DNA of 64,000 nucleotides from Saccharicrinis aurantiacus (lineage in GTDB: Bacteria > Bacteroidota > Bacteroidia > Bacteroidales > Marinilabiliaceae): contig NZ_LYBV02000023.1 of NCBI RefSeq assembly GCF_001660705.2, positions 1 through 64,000 of the forward strand. The letters run 5' to 3'. The notes below the pieces were generated by a model, which was not told where the DNA came from, made no database searches, and saw only the letters and a program-made list of their open reading frames with translations. Shown here one piece after another: positions 1 through 64,000 of the stretch (position 1 is the stretch's first letter; each line of letters starts with the position of its first letter). The translations under genes were made by a program, and so were the position numbers.

Positions 1-161
1 ACTTTTTCGTGCCTCAAAGCACTCAAACAGAAAACAATTTTTAACCGTCATTTCAATCCTGTTTTTTGGTTCACTGGCTGAGGTCGATACTAAACAAGCC
101 GTGCAGTACATTGTATGAAAACTTCTAGTACTCTATTAATACTCATATAACGGAAAATTGT

Positions 162-1376
162 TTATTTAATTATTCTACGAACTGCCCTACAGTGGTTAAA
201 AACACTAACTAAATCGCCTTGAGGCCCTCTATAGATTGGATAGGATGATGCTGCGCCTGTTTTAGGGTCACTTCGTTGCGAACCTGCGCCGTGTACATCC
301 ATTAGCTCACCTCTCATTTTCCCTAGGGATTTCCCAAAAGCAATATAGGTAGCGTTACTATATGGTTTAGGTCCATCTAGGTGCGAAGTTGTTGCCCAAA
401 AGAATGGATAATGTCCTTTATTGTTTTCAGGATCTTTTATTTCTGAGATTTCGAAAACAGGATCTATGGCAGCTGAATTGCTTGCCATGGGACTTCTTTG
501 ATAATCAACTATACTTTGCAATTCCTTAATGTTTGGCAGATGCCAGTCATCGTAGCCCGCTAATTCTAGATTCTCGCAATATTCAATTGATTTTTTCCAA
601 TCGCGGGCTTTACCATCATCCGATTTTTGCCACATTAAGCCCGTTGCATAATCACTTATGGTACCATCCCCATTATCCACAAAGCTATTTTTTCCGTATT
701 CTGAGTTTCCCCTCACCAAACGGAAATACATTTTATTGGCCTCGCGAGCTCTTGGTTTTACTGCAGGATACCCCTTTATGCGACCATCGACAAAGTTAAC
801 CCCAAAAATCGTTTCATCAGCACGCATGGTTTTTCCGGTATATATGCTAGATGACCATGTTTGTGCATCAATAATTCGCTCCCCCTTTGATACATCGCCA
901 AAAGGCTGAGAAAAATAATTGGTATCGATAAACAGAGCCTGCACCTTATCTCGCTTTAATTGACCAGTGAATTGAATTAAGGAATAGAGTTCTTTTATGG
1001 AAGGCAAACGCCAATCATCGTATCCTCCTAAGGTAGACTTTTTAGCGTACTTCACAGCTTCTGGGTAAGTCATCTTCTCTCCCATATCTTGTTGCCACAT
1101 TAGGCCTGTTACTTCATCACTAATGGTTCCATCTTCATTATTGGTGTACGATGGTTTATTATAAACACGCCCTGCATCTTGCCAATACAATGCCTCCGTA
1201 GTATTGGGTGTTTTAATAATGGCATTTGTATTGTAAAATTCAGAAACTCCTGTGTGCACAATAGGATAACTTATTGGGGAAGCTTCGCTTACTCTTTTTG
1301 TATTATTTTGTTGAGAAATAGCTGTTGATCCGGAGAAGAACAGTATAGCTAGTAGTGAGTAGATTATTCTATTCAT
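162..1376 (-). CDS. Exported protein with two DUF1566 (Lcl C-terminal-like) domains
   Basis: The 404-residue product begins with a clear signal peptide (hydrophobic segment ending near residue 21, SAISQQ-like cleavage region), so it is probably exported. Two homologous units follow, at about residues 80-220 and 232-400. Each has the DUF1566 pattern: a DNGDGTISD-type lead, a TGLMWQ motif, then GYDDWRLPSIKEL in unit one and GYDDWHLPNIKEL in unit two. DUF1566 is a lectin-like fold of unclear function found in secreted bacterial proteins. No reverse transcriptase lies nearby, so nothing suggests a diversity-generating element. Identification of the domain is firm; the role is unknown. Confidence 0.85.
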   Translation of the reverse strand: MNRIIYSLLAILFFSGSTAISQQNNTKRVSEASPISYPIVHTGVSEFYNTNAIIKTPNTTEALYWQDAGRVYNKPSYTNNEDGTISDEVTGLMWQQDMGEKMTYPEAVKYAKKSTLGGYDDWRLPSIKELYSLIQFTGQLKRDKVQALFIDTNYFSQPFGDVSKGERIIDAQTWSSSIYTGKTMRADETIFGVNFVDGRIKGYPAVKPRAREANKMYFRLVRGNSEYGKNSFVDNGDGTISDYATGLMWQKSDDGKARDWKKSIEYCENLELAGYDDWHLPNIKELQSIVDYQRSPMASNSAAIDPVFEISEIKDPENNKGHYPFFWATTSHLDGPKPYSNATYIAFGKSLGKMRGELMDVHGAGSQRSDPKTGAASSYPIYRGPQGDLVSVFNHCRAVRRIIK

Positions 1377-1498
1377 AATTGTAAGTATATGGTTTATTAA
1401 ATATTACAATAAATTTGCTTATTCACAGCTGCAATAACAACTAAAATCAACCAATTGAGATATTTTATCTATATACTAAGGCATTTATCTATACCAAA

Positions 1499-1528
1499 AA
1501 GCCCAATGGAAATATATCCACTGGGCTT
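1499..1528 (-). terminator. Rho-independent terminator after the DUF418 gene
   Basis: A 12-bp stem (AAGCCCAATGGA paired with TCCACTGGGCTT, one G-T pair) closes a 6-nt loop. Read on the minus strand it is followed by a run of five T. It lies 27 bases downstream of the DUF418 stop codon. Confidence 0.8.
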
Positions 1529-1554
1529 GTAGGCTTTATTTAGAAGTAATTGAA

Positions 1555-2721
1555 TTATTTAATCCAAGTTAGTTTATGCCATAACTTTTCAAGCGGTCCC
1601 TGACCATATTTGGTAATCCACCATTTGCAGAAATAGAATTGGAGGGCGTAAAGCACAATTCCTATCCCTAATGAAACGGTATGCTTTACATGCGGACCTA
1701 TTCCTAAACCATATCCGTAAAAGATGAAACCTCCCACGATGGATTGCATTACATAGGCCGTTAAACTCATTCGGCCTGGATATTTTAAACCTCCTACCAA
1801 CTTGCTAAACCACGTTTTCTTGTAAAGAAGTATAAAGGATGAAACCAATACAAAAGTAAAGGCTAGGTTTCGGTACATCTCAACCACTCGTTTTAAGGTG
1901 AGTCTTTCTGCTTCTGAAGGAAATAACTCCTTGGCATTTAATGCCAAAAAGTAGAATGGAATAAATACAATTGCTGATATGATTAGCGTTTTAGTCCAGA
2001 ATTTAATATTCTCAGGTGTATCATAAAATCGTTTTGTGTTGCCTAATATATAACCCACAATAAATAATCCGGCAGTTTGAACCAAACGCCCCACTTCAAC
2101 AGCCCATATTAAAGCAACTTTATGGCCGTATAAGGTATTTGTTTTTACGGTTTCCCAGAAAGAATCGCCCAACTGCGCTTCTTTAAGTTTTGACCAATAC
2201 GTATGCGACGGGATTACATTAATGGTATAATCAGGATTAATTAAATGATAAACATAATTAAACCATTCTACGGGTTGTGATAGAAGGATAGCCCCAACAA
2301 CAAGCAAAGCTTGTAATTTTAAATTACGGACAAAGAACAACACCAATCCTACTAAAGCATACATTAACAATACTTCACCCGGAAAGAAGGCGCCATTAAT
2401 TAATGCGAAGCCTACCAATAGTAATAAACGCCATAAAAAACGGTATCCAAAATCTTTACCTAAACTACGCTGCTTGGTCATCATTAAACTAAATGTGAAA
2501 CCAAATAGCAAAGAGAATATGGCATAGCCCTTACCTGCAAACATAAAAAACAAGCCATCCCAAACATTGGTATCAAGGGTATTTAGCCAATCGGGTTGCG
2601 TGGCATTATCTGGGAAAACATAAAAATTAAAGTGCTCAATGCAATGCAGAAGCATAATGGCAAATATGGCTAGTCCTCTTAAACTATCCACTACCTCAAC
2701 GCGAGGTTTCTTTACTGTCAT
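1555..2721 (-). CDS. DUF418 family multi-pass membrane protein
   Basis: This 388-residue protein opens with the family signature RVEVVDSLRGLAIFAIMLLH and has about nine to ten hydrophobic segments. The C-terminal third (about residues 230-380) matches the DUF418 region, including a PGRMSLTAYVMQS stretch. DUF418/YeiB proteins are inner-membrane proteins distantly related to acyltransferase-3 enzymes; substrate and reaction are not established. The gene stands alone with its own terminator. Family call is strong; function is open. Confidence 0.85.
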   Translation of the reverse strand: MTVKKPRVEVVDSLRGLAIFAIMLLHCIEHFNFYVFPDNATQPDWLNTLDTNVWDGLFFMFAGKGYAIFSLLFGFTFSLMMTKQRSLGKDFGYRFLWRLLLLVGFALINGAFFPGEVLLMYALVGLVLFFVRNLKLQALLVVGAILLSQPVEWFNYVYHLINPDYTINVIPSHTYWSKLKEAQLGDSFWETVKTNTLYGHKVALIWAVEVGRLVQTAGLFIVGYILGNTKRFYDTPENIKFWTKTLIISAIVFIPFYFLALNAKELFPSEAERLTLKRVVEMYRNLAFTFVLVSSFILLYKKTWFSKLVGGLKYPGRMSLTAYVMQSIVGGFIFYGYGLGIGPHVKHTVSLGIGIVLYALQFYFCKWWITKYGQGPLEKLWHKLTWIK

Positions 2722-2750
2722 AAATAACTGTTTTAGATTTTATAAACTAT

Positions 2751-2912
2751 GAAGTTGTTTAAAGTCGTGCTGAAAAACTGCGAGTAACATCTTAATTTCA
2801 TTGACTTCAGCTAATTTTTATTCCGTAGCTAAGGCTATGCAAGAAAAATTGAGCCTTGTCACTGAAACCAATATGTCACTCTCGAAATTTCCAAACAACT
2901 TTAAATAACTTC
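2751..2912. repeat. MITE-like inverted-repeat element, copy 1
   Basis: A 162-bp gene-free segment starts with GAAGTTGTTTAAAGT and ends with its near-exact inverse complement (14 of 15 matches). The core holds CCGTAGCTAAGGCTATGC followed by TTGAGCCTTGTC. The same core, in an element of the same length with different and longer terminal arms, occurs at 12798-12960. No reading frame is present. The length and symmetry suggest a small non-autonomous mobile or structured-RNA element; this is inferred. Confidence 0.55.
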
Positions 2913-2943
2913 TATTCTAGACTAAGGCGTAGCAAAATAAAAA

Positions 2944-2970
2944 AAGGAATAACAATAAACGCTATTCCTT
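2944..2970 (-). terminator. Hairpin terminator after the small membrane-protein gene
   Basis: AAGGAATA pairs with TATTCCTT across an 11-nt loop, and the minus-strand transcript runs on into six T. It lies about 160 bases downstream of the membrane-protein stop codon at 3130. The stem is AT-rich, so termination may be weak. Confidence 0.5.
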
Positions 2971-2981
2971 CTTAATTCAAT

Positions 2982-3043
2982 TTAATTCTAAATTAATATT
3001 GTGAGACAATGCTGTGCTAAATATATTAGGTATTGGGTTGTTT
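2982..3043. repeat. Direct repeat, left copy, flanking the 3130-3654 gene
   Basis: This ~60-bp block begins TTAATTCTAAATTAATAT and ends ATTAGGTATTGGGTTGTTT. It is nearly identical to 3655-3713, with a few substitutions and a short indel. The two copies enclose exactly one gene. The ATTAGGTATTGGG end also matches the TTAGG-type arrays of the capsule region. Confidence 0.75.
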
Positions 3044-3129
3044 GCCCAAATATGCCTACTGGCAGGGCAAAGCAATTATTTCAATTCTTTGTTCTTCAAA
3101 CAGGCAGGACACTTAGTGATTAATAGTAA

Positions 3130-3654
3130 TTATTTTACTTTATCAATTATTTCCCAGGTAAGCATTTTATTATTCAAAAGCAGGTGACCTTTCACTAAAA
3201 TTAAAGTCATCGCGATTATTATTGATGTCATATTTAAAACTAGTACATCTTTTTTCTTTATTCCATAAATATCAAGTATGGATTTTAAATTTAGCACCAC
3301 TAAAATAATCATTGGAATAACCATAACGATATAATACAGTAATTCATTTGAATGTTCAGGTATTCTGATTAGAATTTGTTCAAACAAGACAAAGTAAAAT
3401 AAATTGGAAATTGTCAACCAACCACCATAAGCTAAATAGAAAAAACCAATTATAGAGAGAATAATCAATATGGGACGAACAAAGTAATTTGAAAGAAATA
3501 TCATTTTCAGGAATTGGAATAGACTTGGTTCAAAGCCATGTAACATTTTCAAGTATCTTAAATCTTGAAAAATATTAATACACATGGCAATCACAGATAC
3601 TAGAATGATAATTCCTACAAATACTCTTGATAGCTTCATTTTCATTTTTCTCAA
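3130..3654 (-). CDS. Small four-TM membrane protein, unknown function
   Basis: The 174-residue product has four strong hydrophobic segments (about residues 10-28, 55-75, 105-125 and 140-160) separated by short charged loops, and no motif I can name. An internal ATG four codons in (MKMKLSR) is an equally plausible start. Base composition is very AT-rich, like the neighbouring accessory genes. It is enclosed by two ~60-bp direct repeats (2982-3043 and 3655-3713), the right one starting one base upstream of the ATG. That suggests the gene was acquired or duplicated as a cassette. I do not recognise the family. Confidence 0.6.
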   Translation of the reverse strand: MRKMKMKLSRVFVGIIILVSVIAMCINIFQDLRYLKMLHGFEPSLFQFLKMIFLSNYFVRPILIILSIIGFFYLAYGGWLTISNLFYFVLFEQILIRIPEHSNELLYYIVMVIPMIILVVLNLKSILDIYGIKKKDVLVLNMTSIIIAMTLILVKGHLLLNNKMLTWEIIDKVK

Positions 3655-3713
3655 TTAATTCTAAATTAATATATGAGACTATTCTGTGCTAAATATTAGG
3701 TATTGGGCTGTTT
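3655..3713. repeat. Direct repeat, right copy, flanking the 3130-3654 gene
   Basis: Partner of 2982-3043. It shares TTAATTCTAAATTAATAT, then TGAGAC, CTGTGCTAAATAT and TTAGGTATTGGG. It occupies the 5' leader of the membrane-protein gene, so it may supply that gene's promoter or transcript leader. Confidence 0.75.
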
Positions 3714-3823
3714 CAATATATTGATAACTGATAGCAAAAACCATAACTGATAGATATGCCGTTTTCGTAAACAATATCTTCCCCATTTTCTGAGTTTACA
3801 ACAGGAATAAACCTTTTTCTATT

Positions 3824-4336
3824 CTAGTGTATTCCAAAATATTCATTTTCTTTATTTGTCATTTTAATAGACATAATTAGTAAAGAATGATATACTCCAT
3901 TCAGCTTAACACATTCTTTTTGAATTCTATCGATACTGAATCCTTGAGATTGGTACAATTCGATTGCTCTATAATTATCTTCTAAAACATCAAGCCAAAT
4001 CCGGTATGCTTCTAATTCTTCAAAACAATACTTTTTAATCAGCTTTATTGAATCTTTCCCTAATCCTTTACCTTTGTTATCTACAACAATCCGTCTAAAC
4101 TCAATAGATGCATCTTTATTCCTCAGTCCTGCTAGAATGATATGACCTTGTAGTGAATTATTCGCTTTTTCAAATATTGACAGGTGCATTTCATCATCAT
4201 CTAGAATCACTTTTTTATGTCTGTCAATATTATAAGTCCCAATAAAGTCCGAATTCTCACTTTCAATCTGAATTAGCCTTGAAATATCTTCATATTTCGT
4301 TAATACCAATCTTATTCTTTCATTCTCAATAATCAT
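3824..4336 (-). CDS. GNAT family N-acetyltransferase (RimJ/RimL-like)
   Basis: The 170-residue protein has the GNAT layout: an N-terminal strand-helix region, a central strand IEFRRIVVDN, the acetyl-CoA pyrophosphate loop GKGLGKDSIKL at about residues 90-100, and the C-terminal LDVLEDNYRAIELYQSQGF motif. It should transfer an acetyl group from acetyl-CoA to an amine; the acceptor cannot be told from sequence. It is a single gene in an accessory region. Confidence 0.85.
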   Translation of the reverse strand: MIIENERIRLVLTKYEDISRLIQIESENSDFIGTYNIDRHKKVILDDDEMHLSIFEKANNSLQGHIILAGLRNKDASIEFRRIVVDNKGKGLGKDSIKLIKKYCFEELEAYRIWLDVLEDNYRAIELYQSQGFSIDRIQKECVKLNGVYHSLLIMSIKMTNKENEYFGIH

Positions 4337-4472
4337 ATATTTTTGTTAGGATGTCTTTTGTGCTTGGTGTTAACTGCTCGTATAAAATGTATTGGCTAAT
4401 TTGAAAAACCTAACTTCCGAAATCCCTCCAATCCGAAATTTTGTTATGGTTATAAATTTATCCTTTTTACTG

Positions 4473-4492
4473 GCCGAAGCTTTTGCTTCGGC
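4473..4492. other. Perfect 8-bp stem-loop
   Basis: GCCGAAGC, a TTTT loop, then GCTTCGGC. No T-tract follows on either strand, so it is not a standard terminator. It lies between the acetyltransferase start and the end of the TonB-C-like gene, and may be a remnant of a repeat hairpin. Confidence 0.5.
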
Positions 4493-4574
4493 GAACTTAT
4501 TCAAAGAGCAACACTCCCAAATTTATGCTAGTAACCTATGCCCTTTATTTTTTTTACCACTTGTTACTAAAACT

Positions 4575-5257
4575 CTACCTATAGATGTAGCTAGACAATT
4601 TATTAGAATCGATCATAACGTCTTTATATGCTCTTAACTTAGAATTACATCGCATTCTTAAGTTATATAACATAGTATTATATGGGTTTCTCCTTACCAA
4701 TTCATTCAAAACTGCTACAGATGCCTCATAGTCCTTCAGTTTAATACTTGAATTTAAGGAATATTCTAATTCTTCATTCGTAATATATTTATTCTTTTTA
4801 CTTAAATGTTGAATTACTACGTAATCGATTATATTGCTAGTTCTTTTCCAATATGTATTAGTGCCTGAGTTATCTAGTTTAAGTAACACTTGTATATAAA
4901 AAGTTTCACTATCCTGGAATCCCTCTTTTTTTTTCCATTTACCTTCAGTCATTCTTAGAACTCGAATCATTTCTTCATCAATCTCCTTATCTAAGGAATT
5001 CCATATTTGGATTTTTTCAATATTACCTTCTGTGGTTACTGAGATAGATGCTATAGATAAGCCAATTCTGTAGTTATCGATAGAACTTACTGGATATCTA
5101 AATTCAGATGCGATAAACTTCCGTAATCCAAGCTCTCCTTCTAAATACCTATTGTCTAAATTTGGTATGGTATCCGTTAAACTAATCGTTGTAATACTCT
5201 GTGAGTAAACAATCGCAACGGAAAAAATAAAAAAAATGTAATTAATGTCTTTCTCAT
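4575..5257 (-). pseudogene. Secreted TonB-C-terminal-like protein, interrupted by one frameshift
   Basis: An ATG at 5257 starts a signal peptide (MRKTLITFFLFF) that runs into a stop in its own frame. After the T8-A-T6 stretch (5222-5236) the next frame reads SVAIVYSQSITTISLTDTIP, which completes the signal peptide. It then stays open to 4575. Adding one T to this stretch restores a protein of about 227 residues. The region translating as FRYPVSSIDNYRIGLSIASI and on through TEGNIEKIQIWNSLDKEID resembles a TonB C-terminal (energy-transducer) domain, as in many secreted Bacteroidota proteins. Either the gene is disabled, switches phase at this tract, or the assembly dropped a base. Domain assignment is moderate; the frameshift is seen directly. 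Confidence 0.65.
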
Positions 5258-5414
5258 ATTTAGGTTCTTAATAAGTGGCAACGTTTTGAATATGGTGTCG
5301 TTTGGCATTTCAACGCTCCAAATTTTCAATTTATCACTATGTTTATTTATTTCTATCATCCTCATTTTTAGCACCATCTGCCAAATGTACTATATTTTCT
5401 GTTGGCAACTGTTA

Positions 5415-6236
5415 TTAATCTACATAATATGAATTATCATAATCCGATTCAAATTCTTTTCTGAAATCTACAAGTAGAGCATTCAATTTTTGATTTTCAG
5501 GATTACTTATTAATAATTCTTCCAATGTCTTAACTTTCAATTGATTTATACATAGTGAAATGTGAGAAAAGAAATTAGGTCTGCCTATATTATGCATTTC
5601 CCAGTTTCTATTTTCAAATGGGTTTTCGTAATAAGGGATACTATTAAATATTGACAAGTCAAGTCCCGATTTTTCAATCAATAAATTTAAGTCTGACCGC
5701 AATGTTTCAGAACTATCAGATTCAGCACATAAATCACAATAATTTCTTACAGTTTCGATATGCTCATCCAATTCTGCAAACAAATCCAAGATTTCTTTAT
5801 TGAAGTCTCTTTCTATTTTTAAATCATCAAGTTCAAATGTTTTAATTGATTGTTGTTTCCAAAAATAATTGATTTCAAATAGAACTTGACGAATCATTTC
5901 TTTGGATGCCTCTTTTCCTTTTTCAGTAAATTTTAGTTCGTGATTATTTTTAATTTCAGTGAGTTTTTCAACTGAATAGTCTTCTTCATTGTCAGTTTCT
6001 TTATGATGTCTATGGCACATAAAGAGTAGATTTTCTGGTGCACTCCTTTCTTCATCAGTTTGAGCAGCATCATATCTTTGCCCGCCTTTATTTGCAGCTT
6101 TAATATGACATAATTGTGCAATGTAAAGCCCTTTATCGTTAAATATTGGATGTTCACATTCAGGAAAAGCACATTCGTTTCCTGACCTAACGTATAACAA
6201 TTTTAATGAATCTGCACTTGGTGATTTTCTTGCCAT
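5415..6236 (-). CDS. Stand-alone HNH endonuclease-like protein
   Basis: The N-terminal ~105 of 273 residues carry an HNH/zinc-finger motif: ECAFPEC (first Cys pair, near residues 18-23), CHIKAANKGGQRYD, then ENLLFMCHRHHKETDN with the second Cys and the catalytic His/Asn cluster. The remaining ~170 residues are helical and highly charged with no motif I recognise. The layout, one HNH module plus a long unnamed helical tail, is common in putative defence or mobile-element nucleases. No methylase, helicase or phage gene lies beside it. DNA cleavage is inferred from the motif. Confidence 0.75.
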   Translation of the reverse strand: MARKSPSADSLKLLYVRSGNECAFPECEHPIFNDKGLYIAQLCHIKAANKGGQRYDAAQTDEERSAPENLLFMCHRHHKETDNEEDYSVEKLTEIKNNHELKFTEKGKEASKEMIRQVLFEINYFWKQQSIKTFELDDLKIERDFNKEILDLFAELDEHIETVRNYCDLCAESDSSETLRSDLNLLIEKSGLDLSIFNSIPYYENPFENRNWEMHNIGRPNFFSHISLCINQLKVKTLEELLISNPENQKLNALLVDFRKEFESDYDNSYYVD

Positions 6237-6422
6237 TGTTTCTTATTCTAATAGTTGCCAACTAATATATATCCCACTAGTCCGCGATATATTTAACAAA
6301 AACCAAATATATAAACATTTCGTTAACGTTTGTAAACGTTTACCGCTATAAGTGACTTAAAAATAAGAGTAATGTGGGTCTTGTTTCTCTTTTGCATCAG
6401 GCGCTTTGGGATTTTGTTTGAT

Positions 6423-6610
6423 GCAAGCTTCCTGCAACTTTGCAACAGAGTTGCGTCACAGACGCAAGCTTCCTGCAACTTTACGGCGGATTTGCGTCAC
6501 TGACGCAAGCTTCCTGCAACTTTACGGCGGGTTTGCGTCACTGACGCAAGCTTCCTGCAACTTTGCGGCGGGTTTGCGTCACTGACGCAAGCTCCCTGCA
6601 GCTTTGCATG
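6423..6610. repeat. Tandem array of a 41-bp palindromic unit, about 4.5 copies
   Basis: Copies start at 6423, 6464, 6505, 6546 and 6587, an exact 41-bp period. Each unit contains GCAAGCTTCCTGCAACTTTG (G/A variants) and ends in TTGCGTCA-C-TGACGCAA, a perfect 8-bp inverted repeat around one base. First and last units are diverged, as in arrays that grow from the middle. The array sits about 120 bp upstream of the DUF6261 start. There are no unique spacers, so it is not CRISPR. The rest of 6237-6729 shows only AT-rich sequence. Confidence 0.9.
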
Positions 6611-6729
6611 GGAGTAGCTACGAAGGCTAATAATTTAACAATAAAACACTGATTATCAGCTATTGGATGTGAAAATATTTTAATATAGTTTCGTATACCT
6701 TATTAAAATCAACCAAAATCTAAGCAATT

Positions 6730-7479
6730 ATGTTTGATCATGTTAAACTAACAAATTTACGAAACAGCGAGTTTGTTCAATTTTTCCAACACCTTGATAA
6801 ACTGGTGTTAAAGTACGATGCTACTGCACTGGGTATAGATGCAGTATACACTCCATTAAAAGACAATAGCGATAAGCTTACTGTTTTATACAAACAAAAA
6901 ATGGGCAGCGACTTAAGCGAGGAAATTGCTATGGCCGATAAGCGACGCGATGATGCTTTAAACGGTTTAATAGCTCTTACCAAGGCTTACAAATATAGTT
7001 TTAACGAAACCATACGTACAGCGGCACTCGATTTGTACAATAGTATCGAATTTTATGGCGATACTATTGCACGTTTGAATTATGCGGCCGAAACAAGCAC
7101 CATTAACGATTTGGTTAGCAAATGGCGAAACGACGAAAAGCTAGCGGCCGCTGTAGCAACTATTGATCAAGAGCCATGGCTAAACGAGCTTGATGAAGCT
7201 AATAATGCTTTTGATACCTTGTTTCTGTCGCGTATTGATGAGAGTGCCAATAATCCGGAGATTAATTTTAGAGACATCCGTATTGAAATGGCTGAGCAGT
7301 ATACTACACTGCTAAAATACATTGAAGCATTTTCGTTAATTAAAGGTGAAGAGTTATATAAGCCACTTGCGGAGCGCCTTAATGTACTCATTGGTGAGTA
7401 CGACAGAATGCTTGATATGCGCAAAGCTAAGAGCAATGCAAATAAAGAAGCTGAAGTAACAGAAAATGTAAACGAGTAA
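6730..7479 (+). CDS. DUF6261 family protein
   Basis: This 249-residue soluble, helix-rich protein starts MFDHVKLTNLRNSEFVQFFQ, typical of DUF6261 proteins found almost only in Bacteroidota. It has no signal peptide or TM segment. Acidic and lysine-rich heptad-like stretches suggest a bundle or coiled coil. Members often occur in several copies per genome and have no established role. The leader contains the 41-bp palindromic array, and a strong terminator follows, so the gene is a single-gene transcript. Confidence 0.8.
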   Translation: MFDHVKLTNLRNSEFVQFFQHLDKLVLKYDATALGIDAVYTPLKDNSDKLTVLYKQKMGSDLSEEIAMADKRRDDALNGLIALTKAYKYSFNETIRTAALDLYNSIEFYGDTIARLNYAAETSTINDLVSKWRNDEKLAAAVATIDQEPWLNELDEANNAFDTLFLSRIDESANNPEINFRDIRIEMAEQYTTLLKYIEAFSLIKGEELYKPLAERLNVLIGEYDRMLDMRKAKSNANKEAEVTENVNE

Positions 7480-7527
7480 ATAATCCCAAAATCTATTAAC
7501 TGTTGGTTTTTATAGGGAAAAAGGAAG

Positions 7528-7556
7528 GGCTGTTCTGGTATCAGAGCAGCCTTTTT
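7528..7556 (+). terminator. Terminator after the DUF6261 gene
   Basis: GGCTGTTCTG pairs with CAGAGCAGCC (one G-T pair) over a 4-nt loop, then TTTTT. It lies 48 bases after the stop codon. Confidence 0.85.
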
Positions 7557-7678
7557 GGTTTTATAAACAATAGAATAATTCCCATTAATATTTTTAAGGC
7601 TAAGCTACTAATGAATAGTTTGTTATTGGAATGTGTTTTTTCGTAGACTTGTATTTAAGCGCCTTGTCAGGCTGGCCT

Positions 7679-7797
7679 CTTTACAAAAAGCTTTTGTTTT
7701 ATTTGAAGCTTTAGTAAGACTGGCTAGCTAAGAGCTTTGCTCTTAGATCCGCCAGCCGCACTTAAGCTTCAAATAAATAAAAAAGTTTTTTGTAAAG
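7679..7797. repeat. Long inverted repeat with nested hairpin
   Basis: Arms of about 33 bp (7679-7711 and 7764-7797) begin CTTTACAAAAAGCTTTTG and end CAAATAAATAAAAAAG...GTAAAG. They pair almost throughout. Inside lies a second perfect hairpin, TAAGAGC-TTT-GCTCTTA (7729-7745). No gene is present. The structure could extrude as a cruciform or form a long RNA hairpin. Confidence 0.7.
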
Positions 7798-7905
7798 CAG
7801 CCTTGAATTTCTTTGCTTCTGTTTCTTGCTTCAAGGCAAGAAATGAAGTCGGGTTTGGGTTGAAAACCCAATACGTAATATTATTTAGTACAACATTGTT
7901 TTCAC

Positions 7906-7919
7906 TCGCGCGCGCGCGA
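7906..7919. other. Alternating CG tract
   Basis: Six consecutive CG dinucleotides inside the palindrome T(CG)6A, in an otherwise AT-rich gene-free stretch. Such tracts can form Z-DNA under supercoiling; no function is shown. Confidence 0.6.
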
Positions 7920-7943
7920 ATCCTTTCACGTTCATATTTCAAA

Positions 7944-8975
7944 ATGATAAGTTATAAATTACTTTACAGCTCGCCTACCTTGCGTAATTAAATCATAGGC
8001 AAGCTGTAAAGCATTTCAGTCTTCACACTCCCGAATTACAAAACGCCTTGAGATCGCCGCGTGCCTCGCGATGACGCAATAACGTAGTCTTACACACCCT
8101 TTTGCGCCTCGTCATTCCGAGGCACGAAGGAATCTCAAGGCGACTTTATTAAATGAAGTGGTAAATGATAAGTTATAAATTACTTTGCAGCTCGCCTACC
8201 TTGCGTAATTAAATCATAGGCAAGCTGTAAAGCACTTCTGTCTTCTCACTCCTGACTTGCAAAACGCCTTGAGATCGCCGCGTGCCTCGCGATGACGCAA
8301 TAGCGTAGTCTTGCACACCCTTTTTGCGCCGCGTCATTCCGAGGAACGAAGGAATCTCAAGGTGGCTTTATTAAATTAAGTGATAAATGATAAGTTATAA
8401 ATTACTTTGCAGCTCGCCTACATCGCGTAATTAAATCATAGGCAAGCTGTAAATCACTTCTGTCTTCACACTCCCGAATTACAAAACACCTTGAGATCGC
8501 CACGTTCCTCGCGATGACGCAATAGCGTAGTCTTGCATACCCTTTTTGCGCCTCGTCATTCCGAGGCACGAAGGAATCTCAAGGCGACTTTATTAAATGA
8601 AGTGGTAAATGATAAGTTATAAATTACTTTGCAGCTCGCCTACCTTGCGTAATTAAATCATAGGCAAGCTGTAAAGCACTTCAGTCTTCACACTCTCGAC
8701 TTACAAAACGCCTTGAGATCGCCACGTTCCTCGCGATGACGCAATAACGTAGTCTTGCAAACCCTTTTTGCGCCTCGTCATTCCGAGGCACGAAGGAATC
8801 TCAAGGCGACTTTATTAAATTAAATGATAAGTTATAAATTACTTTGCAGCTCGCCTACCTTGCGTAATTAATCATAGGCAAGCTGTAAAGCACTTCAGTC
8901 TTCACACTCCTGACTTACAAAACGCCTTGAGATCGCCGCGTGCCTCGCGATGACGCAATAACGTAGTCTTGCGCA
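7944..8975. repeat. Five tandem copies of a ~220-bp double-hairpin unit
   Basis: Units start ATGATAAGTTATAAATTACT at 7944, 8165, 8387, 8609 and 8824 (spacing 221, 222, 222, 215). The last lacks its 3' part. Each carries hairpin 1 (ACAGCTCGCCTA pairing with TAGGCAAGCTGT across ~18 nt) and hairpin 2 (CGCCTTGAGAT...GTGCCTCG pairing imperfectly with CGAGGCACGAAGGAATCTC further on). Copies are very similar, differing by scattered substitutions, and no frame stays open through them. Parts of both hairpins recur at 50390-50470. With the inverted repeat and CG tract it fills the 7480-9146 gap, which has no gene. Confidence 0.9.
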
Positions 8976-9005
8976 CAACACAATAGAATAATTCTCCCAT
9001 AAAAA

Positions 9006-9031
9006 AAGGAGCAACCCTAAGGCTGCTCCTT
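9006..9031 (-). terminator. Terminator of the sugar-catabolic operon
   Basis: AAGGAGCA pairs with TGCTCCTT, and the minus-strand read-through is a run of seven T. It lies about 115 bases past the beta-galactosidase stop and ends the minus-strand operon. Confidence 0.8.
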
Positions 9032-9146
9032 CAACTCTAAATTATCATATTAAATTGCAAAAATCCCAACTATTCAGTAGTAAGACAATTCTCTAGAATC
9101 TTTATACTTATGTCTTTATACTTTATACTGAATAATAACCAAAAAT

Positions 9147-12383
<3,237 letters not shown>

Positions 12384-12400
12384 TTAAAATTGTTTTGATA

Positions 12401-12413
12401 GATATTGAATATC
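12401..12413. promoter_or_regulatory. 13-bp palindrome upstream of the beta-galactosidase gene
   Basis: GATATTGAATATC is a perfect inverted repeat around one base, 21-33 bases before the ATG. It could be an operator or a ribosome-site hairpin; nothing else supports it. Confidence 0.3.
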
Positions 12414-12797
12414 TAAAATTAATGTATGTTTCGTTACTTTATTTTCATCCAGTACACTGGATTATTTTCACGAATATAGGGCTAAGAAGCTATAAATAGT
12501 GCCTCACAGCACTAGACTAAATATGGACAAAAGGCCATAAAACAAAAATAGGCAGAACTTGTATGCATTATTAAAAACCTTTACGGATATCAATTACCAC
12601 CTACATACAAGTTTGCCCTATTTAGTTATAATCTAGTATCAAGTATTAAGATTCAAGTATAAAGACTTAAGACTGCTTACCTCCAGTTAAAAGATTTAGC
12701 GATTGAATTTGTTACCTAAAAACGATTCGTAATAACAAGTTCTCATTTGAAATTATTGGTGTCTTTTGTCTTTATACTATTGCCTTACAACTAAATT
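12414..12797. other. Gene-free spacer with TTTATACTT-type repeats
   Basis: No reading frame of note. The segment carries degenerate copies of an AAGTATAAAGACTTAAGAC motif (near 12650-12670 and, inverted, 12755-12780) that also occurs at 9095-9135 and 14080-14160. A separate beta-galactosidase promoter is possible here, but I could not pick one with confidence. Confidence 0.5.
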
Positions 12798-12960
12798 ATA
12801 CCAATACTACATTGAAGTGAGCCTAATTCTTTTGTACTTTTTAGCTGATACATCGTTAAAAAATATCGCCGTAGCTAAAGGCTATGCCTCAATTTTTCGC
12901 CTTGTCTAAGCTAAAAATATTCAAAACAATTTAAGGCTCAATCCAAAATAGAATTGGTAT
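12798..12960. repeat. MITE-like inverted-repeat element, copy 2
   Basis: About 163 bp bounded by long imperfect inverted arms (~37 bp, beginning ATACCAAT and ending ATTGGTAT). The core GCCGTAGCTAAAGGCTATGC plus CGCCTTGTC matches copy 1 at 2751-2912. It abuts the KDG kinase stop codon, so it may form an RNA hairpin between kinase and beta-galactosidase. Confidence 0.6.
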
Positions 12961-12966
12961 TACTAA

Positions 12967-14058
12967 TTATCGTACTACTCTACCAGAACCCGATCCGCCC
13001 ATTAGAGCTTCTACTTCTGAACGCGACGAATAGTTGAAGTCGCCATTAATTGAATGACATAAACAAGAAGCTGCTACTGCGAAACGAATAGCATCTGCTG
13101 ATTTTGCCAAATCGGGTGTATTTAATGCAAATACTAAACCTGCACCAAAAGAATCGCCACCACCAACACGGTCGATGATATTTTTAATTTGGTAAGGGGC
13201 ATATTCGCCATTATTCATTGGAGCAATATGTGCTTTACCTTCGGTAGCATCGTATAATAATGCTCCCCAATTGTTATGTGTTGCCGATAAACTCTCACGT
13301 AAAGTGATGGCTACCTTTTTTACATTAGGGAACTGACGGATGATTTCTTTTGCTACATCAACATATTTATCCACATCAAGCTTACCGCCTTCAATATCTG
13401 TATTCTCTGCAGAGATACCTAACACATCGTGTGCATCCTCTTCGTTGGCAATAACAACATCAACGTAAGGTAAAATAGCACGCATAGTTTTTTGTGCTAA
13501 ATCGGTTGCTGAGGTACCGGTTTGCCACTGCCATAATTTTTTACGGAAGTTAAGGTCGCACGAAACAGTCAATCCTTTTTCTTTTGCGGTACGAACGGCT
13601 ATTTCAGCAGCTGTTGCCGACATTTCAGACAAGGCAGGTGTAATACCTGTAGTGTGTAACCACTCCGAACCATCAAAAATGGTATTCCAATCGTAATCCT
13701 CACCCGGAGTCATAGAAACGGCAGAATAATCTCTATCGTACATTACTCTACTCGGACGTTGGTTGGCACCACGCTCAACAAAATACAATCCGAAACGACC
13801 GTGATCTGTTAATTTGATACCAGATGTATCCACATCAATACCTTTTAAAACTGAAAGACAAGCTTCTGTCATTTCGTTATCAGGTAATGCTGTTACAAAC
13901 TTAACATCGCCACCTAACATGGCTACAGATGCAGCTACATTGGCTTCGGCACCAGCAAATGTAAGATCAAGCTTACCTGGCATACTTTGACGAAAACGTT
14001 GGAAGTTCTCAGGACAGATACGTCCCATTATTTCTCCGAAAGTTACTATTTTACTCAT
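12967..14058 (-). CDS. kdgK: PfkB family 2-keto-3-deoxy-gluconate (or galactonate) kinase
   Basis: The 363-residue sugar kinase has the PfkB start (IVTFGEIMGRICPE), a GAEANVAASVAMLGG substrate-binding loop, and the catalytic signature GGGDSFGAGL near residue 297, whose Asp is the base. KDG kinases phosphorylate 2-keto-3-deoxy-sugar acids with ATP to the 6-phospho form, the substrate of the aldolase encoded just upstream. The order in the transcript is aldolase, 107-bp gap, kinase. Whether it prefers the gluconate or galactonate epimer cannot be read from sequence. Cytoplasmic. Confidence 0.88.
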   Translation of the reverse strand: MSKIVTFGEIMGRICPENFQRFRQSMPGKLDLTFAGAEANVAASVAMLGGDVKFVTALPDNEMTEACLSVLKGIDVDTSGIKLTDHGRFGLYFVERGANQRPSRVMYDRDYSAVSMTPGEDYDWNTIFDGSEWLHTTGITPALSEMSATAAEIAVRTAKEKGLTVSCDLNFRKKLWQWQTGTSATDLAQKTMRAILPYVDVVIANEEDAHDVLGISAENTDIEGGKLDVDKYVDVAKEIIRQFPNVKKVAITLRESLSATHNNWGALLYDATEGKAHIAPMNNGEYAPYQIKNIIDRVGGGDSFGAGLVFALNTPDLAKSADAIRFAVAASCLCHSINGDFNYSSRSEVEALMGGSGSGRVVR

Positions 14059-14165
14059 GATGTTGTTTTATTTTTTTAGTATTAAGATATAAGTATAAAG
14101 ACCAAAGACATTCCTTCTACGCTAAACTATCTTTATACTTAGATCTTGTACTTTATACTAAACGA

Positions 14166-14837
14166 TTAGCCTCTTACCTTTTTAATTAAATCTGTTATTT
14201 CTTGTGCATTTGCAGTAATGGTATCCCACTGCTCACCTTGTATTAATGGTTGCTTCGCAATCCATGAACCACCAATTGCAGTAATTAAAGGAGACTCAAG
14301 GTAACTTGCTGCATTTTGGATATTACATCCGCCTAAGGGGATAAACTTAAGGTTTAAGTATCCATAAGGAGCCACCATATTTGTTAAGTGCTTCATACCC
14401 CCTGAAGTTTCAGCAGGGAAATATTTAATAACTCTACAGCCATTTTCAACTGCAATTTCAATATCGGTTGGAGTCATAATACCCGGAGCAAATGACAAAC
14501 CTTGTTTGTGCGCTTCCTGAATAATACGAGGATTACAGCCTGGAGCCACAGCAAAATCGGCACCCACATCGGCAATTGCCTTAACCTGATCAACTGTTAA
14601 TAGTGTACCAAAACCCAAACACATTTCAGGCACTTCTTTTTTAATGGCAGCGGCAGCATCTAAGGCAGCATCGGTACGTAAGGTTAATTCAATGGCATCC
14701 ACACCACCTTTTAATAAGGCTTTGGCAGTTGGTACCGCATGTTTAACATCGTCGATAACCAAAACTGCAATTACGCCACTTTGGTCAATTTTTGTGATAA
14801 TTTCAGGCGTCATAGCCTGTTGTGCAATAGGTTGCAT
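14166..14837 (-). CDS. eda: KDPG/KDPGal aldolase (Eda family)
   Basis: The 223-residue class I aldolase shows ELTLRTDAAL (catalytic Glu near residue 48), LGFGTLLT, AVAPGCNP, FAPGIMTPTDIEIA and IKYFPAE with the Schiff-base lysine near residue 138. It splits 2-keto-3-deoxy-6-phosphogluconate, or the galactonate epimer, into pyruvate and glyceraldehyde 3-phosphate. Size is normal for the family. It sits between the aldehyde dehydrogenase and KDG kinase genes, so it completes the last step of the cluster. Confidence 0.92.
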   Translation of the reverse strand: MQPIAQQAMTPEIITKIDQSGVIAVLVIDDVKHAVPTAKALLKGGVDAIELTLRTDAALDAAAAIKKEVPEMCLGFGTLLTVDQVKAIADVGADFAVAPGCNPRIIQEAHKQGLSFAPGIMTPTDIEIAVENGCRVIKYFPAETSGGMKHLTNMVAPYGYLNLKFIPLGGCNIQNAASYLESPLITAIGGSWIAKQPLIQGEQWDTITANAQEITDLIKKVRG

Positions 14838-14957
14838 ATATTAAGTTATAAATGTGATTACTACATATTGGAGTTGAGCATAGCTAATCCACAGCATTTA
14901 AGCTGTAGATCAACTAGTCAATCCAAAATTTATATTGTTATTTAAACCAATACTGGT

Positions 14958-16394
14958 TTATAAGGCAGTAGAGATTCTTTTCTTAACGAGATAATCGTTT
15001 AAAGCCAAGTAAGAACAATCGTGACCAATACCACTTTCTTTAATTCCTCCATGTGGTAGGTAGATGGCATATTTTACGCCATTTACTTGAACTTCACCGA
15101 AATCTAACTCTTCTGATAAGCGACGAATTACACCTTCATCCTTAGAGAAAACATAAGAAACCAAACCGTACTCTGTATCGTTTGATAGCTCCACAACCTC
15201 ATCAATGCTTGAGAATTTCATCATGGCAGCAACTGGGCCAAAAATCTCTTCTTTAAAAGTTCTGCTTTCTTTTGTGATTCCTGATATAATAGTAGGTTCA
15301 ATAAAGTTTCCTTTATCCATGCCTGCAGGCACCTTACCACCTGTTACTAATTCTGCTCCCGATGCTACATCATCAGCCACTAACTTTAAAATACGTTCTC
15401 TATCACGAGAGGTAACTAAAGGTCCCATATCTGGTTTTTCCTCAATACCGAAACCTACTTTAACCGCTTTGGCTTTTGCTGTAAATTTCTCAAGGAATTG
15501 ATCATATACACTTTCGTGGATAAGGAAACGGTTTGGAGACACACATATTTGTCCGCAATTACCATATTTTAAGGCTGCACCAATATTAACCGCTAAATCG
15601 ATATCAGCATCTTCGCATACCACAAATGGCGCATTTCCACCCAACTCTAAACTTACATGCTTTACTGTAGTTGCCGAATCAGCAATTACTCTTTTTCCTG
15701 AAGCAGATGATCCAATCATGGTAAGCACTTTCGCTATCTTACTCTTGGTCATGGTTGTTGCCACCTCGTTAACCGGTCCGCTAATAAAGTTTACAACACC
15801 CGCTGGGAAGTTAATTTTCTCCAATATCTCACCCACTAAATAAGCCGATAATGGCGTTAATTCAGATGGCTTGATGATGATAGAACAACCTGCAGCTAAA
15901 GCGGGTCCTACTTTATAACCTACATTTAATAGTGGGAAATTCCATGCCAAATAAGCCACAGCAACCCCTGTAGGTTGGTTTACTACTTTATGACGATGCG
16001 TGTTTTCCATGTCTGGAATAATTTCATCGTGCATATTACGCATCGCTTGCGGATAAAATTCTAATCCATCAGCCAATAACTGAACATCTTCAGCAGCTGC
16101 TTCATAGGATTTACCCATTTCAAACATCACTGCTTTACGCAGAATATCATCGTTTTTAAGAACTTCGTCGCGGAATTTCATCATCCATTCCGTACGCTCC
16201 GATAAAGGTAATTTACTCCAGTACTTAAAACCCTTTTCAGCCTCAACTAAGGCCAATTCTGCATCAGCAACACCTGCCGATGCAACTTCTGCCACTACCT
16301 CTTCAGTAGCTGGGTTAATTACTTGGTGTTTGTTTCCTGAAATGGCATCGACTAATTTACCGCCGACGTACATTTTTTTATATCCGAAATTCAT
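14958..16394 (-). CDS. NAD(P)-dependent aldehyde dehydrogenase, probably oxidising anhydrogalactose
   Basis: The 478-residue protein is a standard ALDH: NFPLLNVGYKVGPALAAG in the cofactor domain, GSSASGKRV, the general base in SLELGGNAPFVV (near residue 250) and the nucleophile in GNCGQICVSPNRF (about Cys283). Alone it would be called a succinate-semialdehyde-type dehydrogenase. Its place between an enolase-superfamily enzyme and KDPG aldolase suggests it oxidises an aldehyde sugar, most likely 3,6-anhydrogalactose, to the aldonate. That substrate is inferred from context; the enzyme class is firm. Confidence 0.85.
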   Translation of the reverse strand: MNFGYKKMYVGGKLVDAISGNKHQVINPATEEVVAEVASAGVADAELALVEAEKGFKYWSKLPLSERTEWMMKFRDEVLKNDDILRKAVMFEMGKSYEAAAEDVQLLADGLEFYPQAMRNMHDEIIPDMENTHRHKVVNQPTGVAVAYLAWNFPLLNVGYKVGPALAAGCSIIIKPSELTPLSAYLVGEILEKINFPAGVVNFISGPVNEVATTMTKSKIAKVLTMIGSSASGKRVIADSATTVKHVSLELGGNAPFVVCEDADIDLAVNIGAALKYGNCGQICVSPNRFLIHESVYDQFLEKFTAKAKAVKVGFGIEEKPDMGPLVTSRDRERILKLVADDVASGAELVTGGKVPAGMDKGNFIEPTIISGITKESRTFKEEIFGPVAAMMKFSSIDEVVELSNDTEYGLVSYVFSKDEGVIRRLSEELDFGEVQVNGVKYAIYLPHGGIKESGIGHDCSYLALNDYLVKKRISTAL

Positions 16395-16498
16395 ATCTTA
16401 TTTTTTTGTATTTACTTAATTAAGTATATAATGGGCTTTCAGGCTATCCTCACATAACTCTGTATTAAAACCCTACAATAAACCATCCTTTAATCGCT

Positions 16499-17626
16499 TT
16501 ACAAACAAAACTTAGCTAAAGCCGCTTCGTCTACCTCAACCCCTAAACCTGGTTTATCAGAAACAATTAATTCGCCGTTTTTCACTTCAAAATCAGGGAT
16601 GGTTACCTTATCTCTTAAATCATTATCTGTTCTATCATGCTCCATATAGAAGTTCGAATTAAACATTCTACCCGGGATGTTCTCTAAATTACTAATAAAA
16701 TGCATGGCTGCCGAAATAGCAATATAAGTACCCCAACTGTGCGGCACAATCTCCTTACCATAAGCCGATGCCAAAGCAGCTATCTTTTTAACCTCAGTTA
16801 AACCACCACAAGCAGCAATATCGGGCTGAGCAATATCAACCGAATTGTTTTTGAATAATTGGTGGAAACCGTAACGTAAATTTTCACACTCACCACCCGC
16901 AATAGGAATGGTAGTATTTTGACGTAACTCCGCATACTGATCGTAATATTCTGGAGAAACAGGCTCTTCGAACCAACCGATATTGTATTCCTCAATTGCC
17001 TTAGATAAGATAATAGCTTCGCGAAGATTATAAGCGTGGTTTGAATCTACCATTAGTTTCATATCATCGCCAATGGCTTTGCGCACGGCATGCACCATTT
17101 CAATATCTTTTTCAAGCGTCATACCCACCTTCATTTTAACAGCGTGGTAGCCTAAATCTTTATACATCACTGCCTCGTCAGCCAAAGCCTGCGTTAAATC
17201 TTTCTCCTCACGGAAGTATAAACCGGTTGCATAAGGTGTAATGATATCGCGCTTTTTACCGCCCAATAATTGGTGCACTGGTACATTTAAAGCTTTACCC
17301 TTGGCATCCCAAACAGCCATATCAATGGCACTGATTGACGCCACAAGCACCCCTCTACGCGCATAATCTAAAGAACGACGATACATGGTATCCCAAATGG
17401 TTTCGTTCTCCAAAGGATTCATTCCCATAATATACTGAGAAAGTAACTTAACACCAGCACTCAATACATCGGCAGGGCCATAACCTTCTCCCCAACCAAC
17501 TATACCACACTCAGTAGTTAACTTCACCAAGCATATTTTACGCTCGCTGTACGACCATTGCGAAAAATAAAATGGCTTATCTAACTTGTCTGATAAAACG
17601 AATGTTTCTATTGACTTAATCTTCAT
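16499..17626 (-). CDS. Enolase-superfamily (mandelate-racemase subgroup) sugar-acid cycloisomerase/dehydratase
   Basis: The 375-residue protein carries the whole mandelate-racemase catalytic set: K164-x-K166 (KMKVG), metal ligands D194 (DSNHAY), E220 (FEEP) and E246 (GGEC), and the D269/H296 dyad (QPDI, PHSWG). It therefore abstracts the proton alpha to a carboxylate with Mg2+. Candidate reactions are ring-opening of 3,6-anhydrogalactonate to 2-keto-3-deoxygalactonate, or dehydration of an aldonate. The neighbouring aldehyde dehydrogenase, kinase and aldolase favour the first. It is the second gene of the operon, 70 bp after the transporter. Confidence 0.85.
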   Translation of the reverse strand: MKIKSIETFVLSDKLDKPFYFSQWSYSERKICLVKLTTECGIVGWGEGYGPADVLSAGVKLLSQYIMGMNPLENETIWDTMYRRSLDYARRGVLVASISAIDMAVWDAKGKALNVPVHQLLGGKKRDIITPYATGLYFREEKDLTQALADEAVMYKDLGYHAVKMKVGMTLEKDIEMVHAVRKAIGDDMKLMVDSNHAYNLREAIILSKAIEEYNIGWFEEPVSPEYYDQYAELRQNTTIPIAGGECENLRYGFHQLFKNNSVDIAQPDIAACGGLTEVKKIAALASAYGKEIVPHSWGTYIAISAAMHFISNLENIPGRMFNSNFYMEHDRTDNDLRDKVTIPDFEVKNGELIVSDKPGLGVEVDEAALAKFCL

Positions 17627-17696
17627 TTCTTATCTGGAATATTGAAGGAAGTGCAAGGATAAACCTCACACCGCCCTTCTTAATTTTATTATATAC

Positions 17697-18713
17697 TTAC
17701 GAAACTGTGTTTGAATAGCCAATTACTATCATACCTACACAGATAACAGCTACACCAAACATTAACCATGCAAATGGTTTTTTAGCACCTGCCCACTCTT
17801 TATTTAGATAAGCCCAAACATTACTTACTATAAGTCCGCCTCCCATTAATATTGGCCAACCAACAACAGAACCCATGTTACCCATTAAAGTAGCTCCTTG
17901 TCCGTATACACCCAAGGCGCCAAACCAACAAATAGCTGCAATTATAGACCACATATAAGCTTTTCCTGAATTAGGTGCTTTAAACGAGCTCCATGATTTA
18001 TTTTTGAACAATAGGAATATTGAATATGCTGCATTTAAGATGAAAGCCCCCCAAAGTACAACTACCCAAATGGCTAAACTACTATTACGAGCAATGGCAC
18101 CTGCCTCTTGAGCAAATTTTCCAATTCCTTCGCCCTCGGCATAACCGATATCAAATCCAACACCTAGTAAAGCAGATAAAAATCCACTGATAACTGCGAT
18201 GATGATACCTACTTTTAAATTCACTTTTGAATCACCATCCTCTGTGGCTCTATCGCGAAGGATTCCTGCATAGGCTGCTAAAGCAACACCTAGCACCATA
18301 ATAAATACACCACCTACCACATAAGGTAAAGCGGCCATATTTGGATTATCTTTAATGAAGAAAGGAATTAAACTACCTGCAGCAGCACATAAACCTAGTA
18401 CAATACCATAGGTGAGCGACATACCAATATAAGGAACACTTTTACCAAACATGATTCCACCTATTCCCCATAATGCACCAAATAACATAGCCAATATTTT
18501 AATGTCCATTGGCGCTTGAGCAATGGCCCCAAATAAGTCAGGCACAACAGCACTGGCCCAAATAGTTGGTAAAATTATCATTGCAAATAATGAATGAACC
18601 AACCACCAAGCTTCCCACTTTAGTGGAGCCATAAACTTCATCCCTAATCCGAATGAACCTTGAAAAAGAGTGGCGAATAATATTAGTGCTAATGGCAAAA
18701 ATGCAAATTCCAT
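17697..18713 (-). CDS. RhaT-type sugar/H+ symporter
   Basis: The 338-residue integral membrane protein has ten hydrophobic segments and RhaT family features: an N-terminal FQGSFGLGMKFM, KWEAWWLVHSLFAMI, and WGIGGIMFGKSVPYIGMSLTYG. RhaT is the L-rhamnose-proton symporter of the drug/metabolite transporter superfamily. Bacteroidota use relatives for other monosaccharides. No rhamnose isomerase, kinase or aldolase gene is nearby, and all downstream genes belong to a keto-deoxy sugar-acid route. The imported sugar is therefore more likely anhydrogalactose or a galactose derivative. First gene of the operon. Confidence 0.85.
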   Translation of the reverse strand: MEFAFLPLALILFATLFQGSFGLGMKFMAPLKWEAWWLVHSLFAMIILPTIWASAVVPDLFGAIAQAPMDIKILAMLFGALWGIGGIMFGKSVPYIGMSLTYGIVLGLCAAAGSLIPFFIKDNPNMAALPYVVGGVFIMVLGVALAAYAGILRDRATEDGDSKVNLKVGIIIAVISGFLSALLGVGFDIGYAEGEGIGKFAQEAGAIARNSSLAIWVVVLWGAFILNAAYSIFLLFKNKSWSSFKAPNSGKAYMWSIIAAICWFGALGVYGQGATLMGNMGSVVGWPILMGGGLIVSNVWAYLNKEWAGAKKPFAWLMFGVAVICVGMIVIGYSNTVS

Positions 18714-18848
18714 ATTTCTTTAGTTTTATAATTAACTATACAAAGTAATGGAATTGGATACACTAATAATTGGCGGAAATTACCTAAGACTAACACTATT
18801 TTACCCGATTTAGGATATGATAAAAACAACAATTGCCTAAATAGCTAA

Positions 18849-18883
18849 AGGGCGCATCGATAATATGATTACCAATGCGCCCT
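18849..18883 (-). terminator. Stem-loop between the DUF4136 gene and the sugar operon
   Basis: A perfect 9-bp stem AGGGCGCAT/ATGCGCCCT over a 17-nt loop, about 150 bases after the DUF4136 stop. Only three T follow on the minus strand, so termination may be partial. The promoter of the transporter operon should lie between here and 18714. No other feature was seen in 18714-19034. Confidence 0.55.
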
Positions 18884-19034
18884 ACCCCAACACTTATAGA
18901 CAGAATACTCTAATACTTCCAGCTAAATTTATTCACAATCAATCTGCTTTTAATGTATTAATCCACCTAATCTTTTAACGAATACGAAAGGGATCCGCTT
19001 TTTTACATCTCCCCTTCGATCCGTCATGAAATAT

Positions 19035-19592
19035 TTAAGACTGATGCTTACTTACAGGGAATTCATCGAATACCTTGCCTATAACCTCAGTTATCTTTTC
19101 TTCAACTTTTTTACTTTTACCTTTAAAATCATCTTCTGCTGTACCAATCCACACTACCTCTTCTGTGCGTGTGTCAATAACTGCAATTTGTAATTTCCCA
19201 GTACTTGTATCGTATTCTTGTGTATCACTTTGGCTGCTAGCCATTCCATAGCCACCATAACGACCTCTAAATCCGGCACCTCCATGTCGGCAATAATTTG
19301 TATTTGTAGAGTAGCTCTTTTGAACATCCACTCCAAACCCCCAAACAATTTGCATACTAGGGTCGTCAGATACAACAAGATCGCGGTCTGCTAATTCATT
19401 CTGAATAGCTTTATCAACACGCTGCATATTTATTGGGTTAATGGTTTCACCATTTTTATTAGGCACGTGGCTTATTTTATAGGTTTGATAATCTTTAAAC
19501 TCAACATTACTCACTTGGTCGCTTGTAACTTTAGTTGAAGAACAACTCGACAATACTAAGATTGCTATTAAAAAATACATTAATTTCTTCAT
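19035..19592 (-). CDS. DUF4136 lipoprotein
   Basis: From the ATG at 19592 the protein begins MKKLMYFLIAILVLSSCSS, a lipoprotein signal with lipobox LSSC, so this start is preferred over one 12 codons upstream. The mature ~170 residues match DUF4136: FKDYQTYKI near the start, a QNELADRDL helix, a Gly/Tyr-rich loop, and LQIAVIDTRTEEVVWIGTAE near the end. It is probably anchored in a membrane facing the periplasm. Function of the family is unknown. Confidence 0.85.
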   Translation of the reverse strand: MKKLMYFLIAILVLSSCSSTKVTSDQVSNVEFKDYQTYKISHVPNKNGETINPINMQRVDKAIQNELADRDLVVSDDPSMQIVWGFGVDVQKSYSTNTNYCRHGGAGFRGRYGGYGMASSQSDTQEYDTSTGKLQIAVIDTRTEEVVWIGTAEDDFKGKSKKVEEKITEVIGKVFDEFPVSKHQS

Positions 19593-19618
19593 CACTTCAG
19601 TTTTTAAAATTAAACAAA

Positions 19619-19650
19619 GCCTCAGCACTAATAAAAAATAACACTGAGGC
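19619..19650 (-). terminator. Hairpin between two lipoprotein genes
   Basis: GCCTCAG pairs with CTGAGGC over an AT-rich loop just after the small lipoprotein stop. The minus-strand tail is T-rich but interrupted (CTTTGTTT). It may attenuate transcription into the DUF4136 gene. Confidence 0.5.
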
Positions 19651-19665
19651 TATAAAACACTTAAT

Positions 19666-19848
19666 CTATACAGGTTGAATTCCTTCTGGAATAATAGGAT
19701 GAGCAGGATCTCCTGGCTCTGGAGCAATAGGGTTTGTCGGTTGCTCCGGATTAATAGGTTCTGGAGCATCATCATCTTTGCTACATGATGTGAAACCTAA
19801 ACCAAATAAAACTAATCCAATAAATAATACTTCTTTTAAACTCTTCAT
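19666..19848 (-). CDS. Small proline-rich lipoprotein
   Basis: The 60-residue product has a lipoprotein signal MKSLKEVLFIGLVLFGLGFT ending in a lipobox Cys (TSC, residue 22) followed by SKDDD, a common sequence after the lipidated Cys of exported Bacteroidota lipoproteins. The rest is Pro/Glu-rich (PEPINPEQPTNPIAPEPG). Such short acidic lipoproteins are often surface-exposed, but no function is known. Confidence 0.7.
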   Translation of the reverse strand: MKSLKEVLFIGLVLFGLGFTSCSKDDDAPEPINPEQPTNPIAPEPGDPAHPIIPEGIQPV

Positions 19849-20090
19849 GACTTGAAAATTTTAATGTTTGACTTTGTAATTTTAACTGTTACAAATATGC
19901 TAGGTTTTACATCCTTAGAATATCCCATGAAGACATAGCATCATCCCTTTAGGACAACCGCTTTAAATGAGATTAGAAAATCAACAACTTATTTAATACA
20001 ATACCCGTTAATTAAAATCTGAACATTTTTTTAATTATTTACTTACTTTAGATACCTAGAATAAACATTCAATTACCTAGTTTATAACCT

Positions 20091-21077
20091 ATGAATACTG
20101 ACGACAAAATAAAAATTCAAATACCTGAGGGAGTAGCAAGGAACTACATTACTGGATTTAAGCAAGCTTTAGGAGGAGAGGAAACTGATAACGGCTTGGA
20201 AATAAAAACAGGTCCTGTTAAAATGACCATTCGCTTCTTTTCAATTGAGGGAGTTGAATTTACCTACGCTTCAATATGCTCAAGAAAACCGCTTATTATA
20301 TCTAGAACTCCAGATAATAATCCTGACCTTTTGCACATTAACATTATTAAAGAAGGATTATTTGCTCATTTATATGAAGGCATCCAAACCAACATGGAAG
20401 GCGGACTTGATGGAAATGTATTTTTATACAACGGACTATTTCCTGTTGAAGGAGAATTCCCTGCTAATACCAATATTAAATGGTTAGGTTTCAAATTCAA
20501 CATAACTAAATTAGGACCAATTTACGAAGGCTTACCGGCAGTATTCAAAGAACTATTTAATACTAATGAAGGGCTAGGTTATCACTCTAACCTATCTGTT
20601 GAAAATGATAAATTAATAAGTGATTTATTTTCGTTTGATGCTTTAGAGAACGGGAAAGTACCACTAATGTCGGCTCGAGCTCTTGAGGTATTTACCAATA
20701 TTGCCCTACATTTTAAACATGAAGTTGATAAAGAAGAGTTATCAGGATTACATATAGATGATTACAAAATGCTAAATGCCATAAAAGCAAAAATAGTTGA
20801 GAACCTTGAAACCTCCTTTACTATTGATGAATTATCGAAAGAATTTGGCATTAGCCCCACTAAACTCAAACAGGATTTTAAGCATTTATTTGGCAAATCT
20901 ATTTATCAATTTTACACACATGCTAGAATAGAAGAAGCCTATCGAAGATTAAAAACAGGTAACTATTCAGTTTCTGAAATCGGTTATGATTTGGGCTACT
21001 CTAACCTATCTAAATTCAGTAGTATGTTTAAGAAAATTAAAGGACTACTGCCTACCGAAGTAGTTAAGGCAAAGTGA
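20091..21077 (+). CDS. AraC family transcriptional regulator
   Basis: The 328-residue protein has an N-terminal sensing domain (~1-215) of no named type and a C-terminal AraC DNA-binding domain (~225-325). The latter has two helix-turn-helix units: FTIDELSKEFGISPTKLKQD and YSVSEIGYDLGYSNLSKFSS. It starts 242 bp from the divergent small lipoprotein gene and overlaps the convergent esterase gene by 14 bases. It could regulate either neighbour or the sugar operon; nothing decides this. Confidence 0.9.
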   Translation: MNTDDKIKIQIPEGVARNYITGFKQALGGEETDNGLEIKTGPVKMTIRFFSIEGVEFTYASICSRKPLIISRTPDNNPDLLHINIIKEGLFAHLYEGIQTNMEGGLDGNVFLYNGLFPVEGEFPANTNIKWLGFKFNITKLGPIYEGLPAVFKELFNTNEGLGYHSNLSVENDKLISDLFSFDALENGKVPLMSARALEVFTNIALHFKHEVDKEELSGLHIDDYKMLNAIKAKIVENLETSFTIDELSKEFGISPTKLKQDFKHLFGKSIYQFYTHARIEEAYRRLKTGNYSVSEIGYDLGYSNLSKFSSMFKKIKGLLPTEVVKAK

Positions 21078-21948
21078 TCAGTTGAATTAATGCTTTGCCC
21101 ATATCTGACCCCAAACGCTTCTGTCCTTCGCAATTATAATGTACATTATCTTCATGCTTTGGATAATCGCTCCATGTGGTATCCTTTGAGGTAGGTATCA
21201 TCTGGATAAAATCACTAGAATTAGCCACATTAGTCATTGCACTTCTTACAACTTGAACACCTTTCTGATAATCTTTCGTACGAGATGGATTATTGATTTG
21301 TCCGAAAACAAAAGGCATATTTTCTATTTTAAATTCAATTTCATAGGCTTGTATTAAACGCTTTAAATTGGATTCATATTCACTAGCAGACAACTCTAAA
21401 CGAGTATCCTTTTCGCCTTGCATCCATGCCATCCCTATAATATCATATGATTTACCTTCTTGCTCTAACTGAGTTAAGTTAGCATGGATACTTTTAATAT
21501 GATCGTGATAAAGCTTCATCTTCTGACGGGCTTCACCTCGCTCTGAAGCAATGGCTTTCTCTTGTGTCCAATCAGGACTCCAAGCCCCATGCAGTGATGT
21601 GCCTCCAACTGCAGTCTTGATAAATAAAAAAGTATCATTCGGAAATTGTTCAGCTAGAGTAACGCCAATAAATAACTCTGGACCAAATTCTTTTTTACGT
21701 TTATCTGCTTTAGAATAGGATAAAGGAGTTGCCTCTTTGGATTGCGATACCACCAACACTCTACCTTTAACTTGTTCTATACGCTGTTTATCTTCATCTG
21801 ATAAATTAGAATACACACCCCTTCCTGCCATATTGGATTGACCTCCGAGTAAAACAACCTTTATATTTGATTGTGCTGATATATTAAATAGTTGGAATGT
21901 TATTAATATCGATAATAGTAATAGGTTCTTGTTCTTGAGGAAAATCAT
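21064..21948 (-). CDS. Secreted SGNH carbohydrate esterase (sialate O-acetylesterase/CE6-like)
   Basis: The 294-residue protein has a signal peptide (to about residue 25) and an SGNH hydrolase pattern: VVLLGGQSNMAGRG with the nucleophile Ser, TAVGGTSLHGAWSPD, GMAWMQGEKDTRL (oxyanion Asn replaced by the Gln-Gly-Glu motif of this family) and DNVHYNCEGQ with the catalytic Asp-x-x-His. It should remove acetyl esters from sugars. Stop codons of this gene and the AraC gene overlap tail to tail. The sugar substrate is unknown. Confidence 0.82.
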   Translation of the reverse strand: MIFLKNKNLLLLSILITFQLFNISAQSNIKVVLLGGQSNMAGRGVYSNLSDEDKQRIEQVKGRVLVVSQSKEATPLSYSKADKRKKEFGPELFIGVTLAEQFPNDTFLFIKTAVGGTSLHGAWSPDWTQEKAIASERGEARQKMKLYHDHIKSIHANLTQLEQEGKSYDIIGMAWMQGEKDTRLELSASEYESNLKRLIQAYEIEFKIENMPFVFGQINNPSRTKDYQKGVQVVRSAMTNVANSSDFIQMIPTSKDTTWSDYPKHEDNVHYNCEGQKRLGSDMGKALIQLITLP

Positions 21949-22110
21949 ATTGTAAATGGTTTCAGGATAAAAAACGTTATTAATTTATTGATGCCAAATT
22001 TGATAAACCAATGCCGTTAATATGGTTTTACAGGTATATGCAATGTTCTCTGTAATAATTTTGAACATGTTTCTCCCGAGAATCCCATTTTGATGGAACT
22101 ATTAAACACA

Positions 22111-22136
22111 AAAAAAGAGGCTAATGCCCCTTTTTT
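22111..22136 (-). terminator. Terminator after the SulP gene
   Basis: AAAAAGAGGC pairs with GCCCCTTTTT across a TAAT loop; the minus-strand tail is seven T. It lies about 20 bases past the SulP stop. The flanking A/T runs make it potentially bidirectional. Confidence 0.75.
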
Positions 22137-22154
22137 GATTATAATACTATACAA

Positions 22155-23741
22155 TTATATTATGGCTGTTTTAAAGAAATCAATATAACTCTCTGGGTTT
22201 TCAACTACTCCCCTTTGCGAAACTAACTTGATATTTATTGATCTTTCACGGGCCTTTAAACCAAAATCTTCTAAAATCTCAATAATATCATTATCTAAAT
22301 ATTTGGTTTTACACACATCTAATTCTAAGAAAGAGTTTTCTGGTATACTATCTAACTCAACAAGAATAGCACCCTTATTAATAAAGGTTACCTCCTCGGC
22401 AAGTGTCATCTTCAGTTTATTATGGGTAGGGCCTTTTTCTTCAATATGTAGAAAGTGTGAATTTTGGTAACTTTTTATCAGAATAACAATAATGCCTACT
22501 CCTAACCCAAATCCAATTCCTTTTAATAAATCAACAAATACAATTCCTATAATAGTTATTAAAAATGGAACAAACTGAATCCAACCCATCTTAAACATTT
22601 TAACAAACAATGCTGGTTTAGCCAGTTTATATCCCACTATTAATAATATTGCCGCTAAAACAGATAGAGGAATCATATTTAATAAGCCAGGAATTGCCAT
22701 TACCGACAATAAAAGAAAGATTCCATGTATTATAGCTGAAGCTTTACTTCGTCCCCCTGACTGAATATTTGCAGAACTTCTAACAATTACCTGTGTGATT
22801 GGCAAACCACCAACCATTCCTGAAACAATATTTCCAACTCCCTGAGCCAAGAGCTCTCTATTTGTAGGAGTAACATTTTTGTGTGGATCTAACCTGTCCG
22901 TAGCTTCAACACATAGTAATGTCTCTAAACTAGCCACAAGAGCTATTGAAAAAGCAACAATCCATATATCCAGCTGAAATATTGCATTAAAATTCGGGAA
23001 GCTAAATTGTCCAAAGAAAGAATCTACACTATCAGGAATAGGTACAGAAACCATTTGACTACTCGCAATCTGCAAGTTTAATATAGAATCTGTATTTAAG
23101 TAAAATAATATACCTACAGCAACAGCAACTAGTGGCCCTTGAATAATACGAAATATTTTGGCTTTTTTTGTCAAAACTGTTTCCCACAAAATTAGGATAG
23201 CCAAACTAACTAAACCTATAACTAAAGAACCAACATTAATATAATCAATGGTTTTAAATATTCCAGAAAAGGTATTTTCACCATCCAATTGAAAAAAAGC
23301 AAAATCCCCTTCAGGAGCGCCATGATATCCAAAGAAGTGAGGAATTTGTTTTAAAATAATTATTATACCTATTCCGGTTAACATTCCTTTTATAACAGAA
23401 GATGGAAAATAATAACCGATAATACCAGCCTTTAAAACCCCAAATAACATTTGGATAAGTCCACCCAAAACAACTGCTAACAAAAAATTCTCGTAACTAC
23501 CAAGGGTTCCAATAGCGGTTAATACAATAGCAGCTAAACCTGCCGCAGGCCCACTTACTCCAATTTTTGAGCCACTGAGGCTACCAACAACAATACCTCC
23601 AACAATACCAGCAATAAGGCCTGAAAAAAGAGGAGCTCCACTCGCTAGTGCAATACCTAAACAAAGGGGCAGTGCAACAAAGAAAACTACTATACTTGCT
23701 GGTAAATCATTCTTGAAAGTTGAAAAGAAATTATTCTTCAT
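22155..23741 (-). CDS. SulP family anion transporter with STAS domain
   Basis: The 528-residue protein has the SulP layout. The membrane domain (~1-420) starts DLPASIVVFFVALPLCLGIA and includes GSLSGSKIGVSGPAAGLAA and NRELLAQGVGNIVSGMVGG. A cytoplasmic STAS domain follows (~430-528). Family members carry sulfate, bicarbonate or other anions, usually driven by Na+ or H+. No carbonic anhydrase or sulfate-assimilation gene is adjacent, so the ion cannot be named. The sulfatase and sulfotransferase elsewhere in the window would fit sulfate, but only weakly. Confidence 0.9.
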   Translation of the reverse strand: MKNNFFSTFKNDLPASIVVFFVALPLCLGIALASGAPLFSGLIAGIVGGIVVGSLSGSKIGVSGPAAGLAAIVLTAIGTLGSYENFLLAVVLGGLIQMLFGVLKAGIIGYYFPSSVIKGMLTGIGIIIILKQIPHFFGYHGAPEGDFAFFQLDGENTFSGIFKTIDYINVGSLVIGLVSLAILILWETVLTKKAKIFRIIQGPLVAVAVGILFYLNTDSILNLQIASSQMVSVPIPDSVDSFFGQFSFPNFNAIFQLDIWIVAFSIALVASLETLLCVEATDRLDPHKNVTPTNRELLAQGVGNIVSGMVGGLPITQVIVRSSANIQSGGRSKASAIIHGIFLLLSVMAIPGLLNMIPLSVLAAILLIVGYKLAKPALFVKMFKMGWIQFVPFLITIIGIVFVDLLKGIGFGLGVGIIVILIKSYQNSHFLHIEEKGPTHNKLKMTLAEEVTFINKGAILVELDSIPENSFLELDVCKTKYLDNDIIEILEDFGLKARERSINIKLVSQRGVVENPESYIDFFKTAII

Positions 23742-23968
23742 ATGTTTTTAAAAATTAAGGTTTAATAAAAATCTATTACATCTAAATTAAAACACTAACA
23801 ACTATGGTTATAGATATGTTTTTAGTATATTAGAATTAATATTTAAATAGATAACCCAAAACTTAAGTAAGAATTAGCTACTTGGTACCATAATCAAATA
23901 AAACCTAACATTTAACTTGTCTAATAGAGCATCTATCAAAGTAAACAAAATACATAATTGCATAATAT
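23742..23968. other. AT-rich spacer
   Basis: Divergent spacer between the SulP gene and the secreted protein gene at 24048. Apart from the promoter-like box that follows at 23969 I see no repeat or gene here. Confidence 0.5.
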
Positions 23969-23976
23969 TACATTTG
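23969..23976 (+). promoter_or_regulatory. Bacteroidota -7 box (TACATTTG)
   Basis: TACATTTG is a perfect match to the TAnnTTTG -7 element. No clear TTTG lies at the usual -33 distance. It is 72 bases upstream of the ATG at 24048, inside a longer possible frame starting at 23958, which argues for the downstream start. Confidence 0.5.
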
Positions 23977-24047
23977 CGGCTTTTATTAGCTTTACGCAGT
24001 TTGAGATGCGTATAGTAAATTATTTTTTTTCACATTACTGTTTCGAG

Positions 24048-24635
24048 ATGACAACTAAAACTACCGTATTAACTATTTGTTTTTGGACAATTACTATTTT
24101 TGGATTTGCACAAGTTAAACAAAAACACCCTCAACAATTCTACAATAAAGAAGGTTGCTCAATTATGCTTCTTGAGGGTTTAAATAAAGATTCTATTTTA
24201 TGTATTGCATTACCTTCAAACGATCTTCATAAAAAGAATGGAGGTATTATTATTGAACTTAAAAAAGTAGATCGTTTTGTAAATGCACTAATTAAAGCTA
24301 AAATGCAATACGAGAAACTGAACAATACATATGCTAATAAAAATATAGCTTCTATTGATAGAGATCTTAAAATAAGATGTAAAGTTAAAGGATATTTTAT
24401 GTACGGAAACTTAAGACAATATCAATCGTGCTTGCATCCGCTGTTCCATTATAGTATCAAAGAAAACAAGGAGTATAGCTTAACATTAAATACAGGAAAA
24501 TTAGCATCATCTGATAAATGGTTTGTCAATTCAGAGGGGTACAACATTAGCTTTTCATCATCCCAAGAAATTGATAATTTTATAGCTTTATTTTCTAAAG
24601 AAGAAATAAATAAACTTGCAACTATCTCTAATTAA
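24048..24635 (+). CDS. Secreted protein of unknown function
   Basis: From the ATG at 24048 the product has 195 residues and a signal peptide (MTTKTTVLTICFWTITIFGF, then AQ). A longer frame from 23958 would bury the signal and the promoter box, so this start is chosen. The mature part is mixed alpha/beta with regular strands and the segment NKDSILCIALPSNDLHKKNG. No catalytic pattern is recognisable. It is probably periplasmic. Confidence 0.6.
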   Translation: MTTKTTVLTICFWTITIFGFAQVKQKHPQQFYNKEGCSIMLLEGLNKDSILCIALPSNDLHKKNGGIIIELKKVDRFVNALIKAKMQYEKLNNTYANKNIASIDRDLKIRCKVKGYFMYGNLRQYQSCLHPLFHYSIKENKEYSLTLNTGKLASSDKWFVNSEGYNISFSSSQEIDNFIALFSKEEINKLATISN

Positions 24636-24650
24636 AAGAATTAAAATTGA

Positions 24651-24696
24651 AAAACGAATTATGTTATCAATATATAAACATCACATAATTCGTTTT
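24651..24696. terminator. Bidirectional terminator hairpin
   Basis: AAAACGAATTATGT pairs perfectly with ACATAATTCGTTTT around an 18-nt loop, between two convergent genes. It can serve both; its right end overlaps the stop codon of the Gre-like gene by two bases. Confidence 0.7.
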
Positions 24697-25147
24697 ATCT
24701 AATTTTAATAATAATAATATTCTGATTATTAAAAGCAATTTCATCTCCAATCTTTTTCCCAAACATTGCTTTACCTATTGGTGATGCTAACGAAATAGCA
24801 TAAAATGATTCTCCGTCCAAATCTATTTTACCTTGTGCTACACCAATAAAATAATTACCATTACTTGTGTAAACCACAGAACCAAATTCAACAGTTTCTG
24901 AAATCTTTAATGGGTTTATTTTATTCATTTCATTACCCAACTGTTTAGTAGTATTCAACTGCCGCTCATGTTTATCTATTTCAATATGAGCCATAGCACG
25001 AGACGTTTCATATTTATCTCCCACACTACTCTTCGAATCACTATCTCTTGATTCTTTCAATGAGATAATTTCAGTACTTAATGAAAGTATTTTATCATTT
25101 AAGATTTTACCAATTATAGTCTTTAATTCAGCTTTTATATTTTGCAT
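24695..25147 (-). CDS. GreA/GreB-family transcript elongation factor-like protein
   Basis: The 150-residue protein has an N-terminal helical hairpin (~1-75) with acidic residues around its tip (SRDSDSKSSVGDKYETSRAM). A C-terminal FKBP-like Gre domain follows (~80-150) with the typical ending ISLASPIGKAMFGKKIGDEI. Gre factors enter the RNA polymerase secondary channel and stimulate cleavage of backtracked RNA. The N-terminal part differs from classic GreA, and this family is often an additional, shorter paralogue in Bacteroidota. Actual cleavage activity is uncertain. Confidence 0.75.
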   Translation of the reverse strand: MQNIKAELKTIIGKILNDKILSLSTEIISLKESRDSDSKSSVGDKYETSRAMAHIEIDKHERQLNTTKQLGNEMNKINPLKISETVEFGSVVYTSNGNYFIGVAQGKIDLDGESFYAISLASPIGKAMFGKKIGDEIAFNNQNIIIIKIR

Positions 25148-25186
25148 TACATCTTTAAATCAAATTCAACCAAAGCACAAAACTAA

Positions 25187-26044
25187 TTACTTAAGTATAT
25201 CTTGCAAAATAGAATTTACACTTGGAAACTGATATGAAAAACCTGAATTTGTGAGTCTAGTAGGTTTTATTTTCTGCCCTTTAGTAAGTACAACAGCTCC
25301 ATCTCCTAATCCTAGTTTTAAAAGACTCTGAGGTACTTTTAGAAATACAGGTCGATGAAGTACCTCGCCTAATTTCTTACTAAAATATTTATTTGAAACA
25401 ATATCTGGTGCAACCATATTAAATATACCACTTGATTCCTCATTCTGATAAAGAAACCAGATGGCTGATAAAAAATCGCTAATATGTATACAAGGAAAAG
25501 CTTGCTCTCCACTGCCTATAACCGCACCCATTCCCATTTTAAACGAAGGCAACATCTTAGCAAGAGCGCCCCCGCCACTATCTAATACAACGCCAATTCT
25601 GAGAATAGCCAAACGAGTAGTTTCTGTTGCTATACTTGCAATAGACGTCTCCCATTGTTTACAAACATCTGCCAAAAAACCAGTTCCAAAATGATCTGAA
25701 AATTCATCATGAATTTCATACTCATCATATATACCAACAGCAGACGCAGATAAAACTAGGGAAGGTTTATTTTCAATTTGCTTAAAAGCCTCTAATAATT
25801 TAAGCGTAGTTTCAATTCTACTATTTAGTATTTCTTTCTTGTATGCAGGTGTCCAGCGCTTATATATAGGAGCACCAGCTAAGTTGATTAACATTTCCGC
25901 ACCTTCCAGTTTATGCTTCCAACTCTCAACTGAACTCTTTATGTCAGCTCGTGTCACATTTTCAACTATAAAACCCTTATGTTCAAAAAAAGATTTCACC
26001 CTTGAACCAATAAACCCAGTACCTCCTGTTAAGCAAATTTTCAT
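25187..26044 (-). CDS. TIGR01777 family NAD(P)-binding epimerase-like protein
   Basis: The start at 26044 gives MKICLTGGTGFIGSRVKSFF, with the Rossmann GGTGFIGS loop at the N-terminus, so it is preferred over a start 22 codons upstream. Other family marks are INLAGAPIYKRWTPAYKKEI, SASAVGIY, RIGVVLDSGGGAL and a C-terminal DUF1731 region (VPQSLLKLGLGDGA, residues ~235-285). Members are extended SDR proteins of unproven activity, related to cell-division inhibitor SulA-like annotations. The product is cytoplasmic, about 285 residues. Confidence 0.85.
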   Translation of the reverse strand: MKICLTGGTGFIGSRVKSFFEHKGFIVENVTRADIKSSVESWKHKLEGAEMLINLAGAPIYKRWTPAYKKEILNSRIETTLKLLEAFKQIENKPSLVLSASAVGIYDEYEIHDEFSDHFGTGFLADVCKQWETSIASIATETTRLAILRIGVVLDSGGGALAKMLPSFKMGMGAVIGSGEQAFPCIHISDFLSAIWFLYQNEESSGIFNMVAPDIVSNKYFSKKLGEVLHRPVFLKVPQSLLKLGLGDGAVVLTKGQKIKPTRLTNSGFSYQFPSVNSILQDILK

Positions 26045-26238
26045 AAAAATAGCATTACTAAATATTACCCTTCCAAAATAATTAGAATTATCTAAAATCA
26101 ATGAAATCAATGAGACTATATTACTTTTCTTCTCTAAACTTTATAATTGCTTGTTTTGTTTAAACTAGTAAACATCAGCTTTATTGTCTTATTTTTCCAT
26201 TTGAGTAGATATTTAAAAATTGAATAATGTTTCATTTC

Positions 26239-26246
26239 TATTTTTG
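26239..26246 (+). promoter_or_regulatory. Bacteroidota -7 box (TATTTTTG)
   Basis: TATTTTTG matches TAnnTTTG and lies 29 bases before the ATG at 26276, with a TTG about 16 bases upstream in place of the TTTG -33 element. Confidence 0.45.
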
Positions 26247-26275
26247 CATTAATACTCCGTAAGAAGGTTAGCCTA

Positions 26276-28642
26276 ATGAATGTAGAAAAAGAATTTATAT
26301 GCAATTATAAAGAGATCCCTTTTAAGGTTTCTCTAAGTCTTATTCCTCTCATTGAAGAATTGAGAGAAATAAGTAACAAAAAAAATCACCCTTATTATTT
26401 GAATGCTAGCGATGTACTCGAAAGAGTAAATAACATTCCAGAATTACTAGCAGATAGCATTAAACCAGAGCTATTACGAAAGCACGCGCAAATTATTCAA
26501 CAACTAATGTCGTTTGTAATAATACCCAATAGCGATGACTTTGGACCAGAAGCTATTTATACGCCGTTTGAAAATAATCCTATTTTCGCAAACAGTAGTT
26601 ATCACGAAAAAATTTCAAACGATAATCTGGAACTAGAATTTGCCACAAAATTCACTAAAGATCAAGAAAAGCTTGCTATTATATTTCAGGCATTTCTTGC
26701 GGTACTAAAAACCTATTATAATTTCGATTTTAGTACTGATGTACCCTTCACTTTTAAAGTGTACAACAAAAATACAGGTGAAGAAAGATTTTATATTAAG
26801 CATTTTAATTTAAAACATCTTAAAGTAAAAACTAAGAATAAAATTCAGCCTCTAAGCAAAGATGACATTCATGAACTTTTTGATAATGCAACTGATTTCA
26901 CTGTTTGGAATGAAAAAATCCCTTTAAAGGATTTCGAGTTTTCTGGATTTATCCATTCCAGATATATAAATGTAACGCATGATTATGTGATGTCTGAGCT
27001 GAAATCGGATTTAATTGATAAGGACACAATTCTTTCTAACAAAGGGTTTGATAAAATAACCGATAAAGTAAGAGTGCTAATTGATAACCCTCAACTGTTT
27101 TTCGGTATTTCTGCCCGTCCGAATCTACAGGCAAATAGTAAGAAAAATAACCTTTGGCGAAACACCATTCTCAAAGCTGATTTTGACAAGCATAAACTTC
27201 AAGGAAGTATATATGATAAAGCCATTAAAACTGAAAAAATACAGCTTGTAAGTGATTACCAAAACATTCAAGACGAACACCCTGTAAACAGGCAATTTAT
27301 TGAACTAGGAATAAGAACTCATGCTGTTACACCCTTACTGTTAGATAACGAAGTAATTGGCATGATGGAGTTTGCTTGCCAATCGCCAAAAACATTAAGC
27401 ATGTTTCAAATAATGCGGTTGCACGAGGTATTTCCAATATTTGCCTTGGCCTTAAAGCGATCACGTGAAGAATGGGATGATACCTTACAGGCTATAATTC
27501 AAAATAATTTTACAGCAATTCACCCAACTGTACTCTGGCGTTTCAGAGAAGTTGCAGCTCAAATGTTAAGAGCTAAACAAACTGATGGCGCGACAACTAG
27601 CGAGCCTATTATTTTCCAAGATGTACTTCCTCTGTATGGAGCGTCTGATATTAAAGGTTCATCTTTAGAGCGAAACAAAGCCATTCAGAGTGATTTACAA
27701 GAACAACTACAAATGGCTGAGAGCGTATTAGTTCAGTTTGGAAAATACAAAACTATACCTATTGTTAACGACCTAATTTTCAAAATTAAGCAAAACATAA
27801 AACTGGTAGAATCAGGTTTAAATTCGGGAGATGAAGTAAGTATTGTAGAATTTATGAAGACTGAGATTTCTCCTATTCTTGATATTCTTAAGGTACGCAT
27901 TAAAGATATGCAGGAACCCATAAAAGCTTATACTGATATTTTAGACCCTGAACTAGGTATACTTTATAAAAAACGAAAAGACTTTGAAGATAGTGTTACT
28001 TTAATTAATGATACTGTAAGCGAGATTATTGATACAGAGCAAGCCAAATCGCAGGAAGTTTTCCCACATTATTTTGAAAAATATAGAACCGACGGCATAG
28101 AATACAATGCGTATATTGGTCAATCGCTAGTGCAAGATATTGATTATAATGACATCTATTTATCTAACCTACGATTATGGCAGCTTTTGGTAAAAGTAAA
28201 GGTAGCACGGAGCATTAGACAACTGCAACCTAAACTAAAAACAAAACTAGATATTACCCAACTCATTTTATTGCACTCAAACCCATTAAGTATTGAATTT
28301 CGCCAAGATGAAAAGAAATTTGATGTGGCAGGCACATATAATATCAGGTATGAGATAACTAAAAAACGTATAGATAAAGCACTCATTAAAGGCTCCAACG
28401 AAAGGATTACCCAAGTTGGTAAAATAGCCATTATTTATTCCCACTCGAGCGAAATTAATGAGTACCAGAAATTCATAGATTACCTAATATCACAAGGCTT
28501 TATAACCGATAATATTGAATATTTAGATTTGGAAGATTTAAAAGGAGCAGCTGGTTTACATGCCCTGCGTATTGAAGTAAATTTCAACTGTTCAAAATCT
28601 GCTGAGATAGAAGGGTTCGATTTATTACAAACGGGCATCTAA
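26276..28642 (+). CDS. Large GAF-domain-like cytoplasmic protein
   Basis: The 788-residue protein has no signal peptide or membrane segment. A GAF-like region is visible at about residues 270-400: it ends HAVTPLLLDNEVIGMMEFAC followed by the long helix RLHEVFPIFALALKRSREEW. The N-terminal ~250 residues and the helical C-terminal half (~400-788) match no named domain I know. Proteins of this size and layout recur in marine Bacteroidota as single-copy GAF proteins of unknown role. Ligand and output are unknown. Confidence 0.65.
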   Translation: MNVEKEFICNYKEIPFKVSLSLIPLIEELREISNKKNHPYYLNASDVLERVNNIPELLADSIKPELLRKHAQIIQQLMSFVIIPNSDDFGPEAIYTPFENNPIFANSSYHEKISNDNLELEFATKFTKDQEKLAIIFQAFLAVLKTYYNFDFSTDVPFTFKVYNKNTGEERFYIKHFNLKHLKVKTKNKIQPLSKDDIHELFDNATDFTVWNEKIPLKDFEFSGFIHSRYINVTHDYVMSELKSDLIDKDTILSNKGFDKITDKVRVLIDNPQLFFGISARPNLQANSKKNNLWRNTILKADFDKHKLQGSIYDKAIKTEKIQLVSDYQNIQDEHPVNRQFIELGIRTHAVTPLLLDNEVIGMMEFACQSPKTLSMFQIMRLHEVFPIFALALKRSREEWDDTLQAIIQNNFTAIHPTVLWRFREVAAQMLRAKQTDGATTSEPIIFQDVLPLYGASDIKGSSLERNKAIQSDLQEQLQMAESVLVQFGKYKTIPIVNDLIFKIKQNIKLVESGLNSGDEVSIVEFMKTEISPILDILKVRIKDMQEPIKAYTDILDPELGILYKKRKDFEDSVTLINDTVSEIIDTEQAKSQEVFPHYFEKYRTDGIEYNAYIGQSLVQDIDYNDIYLSNLRLWQLLVKVKVARSIRQLQPKLKTKLDITQLILLHSNPLSIEFRQDEKKFDVAGTYNIRYEITKKRIDKALIKGSNERITQVGKIAIIYSHSSEINEYQKFIDYLISQGFITDNIEYLDLEDLKGAAGLHALRIEVNFNCSKSAEIEGFDLLQTGI

Positions 28643-28697
28643 TATCACTTTAATTACTGACTAGCAAACTCTTGAACAAACAAACACTTTATACCGT

Positions 28698-28758
28698 TTC
28701 TATATAGAACATGGCATAAGGTGTTTCAAGTTATTTCAAAATATCGTTCTATATAGAA
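28698..28758. promoter_or_regulatory. Two identical 12-bp palindromes before the 28778 operon
   Basis: TTCTATATAGAA occurs at 28698-28709 and again at 28747-28758, start-to-start 49 bp. The second is 20 bp before the ATG. Each is a perfect palindrome, and the flanks (GTTTC..GAAC and CGTTC..GAAT) are similar. They look like paired operator sites for a dimeric regulator, or arms of a leader hairpin. Confidence 0.55.
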
Positions 28759-28777
28759 TTATAACAACTAATAAACA

Positions 28778-29563
28778 ATGAAACTCTATAAAGTAATTTC
28801 TATAAAAATTGTTTTATCATTTACTTTAATCGCGTGCTATGCTCAAAATTCTGTTTATAATTTAAATAAACCTGATCAGACTTTGACTCTTGGTTCTGAG
28901 CTTAATGAGATATCTGGCTTACACTCCATATCTAAATCTGAACTTATTGCAATTCAAGATGAAGAAGGAATAATCTATTACATCCGCAAAATTGATGGTA
29001 AAGTTCTTAAAACAAAAAAGTTCGGTAAAAAGGGAGATTATGAAGGCATTACCTTATACAAACAAAAAATATACGTACTTGAAAGTAATGGAAACATACA
29101 TATCTATAAAAATAATAAATCAACATCATATCACTTTAAAAAGGAAGGGAAATTCGATTTTGAAGGCTTATGCCACGACAGAAAAAACAATCAATTATTA
29201 GTGGCATGTAAAACTCATGGCAACAAGGATAAAAGAGACCATATTTTCATTTATGGCTTTGATATCTCTGAAAATAAATATCACAAATCACCTATCTTCA
29301 AAATCAAAAAAGAGAAGAATTATAAAAAGTTTTGGCCTTCGGGTATAGCCATTCATCCCAATGGTGAAATTTTCGTATTAAGCTCCCGCTCAAAAATGCT
29401 AATGGTGTTATCTCCTAAGGGAGATGTGCTAAAAACACAAAACCTAGCGCCTTCGCTTTTTCACCAACCTGAAGGCATCTCGTTTAGCAGTAATGGCGAT
29501 CTATATATCAGCAACGAAAAAAGAAAAACAAAACCTACCCTACTAAAATTTAAAGTAGAGTAA
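28778..29563 (+). CDS. SdiA-regulated-like exported beta-propeller
   Basis: The 261-residue protein starts with a signal sequence (to ACYAQ, about residue 23). The rest is a series of beta-rich repeats as in the SdiA-regulated family: NEISGLHSISKSELIAIQDE, GDYEGITL, FDFEGLCHD, WPSGIAIHPNGEIFVLSS and HQPEGISFSSNGDLYISNE. The repeated xxEGI/xxSGI steps suit an NHL-like propeller. No catalytic residues are evident; it may bind a ligand or cofactor in the periplasm. It is the first gene of a four-gene plus-strand operon, 28 bp before the phosphoesterase gene. Confidence 0.75.
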   Translation: MKLYKVISIKIVLSFTLIACYAQNSVYNLNKPDQTLTLGSELNEISGLHSISKSELIAIQDEEGIIYYIRKIDGKVLKTKKFGKKGDYEGITLYKQKIYVLESNGNIHIYKNNKSTSYHFKKEGKFDFEGLCHDRKNNQLLVACKTHGNKDKRDHIFIYGFDISENKYHKSPIFKIKKEKNYKKFWPSGIAIHPNGEIFVLSSRSKMLMVLSPKGDVLKTQNLAPSLFHQPEGISFSSNGDLYISNEKRKTKPTLLKFKVE

Positions 29564-29591
29564 AACACTTGTTTTAAATCTGAAATTACAT

Positions 29592-32500
29592 ATGTATTAT
29601 AAAACGCTCACATATATTCTGCTCTTTACTTTGAGCATGGTTGTTAAAGCACAAATTAACGAATTACCCACTGAAGAACCTATATATACTTTATTTATGA
29701 TAGGCGATGCAGGCGAAGATACCACGCAATCTATGCCGGTTTTAAACCTTGTGAAAAAAGATTTACTAAACTATGATGCGCAAAAAAGCGGGGTTATTTT
29801 TTTAGGAGATAACATTTATCCCAAAGGATTAAGGAAAAAGAAAAGTAAGCATAGAGCCGAAGATGAAACTAGGTTAAACGCACAACTTAATGTGGTTACT
29901 AATTTCGAAGGTGATGCTATATTCATACCTGGCAATCACGATTGGGATAGGTATGGCGACAAAGGCTTAAAAGCAATTAAGCGTCAAGAAAAATATGTAA
30001 CTGAATATTTAGGTTCGAAAAAGTCATTTCTGCCAAAGAATGGCTGTCCCGGCCCTGAGGTTGTTAAGCTAGCGCCTGGCTTGGTAATGATTGTAATTGA
30101 TACCCAATGGTGGGTACATCGCTTTGAACGCTCTACTGGATTAGAAGATAATTGCGATTGCCGGAACGAAGAAGAACTTATGGTTCTTTTAAAAGATAAA
30201 CTCAAGAAATACCGAAATCATCACATTATTGTAGCTGCGCATCATCCTTTATATAGCAATGGAGAACATGGCGGGCACTTTACTGCAAAAGATCATTTAT
30301 TCCCTTTAACACATGCGGCTCCCAATGCCTATATTCCATTGCCTGTTATTGGTAGTATTTATCCTTATTATCGTAAATATATTGGGCACTCCCAAGATAT
30401 ACCCAACCCTGTTTATCAGGATATGGTGAACCAACTAACAAAAGCCCTGTACGAATATGATAATGTGGTATACATAGCTGGGCACGAGCACAACTTACAA
30501 TACCATCAGCAACGAACAGTACATCATATTATAAGCGGATCTGGTAGTAAAACATCACATGTAACAAATAACAGCAAGTGTAAATTTGCCTTAGCTGAAA
30601 AAGGATATGCCAAACTTCTTTACTACGCAGATGGTAATGTTTGGCTTCAATTTTTAACGGTAAACGATAGCATCAACCCTAGTTATCAAACAATGCTGTA
30701 TAAAGATGAAGTGAAAATTAATTTGGAACCCATATCTAACAATAATACATCTTATAAAGATGAGTTTAAAACCGTAACACCAAACATTCAATACGATGCA
30801 TCGGCCTTTAAAAGAATTTGGTTTGGTAATCTAAACAGAGATGTATGGACTACACCTGTTAAGATTCCTTATTTAGATATTAACTATGATAAAGGAGGAT
30901 TAACTCCGATAAAAAAAGGAGGCGGGCAACAGACTATATCGCTCAGAATGCAAGGTGCAGATGGTTATCAGTACGCCTTAAGAGGAGTAAAAAAGAACTC
31001 TATGTTTCTTATAGAACGCAATCTTAGAGGCACCATCGCACAAGATGTACTTTATGATGGAATGGCAGGATCGCATCCATATGCAGCAGTTACTATCCCA
31101 ACCTTATCAGAGGCTGCCAATATATATTACACAAAGCCAAAGTTGGTGTATGTGCCCAAAGATTCGGTTTTAGGAACCTACATGGAGGAGTTTGGTGATA
31201 TGTTTTGTTTGTTTGAAGAAAGACCCGACAAAGACATGTCGGCATGGGATAATTTTGGCAATTCGGAACATGTGATTAGCTATTCCGATGCCATAGAGGC
31301 ATTAGAAGGAAAGTACTCTCACGTGGTAGATAAAGAATATATGGTAAGGGCTCGCCTATTTGATATATTAATAGGTGATTGGGATAGGCATGATGACCAG
31401 TGGCGATGGGCCACTTTTAAAGAAGGAGATAAAACTATATACAGAGCTATCCCTAGAGACAGAGATCAAGCCTATTTCCAGTACGATGGGGCTCTTTTAT
31501 CCATCTCAAACAGAAAGTGGTTATTGCGCAAGTTTCAACCCTTCAGAGATGATATACGAGATATAGCAGGTTTAGGATTTAATGCACGCTATTTCGATAG
31601 GGCTTTTTTAACAGAAGCCTCTAAAGAGGATTGGATTAACCAAGCCAAATATATACAAGAGCATGTTAGCGATGAAGTTATTGAAAAAGCCATTCGTGAA
31701 CTCCCTCCTGAGGGCTTTAATGTAAATGGCCAACAAATTATAAATACCCTAAAAGCACGACGTGCAAAACTGAATGAGTTTGCCACCGAGTATTATAATG
31801 TACTGGCAAAAACGGTAAGTATTCACGGCACCTTTAAAGATGATTACATCAGCGTAAATAGAAATAAAGATGGTAGCGTCACCTTAAAAATGTACCCACG
31901 TAAAAAAGGGAAACCCGTGAAAAATAAACTTTACTACAACAGAACTTTCCACTTGAAAGAAACTGATGAAATCAGAATTTACGGACTGCAAGGGTATGAC
32001 GAGTATCGCATTGAAGGAAACAGTAAAAAAAGTATAAAAGTCAGAATTATTGCAGGAACAGATAAAGACAAAATTGTTGATAATTCAAAAGTATCTGGCC
32101 TAAAAAAGCATACACTCGTTTATGATGACACAGGAAAAAACGCCTTCACAAAAAGTAAAGAAACAAAGGTAAAGCTTTTGGGCTCCAATAAAGAATACGA
32201 CTATGATCGTAAAGACTTTAAGTACAATAAAGCAGTGCCTCTTTTATCAACTGGATACAATAAAGACGATGGCTTTTTTATAGGCCCCGGGTTTAAGTAT
32301 ACCCATCAAGGGTTTAAAAAAGAACCTTATAAATATTACCATAGAATACTAGCCAATAGAGCTTTTAGTATTAATGGATACAATATTTATTACGATTTTG
32401 ATTACAAAGAATTATTAGGCCCGTTTGATCTATATGGATCTGCTGAAATTAACTTACCGGATATTTTTATGAATTTCGATAATGTAAATGAAACTGATAT

Positions 32501-33242
32501 CGATTTTGATGATAAAAAATACAGCGCATTGATGAATAACTATAACTATAACCTAAGCTTAAAACTGGCCTCGGATAACGAAGCGCATCGTTTCAAATTC
32601 GGACTTAGTTACCAGTATGTTGATTTTGAGAAAATACCTACTAACATTTCGCCAAGTTGGGAAACTGAACAGCAAAATTACATAGCTCCGAAAATCAGTT
32701 ATGAGTTTACCAATATGGATAACCTTAAAATGCCCCATAGAGGTTTCGGTTTTAACTGTGCCGCTGAATGGAAACAAAGCATCGATAACAATCACGTAAA
32801 CTTTGTAAACTTAAGTTCACAAATTAGTATTTTTAAACCCTTATACATCACGCCAAAACAAACTACATTAGCCCTGCGCACTGGTTACCAATCTAACTTC
32901 GGCGATTATGCTTTTTATCAATCAAACTATATTAATCCTTCTGAAAATTTTAGAGGAGTACAGAGAAATCGCTTTACTGCAGAATCTTTCTTATTCCAGA
33001 ATGTAGAAATAAGACAAAGTTTGTTTAAAGTACCCAACTATATATCTCCTTTTGACTTTGGTATAATTCTCCATGCCGATTTTATTAAATTGTGGAAACC
33101 AGTAATACTTGAAGAAAAATGGAATAGCTCGTATGGTTTTGGTGGCTTCATCAGTATATTAGATTCGTTTATACTAAATGGAACCTATTCTATTTCAGAG
33201 CAAAATAGTTTATTTACTTTTGGTACAAGCTTTTTATTTTAA
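29592..33242 (+). CDS. Metallophosphoesterase fused to an outer-membrane beta-barrel
   Basis: The 1216-residue protein has a signal peptide (~1-20), then a calcineurin-like phosphoesterase domain with all five blocks: IGDAGED (~36), LGDNIYPKG (~72), PGNHDWDR (~113), AAHHPLY (~216) and AGHEHN (~296). A middle region (~400-880) includes GDWDRHDDQWRW and PRDRDQA motifs resembling a kinase-like or CotH-like fold. The last ~330 residues form antiparallel strands typical of a surface-antigen/Omp85-type barrel, ending in FGTSFLF with terminal Phe. It probably sits in the outer membrane with an enzymatic domain. The substrate is not known. It is followed by the HD-PycTM gene almost without gap. Confidence 0.82.
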   Translation: MYYKTLTYILLFTLSMVVKAQINELPTEEPIYTLFMIGDAGEDTTQSMPVLNLVKKDLLNYDAQKSGVIFLGDNIYPKGLRKKKSKHRAEDETRLNAQLNVVTNFEGDAIFIPGNHDWDRYGDKGLKAIKRQEKYVTEYLGSKKSFLPKNGCPGPEVVKLAPGLVMIVIDTQWWVHRFERSTGLEDNCDCRNEEELMVLLKDKLKKYRNHHIIVAAHHPLYSNGEHGGHFTAKDHLFPLTHAAPNAYIPLPVIGSIYPYYRKYIGHSQDIPNPVYQDMVNQLTKALYEYDNVVYIAGHEHNLQYHQQRTVHHIISGSGSKTSHVTNNSKCKFALAEKGYAKLLYYADGNVWLQFLTVNDSINPSYQTMLYKDEVKINLEPISNNNTSYKDEFKTVTPNIQYDASAFKRIWFGNLNRDVWTTPVKIPYLDINYDKGGLTPIKKGGGQQTISLRMQGADGYQYALRGVKKNSMFLIERNLRGTIAQDVLYDGMAGSHPYAAVTIPTLSEAANIYYTKPKLVYVPKDSVLGTYMEEFGDMFCLFEERPDKDMSAWDNFGNSEHVISYSDAIEALEGKYSHVVDKEYMVRARLFDILIGDWDRHDDQWRWATFKEGDKTIYRAIPRDRDQAYFQYDGALLSISNRKWLLRKFQPFRDDIRDIAGLGFNARYFDRAFLTEASKEDWINQAKYIQEHVSDEVIEKAIRELPPEGFNVNGQQIINTLKARRAKLNEFATEYYNVLAKTVSIHGTFKDDYISVNRNKDGSVTLKMYPRKKGKPVKNKLYYNRTFHLKETDEIRIYGLQGYDEYRIEGNSKKSIKVRIIAGTDKDKIVDNSKVSGLKKHTLVYDDTGKNAFTKSKETKVKLLGSNKEYDYDRKDFKYNKAVPLLSTGYNKDDGFFIGPGFKYTHQGFKKEPYKYYHRILANRAFSINGYNIYYDFDYKELLGPFDLYGSAEINLPDIFMNFDNVNETDIDFDDKKYSALMNNYNYNLSLKLASDNEAHRFKFGLSYQYVDFEKIPTNISPSWETEQQNYIAPKISYEFTNMDNLKMPHRGFGFNCAAEWKQSIDNNHVNFVNLSSQISIFKPLYITPKQTTLALRTGYQSNFGDYAFYQSNYINPSENFRGVQRNRFTAESFLFQNVEIRQSLFKVPNYISPFDFGIILHADFIKLWKPVILEEKWNSSYGFGGFISILDSFILNGTYSISEQNSLFTFGTSFLF

Positions 33243-33259
33243 CCTTGATATCGACACAT

Positions 33260-34453
33260 ATGAAATACGCACCATTAATAGAAGATTGTCTTAAAATAGT
33301 AGCACAAAAACAATTAAGCAATTGTACCGAGCACTTGCAGTACCATAATATTGGGCATACCAATTATGTGTTAGAAATGGCTACCACTATAGCATCTCAA
33401 ACTGAAGGAGTTGATGATATACATATTGAGGCAATTCAACTGGCTGCCGTTTTTCATGATGCCGTTTATGTATGTGGCGAGCATCAGAATGAAGAGCACA
33501 GTGCTCAATTTGCTGAGGAAGAACTTAAAAAAGCCAACTATCCTAGCCATCAAATACCATTAATTAAAGAGCTTATACTAGCTACTCGATGGGGATCAGA
33601 ACCTAATTCTATTTACGAAAAAATAATTATTGATGCTGATTTGGCACACCTTCATAAAGAGACTTATATAGACGAAGAGTTTGAAAATCTATTTAATGAA
33701 ATTAACCTTCACAAAAAAATATCAAAAAAGAAGTGGATAAAAGAATGTATTAAATTTCTTAATACGCATAAATATCACACACCTTTTGCCCAAGAATCCT
33801 TTAGCGAAGGAAAAAACAAAAATTTGAAGAAACTTGAAGAAATGACCATAGAAAATGAAGAGCTTAATGAAGCTAAAAAAATAGCATCGACAAGCAAAAA
33901 GAAGAAAAAGAAAAATAATGGAAAAGCTGCTGATAGAGGGATAGAAACACTTTTTAGAGTAACGCTACGCAACCACACCAACTTAAGTCAGATTGCGGAT
34001 AATAAAGCCAATACACTCATTAGTGTAAATGCAATTATTGTTTCAATTATATTATCTACATTATTTCCAAAATTCAGTACCAATCCATCGCTCATTATAC
34101 CCGGAATTGTATTATTAACCCTTTGCATACTAACCGTTGTATTAGCTATGGTAGCTACAGTTCCCAGAACAACCGAAGGTGTAATTACTAGAGAGGATAT
34201 CTTAAATAAAAAAGGAAACCTAGCATTCTTTGGTAACTTTCATCGCATGCCTATTGAAGATTATGAATGGGGTGTTGGAGAGTTAATGAAAGACAAATCT
34301 TATTTATACAAAAGTTTAACCCGCGACTTATACCACCTTGGTAAGGTCCTCAAAAAAAAGTACTTCTACCTGCGAATTGCTTATTTTAGCTTTGGGGCAA
34401 ACCTCATCACTTCATCTCTAATATTTATACTAAGCATGCATTTAAATGGATAA
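33260..34453 (+). CDS. HD-domain protein fused to a Pycsar-effector-type (DUF5706) membrane module
   Basis: Starting at the ATG at 33260 (a TTG five codons earlier is weaker), the 397-residue protein has an N-terminal HD fold with H33, H66-D67 and D125/D127 as metal ligands (HNIGHTN, VFHDAVY, IIDADLAHLH). A lysine-rich linker follows (~205-217). The DUF5706/PycTM module (~220-397) starts RNHTNLSQIADNKANTLISV and has two TM hairpin regions. PycTM proteins are membrane effectors of cyclic-pyrimidine anti-phage systems, but no pyrimidine cyclase gene is in this window. It may instead be a housekeeping nucleotide phosphohydrolase. The stop overlaps the next start by eight bases, so translation is probably coupled. 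Confidence 0.8.
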   Translation: MKYAPLIEDCLKIVAQKQLSNCTEHLQYHNIGHTNYVLEMATTIASQTEGVDDIHIEAIQLAAVFHDAVYVCGEHQNEEHSAQFAEEELKKANYPSHQIPLIKELILATRWGSEPNSIYEKIIIDADLAHLHKETYIDEEFENLFNEINLHKKISKKKWIKECIKFLNTHKYHTPFAQESFSEGKNKNLKKLEEMTIENEELNEAKKIASTSKKKKKKNNGKAADRGIETLFRVTLRNHTNLSQIADNKANTLISVNAIIVSIILSTLFPKFSTNPSLIIPGIVLLTLCILTVVLAMVATVPRTTEGVITREDILNKKGNLAFFGNFHRMPIEDYEWGVGELMKDKSYLYKSLTRDLYHLGKVLKKKYFYLRIAYFSFGANLITSSLIFILSMHLNG

Positions 34454-35297
34454 TATTAAATTAAATCACAAAAGAATAAGCGTTGCCATATTATGCATCC
34501 TATTAATTGGCACACCATTAGCTGCGCAAAAAAAGGACTCATTACATCACGAAAGTGTTTATAAGGTCCATCATAAAATTGAGATAGGAATATCTGTGGT
34601 GGGTCTACTCACCCTGCCTCGACTATATAGTATTTCCGATAAAAATGCCTCTCTCAACGAGAGTGATGTTTTAAAGCTAAATCAAAGTAATGTGAATGCA
34701 TTCGACCGAAAAGTATTTAAATATTCAGAAACTGGATATGAGAAAGCTCAAAAAATATCTGATAATCTAATGACTGGAACAATACTCGCTACTGCCCTAC
34801 TGTTTTTAGATAAAGATATTAGGCGCGATTGGTTAGATATACTTGGCATGTTTGGAGAAGCACACTTGGCAGGTACAATGTTACATCAAATATCGGTATT
34901 TAGCGTTCGAAGGCCTCGCCCCTTAACCTACAATACCAATTTACCAATGGATACGAGAACAGGCGGCAACATGAGCAATTCGTTTTACAGCGGGCATACT
35001 TCATCTACTGCCATTTCTACTTTTTTTATGGCCAAGGTATATTCCGATTACCACAATTTAAATACTTGGCAAAAAGCAGGTATTTACACGTTGGCAACTA
35101 TACCTCCTGCTGCCATGGGCCATTATCGCATAAAAGCGGGTAAGCACTTTAGAACGGATGTAATTATGGGACTAATAATGGGTGCTGCAACTGGTATATT
35201 GGTTCCTGAGTTTCACAAAAGAGATGTACAAAAATTCACGCTTCTACCCGTATATAATGACGGCATAATGGGTGCAAGTTTTGCGCTGAAGTTATAA
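34446..35297 (+). CDS. PAP2-type phosphatase
   Basis: The 283-residue protein has an N-terminal signal/anchor (ISVAILCILLIGTPLAAQ). The PAP2 triad follows in three motifs: RRPRP (~157), SFYSGHTSS (~177) and GHYRIKAGKHFRTDVIMG (~218). Such enzymes remove phosphate from lipid-linked or sugar phosphates at the periplasmic face. Its start overlaps the HD-PycTM stop. It ends 12 bases from the convergent cdaA stop. Substrate unknown; undecaprenyl pyrophosphate is one option. Confidence 0.85.
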   Translation: MDNIKLNHKRISVAILCILLIGTPLAAQKKDSLHHESVYKVHHKIEIGISVVGLLTLPRLYSISDKNASLNESDVLKLNQSNVNAFDRKVFKYSETGYEKAQKISDNLMTGTILATALLFLDKDIRRDWLDILGMFGEAHLAGTMLHQISVFSVRRPRPLTYNTNLPMDTRTGGNMSNSFYSGHTSSTAISTFFMAKVYSDYHNLNTWQKAGIYTLATIPPAAMGHYRIKAGKHFRTDVIMGLIMGAATGILVPEFHKRDVQKFTLLPVYNDGIMGASFALKL

Positions 35298-35309
35298 CAA
35301 CTGTAATTT

Positions 35310-36080
35310 CTATCTCTGGTTAGCTAGTAAATCACTTAAGTCATCCGGAGATAGATCATGGTTAATGTTACCACCATAGAAGTAAGATATTTTACCAGTT
35401 TCTTCAGATACAACAATAGCCGCCGCATCTGCTGATTCTGTAACTCCTAGAGCCGCTCTGTGACGCAGTCCAAATTTCTTAGGCAAATCCATACTTTGAG
35501 AAACAGGCAATATGCAACCTGCCGCCTTAATCTGATTACGAGCAATAATAACTGCACCATCATGTAACGGACTGTTTTTAAAGAATATATTCTCTAATAT
35601 TCGTGTGGAGATTACTGCATTAACCAACTCTCCTGTTTGCACATAATCCAAAAGCTCGGCCTTTTTTGATACAACTATTAATGCACCTGTTTTAGTTTTA
35701 GATAAGGCCTGACAAGCACGCACGATGGGCTTGTTATAAATATTCATCACACCTGTAGTGTTGGTGCTAAAAAGTTTATCAAAAGAAAAAGTATTGGCCA
35801 AATTATAACGCGTTCCTAAAAGCAAAAAGAAGCGTCTAATTTCTTGCTGAAACACAACAATTAAAGCTATAACCCCAACATTTACAATATTATCAAGGAT
35901 AGACCCCGACAGGTGCATGTTTAAAGATTTTATAACTATCCAAACAATAATAAAGGCAAATAATCCGAAAAAAATATTCTGAGCTACAGTTCCACGTATC
36001 AGCTTATAAATTCGATACATAAGATAGGCCACAGCAGCTATATCTATTACATCAATAAATCGGATATCTAAAAACGTCAT
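35310..36080 (-). CDS. cdaA: Diadenylate cyclase CdaA (c-di-AMP synthase)
   Basis: The 256-residue protein has three N-terminal TM segments (~10-28, 35-52, 62-78), an RRFFLLLGTRYN coupling region and a DAC catalytic domain (~95-235). The DAC domain carries the DGA (174-176) and RHR (206-208) motifs needed to form c-di-AMP from two ATP. It is the usual membrane-bound c-di-AMP synthase of the phylum and lies upstream-adjacent to folP's 5' neighbour region, in the common Bacteroidota order folP-cdaA. c-di-AMP usually controls potassium, osmotic and wall homeostasis. Confidence 0.95.
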   Translation of the reverse strand: MTFLDIRFIDVIDIAAVAYLMYRIYKLIRGTVAQNIFFGLFAFIIVWIVIKSLNMHLSGSILDNIVNVGVIALIVVFQQEIRRFFLLLGTRYNLANTFSFDKLFSTNTTGVMNIYNKPIVRACQALSKTKTGALIVVSKKAELLDYVQTGELVNAVISTRILENIFFKNSPLHDGAVIIARNQIKAAGCILPVSQSMDLPKKFGLRHRAALGVTESADAAAIVVSEETGKISYFYGGNINHDLSPDDLSDLLANQR

Positions 36081-36228
36081 TATTTATAATTATTTTAATT
36101 AATAGTTTGTTAGCTTTTAGTCTGAAGTCTGCAGTGATTCTAACACACTGACCATATTTATTTTTACTAAACATCATTAAGCTAATTACTGATAACTTGT
36201 TGCCAAATCCACTACCAATAGCTAAAAA

Positions 36229-37071
36229 CTAGCCCACTAAGTTCATTATCTTAACACACTCAACCGCTTCTTTCACATCATGTACCCTTAATATATTTGC
36301 CCCTTTTTGTAAGGCAATGGTATTTAAAATACTTGTTCCATTCAAGGCTTGTTCAGCGGTAATTTGCAAAGGTTTGTATATCATCGATTTTCGCGAAACA
36401 CCAACTAATAGGGGCAACTCAAAAATAGCAAACTCCTGCAATCTACTAATTATCTCGTAATTGTGTTCAATAGTTTTCCCAAAACCAAATCCTGGATCAA
36501 TTATAACATCATGTAAGCCCTTTTCTTTTAGCACAGATACTTTCTCTGCAAAATATTGAATCACTTCTGTTACCACATCATCATACTGCGCCATTTGTTG
36601 CATAATCTGAGGATTCCCCTTCATATGCATCATTATGTATGGCACATGTAACTGAGCCATTACATCAAACATATCCTTATCCAAATCGCCTGCGGCAATA
36701 TCATTAATGATATCTACATGATAATTTTCAACAACATACTGTGCTATTTCTGCCCTAAATGTATCCACAGAAAGAATAGCATCAGGATATTTAGAACGTA
36801 CGATATCCAAAGCCTTATTTAAACGTTCCTTCTCTTCTTTAACAGAAACTTCAGCAGCTCCTGGTCTTGATGAATAGGCTCCAATATCTATAATCTCAGC
36901 TCCATCACTAAGCATTTGCGCGGTATGTTTAAGTATTTGATCGGCATGTTTACCCCCATCATAAAATGAATCGGGTGTAACGTTAAGAATGCCCATCACT
37001 CTGGGTGTGTATAAATCTAATAGATTACCATTACAGTTTATTAGGTTCTTTTTATTTAATATTTTGCTCAT
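36229..37071 (-). CDS. folP: Dihydropteroate synthase FolP
   Basis: The 280-residue TIM-barrel enzyme shows MGILNVTPDSFYDGG (pterin-pyrophosphate loop), GAYSSRPGA, SVDTFRAE, IINDIAAGD, IIDPGFGFGKT and LVGVSRKSMI. It joins para-aminobenzoate to hydroxymethyl-dihydropterin pyrophosphate in folate synthesis and is the sulfonamide target. The gene is 148 bp upstream of cdaA on the same strand, a conserved pairing. Confidence 0.96.
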   Translation of the reverse strand: MSKILNKKNLINCNGNLLDLYTPRVMGILNVTPDSFYDGGKHADQILKHTAQMLSDGAEIIDIGAYSSRPGAAEVSVKEEKERLNKALDIVRSKYPDAILSVDTFRAEIAQYVVENYHVDIINDIAAGDLDKDMFDVMAQLHVPYIMMHMKGNPQIMQQMAQYDDVVTEVIQYFAEKVSVLKEKGLHDVIIDPGFGFGKTIEHNYEIISRLQEFAIFELPLLVGVSRKSMIYKPLQITAEQALNGTSILNTIALQKGANILRVHDVKEAVECVKIMNLVG

Positions 37072-37098
37072 TTATTTTAGCCTTTATGGGGATAAATA

Positions 37099-38124
37099 TT
37101 ACTCTCCTCCTAACCAATCTCCAAATTTACTTAAAGCATCTTGATTTTGGTTTAACCAATGTCTGGCATTTTCATTTTCGCATTGACTTATATAATAACA
37201 ATAAGCTGCATTATGCTCCGACTCCCCAATTTGATAGAAAAAAGGAACATAAAAATACCAATAGAAACCCTCGTTCTCCTCCTTATTTAATTCTCCCAAA
37301 ACAGAAAAAAACGAGGCTGTATTTTTCACAAACTGCTCTTCTTCGCTGATAAGAGTATCTGATTGTATTGCACTTCCTGTTGCTTCAAGCAAAGATAACA
37401 TCATATCTGCCGAAGCAAAGGTACTATCTTCTTGATTTGAATCCACATAAATCGTAACGTGCTTCTTTTTCTTGACCTGCTCCTCTTTTATGTTGCTCTT
37501 ATACTGATCTTTAAGTTTATAATAAGCCGTTTTAGATCTCTCCGTATTGGGCTCTAACAACAAAAAATAATAAAGCGATAACATACTTTGAACCCTTTGT
37601 CCTTTTTCTTCCATGGTATAGCCTAAATATAAATGACTACTTGCATGATCAGGATTTTGATCAATACCTTTTATAAAAGTATGCTCGGCATTATCGTAAT
37701 CTTTAATATTATAATAATTAACTCCCAAATTAAAATATAATAAGTAGTGTTCGCCAAAGCGATCGAGTGCTTCATTAAATAAAACAATAGACTCTTCTGT
37801 TTTACCTAAATAATCTAAACAAGAACCCTTGCTTAAATAGGCATGAAGCTTATAATCTGCACTATCGGCTTCTAGCACAATATCACTATGTTTAATCGAC
37901 TTTTTATATTCTTTGGAATACATATAGCTCATAGCTAATTCGGCATGAACAGCATAAGCCAAGGGATTAATCTTTAAGGCCTTTTTATAGGCTGCTATAG
38001 CCTCATCATATTTAAAACTATCGTGGTATTTAATGCCTACTCGCATTAAACTATCTACTTTAGCTTGTGATAATAATGATAGATTAATCATCATTAAGGC
38101 AAAAGGAATAAACAGGTATTTCAT
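37099..38124 (-). CDS. Exported TPR-repeat protein
   Basis: The 341-residue protein has a signal peptide (MKYLFIPFALMMINLSLLSQ). About five tetratricopeptide repeats span residues 28-190 (AIAAYKKALKINPLAYAVHA; DNAEHTFIKGIDQNPDHASS). A C-terminal region (~215-341) follows with an HVTIYVDSNQEDSTFASADM stretch and no named domain. TPRs mediate protein contacts, so it is probably a periplasmic scaffold. It is 27 bases upstream of folP, so the two may be co-transcribed. Confidence 0.8.
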   Translation of the reverse strand: MKYLFIPFALMMINLSLLSQAKVDSLMRVGIKYHDSFKYDEAIAAYKKALKINPLAYAVHAELAMSYMYSKEYKKSIKHSDIVLEADSADYKLHAYLSKGSCLDYLGKTEESIVLFNEALDRFGEHYLLYFNLGVNYYNIKDYDNAEHTFIKGIDQNPDHASSHLYLGYTMEEKGQRVQSMLSLYYFLLLEPNTERSKTAYYKLKDQYKSNIKEEQVKKKKHVTIYVDSNQEDSTFASADMMLSLLEATGSAIQSDTLISEEEQFVKNTASFFSVLGELNKEENEGFYWYFYVPFFYQIGESEHNAAYCYYISQCENENARHWLNQNQDALSKFGDWLGGE

Positions 38125-38174
38125 AGAAAAGAGAATTATTATTACATAAACTGCAATTTAACAAAAGAACAATA

Positions 38175-38206
38175 AAAAACCGCACCCTCAATTGAGAGCA
38201 CGGTTT
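38175..38206 (-). terminator. Terminator after the fumarase gene
   Basis: AAACCG...CGGTTT with an inner CTCAATTGAG palindrome forms a long stem with some G-T pairs; on the minus strand a run of six T follows. It lies 30 bases past the fumarase stop. Confidence 0.8.
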
Positions 38207-38235
38207 AATATCTTAGAGAAGTAATTTTACTTCTT

Positions 38236-39843
38236 CTATTTCATATCTGCAAAGAAGTCATTTCCTTTATCATCCACAATAATGAATGCTGGGAAATTCT
38301 CTACTCTAATCTTACGAACAGCTTCCATTCCTAGCTCTTCAAAGTCAACTACCTCAACAGACTTAATGCTTGTTTTGGCTAAAATAGCAGCTGGTCCACC
38401 TATTGAACCCACATAAAAACCACCATGCTCTTTACAAGCATCAGTAACTTGTTGCGAACGGTTTCCTTTGGCTACCATAATCATTGACCCACCTTTACTT
38501 TGGAAAGCACCTACATAAGGATCCATTCTTCCTGCAGTTGTTGGCCCAAAACTACCTGAAGCCATACCTTTAGGGGTTTTAGCTGGTCCTGCATAATATA
38601 CTGGGTGATTCTTTAAGTACTCAGGCATCTCAGCACCTGAATCTAACATTTCTTTAATTTTAGCATGTGCCATATCGCGTGCTACAATTAAAGTACCTGA
38701 AAGGTTTAAGCGTGTTTTAATAGGATATTTTGTTAGTTCCTTTAACACATCCTCCATTGGTTGATCTAAATCAATATCAACTGCAGGGGCTAATTCAGGA
38801 GCTCTTTCTGGAACAAATTTAGAAGGTGTTTTTTCCAGTTGCTCTAAGAAAATACCATCCTCGGTAATTTTAGCTTTTACGTTACGATCGGCACTACAGC
38901 TCACACCTAATCCAACCGGACAAGAAGCAGCGTGGCGTGGCATACGAATTACGCGTACATCATGCACAAAATACTTTCCACCAAACTGAGCACCTATTTC
39001 GCTCTCTTGACAAATTTTAAGTACCTTCTCTTCCCAAACTAAATCACGATAAGCTTGTCCGCCATCGTTTCCTTCAGTTGGTAAGTTATCTAAATAACCT
39101 GCCGACGCTTTTTTAACAGTTGCTAAAGTTGCTTCTGCTGATGTACCACCAATTACTAATGCTAAATGGTAAGGAGGACAAGCTGATGTTCCTAAATCTT
39201 TTATCTTAGCTTCAACAAACTTAGTTAAGTTCTCCTCTGTTAAAAGGCTTTTGGTTTGTTGGTATAAAAAGGTTTTATTACCAGAACCACCACCTTTAGT
39301 CATAAATAAAAACTCATACTTATTACCTTGCTCTGCATAAATATCGATTTGAGCCGGTAGGTTGTTTCCTGTATTTTTCTCTTCAAACATTGAGAAAGGA
39401 ACCACCTGCGAGTAACGTAAGTTACGCTCGTTATAAGTTGTAAAAATTCCCTTTGAAAGAAACTCAGGGTCATTTGCTCCTGTATAAACATTCTCTCCTT
39501 TTTTACCCACAACAATAGCTGTACCTGTATCCTGACAAGTTGGTAATTCGCCTTCGGCAGAAACCACTTGATTCATTAACATAGTATGCGCTACAAACTT
39601 ATCATTATCCGATGCCTCTTTATCAGCTAAAATATTAGATAATTTTTGTAAGTGAGCCGGACGAAGGTAAAATGAAACATCAGCCATAGCTTCTTTAGCT
39701 AATAACTCAAGCCCCTTAGGATCTACTTTTAGAATTTTTCTACCATCGATTTCAATAGTAGAAACATAATCTTTGCTAATTAATCTGTACTCTGTGTTAT
39801 CCTCACTTAGAGGAAATGGTTTTTGATAAATAAATTGAGACAT
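38236..39843 (-). CDS. Fumarate hydratase class I (iron-sulfur type)
   Basis: The 535-residue enzyme is the one-polypeptide class I fumarase. Cluster ligands are expected in LPTCQDTGT (C103), [10 protein letters not shown] (C222) and [15 protein letters not shown] (C308 or C316). The C-terminal swivel domain holds [25 protein letters not shown] and [11 protein letters not shown]. It interconverts fumarate and malate in the TCA cycle or in fermentative reduction and uses an oxygen-labile 4Fe-4S cluster. It has a -7 promoter box and a leader hairpin upstream and a terminator downstream, so it is monocistronic. Confidence 0.95.
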
Positions 39844-39890
39844 CTTATCTAATATATTTAGTTTGTTATACGATATGTTTAGATTTGTAC

Positions 39891-39919
39891 CGACTTTTTA
39901 ATAAAGTCGCCCAAAGATA
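39891..39919 (-). promoter_or_regulatory. Fumarase promoter -7 box and leader hairpin
   Basis: On the minus strand TATCTTTG (39912-39919) is a perfect TAnnTTTG -7 box, about 70 bases before the ATG. Just downstream CGACTTT pairs with AAAGTCG (39891-39909), a 7-bp hairpin at or near the expected mRNA 5' end. It may protect the transcript. Confidence 0.5.
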
Positions 39920-40055
39920 AGAAAGAATATAGATAATTATTTTAATCTGAACCTTTATTTATAGTGTCATACAACAGATTATTAAGCCTCTTTAAAAAGA
40001 AAAGAACAAGGCATACCAGAATTAGAATATTTAAAAAATTAGTAGCTTGCAGTTA

Positions 40056-41183
40056 ATGACAACAAACAAACACAACACTTTAAAAAGCCACGAAAAACAA
40101 TGGATATTGGATGTAATTTCGCACCGAAGTCCAGAATATGCAAGCAAACTTGAGATTAATAAAGTTGTTTCTGAAGCATTTAAGAATGGTTTAGGTTCGT
40201 TATGCTATCAATATATCATCGACGATAAAATTGATTGCCCCAATGATTTGCTCAATGCTCTAAAAAACGGAAGCTTTAATACACTCATTCAGAACACCCG
40301 AATTAAACATATTTGGGATGAATTGTGCAAACTTTGTGTTAGCAACAACTTCGCATTTCTGCCACTTAAGGGAATATTTTTATCGCAATATATATACAAA
40401 GATATGGCTTTGCGCCCCATGAGTGACATTGATATTTTACTTCACCCCAATGATGCTGAGGTTTTATACCTACAATTGATAGAACTCGGTGCTAGCTCTT
40501 CTGAACCGGATTATGTGCGAGAATCTGAAACTACCGATCACCACCTGCCTGGATTAACTTATAAAGGTGTTTATATTGAATTACACCGGAGTTTAATGAG
40601 CCTGGATGCTACTTACAAAATAAGTCTACAAACCATATGGAATAACACAACAACATTTAATAACACACAAACTATTGCGCCAAATATTAACCTCATCTAT
40701 TTTTGCTTACACTTGTATTACACTACTCTAAGAGGAGGTATGCGCTTAAGTTGGCTCAATGATATTATTGTATTTTCGAAGCACGAACACTTTTGTAATA
40801 CAGAAAAGGATTTCATGAATACCTTACAAAGGTTAAACCTTGAAACACCCATTATTGGGATACTCAGAGCAACAGAAGATATCTTTAATTATACCTTTAC
40901 TTTTATTGAATCGCATAAGCTGAGTAAAAAGAATAAGAGCATTTATAAACGAATTCTATTCCTGGTAAATAATGAGGCGGAAGTAAGCGGCACAAACTAC
41001 AGTTACGAGGTTGCTTTAGAAAGACTGAAGAATACTGATGGCATTGCAAACAAGTGGCGTTTTATACAAAAACGTGTTTTTAATAGCGACAGTGGTCTGG
41101 ATACTTCAAAACGAATACTACTTGTTTCTTCGCGCATGCTGGGCATGGTAAAACAAAAAATAAGCAATCTGTTTAGGTTTTAA
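40056..41183 (+). CDS. Nucleotidyltransferase family protein (NTP_transf_5 type)
   Basis: From the ATG at 40056 (a TTG three codons earlier is unlikely) the protein has 375 residues. A nucleotidyltransferase core at about residues 95-185 shows FLPLKGIFLSQYIYKD and RPMSDIDILL (catalytic Asp pair), then ELHRSLM. The remainder is helical. The family is often found with polysaccharide or peptide-modification loci, and its substrate is unknown. It stands alone between fumarase and a convergent lipoprotein gene. Confidence 0.8.
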   Translation: MTTNKHNTLKSHEKQWILDVISHRSPEYASKLEINKVVSEAFKNGLGSLCYQYIIDDKIDCPNDLLNALKNGSFNTLIQNTRIKHIWDELCKLCVSNNFAFLPLKGIFLSQYIYKDMALRPMSDIDILLHPNDAEVLYLQLIELGASSSEPDYVRESETTDHHLPGLTYKGVYIELHRSLMSLDATYKISLQTIWNNTTTFNNTQTIAPNINLIYFCLHLYYTTLRGGMRLSWLNDIIVFSKHEHFCNTEKDFMNTLQRLNLETPIIGILRATEDIFNYTFTFIESHKLSKKNKSIYKRILFLVNNEAEVSGTNYSYEVALERLKNTDGIANKWRFIQKRVFNSDSGLDTSKRILLVSSRMLGMVKQKISNLFRF

Positions 41184-41376
41184 CCTGCAATATGAATCGG
41201 AAAACTTATCGCAGAACCTATCTGATAATCATTATACGCGCAACTTATTTCAATGCTCATTTTTTATGTCATTGCTTAATTGGGCGTACTTACACCTTTC
41301 GCACACTCAATCCTCATTAAAATATCCTATTTATGACATTAATTCAACATGCTTTCTTATTACCTGATATTAAAGC

Positions 41377-41416
41377 AAAAAGCATCCTCTTAGAATTATT
41401 AAGAAGATGCTCTTTT
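41377..41416 (-). terminator. Terminator after the DUF302 lipoprotein gene
   Basis: AGCATCCTCTTA pairs with TAAGAAGATGCT (one G-T) over a short AT loop; on the minus strand five T follow. It also has an A/T flank toward the plus strand, so it may end the nucleotidyltransferase transcript as well. Confidence 0.75.
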
Positions 41417-41431
41417 ATTGAGATATGAGTT

Positions 41432-42322
41432 TTACTTTTTAACAGCTTTAGTAAACGTCATTTTTAATCGTTTATTGATCATTTGCTGAGGCTTTGTGGA
41501 TTGCTTGTAGTACAACTCTGCAAAAGCAACAATATCGTTATATGCAACCCAAACTTCACCATTATCTGTTTCGTACACCAATAACTTTTGGCAAAAGGCA
41601 TCTAAACCAATTTTAGGGCTATTAACCATTGCTTTTCCTCCAGGAGCCGGCCCACCAAATAAAAGCAAAATGGTGGGATTTAATTCTAAGCCTAAGGAAA
41701 TAGCCTCTTTTTTATAATCCAATTCACCGAACCATTTCGTATCTCCCTGCAACATTACAACATCCTTTAATCTATTAATCGTATTCATGTAATCAAAATC
41801 GGATTTAATAGATACTATTCCAAAACCTTTGTTTACCGAACTAACATCAGTATTTACAATACTCTCTGAGGGAAATAGTTTTATCAACTCATTTATTTTA
41901 CTCTTATATCCTTCTATAACCGAGGTTTTTAAATTATGACGCTTTTGTATAAATTCAGCAGATGTATAGGCTATTTTGGCATCTAAAGTATCTACCTCCG
42001 CATAGCACAAAATTTTAAATGGAAGATCAAGACCTAATAATTGATTGTTCTGAACAAGCATTACATCAGTATTAGGATCAGAGAATATATTTACTATTGA
42101 TGGAGGTGTATAAACTCCTGTTTCCTTTGCCATTCTGTGATGATCTAAAGTAGCTACAATATTATAGCCTGAAATATTCTTTTGAAGTATTTCTTGCTTA
42201 TCATCTACTTTCTCAAGTATAGTTTTTGGTACAAAAGAGCTTTTACTTTTAACAGAGTTTCCGCCACAAGCACACATTAGTAATAGGCAAGCAATAGAAA
42301 TAAATGTTTTCTGGAAATTCAT
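41432..42322 (-). CDS. Lipoprotein with two DUF302 domains
   Basis: From the ATG at 42322 the product has 296 residues and a lipoprotein signal (MNFQKTFISIACLLLMCAC). A start 30 codons upstream would lie inside the sulfatase gene and hide the lipobox. Two DUF302-like halves are visible (about 35-150 and 170-290); the second has FDYMNTINRLKD, NPTILLLFGGPAPGG and LVYETDNGEVWVAYND. DUF302 proteins are small periplasmic or membrane proteins of unknown function. It follows the sulfatase by 22 bases, so the two are probably one transcript. Confidence 0.78.
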   Translation of the reverse strand: MNFQKTFISIACLLLMCACGGNSVKSKSSFVPKTILEKVDDKQEILQKNISGYNIVATLDHHRMAKETGVYTPPSIVNIFSDPNTDVMLVQNNQLLGLDLPFKILCYAEVDTLDAKIAYTSAEFIQKRHNLKTSVIEGYKSKINELIKLFPSESIVNTDVSSVNKGFGIVSIKSDFDYMNTINRLKDVVMLQGDTKWFGELDYKKEAISLGLELNPTILLLFGGPAPGGKAMVNSPKIGLDAFCQKLLVYETDNGEVWVAYNDIVAFAELYYKQSTKPQQMINKRLKMTFTKAVKK

Positions 42323-42344
42323 AGGACTTAAATTTAGTTTACGA

Positions 42345-44078
42345 CTATTCGCTAGCTGCTTTAAATGGATTCCAAGACTGATCAACCTCCATAATATTAT
42401 GAGCTGAAGCATAGGCTTGATAAAGCGATTTCATAGTCTTAAACTTATCCGGCATTTCAGCCTCTAATGGTTTCATCTCGGATGGATCGGCCACAACATC
42501 ATACAAATGCCATTCTCCATCACCAAACATTCCTTTTCTAACCTTAATAGCTTTGTAGTTACCCTGCATAATATATCCATTCCCAAATAATTCAAAAGCA
42601 TACCAGTCACTTTCTGATCTCACAATATCTGAAGTTCCCTCAATAAAAGGACGAGCTGTAATTCCTGAAGGCATAACTATTTTTCGGTTTTTATAGCTAG
42701 TATTAGGATGTTCAATTCCTGCATAATCAAGAATGGTCATTGGTAGGTCTTTTACTGAAATAACAGCATTAGAAATCTCACCTGCCCTACTATAGTTACC
42801 TGAAAAGGCTCCTGGAGGAACTATCATCATTGGCACTCGAATACCTCCTTCTCCAATAAACCATTTCCACCACTGTAAACCTCCTGTTGCAGCATTGGCC
42901 CATGAAACTCCTATAGTGTGTTCTGAATTGGCTGTTCCTACAGCTTCAAAACTTTGGTCGAATTGTGTTGCAATCCATTTTGCCATTTCGGGATTACCTG
43001 TTTTGGGATGCGTTGCTTCAAAACCTTCTGGCCCATTATCTGTCAGATAAATCACCAATGTGTTGTTCAATTGACCTGACTCTTTTAAATAATCCAATAT
43101 TTGTCCAGTTCTATTATCCTGATCTTCAATCATAGCAGCATAAGTAGCCATTACCTTAGCCTGAATTTCCTTTTCACTCTGAGATAAGCTCTCCCATTTA
43201 AAAGTTATATCATTAAACAAAGGTTCTATAGCTGTTTCTGTAATTAAACCGTGTTGCTTTAGACTTTCATATCTTGATTTCTTAAGTCCAGCATATCCTA
43301 AATCTAAATACTTCTGATAGTGTTTATCTATTAACTCAGGTGGGGCCTGAATTGGAAAATGCGCAGTTGTAAAAGCCATATAAGCAAACCAAGGCCTATT
43401 CTCCGAATACCCTTGTTTGATGAAATTGAGCATATGCTCAGTATATAACTCACCAGAATATATCCCTTCTGGTCTTTCAAAATGATCCCCATTAAGGGTA
43501 AAATGCTCTTTTCTCTTCACATCTAAGCCATTCGGGTCGCTAAAATCTGGTGTCATAGCCAAATTATTCCAATGGTTAGATCCTCCAGATAAAATCCCGA
43601 ATTCTTTGGTAAAACCCCAACCCAAAGGTCCATCACCTCCCAAGGCTTCTCCACCTAAATGCCATTTTCCTGACTTGTATACTTCATACCCTGCATCGTT
43701 CAGCAATTCTGAAATACTTACTGCATTTTTTGTTAAATAACCCTCGTAACCGGGAACACCTTTTGTTGGTGGATAAAATGAATAATCGAAAGCTCCCAAA
43801 CCTACTTCTATATTATTACATCCTGTCATTAGCATAGCACGTGTAACACTACAAACAGGAGAAGCATGAAAATTAGTAAAACGAACACCAGCATCTGCTA
43901 ATCTATTCATATTTGGCGTGGAAATCTCCGAACCATAAGCTCCCAAATCACCAAAAGCAATATCATCTCCTACCAAAAGCAAAATATTTGGTTGAATTTC
44001 AAGCTCTTTATTAGTTGTGCGCTCAGCGCAGGCTGTTAATAAAATAACACCAAGGAAAAATAAAATAAATGTTTTCAT
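42345..44078 (-). CDS. Arylsulfatase-family lipoprotein (S1 sulfatase)
   Basis: The 577-residue protein has a lipobox signal (FFLGVILLTAC) and an S1 sulfatase fold: NILLLVGDDIAFGDLG (metal Asp pair), SPVCSVTRAMLMTG with the formylglycine Cys, KWHLGG, TAHFPIQAPPEL and YLTDNGPEG (second metal Asp-Asn). The active-site motif is C-S-V-T-R rather than the usual C-x-P/A-x-R. It should cleave sulfate esters, possibly from algal polysaccharides. No maturase gene or SusCD pair is next to it, so the substrate is open. Confidence 0.9.
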   Translation of the reverse strand: MKTFILFFLGVILLTACAERTTNKELEIQPNILLLVGDDIAFGDLGAYGSEISTPNMNRLADAGVRFTNFHASPVCSVTRAMLMTGCNNIEVGLGAFDYSFYPPTKGVPGYEGYLTKNAVSISELLNDAGYEVYKSGKWHLGGEALGGDGPLGWGFTKEFGILSGGSNHWNNLAMTPDFSDPNGLDVKRKEHFTLNGDHFERPEGIYSGELYTEHMLNFIKQGYSENRPWFAYMAFTTAHFPIQAPPELIDKHYQKYLDLGYAGLKKSRYESLKQHGLITETAIEPLFNDITFKWESLSQSEKEIQAKVMATYAAMIEDQDNRTGQILDYLKESGQLNNTLVIYLTDNGPEGFEATHPKTGNPEMAKWIATQFDQSFEAVGTANSEHTIGVSWANAATGGLQWWKWFIGEGGIRVPMMIVPPGAFSGNYSRAGEISNAVISVKDLPMTILDYAGIEHPNTSYKNRKIVMPSGITARPFIEGTSDIVRSESDWYAFELFGNGYIMQGNYKAIKVRKGMFGDGEWHLYDVVADPSEMKPLEAEMPDKFKTMKSLYQAYASAHNIMEVDQSWNPFKAASE

Positions 44079-44380
44079 ATTACTGTTTTGAGTTATAGTT
44101 TAGTCCTTTAAGAAAGGAACCGTAAATTTTAACTTGATCAGAAAGGAGCAACGATTAAATAGATGGTTTGCAATAAAAATACCAAGCTACGACATCAGAT
44201 AATTCACTACTTATCAAACTCTTACTTTAACATTAAGATATACAATATATCTTTCACATGAAAAGCATATGACAAAAAGATTGAAATTAAATATTTATCA
44301 ACCAACATCTTACCAAACAAATATGGATTTACCAAGCTTGATAAAAGCCTAGTTTTGTGTTTTTATTGGGCACAAAAAAA
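44079..44380. other. Gene-free spacer between the sulfatase and gyrB
   Basis: AT-rich, no reading frame or repeat. It must hold the sulfatase promoter; I could not pick one with confidence. Confidence 0.5.
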
Positions 44381-44406
44381 AGAGCCATTCAATACTGAAT
44401 GGCTCT
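44381..44406 (-). terminator. gyrB terminator
   Basis: Perfect 11-bp stem AGAGCCATTCA/TGAATGGCTCT over a 4-nt loop, followed on the minus strand by eight T. Confidence 0.92.
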
Positions 44407-44433
44407 CCTTAAATATTTTAATAAAGAAGCTAA

Positions 44434-46386
<1,953 letters not shown>

Positions 46387-47232
46387 CTAAAAAAAACAGC
46401 TAAAGTGAAAAATATCTTAATAAAAATAAATCTATTTAAAGCTTCTGAAACACATGGATTAGTAAGGTCTGAGCCCCACATAACACCTATAAAAAAAGCC
46501 ACACAAATATAACAAAAACAAGCTAGCTCCAATGATCAAACAGCCCCCTTTTTTAAAGTATTTAAAAGGCTAAAACAGGCTTAAAACACCTTATAACGCC
46601 ATATAATTAACTACACACCCAAATATTACATATTCCCAAGAGACCACTTTCTAAATTTGGCTAAAAAGCACCTTAAAATCAATGTACTTTTCACGTGCCA
46701 TTCATAAGCTTTTGCTAAGAACTAAGAAAACATCCGTAATTACTGACTTAAAACAGCAAACAAACCCAAATGATTTTCTTTATTTGCAACAAATAAACTA
46801 TTTTCGCAGTTCCATCAAATGGTGGTAACCAATAAGGCTAAAATCCGTACCCTTGTTGGGTTCTGTTTGGAAAATGCTTGGCATACCAAATGCACATTAC
46901 AATCACAAACAGAAGCAAGGTATAAACCAATCACTTAGACACACAAGTTGTGACTGAGCGTGGCGAAGCTGTATTTAACTGCTAGCAATCACTCTTAATT
47001 CCTATCTAAAACTTCAAACTCTAGAGCCTAATAGCTAATCACCAACAACTAAATACCAAGCTGCAAAACCTAAAAACTAAGACCTAATAGCTAATAACCA
47101 ACACCTAAGCACTAAAAACAAAATCCTAAAATCAACCCTATTAAAAAGAGCCTGTAAAAATTCTTTCATACAGAAAGGGCTTACACAAGCGAGTTCCATC
47201 AAATACTATTGAAAACGTTAAACCTTTATGAG
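46387..47232. promoter_or_regulatory. Capsule-locus leader: promoter-like boxes, stem-loop and repeats
   Basis: This 846-bp stretch between gyrB and the capsule locus has no gene. TAAATTTG (46652-46659) is a perfect -7 box and TATTTTCG (46799-46806) a near one. At 46851-46920 CCTTG and TTCTGTTT pair with AAACAGAA and CAAGG, with an inner TTGGCATACCAA hairpin, giving a ~70-nt structured leader. AGTTCCATCAAAT occurs twice (46808-46820 and 47192-47204). From about 46960 to 47130 lies an array rich in CTAATAGCTAATAAC-type words. The layout suits a regulated long leader, but this is inferred. Confidence 0.45.
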
Positions 47233-48513
47233 ATGAATAATAAAATTGCAATAATTGGCCTTGGTTATGTAGGTCTTCCTTTGGCTGTTGAATTTGGAAA
47301 AAAAAATCAGACAATTGGCTTCGATATTAATCAAGAACGTGTAAACGATTTACAAAAAGGACACGATCATACCCTAGAGGTAGAAGACAAAGACCTAAAA
47401 TCGGTTTTAAATACTCAAAGCGAGAATTATGGTTTGTCATTTACTTGCAATATCGACGATCTGAAAGGATATAATATATATATAGTAACTGTTCCTACAC
47501 CCACTGATAAAAACCACCGCCCCATATTAACCCCACTAATTAAGGCAAGTGAGGCTATTGCAAAGGTAATTACTAAGGGGGCCATTGTTATATACGAATC
47601 AACAGTATACCCTGGTGTAACTGAAGACGAATGCATCCCTGTTATTGAGAAGCACTCAGGACTAAAGTTTAACGAGGATTTCTTTGCAGGATACTCCCCT
47701 GAACGTATCAACCCAGGTGATAAAGTACGCACCTTAACCAAAATATTAAAAATTACCTCAGGCTCCACTCCCGAAGTTGCAGATACTGTAGACGCATTAT
47801 ACAACACAATTATTACTGCGGGTACGCATAAAGCCCCTAGTATACGTGTGGCTGAGGCTGCTAAAGTAATTGAAAATAGCCAACGTGATGTGAACATAGC
47901 CTTTGTAAATGAACTATCGCAAATATTTAACCGATTAGGGATTGATACACAAGAGGTATTAGAAGCGGCAGGCACAAAATGGAACTTCCTCAAGTTTCAA
48001 CCGGGTTTAGTGGGAGGACACTGTATAGGTGTTGACCCCTATTACTTAGCTCAAAAAGCACAAGAGATGGGCTATACGCCTGACATGATTATGTCGGCAC
48101 GTAAGCTTAATGATGGCATGGGCAATTGGGTAGCTTCTGAAATCATTAAACTGATGATTAAAAAAGGAGCCACCATAAAAGATAGCCGTATACTAAATCT
48201 AGGGATTACCTTTAAAGAAAACTGTCCGGATATACGCAACACTAAAGCAATCGATCTCATTGATGAGCTTAAAGAATATGGTTGCCAAGTGGATGTTTAC
48301 GACCCTTGGGCAGGTAAAGAAGAAGTACAAAAAGAATATGGTATCAACTTAATTGACACCTATAAAAATCAGAAATACGATGCCATCGTACTCACAGTAG
48401 CACACGATGAATTCAAAACCTTGGATATAGATAGTCTAAAAGCATCAAACATCACAGTAGTATACGATGTAAAAGCCATTTGGGATAAAGCAGTTATTGA
48501 TGGCCGTCTTTAG
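47233..48513 (+). CDS. UDP-sugar (TviB/WbpO-type) 6-dehydrogenase
   Basis: The ATG at 47233 gives a 426-residue protein beginning MNNKIAIIGLGYVGLPLAVE (Rossmann loop); a TTG eight codons earlier is unlikely. The middle domain has VIYESTVYPGVTEDECIP, AEAAKVIENSQRDVNIAFVN and the catalytic Cys264 in LVGGHCIGVDPYYL. The C-terminal domain has NLGITFKENCPDIRNTK. It oxidises a UDP-HexNAc (UDP-GlcNAc/GalNAc or UDP-ManNAc) to the uronic acid with two NAD+. It is the first gene of the polysaccharide locus and indicates an acidic sugar in the polymer. Confidence 0.92.
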   Translation: MNNKIAIIGLGYVGLPLAVEFGKKNQTIGFDINQERVNDLQKGHDHTLEVEDKDLKSVLNTQSENYGLSFTCNIDDLKGYNIYIVTVPTPTDKNHRPILTPLIKASEAIAKVITKGAIVIYESTVYPGVTEDECIPVIEKHSGLKFNEDFFAGYSPERINPGDKVRTLTKILKITSGSTPEVADTVDALYNTIITAGTHKAPSIRVAEAAKVIENSQRDVNIAFVNELSQIFNRLGIDTQEVLEAAGTKWNFLKFQPGLVGGHCIGVDPYYLAQKAQEMGYTPDMIMSARKLNDGMGNWVASEIIKLMIKKGATIKDSRILNLGITFKENCPDIRNTKAIDLIDELKEYGCQVDVYDPWAGKEEVQKEYGINLIDTYKNQKYDAIVLTVAHDEFKTLDIDSLKASNITVVYDVKAIWDKAVIDGRL

Positions 48514-48690
48514 TTAGGTGTTAGGGATTAGGGATTAGGACGCTGCGCTGTAGGGGTTAGGTATTAGCGATTAGGTGTTAGATGTTAGCAATTAAGACTT
48601 AGTTCTATAGTTACTAGGTGAACTGTAAAATCCGACAACTTATGCAAGCTGCAAAGCCTAACAACTAAGAGCTAAAAACTAATAACTTAA
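48514..48690. repeat. TTAGG-rich/CTAA-rich fold-back array, copy left of the four-helix-bundle gene
   Basis: The 5' half repeats TTAGGTGTTAGGGATTAGG-type words, with GACGCTGCGCTGTAG and TAGTTACTAGGTGAACTG; the 3' half holds the complements (CCTAACAACTAAGAGCTAA). A central AACTGTAAAA and GCAAGCTGCAAAGCC recur in other copies. The two halves can pair as a long irregular hairpin. Confidence 0.75.
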
Positions 48691-48696
48691 AATAAA

Positions 48697-49056
48697 ATGA
48701 GCTCCTTTTTTAAAGACCTACTTGTTTGGCAAAAGTCCTTACAATTTGCAGATAAGGTAATAGCGAGAACTGAAACTTTAGATACTAGTGCGAAACATTA
48801 TAGGTTAATTGAACAAATAGAAGCTGCTTCGGCCTCAGTACCGCAAAACATTGCTGAAGGAAAGGGACGTTTCCACCCTAAAGAATTTGGTCAATTCTTA
48901 TTCTATGCAAGAGGTTCATTGTACGAAACCATTACGCTACTCCACTTATTTGCAATGCGCAAGTGGATAACAAACTCTGAATTAGAAACCTTTGAACAAG
49001 AAGCAAACGAAATTGGAAAGATGCTAAACGGATTGATCAATTCAATTAAATACTAA
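48697..49056 (+). CDS. Four-helix-bundle protein (S23/23S-rRNA-IVS family)
   Basis: The 119-residue protein is all helical with the family marks FKDLLVWQKSLQFADKVI near the start, IEAASASVPQNIAEGKGR in the centre (SxxxNIAEG) and FLFYARGSLYETITLL. Relatives are encoded in intervening sequences of 23S rRNA genes in some spirochaetes and Coxiella and stand alone in Bacteroidota. They form pentameric barrels and have no proven role. It is unrelated to polysaccharide synthesis and lies between two copies of the TTAGG/CTAA array, which suggests it came in with them. Confidence 0.88.
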   Translation: MSSFFKDLLVWQKSLQFADKVIARTETLDTSAKHYRLIEQIEAASASVPQNIAEGKGRFHPKEFGQFLFYARGSLYETITLLHLFAMRKWITNSELETFEQEANEIGKMLNGLINSIKY

Positions 49057-49270
49057 ATATTAGGTATTAGGACGCTGCGCTTTAGGTGGTAGGGATTAGT
49101 TGCTAGGGCGTTACGCTGTAGTTACTAGGCGAACTGTAAAACCTAGGAACTAACTAACCAAGCTGCAAAGCCTAGCAACTAAAAGCTAATAACTAAGAGC
49201 TCACCAACAAGAGCTAAAAACCAACACCTAAAAACGAATAGCTAAACCCTAACAACTATTTCAACCAAAA
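49057..49270. repeat. TTAGG-rich/CTAA-rich fold-back array, copy right of the four-helix-bundle gene
   Basis: It begins ATATTAGGTATTAGGACGCTG and shares TAGTTACTAGGCGAACTG, CCAAGCTGCAAAGCCTA and CTAATAACTAAGAGCT with the copy at 48514-48690, in the same order and orientation. It is degenerate, with many one-base variants. Confidence 0.75.
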
Positions 49271-49274
49271 AAAA

Positions 49275-50066
49275 ATGACAGCAGAATACCAATATACAGA
49301 ACCATTAAAGGAACGCCATGCCGATATTGAGGCACTAAAACAACTGGCGCTAATTGAGGAACCCTCTGAGGAAAGCAAGCAAGACTTATTGGAGCTCAGC
49401 AATCGACTATTCTTAAATGATTATGAAAGTCAAGATATTGAAGTGGCACGCACACAGTTCTTTGATTTCTGGGATATTGAAATGGATAACTCTGGTATAA
49501 TACCCATTGAATTAAGTGGTACAACAGATAAGGTACACCTAGAGCGTATAGATGAGATCATTGATGCGCTAGAGTTTGGCGAAGATTTAAAATCATTCAA
49601 GCTAAATAAACTAGCCGATCAACACCCCGAAATACCATTCTTCACTTTGATGAATATTGTAGCTATGGAACTTCAGGGTAAAGAGCCCAATAAAATACTC
49701 AAGAAAATTAAGGAAGCGTGTTCAGTATATCCACAGAACATATTATTAGCACTCCTGCAAGACCAATATCTGATTATTCAAGATAAAGAAGCGGTATTGC
49801 TTAAAGAAGCAACACTAAAGCAAGGGAGCATGAGCAAGCTAATGAACGGGCGCCAACATATGCATCCGCTAGAGTTATACATAGCACACGCAGCCCTCTT
49901 TGAATTTGTAGCCTCCAAGGAGGATCTACTTTCAACAGATACATTCCTATTTACAAGCATGGAAGTATATCCCGAGGCCGAAGAGGTATTCAAACAAAAA
50001 AGCATGCTGCTTGACTTACACAAACTAAACTATTGTATTGAGAAATATGTGCCTGAATTGGCGTAA
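49275..50066 (+). CDS. Helical cytoplasmic protein of unknown function
   Basis: The 263-residue protein is acidic, has no signal or TM segment, and is predicted almost wholly helical by its heptad-like pattern. Segments such as EIPFFTLMNIVAMELQGKEP and NKILKKIKEACSVYPQNILL resemble TPR-like helical pairs without matching the consensus. I do not recognise the family. It lies between two arrays of the TTAGG/CTAA type and before the ABC exporter. Confidence 0.6.
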   Translation: MTAEYQYTEPLKERHADIEALKQLALIEEPSEESKQDLLELSNRLFLNDYESQDIEVARTQFFDFWDIEMDNSGIIPIELSGTTDKVHLERIDEIIDALEFGEDLKSFKLNKLADQHPEIPFFTLMNIVAMELQGKEPNKILKKIKEACSVYPQNILLALLQDQYLIIQDKEAVLLKEATLKQGSMSKLMNGRQHMHPLELYIAHAALFEFVASKEDLLSTDTFLFTSMEVYPEAEEVFKQKSMLLDLHKLNYCIEKYVPELA

Positions 50067-50742
50067 TTAAAAACTACTGTGAGAGCTTTAGGGGTTAGGG
50101 AGTAGCTATTAGGTACTAGGACACTTCGTTGTAGCCACTAGGCCAACTATAAAATATACCTAAGCCCTAATAACTAGAAGCTAATAACTAAAAACTGATC
50201 CTCAATATCGCGTCTCTGCAACGAAGGAAGCAGTCTCAATCTGATGTAATTAGTCATTAGTGTGAAGACTTAAGGCAGCAGTGTTTCAATTTTTTTACTA
50301 AACTAATAAAACTTCCCCCTTGGCGAAGGGGGCTTATATAAAACTTATTAAAAAACAAGGTGAAAATAGGGGGATTGATTTTATTTAGTCAGTAGTATGA
50401 AGACTTAAGGCAGCAGTGCTTTACAGCTCGCCTTAAGATTCCTTCGTTCCTCGGAATGATGAACAGCATTTAGGTTTATAAATAATCAATTTTAAACAAT
50501 TCCCCCTTGGTGAAGGGGGCTTATATAAAACTTATTCTAGATCAAATTAAACTATAAGGGGATTGGAATTCAATCGTTAATGTAATTACTACCAAATAAT
50601 AATCAAAAAAAAAAATCTCAGCGCCTCTGCGCCTCCGTGTTCATCAAGTTACTACAAACGAATCTCTATAAACCAATCTATTATCTAACATCTCTAAGCT
50701 AACTACTACCAAAAACCTTACCACTCACAACTAAACAAACAC
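50067..50742. repeat. Gene-free region with at least four repeat families
   Basis: In order: a TTAGG/CTAA array (about 50080-50205); GTGTGAAGACTTAAGGCAGCAGT at 50260-50283 and a second copy from 50396; a CCCCCTTGGCGAAGGGGGC hairpin with GGCTTATATAAAACTTATT, at about 50313-50350 and again at 50501-50538; a GCTTTACAGCTCGCC plus GATTCCTTCGTTCCTCGGAA stretch (50421-50458) shared with the 7944-8975 array; and a CAGCGCCTCTGCGCCTCCGTG piece (50617-50637) of the family around the GxxExxY gene. No gene. Confidence 0.8.
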
Positions 50743-52458
50743 ATGATACTAACAGAAAGCACCCAATATATACGCGGCATACTGCCCAAAGAGCATAAAA
50801 TAAAAGCCATTGGTGTAAGCATACTCCTTTTTATTAACTCTGCCCTAGAGTTAGTAGGACTAGGTGCCCTACTCCCTGTATTTGCCATATTACTCGAAGA
50901 CAACTTTACTGAAAAGTATTCCTGGGCAAATTGGCTCTACCAAACCTTTAAGCTAACAAACGAAAACCAGCTTATTATACTATTGGCCGTAGGCCTTTTT
51001 ATAATTGTATTATTAAAAAATATAGCTGGCCTCTATATTGCCAAGTTACAAAGTTCCTTCTCTTTGGGTTTGTATAAAGACTTTGCCATACGCCTGCACC
51101 AAATATACTACCGCAAGGGCTTTAGCTTTTTTAAAAACAACAACTCCAACCTTATTAACCGCAATGTAAATGCCGCTACACAACAATTCTCTCAAAATGT
51201 AGTGTTGGGCGTATTAAACTTGTTTAACGAGTTCGTAGTACTCGCTGCCATTATAATAAGTATTGGTATATACGACCCACTTATTTTAGTAGTACTGGCT
51301 ACCACAGTAGCCCCACCTTTTTTGCTCTTCTATTACTGGGTGCGCAAAAAATCATTGCAAATAGGGGAAGTACGAAAAAAAATACAACCTGAATTAGGAC
51401 GCAATGTATTCCAATCCATTTTTGGTTATATCGATGTTATTATAAATGGTGCCGAGCAGCGCTTCCGAAAACGTATTGAAAACAACGTAAAAGAACTTTC
51501 TGATACTAACATAAAAGCCAATGTATACAACTTGGCACCCACACGAGTTATAGAAAGTGCCCTGATGCTCGCCATTATGGTAATGATAATTTATGGGGTC
51601 TATGCCTACGATAGTAAGGTGGAGCTCCTACAGCTACTGGGTATATTTGCCGTGGCGGGTTACCGCATAATGCCCAGCATAAACCGCATGATGATTGCCA
51701 TTAATGGCCTAAACCAAAGCAAGTGGATTTTTGAAGTGTTGGAGCCCTTAAAAAGCAATGAGCTAAACAACATACAACCAAAGGACATTACTTTTAAACG
51801 CAAATTGGAACTCAAAAATCTCACCTTCCAATACCCCGATGCCGACAAACCAGTATTGAACAACTTTAACTTATGCATTAATAAAGGCGAAACCATTGGT
51901 TTTATGGGGCCTAGTGGCGCCGGCAAAACTACTGCCATGAATATACTCTTGGGCTTTTTAAAACCCAATGCCGGGCAATACCTGGTGGATGATACGGTAT
52001 TGGATGAAGCCCACATGCAAGCCTTTTACCAAAAAGTGGGCTATGTGCAGCAACAAGTATACTTGGTAGATGGTAGTTTGGGCGAAAACATTGCCTTTGG
52101 TGTGCCGCACAAAGATATTGACCAAGCCAAACTACAAGGTGTAATAAAACAAGCCAGTTTAGAAAACCTTATAGAAGATTTACCAAAAGGTTTAAATACC
52201 CTAATTGGAGAAAATGGCACCAAGCTATCAGGTGGGCAACGCCAACGGGTAGGCATAGCACGTGCCCTATATTTTAATGCTGAAATACTTTTTTTTGACG
52301 AAGCTACCTCTGCTCTAGACACACAAACAGAAGAAGAGATCACAGAAAGTATACGTTTATTATCACGCACAGATCTTACTTTGGTAATTATTGCTCATAG
52401 AGAGAGTACACTACGATACTGTAAACGAATACTTAAAATTAACAATAACATAGAATAA
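50743..52458 (+). CDS. ABC exporter (fused permease-ATPase), probable polysaccharide/lipid flippase
   Basis: The 571-residue protein has an N-terminal six-TM exporter domain (~20-320) and a nucleotide-binding domain (~340-571). The latter carries Walker A GPSGAGKTT, signature LSGGQRQRVGIARAL, Walker B ILFFDEATSALD and the switch His in IIAHRES. It works as a homodimer, using ATP to move a lipid-linked or hydrophobic substrate across the inner membrane. Its place before a run of glycosyltransferases, with no Wzx flippase in view, suggests it flips the glycan lipid intermediate. That is inferred. Confidence 0.9.
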   Translation: MILTESTQYIRGILPKEHKIKAIGVSILLFINSALELVGLGALLPVFAILLEDNFTEKYSWANWLYQTFKLTNENQLIILLAVGLFIIVLLKNIAGLYIAKLQSSFSLGLYKDFAIRLHQIYYRKGFSFFKNNNSNLINRNVNAATQQFSQNVVLGVLNLFNEFVVLAAIIISIGIYDPLILVVLATTVAPPFLLFYYWVRKKSLQIGEVRKKIQPELGRNVFQSIFGYIDVIINGAEQRFRKRIENNVKELSDTNIKANVYNLAPTRVIESALMLAIMVMIIYGVYAYDSKVELLQLLGIFAVAGYRIMPSINRMMIAINGLNQSKWIFEVLEPLKSNELNNIQPKDITFKRKLELKNLTFQYPDADKPVLNNFNLCINKGETIGFMGPSGAGKTTAMNILLGFLKPNAGQYLVDDTVLDEAHMQAFYQKVGYVQQQVYLVDGSLGENIAFGVPHKDIDQAKLQGVIKQASLENLIEDLPKGLNTLIGENGTKLSGGQRQRVGIARALYFNAEILFFDEATSALDTQTEEEITESIRLLSRTDLTLVIIAHRESTLRYCKRILKINNNIE

Positions 52459-52481
52459 TAAATAAGCCTCTCTAAAATCAA

Positions 52482-53405
52482 ATGAATTTACACTTATCAG
52501 TAATAATTCCCAACTATAACAACGCACAATTCCTAAAAGAGTGCGTTAGCTCAGTATACAACCAAACATATAAAAACTTTGAATGTATAGTTGTTGATGA
52601 TTGCTCCACGGATAACTCGCTTGAAGTATTAACTGAGATAAAAGTACATTACAGCAGCCTTATAATACACAAAAATACATCAAATAAAGGTGTTTCTTAT
52701 TCGCGCAATAAAGGAGCTGAATTAGCAAAGGGTGATTATATTTCATTCTTAGATGCCGATGATATTTGGTTACCGAGCAAACTAGAAAATGAACTTCAAC
52801 AAATTGAAAAAACTTCTTCTACACTTATATTCTCTCCATATCTGTGGTTTGACAAAAACAAAACCTTTGAAAATATTGAGGCCAAAAATAATAAATTAGA
52901 GAATGTATTTGACTTTTGGAAAGATAGTTTAATCTCACCAAGCGGATTAACAATTAAGAGAGATTTCTTTTTAAATAAACTTAAGGGTTTTGATACTTCT
53001 TTGTCTGGATGCGAAGATATGGATTTATATTTTCGCTGTGCATTATATGGTAAAGAATTTACTTCTTCCAAAATAATTGGTGTACATATTAGAATACATG
53101 AACAGAATACAAAAAAAAATTATAAAAAAATGTATGAAGCTCATATTATGTCATTAAAAAAATGGCATCAATTATCTATGGAGTGGTGTATCTCTGATTC
53201 AATAAAATATAAACAAGCTATAACCAATAAATTAAGCAAATCTAGATATTATGCTTCTAAACTCAATAATTCCAAACTACAATGGAAAACTGTTTTCCTA
53301 GGGTATAAAATATTAGGATACAAATATTTTGATAAATCTATCATACTTCCTTTAGCAAGACTCATAAAAAAAACGATTGACAATAAATATGATTACATAC
53401 CTTAA
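52482..53405 (+). CDS. Family 2 glycosyltransferase
   Basis: The 307-residue GT-A enzyme shows HLSVIIPNYNNAQFLKECVS, VVDDCSTDNS, GVSYSRNKGAELAKGDYISF and the metal-binding LDADDIWLP. It transfers a sugar from a nucleotide donor to the growing repeat unit on the cytoplasmic face. It starts 24 bases after the exporter and overlaps the sulfotransferase start by 17 bases. Confidence 0.9.
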   Translation: MNLHLSVIIPNYNNAQFLKECVSSVYNQTYKNFECIVVDDCSTDNSLEVLTEIKVHYSSLIIHKNTSNKGVSYSRNKGAELAKGDYISFLDADDIWLPSKLENELQQIEKTSSTLIFSPYLWFDKNKTFENIEAKNNKLENVFDFWKDSLISPSGLTIKRDFFLNKLKGFDTSLSGCEDMDLYFRCALYGKEFTSSKIIGVHIRIHEQNTKKNYKKMYEAHIMSLKKWHQLSMEWCISDSIKYKQAITNKLSKSRYYASKLNNSKLQWKTVFLGYKILGYKYFDKSIILPLARLIKKTIDNKYDYIP

Positions 53406-54081
53406 AGATTTAAAAAGAAAAATTAAGTATTCCTATGTGTATAGGTTTAAAGAGTTAAACAATCCCGGCGAATATCATTCTATAAAGGCTTTTGATTATT
53501 ACAGATGTGTATTTATCCACATACCCAAAGCTGCAGGAATGTCAGTAAACAAATCTCTATTTGGTAATTATGGTGGTAGTCATAAAACTATCAAGTTCTA
53601 CAAAAATTTATACCATATCAATACATTTAATAAATATTTCAAATTTACATTTGTACGCAACCCATGGGTTAGGGCTTATTCTACTTTTAATTACCTAAAA
53701 TATGGAGGAAAAAATGCAAATGAAAGAGATCTTACATTTGGAAGGCAACATTTTAAAGATATCAACTTTGAAACATTCATAATGAAGTGGCTCAATAAGG
53801 AATCAATGTATTCTTATGAACATCTTTACCCTCAATATTATTTTTTAAAAGATGAAAACGGTATTATTTGTTGTGACTTTATTGGCAAGGTTGAAAATTT
53901 AGATGTTGATTTTAAAATTATTACAAAAAAAATAGGTATAAATACCAAACTGTACGAAACAAATACATCAAATAGAAAATCAAATGATGTTTTGTCCGTT
54001 TATACTGCAGATATGATATCAAAAATACGAGAATTATACGCAGAGGATATTAAACTTTTTCAATACAAATTTAATGAATAA
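53389..54081 (+). CDS. Carbohydrate-type sulfotransferase
   Basis: From the ATG at 53389 (a TTG four codons earlier is less likely) the product has 230 residues. It carries the two PAPS-binding motifs of the sulfotransferase-2 family: FIHIPKAAGMSVNKSL (5'-phosphosulfate loop, ~43-57) and FKFTFVRNPWVRAYSTFNYL (3'-phosphate loop, ~85-105). It should sulfate a hydroxyl of a sugar using PAPS. Embedded among glycosyltransferases, it implies a sulfated capsule or exopolysaccharide. Start and end both overlap neighbours, indicating tight co-translation. Confidence 0.85.
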   Translation: MITYLKDLKRKIKYSYVYRFKELNNPGEYHSIKAFDYYRCVFIHIPKAAGMSVNKSLFGNYGGSHKTIKFYKNLYHINTFNKYFKFTFVRNPWVRAYSTFNYLKYGGKNANERDLTFGRQHFKDINFETFIMKWLNKESMYSYEHLYPQYYFLKDENGIICCDFIGKVENLDVDFKIITKKIGINTKLYETNTSNRKSNDVLSVYTADMISKIRELYAEDIKLFQYKFNE

Positions 54082-55198
54082 ACTCCTCCATATCCTCCCA
54101 CAAGAAGAATACTTCTCACCTGTTAATGGTGGAGCCATAGCCACGTGGGTGAAAGATTTTTCTAACGAATTATTGGGAGTTGAAACAATTGTATTTGCCC
54201 CCTATTCAAAAAAACACTATCTATCATTCAAAACCAAGCGAGCCAGAATAAATCTCATTAGAATAATGGGCAAAATACTCAAAGGTAAAATAGGTCATCA
54301 CTTAGTATATAATACTTATGTGGTTTATGGTGCTTTGTACGCACGTCTAAAAGGCTTTAAGCTTATTCATGTTCATAATCGACCTACTTACATTGCAATT
54401 ATAAAACGACTTAATCCAAGCGCAACAGTTATGTTGCATATGCACAACGATCATATACTAGGGCTTAATAGCAAACAACTTAAAGAGCTTAATCAATATT
54501 GCGACCACATCATATCGGTAAGTGAATATATTCAGAATGGAATAATTAGAAAAGGACTTGAGCATAATTTTATTCTAAAAAATAAATGCAGTGTATTATT
54601 AAATGGTTGTAATCCTGAACACTTTCGAAAACAATTACCCACTAATAATAATACACTTCTTTTTATAGGTAGACTCACCCCTGAAAAAGGAATTAAAGAG
54701 TTAATACAAGCTACTGTTATTATCCAAAAAAAAATACCTAATATTAAACTACTAATTGCAGGAAGTGCTGGTTTTGGACAGATGAACGACTCCCCTTTTG
54801 TTGCGGAATTAAAGGAATTTGCAACGAAAGGCAAGGATAAGATAAAATTCCTTGGTTATATTGAACATCATAAAGTGCCTGACTTATTTAAACAGGTGGG
54901 ATTATATTGCATACCATCAATTTGGAACGACCCCTGCCCGCTTTCTGTTATTGAGGGTATGGCATCAGGGATTCCTATGATAGTGGGTAACAAAGGTGGT
55001 ATCCCAGAAGAGGTCGGCGATACCGCTTTAAAAGTAAATTGTGAGGATTCAATAGAATTAGCTAAAACAATTGAGTATGCTTTAAATAATCGTAAAGAAA
55101 TGAATCTGTTGGCAGACAAAGCATATGACCGATTTATTAATAATTTCACATGGCAACATGTTAGTGAAAACTACATGCAAATTATAAATAATCTATGA
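54074..55198 (+). CDS. Family 4 glycosyltransferase
   Basis: The 374-residue GT-B enzyme has an N-terminal acceptor domain (PVNGGAIATWVKDFS) and a C-terminal donor domain with LLFIGRLTPEKGIKELIQA, IKFLGYIEHHKVPDLF, and the E-x7-E motif in CPLSVIEGMASGIPMIV. It retains the anomeric configuration. The start overlaps the sulfotransferase by eight bases and the end overlaps the next gene by four (ATGA). Confidence 0.9.
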   Translation: MNKLLHILPQEEYFSPVNGGAIATWVKDFSNELLGVETIVFAPYSKKHYLSFKTKRARINLIRIMGKILKGKIGHHLVYNTYVVYGALYARLKGFKLIHVHNRPTYIAIIKRLNPSATVMLHMHNDHILGLNSKQLKELNQYCDHIISVSEYIQNGIIRKGLEHNFILKNKCSVLLNGCNPEHFRKQLPTNNNTLLFIGRLTPEKGIKELIQATVIIQKKIPNIKLLIAGSAGFGQMNDSPFVAELKEFATKGKDKIKFLGYIEHHKVPDLFKQVGLYCIPSIWNDPCPLSVIEGMASGIPMIVGNKGGIPEEVGDTALKVNCEDSIELAKTIEYALNNRKEMNLLADKAYDRFINNFTWQHVSENYMQIINNL

Positions 55199-56346
55199 AG
55201 ATAGGGTACATAAATGGGGGTATCGGTGTAAGTGAAACTTTTGTATATAATTTAGTTTATGGCATCAGGCAAAAAAATAAAAACACCACTTTTATATGTG
55301 CTAAAAAACCATATTACATTCAGGGTATTTGTTATAAAGTAATACCATATACGTACTACGCTCCTCCTATTTTAGCTAATATATGTTATAATCTAGGACA
55401 AAGAGGTAAAAATATTATATGGAATAAAAAACAAAAAACAGCTTGTAAAGCCTTGGAATCACATCTTATGCTACAAGATGTTTTATTTATTGAGTATGGA
55501 ACAAACGCAGTACAATTATTACCTACATTAAACAAAATACAAAAGCCTTACATAGTTCATTTCCATGGCTATGATATTACTTCAGCACTAAGTGATACTT
55601 ACTATAAAGAACAATTACAATGTGTCTTTTCCAATGCTACTTACCTAATTGCAGCTTCGCATCATATTCGTAAATTACTGGTACTGGCAGGGGCTAGTAA
55701 TGATAAAATAAAAGTAGTTAGATTAGGTGTTGAAAAAAGTATTATAAGTAATGTATTATGGGATATAAGAAATAAAAACAAAGCAAAAAGAGTTATTTTC
55801 GTTGGCCGTTTAACTCCAAAGAAACATCCTATTGCGCTTATTAAAGCTTTTGAATTAGTGTACCAAAGCAATAAAAATACACATTTAGATATTATAGGTG
55901 ATGGTCCACTTCTGACTGAATGCAAAAAGCTAATTGAGAAATTAAAATTACAAGAGGTTATAACATTGCATGGAAGTTTAAAAAATGAGGAAGCTTTACA
56001 CCTTATGCAAGAGGCTTATCTTTATGCACAACATTCTATAACTGCTCCATCTGGTGACCAGGAAGGCTTTGCCATTAGCTTGGCTGAAGCTGCTTTATTT
56101 GAGCTGCCTGTAGTATCAACGCTACATAATGGTATTCCCGAAAACGTTAAGGATGGAGAAACAGGTTACTTAGTGAAAGAATTTGATTTTGAAGCCATGG
56201 CCGAGAAAATACTTATCCTTTTAAACAATCCTACTCTTGCCGAAGAAATGGGTAAAAAAGGCCGAGCACACATCATTAAATTATGTGATCCTAATAAAAG
56301 GATTGATATCATATATGAGCTATTAAAAAATGCAGCAACAAAATAG
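55195..56346 (+). CDS. Family 4 glycosyltransferase
   Basis: The 383-residue GT-B enzyme has IVHFHGYDITSAL in the N-terminal domain. The donor domain has VIFVGRLTPKKHPIALIKAF, LHGSLKNEEALHLMQEA and the E-x7-E block in EGFAISLAEAALFELPVVST. This 'GDQEGFAIS' form is typical of GT4 enzymes in exopolysaccharide loci. Its start shares four bases with the previous stop. Confidence 0.9.
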   Translation: MKIGYINGGIGVSETFVYNLVYGIRQKNKNTTFICAKKPYYIQGICYKVIPYTYYAPPILANICYNLGQRGKNIIWNKKQKTACKALESHLMLQDVLFIEYGTNAVQLLPTLNKIQKPYIVHFHGYDITSALSDTYYKEQLQCVFSNATYLIAASHHIRKLLVLAGASNDKIKVVRLGVEKSIISNVLWDIRNKNKAKRVIFVGRLTPKKHPIALIKAFELVYQSNKNTHLDIIGDGPLLTECKKLIEKLKLQEVITLHGSLKNEEALHLMQEAYLYAQHSITAPSGDQEGFAISLAEAALFELPVVSTLHNGIPENVKDGETGYLVKEFDFEAMAEKILILLNNPTLAEEMGKKGRAHIIKLCDPNKRIDIIYELLKNAATK

Positions 56347-57193
56347 GCCACTTATTACAGTGGCCATGGTAAGCTACAACTCAAGCGAGTACATTAACGA
56401 AGCCATTGATAGTGTATTGGCCAGTTCGTATACTAACTTTGAGCTTCTCATTTCCGACGATTGCTCTACAGATAATACATGGGAGCTTATTACAGCATAT
56501 TCTGATGCAAGAATTAACGCAGTAAGACATAACCATAATATAGGCGAATACAACAATCGTAACTATTGCTTAAAAGAGGCAACCGGACAATATATTATAT
56601 ATATTGATGGCGATGATAAAATAATGCCACATGGACTAGAAACTTATAGTAAGGAGGCAGAAAAACATAAGGATTGTGGTATGATAATTTCCAGACCTTA
56701 TGTAGCTTACAAAAGCTACTCCTCCCAGGAAGCATACCAAAGGCACTTTCTTTCGGACAATAGTTTTTTAAATTTGGCATTGGTTAGAGTACTATTTAAT
56801 AAAACATTGTTTTTAGCATTGGGTGGATTTTCTGAAAAGTACAAATCGGGCGACGATTATGCTCGATTGCTCATGGCTGCCCACCATCCTACACTTATTA
56901 TACCCGAAGGCCTTGTATGGTGGCGTAAATCGCCCAACTCAGCTTCTAATCGTTTATTTAATTCTTACAGTGGTGTTCAGGAACCATTTAGCATAAAATA
57001 CACTTTTCTTAACTCAACAAATTTATTAAGCAAAGAGGAGTACAAACAAGCTCGTAGAAACTTAGATTATAAACTATTGAACGTAATTAAATCTTTAATA
57101 AAGAAAGGGAAGTTACTGTGGTTAATTCGATTAATGAGTGAATATAAAGCCATCTCAAATTTAGAATTGAGCCAAACAAAATACAAAAACTAA
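56330..57193 (+). CDS. Family 2 glycosyltransferase
   Basis: The 287-residue GT-A protein shows ITVAMVSYNSSEYINEAIDS, ISDDCSTDNTWEL, and the metal motif IDGDDKI (Asp-Gly-Asp). It overlaps the previous gene by 17 bases. A 196-bp gap follows in which I see no gene or clear repeat. Confidence 0.9.
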   Translation: MQQQNRPLITVAMVSYNSSEYINEAIDSVLASSYTNFELLISDDCSTDNTWELITAYSDARINAVRHNHNIGEYNNRNYCLKEATGQYIIYIDGDDKIMPHGLETYSKEAEKHKDCGMIISRPYVAYKSYSSQEAYQRHFLSDNSFLNLALVRVLFNKTLFLALGGFSEKYKSGDDYARLLMAAHHPTLIIPEGLVWWRKSPNSASNRLFNSYSGVQEPFSIKYTFLNSTNLLSKEEYKQARRNLDYKLLNVIKSLIKKGKLLWLIRLMSEYKAISNLELSQTKYKN

Positions 57194-57389
57194 TAGCAAC
57201 ATAGTCAATCTGCTAAATAAAGCACTTTCATTAGTTTAAGGTAAACAAAAACGCTACCAACTACTTCTGTTCAAAAAGGAATAGAAGCAACAAACTCGCA
57301 AAGCAAAGCCTCTAAAGGTGTTTGGGCTAAGATATAAACCTATTCTATAAAATCATTTAATATAACTAGTCAACTATTAAAGCAAGAAA

Positions 57390-58343
57390 ATGCAAACTAT
57401 AAATAGATCAGCTTTAGTTTCCATACTCATACCTCTCTATAATAGTGAGCTGTTTATTACCGAAACCATCCAATCGGTGCTCAATCAAACATACACTCAT
57501 TGGGAATGTATTATAGTTGACGACGGCTCAACGGACAATAGCTATAATATTGCCAAAGGTTTTGAAAGTGATAAAATAAAAATATACCAACAAGTTAACA
57601 GCGGTGCTTGTGTAGCCCGAAATTTAGCTTTTGAAAAAAGTAAAGGGGAATACATTCAATATTTAGATGCCGATGATTTATTGAGTCCCAATAAAATAGA
57701 GGCTCAACTTAAACTATTATCTGATAAGCCCAATAGCATTAGCTCATGTACTTGGGGGAGGTTTTATAATAGTATAGAAGACGTTAAATGGGAACAACAA
57801 ACAATTAATAAAGATTACACCTCTCCCATCAATTGGCTCATAGACTCATGGAATGGATTGGGAATGGCACAAACTTCAGTATGGCTCACACTACGCCTAC
57901 TCATAGAAAAAGCAGGACCTTGGAATGAGAAGCTAATGATTAATCAAGATGGTGAGTTTTTCAGCCGAGTGTTAATGCAGGCAGATAGTATTATGTATAG
58001 CGATAATTCCAAAGTGTATTACCGTTCTGGTATTTCTACCAGCATAAGCCAAGGCAAAATAAATGAAGTGAAAGCAGCTTCTTTGCTAGCTTCCTATCTT
58101 TTGTATAAAAAAACAGTAACAAAATATTTAGATAATTTAATAGTGCGAAAAGCACTAGCCAATAACTTACTGAATTTCATATATCAAAACTACGAATTCT
58201 ACCCACACCTGGCTTTTAAAGCCGAAAATGAATTTAAAGCTTTAAATGTGGGTAAAATGTGGTCGGTTGGAGGAAAAAGATTTAAGCAGTTTGCAAGTAT
58301 AGTAGGGTTTAAAAATGCTTTAAGGTTAAAGTCTGTATTCTAA
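57390..58343 (+). CDS. Family 2 glycosyltransferase
   Basis: The 317-residue GT-A enzyme shows LVSILIPLYNSELFITETIQ, IIVDDGSTDNS, SGACVARNLAFEKSKGEYIQ and YLDADDLLSPNK (Asp-x-Asp metal motif). The next gene starts on the base after its stop. Confidence 0.92.
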   Translation: MQTINRSALVSILIPLYNSELFITETIQSVLNQTYTHWECIIVDDGSTDNSYNIAKGFESDKIKIYQQVNSGACVARNLAFEKSKGEYIQYLDADDLLSPNKIEAQLKLLSDKPNSISSCTWGRFYNSIEDVKWEQQTINKDYTSPINWLIDSWNGLGMAQTSVWLTLRLLIEKAGPWNEKLMINQDGEFFSRVLMQADSIMYSDNSKVYYRSGISTSISQGKINEVKAASLLASYLLYKKTVTKYLDNLIVRKALANNLLNFIYQNYEFYPHLAFKAENEFKALNVGKMWSVGGKRFKQFASIVGFKNALRLKSVF

Positions 58344-59456
58344 ATGAAAATTACATATATATCAAATACTGACCAATCAGAAAAAAGTGGAGGTGGTTCT
58401 GGAGTTAATAATGCTACCATCGCACAATTAAAAAGATCTTTTAACTTAACTATTCATCCTCCTATAAATCCAGTTTCAGATAATATTGCTAAAATAAAGT
58501 CTTTTGTACTAAAAGAGTTAGGCTTAAAACGTAATTACCACTTCTTTTCGGAGAAGCGATTAAAGTTAATTACTAATCTTTTTAACATCAACACCAAAGA
58601 AAATGTAAGCGATGCTGTCTTTTTTCATGGATTTACACCATGGATTAAAACCTTACCCAATAAACCTTATTTCTGTTTTAATGATGCATGCTTTGCCTCT
58701 TATGTAGATATCTACAATAATAAATCAGAATTTAGCAGCAAAGACCTTAACCGAATTTGCAAGCAAGAGGCAAATTGGCTATCCAATGCTAAAGCTGTTT
58801 TTTTTAGATCTCAATGGGCCTTAGATGAAACAAAAACACATTACAATCTAAATGGGAGTAATTTCTACAATGTTGGTGTAGGTGGTTTTATAGATATACC
58901 TGAAAAAGATATTTATAATGATGGTCTTAATTTTCTATTTATATCACGTGAGTTTATACCCAAAGGAGGGTTGGTAGTTGCTAAAGCCCTAAAAAAAGTA
59001 AGATCTAAACATACTAATGCGCAACTAAATATTGTAGGACAAATTCCTCCTGATCAAATACTAGATCAAGAAGGTGTTGAGTACAAAGGATTTTTTAATA
59101 AGTCAGTCCCTAGTGAAAAGCTGGAGCTTTTAAAAATATTCTCCACTTCTTTTGCATTGGTTCACCCAACTATAAAAGACACCAATACCCTGGTCATTAA
59201 CGAACTGGCCTATTTTGGATGTCCAGCTATTGCAAGTAATAAATTTGCTATACCTGAATATTTATTGGATCGTAAAACTGGATTCCTGATAGATGATCCA
59301 AAAGACTCAGATGAACTAGCAGCAAAAATGTGTCAACTTATTGAGGAAATGAATCAATACAAGCAGATGCGTATAAATACCCGTGATAATGCTTTAACTC
59401 ATAATACTTGGGATAAGGTGGGAGAGCGTATTACAAGCATAATTAAGCAATCTTAA
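58344..59456 (+). CDS. Family 4-type glycosyltransferase
   Basis: The 370-residue protein begins SGGGSGVNNATIAQLKRSFN, then a GT-B donor domain: NFLFISREFIPKGGLVVAKA, VEYKGFFNKSVPSEKLELLK and NTLVINELAYFGCPAIASN, with a Glu in the place of the family's C-terminal Glu. No signal or TM segment. It directly abuts the preceding GT2 gene and is nine bases before the next gene. Confidence 0.85.
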   Translation: MKITYISNTDQSEKSGGGSGVNNATIAQLKRSFNLTIHPPINPVSDNIAKIKSFVLKELGLKRNYHFFSEKRLKLITNLFNINTKENVSDAVFFHGFTPWIKTLPNKPYFCFNDACFASYVDIYNNKSEFSSKDLNRICKQEANWLSNAKAVFFRSQWALDETKTHYNLNGSNFYNVGVGGFIDIPEKDIYNDGLNFLFISREFIPKGGLVVAKALKKVRSKHTNAQLNIVGQIPPDQILDQEGVEYKGFFNKSVPSEKLELLKIFSTSFALVHPTIKDTNTLVINELAYFGCPAIASNKFAIPEYLLDRKTGFLIDDPKDSDELAAKMCQLIEEMNQYKQMRINTRDNALTHNTWDKVGERITSIIKQS

Positions 59457-59465
59457 TAAACGAAC

Positions 59466-60617
59466 ATGTCAAAACTCGCTATACTCCACTATCTTCCTCT
59501 CGAGTACTACCCTCCTATTACAAATCTGATTGACTATATAGCGAAGGAGCAAATAAATAATTTTACGAAAGTTAGAATAAATAGTACCCACAATATTAAA
59601 GGACGAAAAGAGTATAAAGCTAATAAGAATTCTACTTTAAATATTAAAAGAAGCCCTTTGCCCAAAGTAGGCGATAAGAGTTTTATTCGTTTATTTAAAT
59701 ATTTACACTTCAACTTAGTCACCATTATTGGCTTAATAATTAATCGCCCCAATTGCTTATTGTATTACGAGTCCTATTCCGCTTGGCCTGCCTATGTATA
59801 TACCAAATACTTTAATCGCAACTGTAAACTTTTTATTCACTTTCATGAGTACGCATCCCAAAAGTGGTACGCCACAACAATGCGCCAAGTAAAGTATTTT
59901 CATCAATTAGAAATAAACTGGCTCTTCTCACGTGCTACATGGATAAGCCAAACCAATACTGATCGCTTAGCCTTTTTTCATCGAGACCATCCTAACCTAA
60001 AAAAAGAGCAACTAAAAACCATGCCCAATTACCCGCCAAGAAGTTGGAGTACTATTTTGAAGGGCAGGCACTTAAAGAGTACAAAAAAACCCATTAAACT
60101 AGTTTATGTAGGCGCATTATCATTTCAATCGACCTATCTAAAAGAGTTATGCAATTGGGTATTAAAACAAAATGGCATGGTTCAATTTGATGTATATGCC
60201 TATAACTTATATGAAGATGTTAAAAGATACCTCCAGGATATAGACTCTACTTGGGTGAATTATTACGAACAAGGTATAGAATACCAAAAACAGCCAAAAA
60301 TATTACAGCAATATGATGTTGGTCTTATCTTATACAAAGCCCACAACCGGAACTACACCTACAATGCACCCAATAAGTTATTTGAATACATAGCTTGCAA
60401 CTTAGATGTTTGGTACCCTGCTGTATTGCAAGGCCCAAAACCCTACAATACAAAAGAGACCTACCCCAAAGTAGTTCCTGTTAATTTTGAAGATCTCAAT
60501 AATTTTGATTGGCAAACAACAATTGATAAAACAGGCTGTACTTATAAATCTTCAGAATATTATTGTGAGGAAGTTTATGAGGAAATGGTAAATGCAATAT
60601 TAACCACAAACCCCTAA
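59466..60617 (+). CDS. GT-B fold glycosyltransferase, divergent
   Basis: The 383-residue protein has a GT-B outline: an N-terminal half rich in Tyr and His (LFIHFHEYASQKWY) and a C-terminal half with IKLVYVGALSFQSTYLKELC, LQQYDVGLILYKAHNRNYTY and NAPNKLFEYIACNLDVWYPA. The last two match the donor-binding region of cytoplasmic glycosyltransferases. The exact family is uncertain. The stop codon lies inside a small CCCCTAAAGGGG hairpin. Confidence 0.75.
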   Translation: MSKLAILHYLPLEYYPPITNLIDYIAKEQINNFTKVRINSTHNIKGRKEYKANKNSTLNIKRSPLPKVGDKSFIRLFKYLHFNLVTIIGLIINRPNCLLYYESYSAWPAYVYTKYFNRNCKLFIHFHEYASQKWYATTMRQVKYFHQLEINWLFSRATWISQTNTDRLAFFHRDHPNLKKEQLKTMPNYPPRSWSTILKGRHLKSTKKPIKLVYVGALSFQSTYLKELCNWVLKQNGMVQFDVYAYNLYEDVKRYLQDIDSTWVNYYEQGIEYQKQPKILQQYDVGLILYKAHNRNYTYNAPNKLFEYIACNLDVWYPAVLQGPKPYNTKETYPKVVPVNFEDLNNFDWQTTIDKTGCTYKSSEYYCEEVYEEMVNAILTTNP

Positions 60618-60625
60618 AGGGGCTT
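60608..60625 (+). other. Small hairpin over the stop codon
   Basis: AAACCCC-TAA-A-GGGGCTTT: the stop codon forms the loop of a GC stem followed by CTTTGATTT. It could act as a weak terminator or processing site. The spacer to 60749 has no gene. Confidence 0.4.
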
Positions 60626-60749
60626 TGATTTACATCACGCCTAAGCAAACTGTACTAAGACCTTCAGAGTTTTTTGGGGTTAAGCAAGCTTTACAAAAGC
60701 CACTATGGGCGTTTAAAAAATCTTTTTAATCCTTTATCTGCGGACCATA

Positions 60750-61793
60750 ATGAACATACTCTATATAGGCCAATATACAACTGGTACCACTAGTAAAATG
60801 CGTGCCGATCAATTAAAAGAAATTATTCAAACTTCCTCATTAGGGAATCGAGAGGTAAACTTTAATGTTATTGATACACATATCCCTTTCAATAATACTG
60901 CACGGATATGGCGTTCCTTGGGCTTCAGATATAAATGTGGGCCATTAATAAAAACAATAAACCGATATATCAAGAATCAATTATCTGAAAGTTCAATTAA
61001 GCTTGACCTTATATGGGTTGACAAGGCGATTTTTATTACGCCTTGTACCACAAAACTATTGAGGTCCCTAACAACTAAACTGATTCACTTTACACCAGAC
61101 ATGGCCTTTTATGAAAACAAATCAAATCACTTTATAAAGAATATTAGCCAATATGATTATTTAATCACAACCAAGTCAATAGAGACTAAAATATATCAAC
61201 AATTTATCCCAAAAGAAAAATTACTACTAACAACACAGGGTTTCGATAAGGATATACATAAACCACTCCATACCTTCTCACAAAAAGAAGATTGCATTGC
61301 CTTTATTGGACTTTGTGAACCATCACGAGAAACGATTGTACAGCAATTAATTGATAATAAAATTAAGGTTAAGATAGCAGGAAAAGGTTGGAACTCTTTC
61401 GTAAAAAAGAATGTAGAGAATCCATACTTGCAATTTCAAGGAGACGGTTTGTTTGGGAATGCCTATTCTCAATTTATCTCATCATCTTTATTCAGCATAG
61501 GATTCTTATCAAAGAAATTTGAGGAGCTTCACACCACCCGAACTTTTGAAATACCTGCCTGTGGCACAGCATTAATTACAGAATGTAATGACGAGATAGC
61601 CAATTTTTATAAAGCTGATGAAGTCATTTTTTATAAGTCAGTAAATGATATGATTAAAAAAATAAAATATTATCAGGCACATCTTAATCAGTTGGAGCTA
61701 TTAACCAAAAAGGGAACCCAACGGGTGCATCAGGATGGTAGGGATTACGAGAGTATCTTACGAGAAATTTTAATTCAAATACAGATCGCTTAA
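60750..61793 (+). CDS. CgeB-like glycosyltransferase
   Basis: The 347-residue protein has a start MNILYIGQYTTGTTSKMRAD, a middle LIWVDKAIFITPCTTKLL and KLIHFTPDMAFYENKSNHF, and a C-terminal FEELHTTRTFEIPACGTALI followed by ITECNDEIANFYKADEVIFY, the typical CgeB/spore-maturation-type glycosyltransferase ending. Its substrates are unknown. It is separated from the preceding gene by 132 bp and from the next by a partial repeat. Confidence 0.82.
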   Translation: MNILYIGQYTTGTTSKMRADQLKEIIQTSSLGNREVNFNVIDTHIPFNNTARIWRSLGFRYKCGPLIKTINRYIKNQLSESSIKLDLIWVDKAIFITPCTTKLLRSLTTKLIHFTPDMAFYENKSNHFIKNISQYDYLITTKSIETKIYQQFIPKEKLLLTTQGFDKDIHKPLHTFSQKEDCIAFIGLCEPSRETIVQQLIDNKIKVKIAGKGWNSFVKKNVENPYLQFQGDGLFGNAYSQFISSSLFSIGFLSKKFEELHTTRTFEIPACGTALITECNDEIANFYKADEVIFYKSVNDMIKKIKYYQAHLNQLELLTKKGTQRVHQDGRDYESILREILIQIQIA

Positions 61794-61797
61794 AATA

Positions 61798-61875
61798 AAC
61801 AACTTAAGGCGCGGAGGTGTCACAAAAAAACTTGGCGTACTCAGCGGTAAAACTAATCAAACCACAGCAGTTAAA
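61798..61875. repeat. Degenerate copy of the CGCAGAG/CGGTT repeat
   Basis: Words ACTTAAGGCGCGGAGGTGTC, TTGGCGTACTCAGCGGTAAAA and AACCACAGCAGTTAAAA match, with changes, the repeat that flanks the GxxExxY gene. It fills the leader of the polymerase gene. Confidence 0.55.
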
Positions 61876-61885
61876 ATAACAAACT

Positions 61886-63232
61886 ATGCTCAATAATCTA
61901 CAACAAGAAAAAGGCCTTTTTTGGATTATACCTATTAGTGTTATACTCATTCTGGTATCCGGTATCGAAACATGGTCAGCCATAGGGCTTTGCTTTGCTG
62001 TTGTTGCAATAATTAAGGTATTACTAAAAATGGGGCATTCCATACCTATTGTAGAACTCATGGTATCCATGTCGGCACTTCAGTGGATCATCGGCCCCTT
62101 TATCGATTATCACAATGGAATCACCCATTACAAATACCACATGTATGTGCCCGAGTCTGAGTATATGGCTTTTATAGTACCCGCTTTGCTCCTCTTTTAT
62201 GCAGGTACCCTATGGTATAAAAATACGCTAGACTTAGATGAGTTAAGCGAGCGAGTTTCTAATTTATTAGATAGACATCCAAAATTACCCTTTATATTAG
62301 TAGCCACAGGTTTGGCTATCCCTTTTATTAATGGTATAGTGCCGCCGGCATTGCGTTTTATTTTCTTTTTATTATCCAACGTAAAATATGTAGGGGCTAT
62401 TTATTTGCTCTTTTCTAACCATAAAAATAGGTGGACTATATTTATGTCTACTATGGCCTTAACCGCATTGGCATCCATGGCTAGTGGAATGTTTCACGAT
62501 TTACTGCTGTGGAGTATGCTTACTTTCACCTTTGTGGCCAAAGAGCTACAGTTAAGCACCTTAAAAAAAATAAGCATAGGCATTATAGGCATGCTATTAG
62601 CCATTACCATACAATCCGTAAAAGCAGATTATAGGGCTATTATACATAAAGGATATAGTGGCAACAAAGCAGCGCTATTTATTGGTATGGCAACAGAGAA
62701 CTGGCGCAGTGGTGGTATTACTAACCCAACTAATGAAGAAAATATGACAGCACGCCTCAACCAAGGGTGGATTATTTCTGCTGTAATGTATCATGTACCT
62801 CAAAAAGAACCTTATGCAGGTGGATCTACCATTATAGAGGCATTAGAAGCTAGTTTACTACCTCGCTTTTTAGCCCCCAATAAGAAGAAAGCAGGGGGAA
62901 GAGAAAACTTTATGAAGTATACTGGCTTACCTTTAGGAGATAATACGAGTATGGGTATTAGTATTTCGGGTGAGGCCTATGCCAACTATGGTAAGTATGG
63001 AGGCATGCTATTTATGCTTATTTGGGGTATGTTTATATCCTGGTTCTGGAAAAAGCTTGGAGATTTAAGTAATCTATATCCCACTTTACTCATTTGGAGC
63101 CCCATCCTATTTTTACAGGTAATAAAAGCCGAAACTGAATTTGTGGTGGTATTAAATCACTTGATTAAGTCAGGTGTATTGGTATTTGGTTTGCTGTGGT
63201 TTATTAAAAAGCAGTGGAGAATAACAATATAA
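61886..63232 (+). CDS. Probable polysaccharide polymerase (Wzy-like) membrane protein
   Basis: The 448-residue protein has about ten to eleven hydrophobic segments and a large loop at roughly residues 245-360 with ADYRAIIHKGYSG, MTARLNQGWIISAVMYHV and LPRFLAPNKKKAGGRENFMK. A C-terminal GISISGEAYANYGKYGGMLF and WSPILFLQVIKAE follow. The pattern, many TM helices plus one large periplasmic loop with conserved Arg and Gly-Glu, fits oligosaccharide repeat-unit polymerases, which vary widely in sequence. Its position at the end of the glycosyltransferase run agrees. Exact activity is inferred. Confidence 0.75.
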   Translation: MLNNLQQEKGLFWIIPISVILILVSGIETWSAIGLCFAVVAIIKVLLKMGHSIPIVELMVSMSALQWIIGPFIDYHNGITHYKYHMYVPESEYMAFIVPALLLFYAGTLWYKNTLDLDELSERVSNLLDRHPKLPFILVATGLAIPFINGIVPPALRFIFFLLSNVKYVGAIYLLFSNHKNRWTIFMSTMALTALASMASGMFHDLLLWSMLTFTFVAKELQLSTLKKISIGIIGMLLAITIQSVKADYRAIIHKGYSGNKAALFIGMATENWRSGGITNPTNEENMTARLNQGWIISAVMYHVPQKEPYAGGSTIIEALEASLLPRFLAPNKKKAGGRENFMKYTGLPLGDNTSMGISISGEAYANYGKYGGMLFMLIWGMFISWFWKKLGDLSNLYPTLLIWSPILFLQVIKAETEFVVVLNHLIKSGVLVFGLLWFIKKQWRITI

Positions 63233-63234
63233 AA

Positions 63235-63330
63235 TTAAAGAACCACAAAGGCACGGAGTAGTCGCAGAGGGCACAGAGAACAAATTTGGCGCACTTTGCG
63301 TAAAACTCTGCGGTTAAACTAAAGAATAAA
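63235..63330. repeat. Palindromic repeat left of the GxxExxY gene
   Basis: It runs AACCACAAAGGCACGGAGTA, CGCAGAGGGCACAGAGAAC, TTTGGCGCACTTTGCGTAAAA, CTCTGCGGTTAAA. The ends AACC(G/A)CAAAG and CTCTGCGGTT are inverted copies. The same layout recurs at 63716-63836, with weaker copies at 61798 and 50617. Confidence 0.85.
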
Positions 63331-63333
63331 CCT

Positions 63334-63712
63334 ATGACTGAAAACGAAATCTCTCAAAAAAATAATAGGTGCTGCTATAGAAGTGCATAAAGCACTAGGC
63401 CCTGGCCTACTAGAAAAAGCCTACCAAGAGTGTTTATATTATAAGCTACAACAAGATGGCCTGAAAGTTGAAAAAGAAAAGCCAATGCCTTTGATCTTTG
63501 AAGAGGTGAAATTGGAATGTGGGTATAGAATAGATTTGTTAGTCGAAAATAAAGTAATAGTTGAACTAAAGAGTGTGGAAGTTCTAAATGATGTACACTT
63601 AGCACAAACCCTCACCTACATCAAATTAGGAGATTATAAGTTAGGCTTGTTGATTAATTTTAATGTGGCATTATTAAAACAAGGGATTAAACGAGTAGTT
63701 AATAACTTGTAA
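63334..63712 (+). pseudogene. GxxExxY family protein (PD-(D/E)xK-like), frameshifted near the start
   Basis: The family N-terminus MTENEIS is encoded from the ATG at 63334. The A7 run at 63356-63362 throws the frame, and the rest (GAAIEVHKALGPGLLEKAYQ) continues one frame over. Removing one A restores MTENEISQKIIGAAIEVHKA, the usual family start. An internal ATG at 63383 opens the frame seen directly (109 residues) but loses the first 17 residues. The name-giving motif is GLLEKAY. The nuclease-like signature RIDLLVENKVIVELKS follows (Asp and Glu-x-Lys). Function is unknown. It is bracketed by two palindromic repeats. Confidence 0.8.
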
Positions 63713-63715
63713 AAG

Positions 63716-63836
63716 TAAGAAGCGCAAAAAAAATGAACCGCAAAGGAACAGAGGATACGCAGAGGGAACAGAGAAATGAAAACTTAGCATTCTTTGCGAA
63801 AATATCAGCGAACTCTGCGGTTAAATAAAAATAAAT
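63716..63836. repeat. Palindromic repeat right of the GxxExxY gene
   Basis: It contains AACCGCAAAGGAACAGAGGA, TACGCAGAGGGAACAGAGAA, CTTTGCGAAAATATCAGCG and AACTCTGCGGTTAAATAAAA. The ends are inverted copies (AACCGCAAAG/CTCTGCGGTT). It matches 63235-63330 in order and orientation. Confidence 0.85.
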
Positions 63837-63837
63837 A

Positions 63838-64000
63838 ATGCAAACACCCATACATCTCTTCTTCCGTAAAAAGCTAGGTCAGTTCAATAGTATTGAAGAG
63901 ATATTTAATGCCTTATTACCAGAGTTACAAGAACACCATAATGCCATTAAGGCAGAAGTGCCTGAGAGCAGTATATGTCTTAAAGGTCTGTATGCTAACA
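63838..64000 (+). CDS. Probable glycosyltransferase, cut by the window edge
   Basis: The ATG at 63838 opens a frame that runs off the right edge: MQTPIHLFFRKKLGQFNSIE, then EIFNALLPELQEHHNAIKAE. The PIHLFFRKKLGQFNSIEEIF type of start is seen in polysaccharide-locus glycosyltransferases, but 54 residues are too few for a firm call. Confidence 0.45.
   Translation, partial: MQTPIHLFFRKKLGQFNSIEEIFNALLPELQEHHNAIKAEVPESSICLKGLYAN

Follow-up and report, generated by a model that had tools for sequence, protein, structure and literature searches.

Fold-back repeat arrays flank S23 genes outside rRNA: a probable intergenic relative of 23S rRNA intervening sequences

Introduction

The protein family described by PF05635 and TIGR02436 is named S23, or "23S rRNA-intervening sequence protein", and its members are also annotated as "four helix bundle protein". 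Genes with the latter annotation occur in many phyla and have no assigned function, and intergenic heptamer repeats have been noted without a cause. In the 64,000-nt stretch of DNA analysed here (the window; contig NZ_LYBV02000023.1 of Saccharicrinis aurantiacus, positions 1 to 64,000) the two occur together, as an S23 gene lies between two arrays of heptads. The question raised by this locus is whether the gene and the arrays belong to one genetic element and, if they do, how such an element is related to the ORF-containing intervening sequences (IVS) of 23S rRNA.

Organization of the S23 locus

Profile searches assigned the product of the enclosed ORF (Table 1) to the S23 family with 105.7 bits for PF05635 (cut-off 33.8) and 109 bits for TIGR02436 (cut-off 24). 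The two arrays lie in the same orientation and align with 72% identity (E = 4.8e-17), and within each of them the TTAGNNN heptads come first and the CTAANNN heptads next, so that a fold-back is possible. The profile matches and the array identity confirm the statement of the earlier note that an S23 gene is placed here between same-orientation fold-back arrays. When RNA folding was compared with dinucleotide shuffles, z = -2.3 was obtained for the downstream array and only -0.9 for the upstream one. The stop codon of the nucleotide-sugar dehydrogenase gene (47209-48513) directly abuts the start of the upstream array at 48514, and the assignment of the region to a capsule locus, made in the same note, is supported by a neighbour gene resembling TviB/NDP-sugar dehydrogenases. 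The element (48514-49262) is not inside a 23S rRNA gene; it is located between protein genes, and no Rfam match was obtained in the window. The arrangement by which IVS are recognized, an S23-family ORF enclosed by terminal inverted repeats, is present here with a fold-back array on either side. The gene that follows the element (49275-50066) has an open frame of 263 aa versus 471-483 aa in its G005 and G006 homologues, its N-terminus being ~200 aa shorter; the G005 homologue has an unrelated S23 gene upstream of it.

Table 1. Array-associated features of the window.
Feature	Positions	Strand	Basis
Gene-less array, TTAGNNN/CTAANNN-type unit, CTAA arm only, upstream of the sugar dehydrogenase gene	46999..47140	+	z ~0
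Upstream fold-back heptad array: TTAGNNN arm, loop, CTAANNN arm	48514..48690 (end approximate)	+	repeat analysis
S23 (four-helix-bundle) gene, 119 aa	48697..49056	+	PF05635, TIGR02436, AlphaFold model
Downstream fold-back heptad array, direct copy of the upstream array	49057..49262 (end approximate)	+	72% identity, fold
Gene-less fold-back array, unit as in the 48514-49262 arrays (solo derivative)	50086..50200	+	repeat search, RNA folding
Array, GxxExxY gene (PF13366; ORF 63383-63712), array; layout similar to the S23 element	63238..63830	+	profile search, folding

The AlphaFold (AF2) model of the S23 protein (pLDDT 94.9) matched the four-helix bundles of the crystal entries 2GSC and 2RLD, which have five chains each, with TM-scores of 0.81-0.89, and the match to the Avd structures 4DWL and 8UB7 was weaker (about 0.7-0.8). 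With dN/dS values of 0.03-0.22, the protein evolves under purifying selection; dS was saturating in several of the pairs compared. Although its fold resembles that of Avd from diversity-generating retroelements, the latter have a reverse transcriptase together with variable and template repeats, none of which were seen with S23 here, and the single RVT_1 match in the S. aurantiacus genome is on another contig (C30) than the S23 element. An Avd-like dependence on reverse transcriptase was also considered and rejected, as G003 has six S23 hits and zero RVT_1 hits, and G002 has 29 RVT_1 hits and three S23 hits.

Gene-less arrays and other repeats

The unit of the two flanking arrays recurs at several other places in the genome. 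The gene-less array upstream of the sugar dehydrogenase gene showed no fold-back (RNA fold z about 0 versus dinucleotide shuffles). The genome harbours five PF05635 genes. Of the four besides the present one, at least three are bordered by an array on either side, and the unit differs from gene to gene. Fold-back arrays that have the unit of L005, another S23 gene locus of the same genome, but no gene were found at about ten other places, including one in the window at 8377, and they outnumber the gene-bearing arrays; genome-wide counts of this kind derive from pattern searches and from sampled stretches that total 391 kb. Solo arrays were found for both the L005 and the L004 type, and of those sampled at random only some had their best match in an S23 array of the same genome. 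A general rule to this effect was rejected, as it holds for most of the L004/L005-type arrays and for L196 and fails for L189, L198, L200 and L025.

The excess of gene-less arrays with the L005 unit favours an explanation in which the arrays are primary, i.e. self-propagating fold-back repeats produced by a DNA-level process of slippage and copying between inverted arms, with small genes such as S23 and GxxExxY as settled or captured passengers. On the whole this explanation is considered unlikely, and the evidence that bears on it is given below.

Several other repeats were noted. The window contains a tandem array at 6419-6607 (41-bp unit, 4.6 copies, 91% matches) and, at 7942-8976, 4.7 copies of a 222-bp unit in which L005-type heptads are mixed with other repeat motifs. 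A dispersed repeat (CTTGAGATTGC...CGTCATTGCGAGG-like palindromes, and CCCCCTTGGCGAAGGGGG) adjoins many arrays (L207, L210, L219 and others) and occupies 50200-50660 of the window.

Survey of S23 loci

The survey of family genes for flanking arrays that the earlier note had proposed took in nine genomes from the genus, 40 from the order and 31 from the phylum, as well as 80 named loci that represent many phyla and groups (Nitrospirae, Acidobacteria, Planctomycetes, Desulfobacterales, Firmicutes, CPR and others), related loci being gathered with a single-subfamily alignment as the query, and its outcome was positive. Arrays with a period of 7-9 nt and/or mirrored flanks were detected at 155 of 206 distinct S23 loci (75%) versus 9 of 266 genes picked at random from the genus (3.4%), with an odds ratio of 87 (Fisher p about 1e-66). 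At the loci of named species the signal was present in 54/72 S23 genes and in 24/116 other genes nearby, a contrast that is weaker than the one with random genes, but clear. At the thresholds of the survey, arrays went undetected for about 25% of S23 genes, and these were counted against the reading of the gene and arrays as an element. The flanking of S23 genes by arrays, first seen in the window, is general.

Coincidence, i.e. low-complexity intergenic repeats lying near S23 genes by chance, could be argued from the 24 nearby genes that carry some period-7/8 signal. Such an argument is faced with the difference between S23 genes of many phyla and random genes, as well as with mirror arms that are specific to their locus, and is given almost no credence here. 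At the S23 loci of the genus, a chance origin of the array periodicity is excluded, because no shuffled flanks attained their period-7 score. The contrast between the mostly array-bearing S23 loci across phyla and the random genes, together with the purifying selection on S23, also stands against the view of this gene as a passenger of the arrays.

Arrays accompanied all four of the plasmid-borne S23 genes that were examined (Anabaena, Calothrix, Geminocystis and Riemerella). On plasmid pANA02 of Anabaena sp. 90 (L371), an S23 gene with a very long heptad array (AGGTGAC/AGGGAAC) separates cas6 from cas4 in a type I-D CRISPR operon. No S23 locus inside rRNA was found among 40 loci from other taxa by Rfam scan, and no match to S23 was obtained in 50,697 phage records.

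Structure of the arms

In 28-nt windows, lag 7 and its multiples stood out sharply, lags 8 and 16 less so, and most other lags did not. The inverted similarity of the two flanks exceeded the 99th percentile of mismatched loci at 102 of the 206 S23 loci (about 2 expected), and direct-copy flanks, such as those in the window, were found at 32. In 85 of the 88 cases compared, the upstream and downstream arrays shared their period, which was 7 in 63 and 8 in 22; the flanks often mirror each other, and the units are nearly all locus-specific (90 distinct ones among 98 upstream units); hence the period and the mirror symmetry are conserved, whereas the sequence is not. A common motif in the units that could be read by a protein was rejected on the same diversity, with AG at only 70% versus 60% in shuffles.

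The lack of a common motif is compatible with arrays that propagate on their own. The distribution of the period argues against it: on the S23 tree the period clusters, with 20 changes versus a shuffled mean of 33.9 and 0/200 shuffles as low, although near-copies add to this signal and the period still changes often. All seven array-bearing members of one supported S23 clade (L083, L084, L079, L147, L148, L150 and L154) have period 8.

Genomic sites and movement

S23 genes are situated in the sense direction inside operons, and 162 of 193 were co-oriented with both neighbours, versus 145 of 254 random genes. The site between the methylmalonyl-CoA mutase genes mutA and mutB is occupied in some cases by an S23 element and in others by a GxxExxY element, a GxxExxY gene that is truncated or a GxxExxY remnant, or it holds just 7-19 nt, the last state being found in G082, G089, G091 and G096. 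For the 13 S23 orthologues recovered at this site, the match between a locus's own upstream and downstream arms averaged above all 10,000 permutations; therefore, the arms change together at one homologous site. Among S23 pairs from different sites, which were classed using all neighbour ORFs and of which a few may be misclassed, the arrays were alike in 3% when protein identity was below 50%, in 30% when it was 60-70% and in 68% when it was 70-80%. Since array likeness rises with protein identity, the S23 gene and its arrays appear to move jointly. No target-site duplication or integration step was identified, the empty and filled mutA/mutB sites being too diverged to define a junction.

Some of these features could alternatively be explained by autoregulation, in which an S23 oligomer would wrap units in its own mRNA and control the operon, the arrays being candidate binding sites and not parts of a mobile element. 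TRAP wraps GAG/UAG repeats in RNA in this way, and the fixed 7/8-nt spacing, the position of the arrays just before the start codon (a median of 42 nt from the upstream array), the five chains in solved relatives and the strong co-orientation of S23 with the operon would all be in keeping with such a role. However, the units are nearly all different and their AG enrichment is weak, the mirrored downstream arms would be superfluous, and neither empty sites nor the relocation of S23 elements would be expected of binding sites, so that autoregulation seems rather improbable.

GxxExxY genes in a similar layout

A second gene family, GxxExxY (PF13366), which is PD-(D/E)XK-like and unrelated to the S23 family, is represented in the window by an array-flanked ORF (Table 1) with an apparent frameshift near its N-terminus. 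GxxExxY genes often lie between mirrored short-unit arrays, e.g. ACGCAGAG (the loci concerned are L341-L370, L317, L320, L321, L323-L327, L331-L333 and L336). Within the genus, an inverted score of at least 30 was reached by 10/24 GxxExxY loci versus 2/272 control genes; a fixed cut-off was used here because the mismatched-flank threshold fails within the genus, where orthologues are mixed in. In other genomes GxxExxY occupies the mutA/mutB site used by S23 elements, and a truncated gene (L313) as well as an internally deleted remnant between arms (L320) were seen there. Consequently, the format is not unique to S23, and the occurrence of two unrelated families with similar layouts, both at this site, counts in favour of the primacy of the arrays.

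Arm complementarity at the RNA or the DNA level

Selection on a sense RNA hairpin would leave G-U mismatches in excess over A-C ones. In the arms no such excess was observed on the sense strand (262:294, p = 0.19), and a slight bias in sense/antisense duplex stability was also present in mismatched arms and is thus compositional, so that RNA-level selection on the arms was rejected as a candidate. It follows that the complementarity of the arms may be written by a DNA-level process and not kept for RNA. The strand symmetry of the mismatches is also what would be expected if the arrays were primary. Trimming of RNA at the arms is plausible as a putative activity. The proposal of the earlier note that the element "inserts in intergenic RNA" is too specific, since insertion is inferred at the DNA level only.

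Comparison with known elements

In Coxiella burnetii the S23 ORF of the 23S rRNA IVS is preceded by tandem GACAGAT heptamers, the number of which varies among strains (PMC4990558). Terminal inverted repeats of that IVS form a 28-bp stem, and RNase III excises the IVS, with the 5' cut at the first heptamer (PMC4990558). The heptamers and the inverted-repeat stem point to an anatomy common to rRNA IVS and intergenic S23 elements, and strengthen the link to rRNA intervening sequences drawn in the earlier note. As in the ORF-containing IVS of C. burnetii and Leptospira, the S23 ORF lies here within inverted repeats; unlike them, the present element is situated between protein genes and has long arrays, locus-specific units and dispersed gene-less copies. 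Its protein is under purifying selection, whereas the Coxiella IVS ORF is decaying.

REPINs, or REP sequences with RAYT transposases, also comprise a gene-bearing copy flanked by fold-back repeats and dispersed gene-less copies. The S23 element shares this organization, but is without a tyrosine transposase (the gene between the arrays matched PF05635 only in the profile search), and it has short-unit arrays rather than defined palindromes, with a unit that varies by locus.

TAACTGA and other heptamer repeats were described in Beggiatoaceae, Cyanobacteria and Bacteroidetes by MacGregor (2015), as intergenic arrays often located just upstream of start codons and longer in some Bacteroidetes (PMC4679880). 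No linked S23 or other partner gene is reported for them in the portion of that paper considered here, and TAACTGA-like units are one variant among the S23-flanking arrays of this study (e.g. L296). No literature tying intergenic S23 genes to such arrays was found in open-access text, although an earlier description may exist. Array-flanked intergenic S23 elements are widespread and, apparently, undescribed as a class.

A model of the S23 element and its implications

Taken together, the S23 gene and its arrays probably constitute a single genetic element that is related to the ORF-containing 23S rRNA IVS but lies between genes. The S23 protein may recognize the arms in folded form, whether RNA or single-stranded DNA, and would then help to maintain or spread the element. 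At the transcript level, the arms may pair into a stem that is cut by host RNase III, by which the S23 segment would be released between cistrons; this would be harmless, because cistrons need no rejoining. A broader and distinctly more tentative proposal is that S23 genes outside rRNA form, for the most part, the core of a single widespread class of mobile elements, of which rRNA IVS would be a specialized branch and GxxExxY elements a second lineage of similar format. With the same reservation, this class would be defined by format and not by sequence, in which a very small protein is enclosed by mirrored arrays whose 7/8-nt units are arbitrary, and its units would change fast, in both arms together.

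Both arms change rapidly and in concert at one homologous site, which is in itself an unexplained mutational or selective process. If the gene and the repeats do belong together, the S23 protein gains a candidate ligand, its own arms, the repeats gain a candidate partner, and the intergenic elements would be the source population for rRNA intervening sequences.
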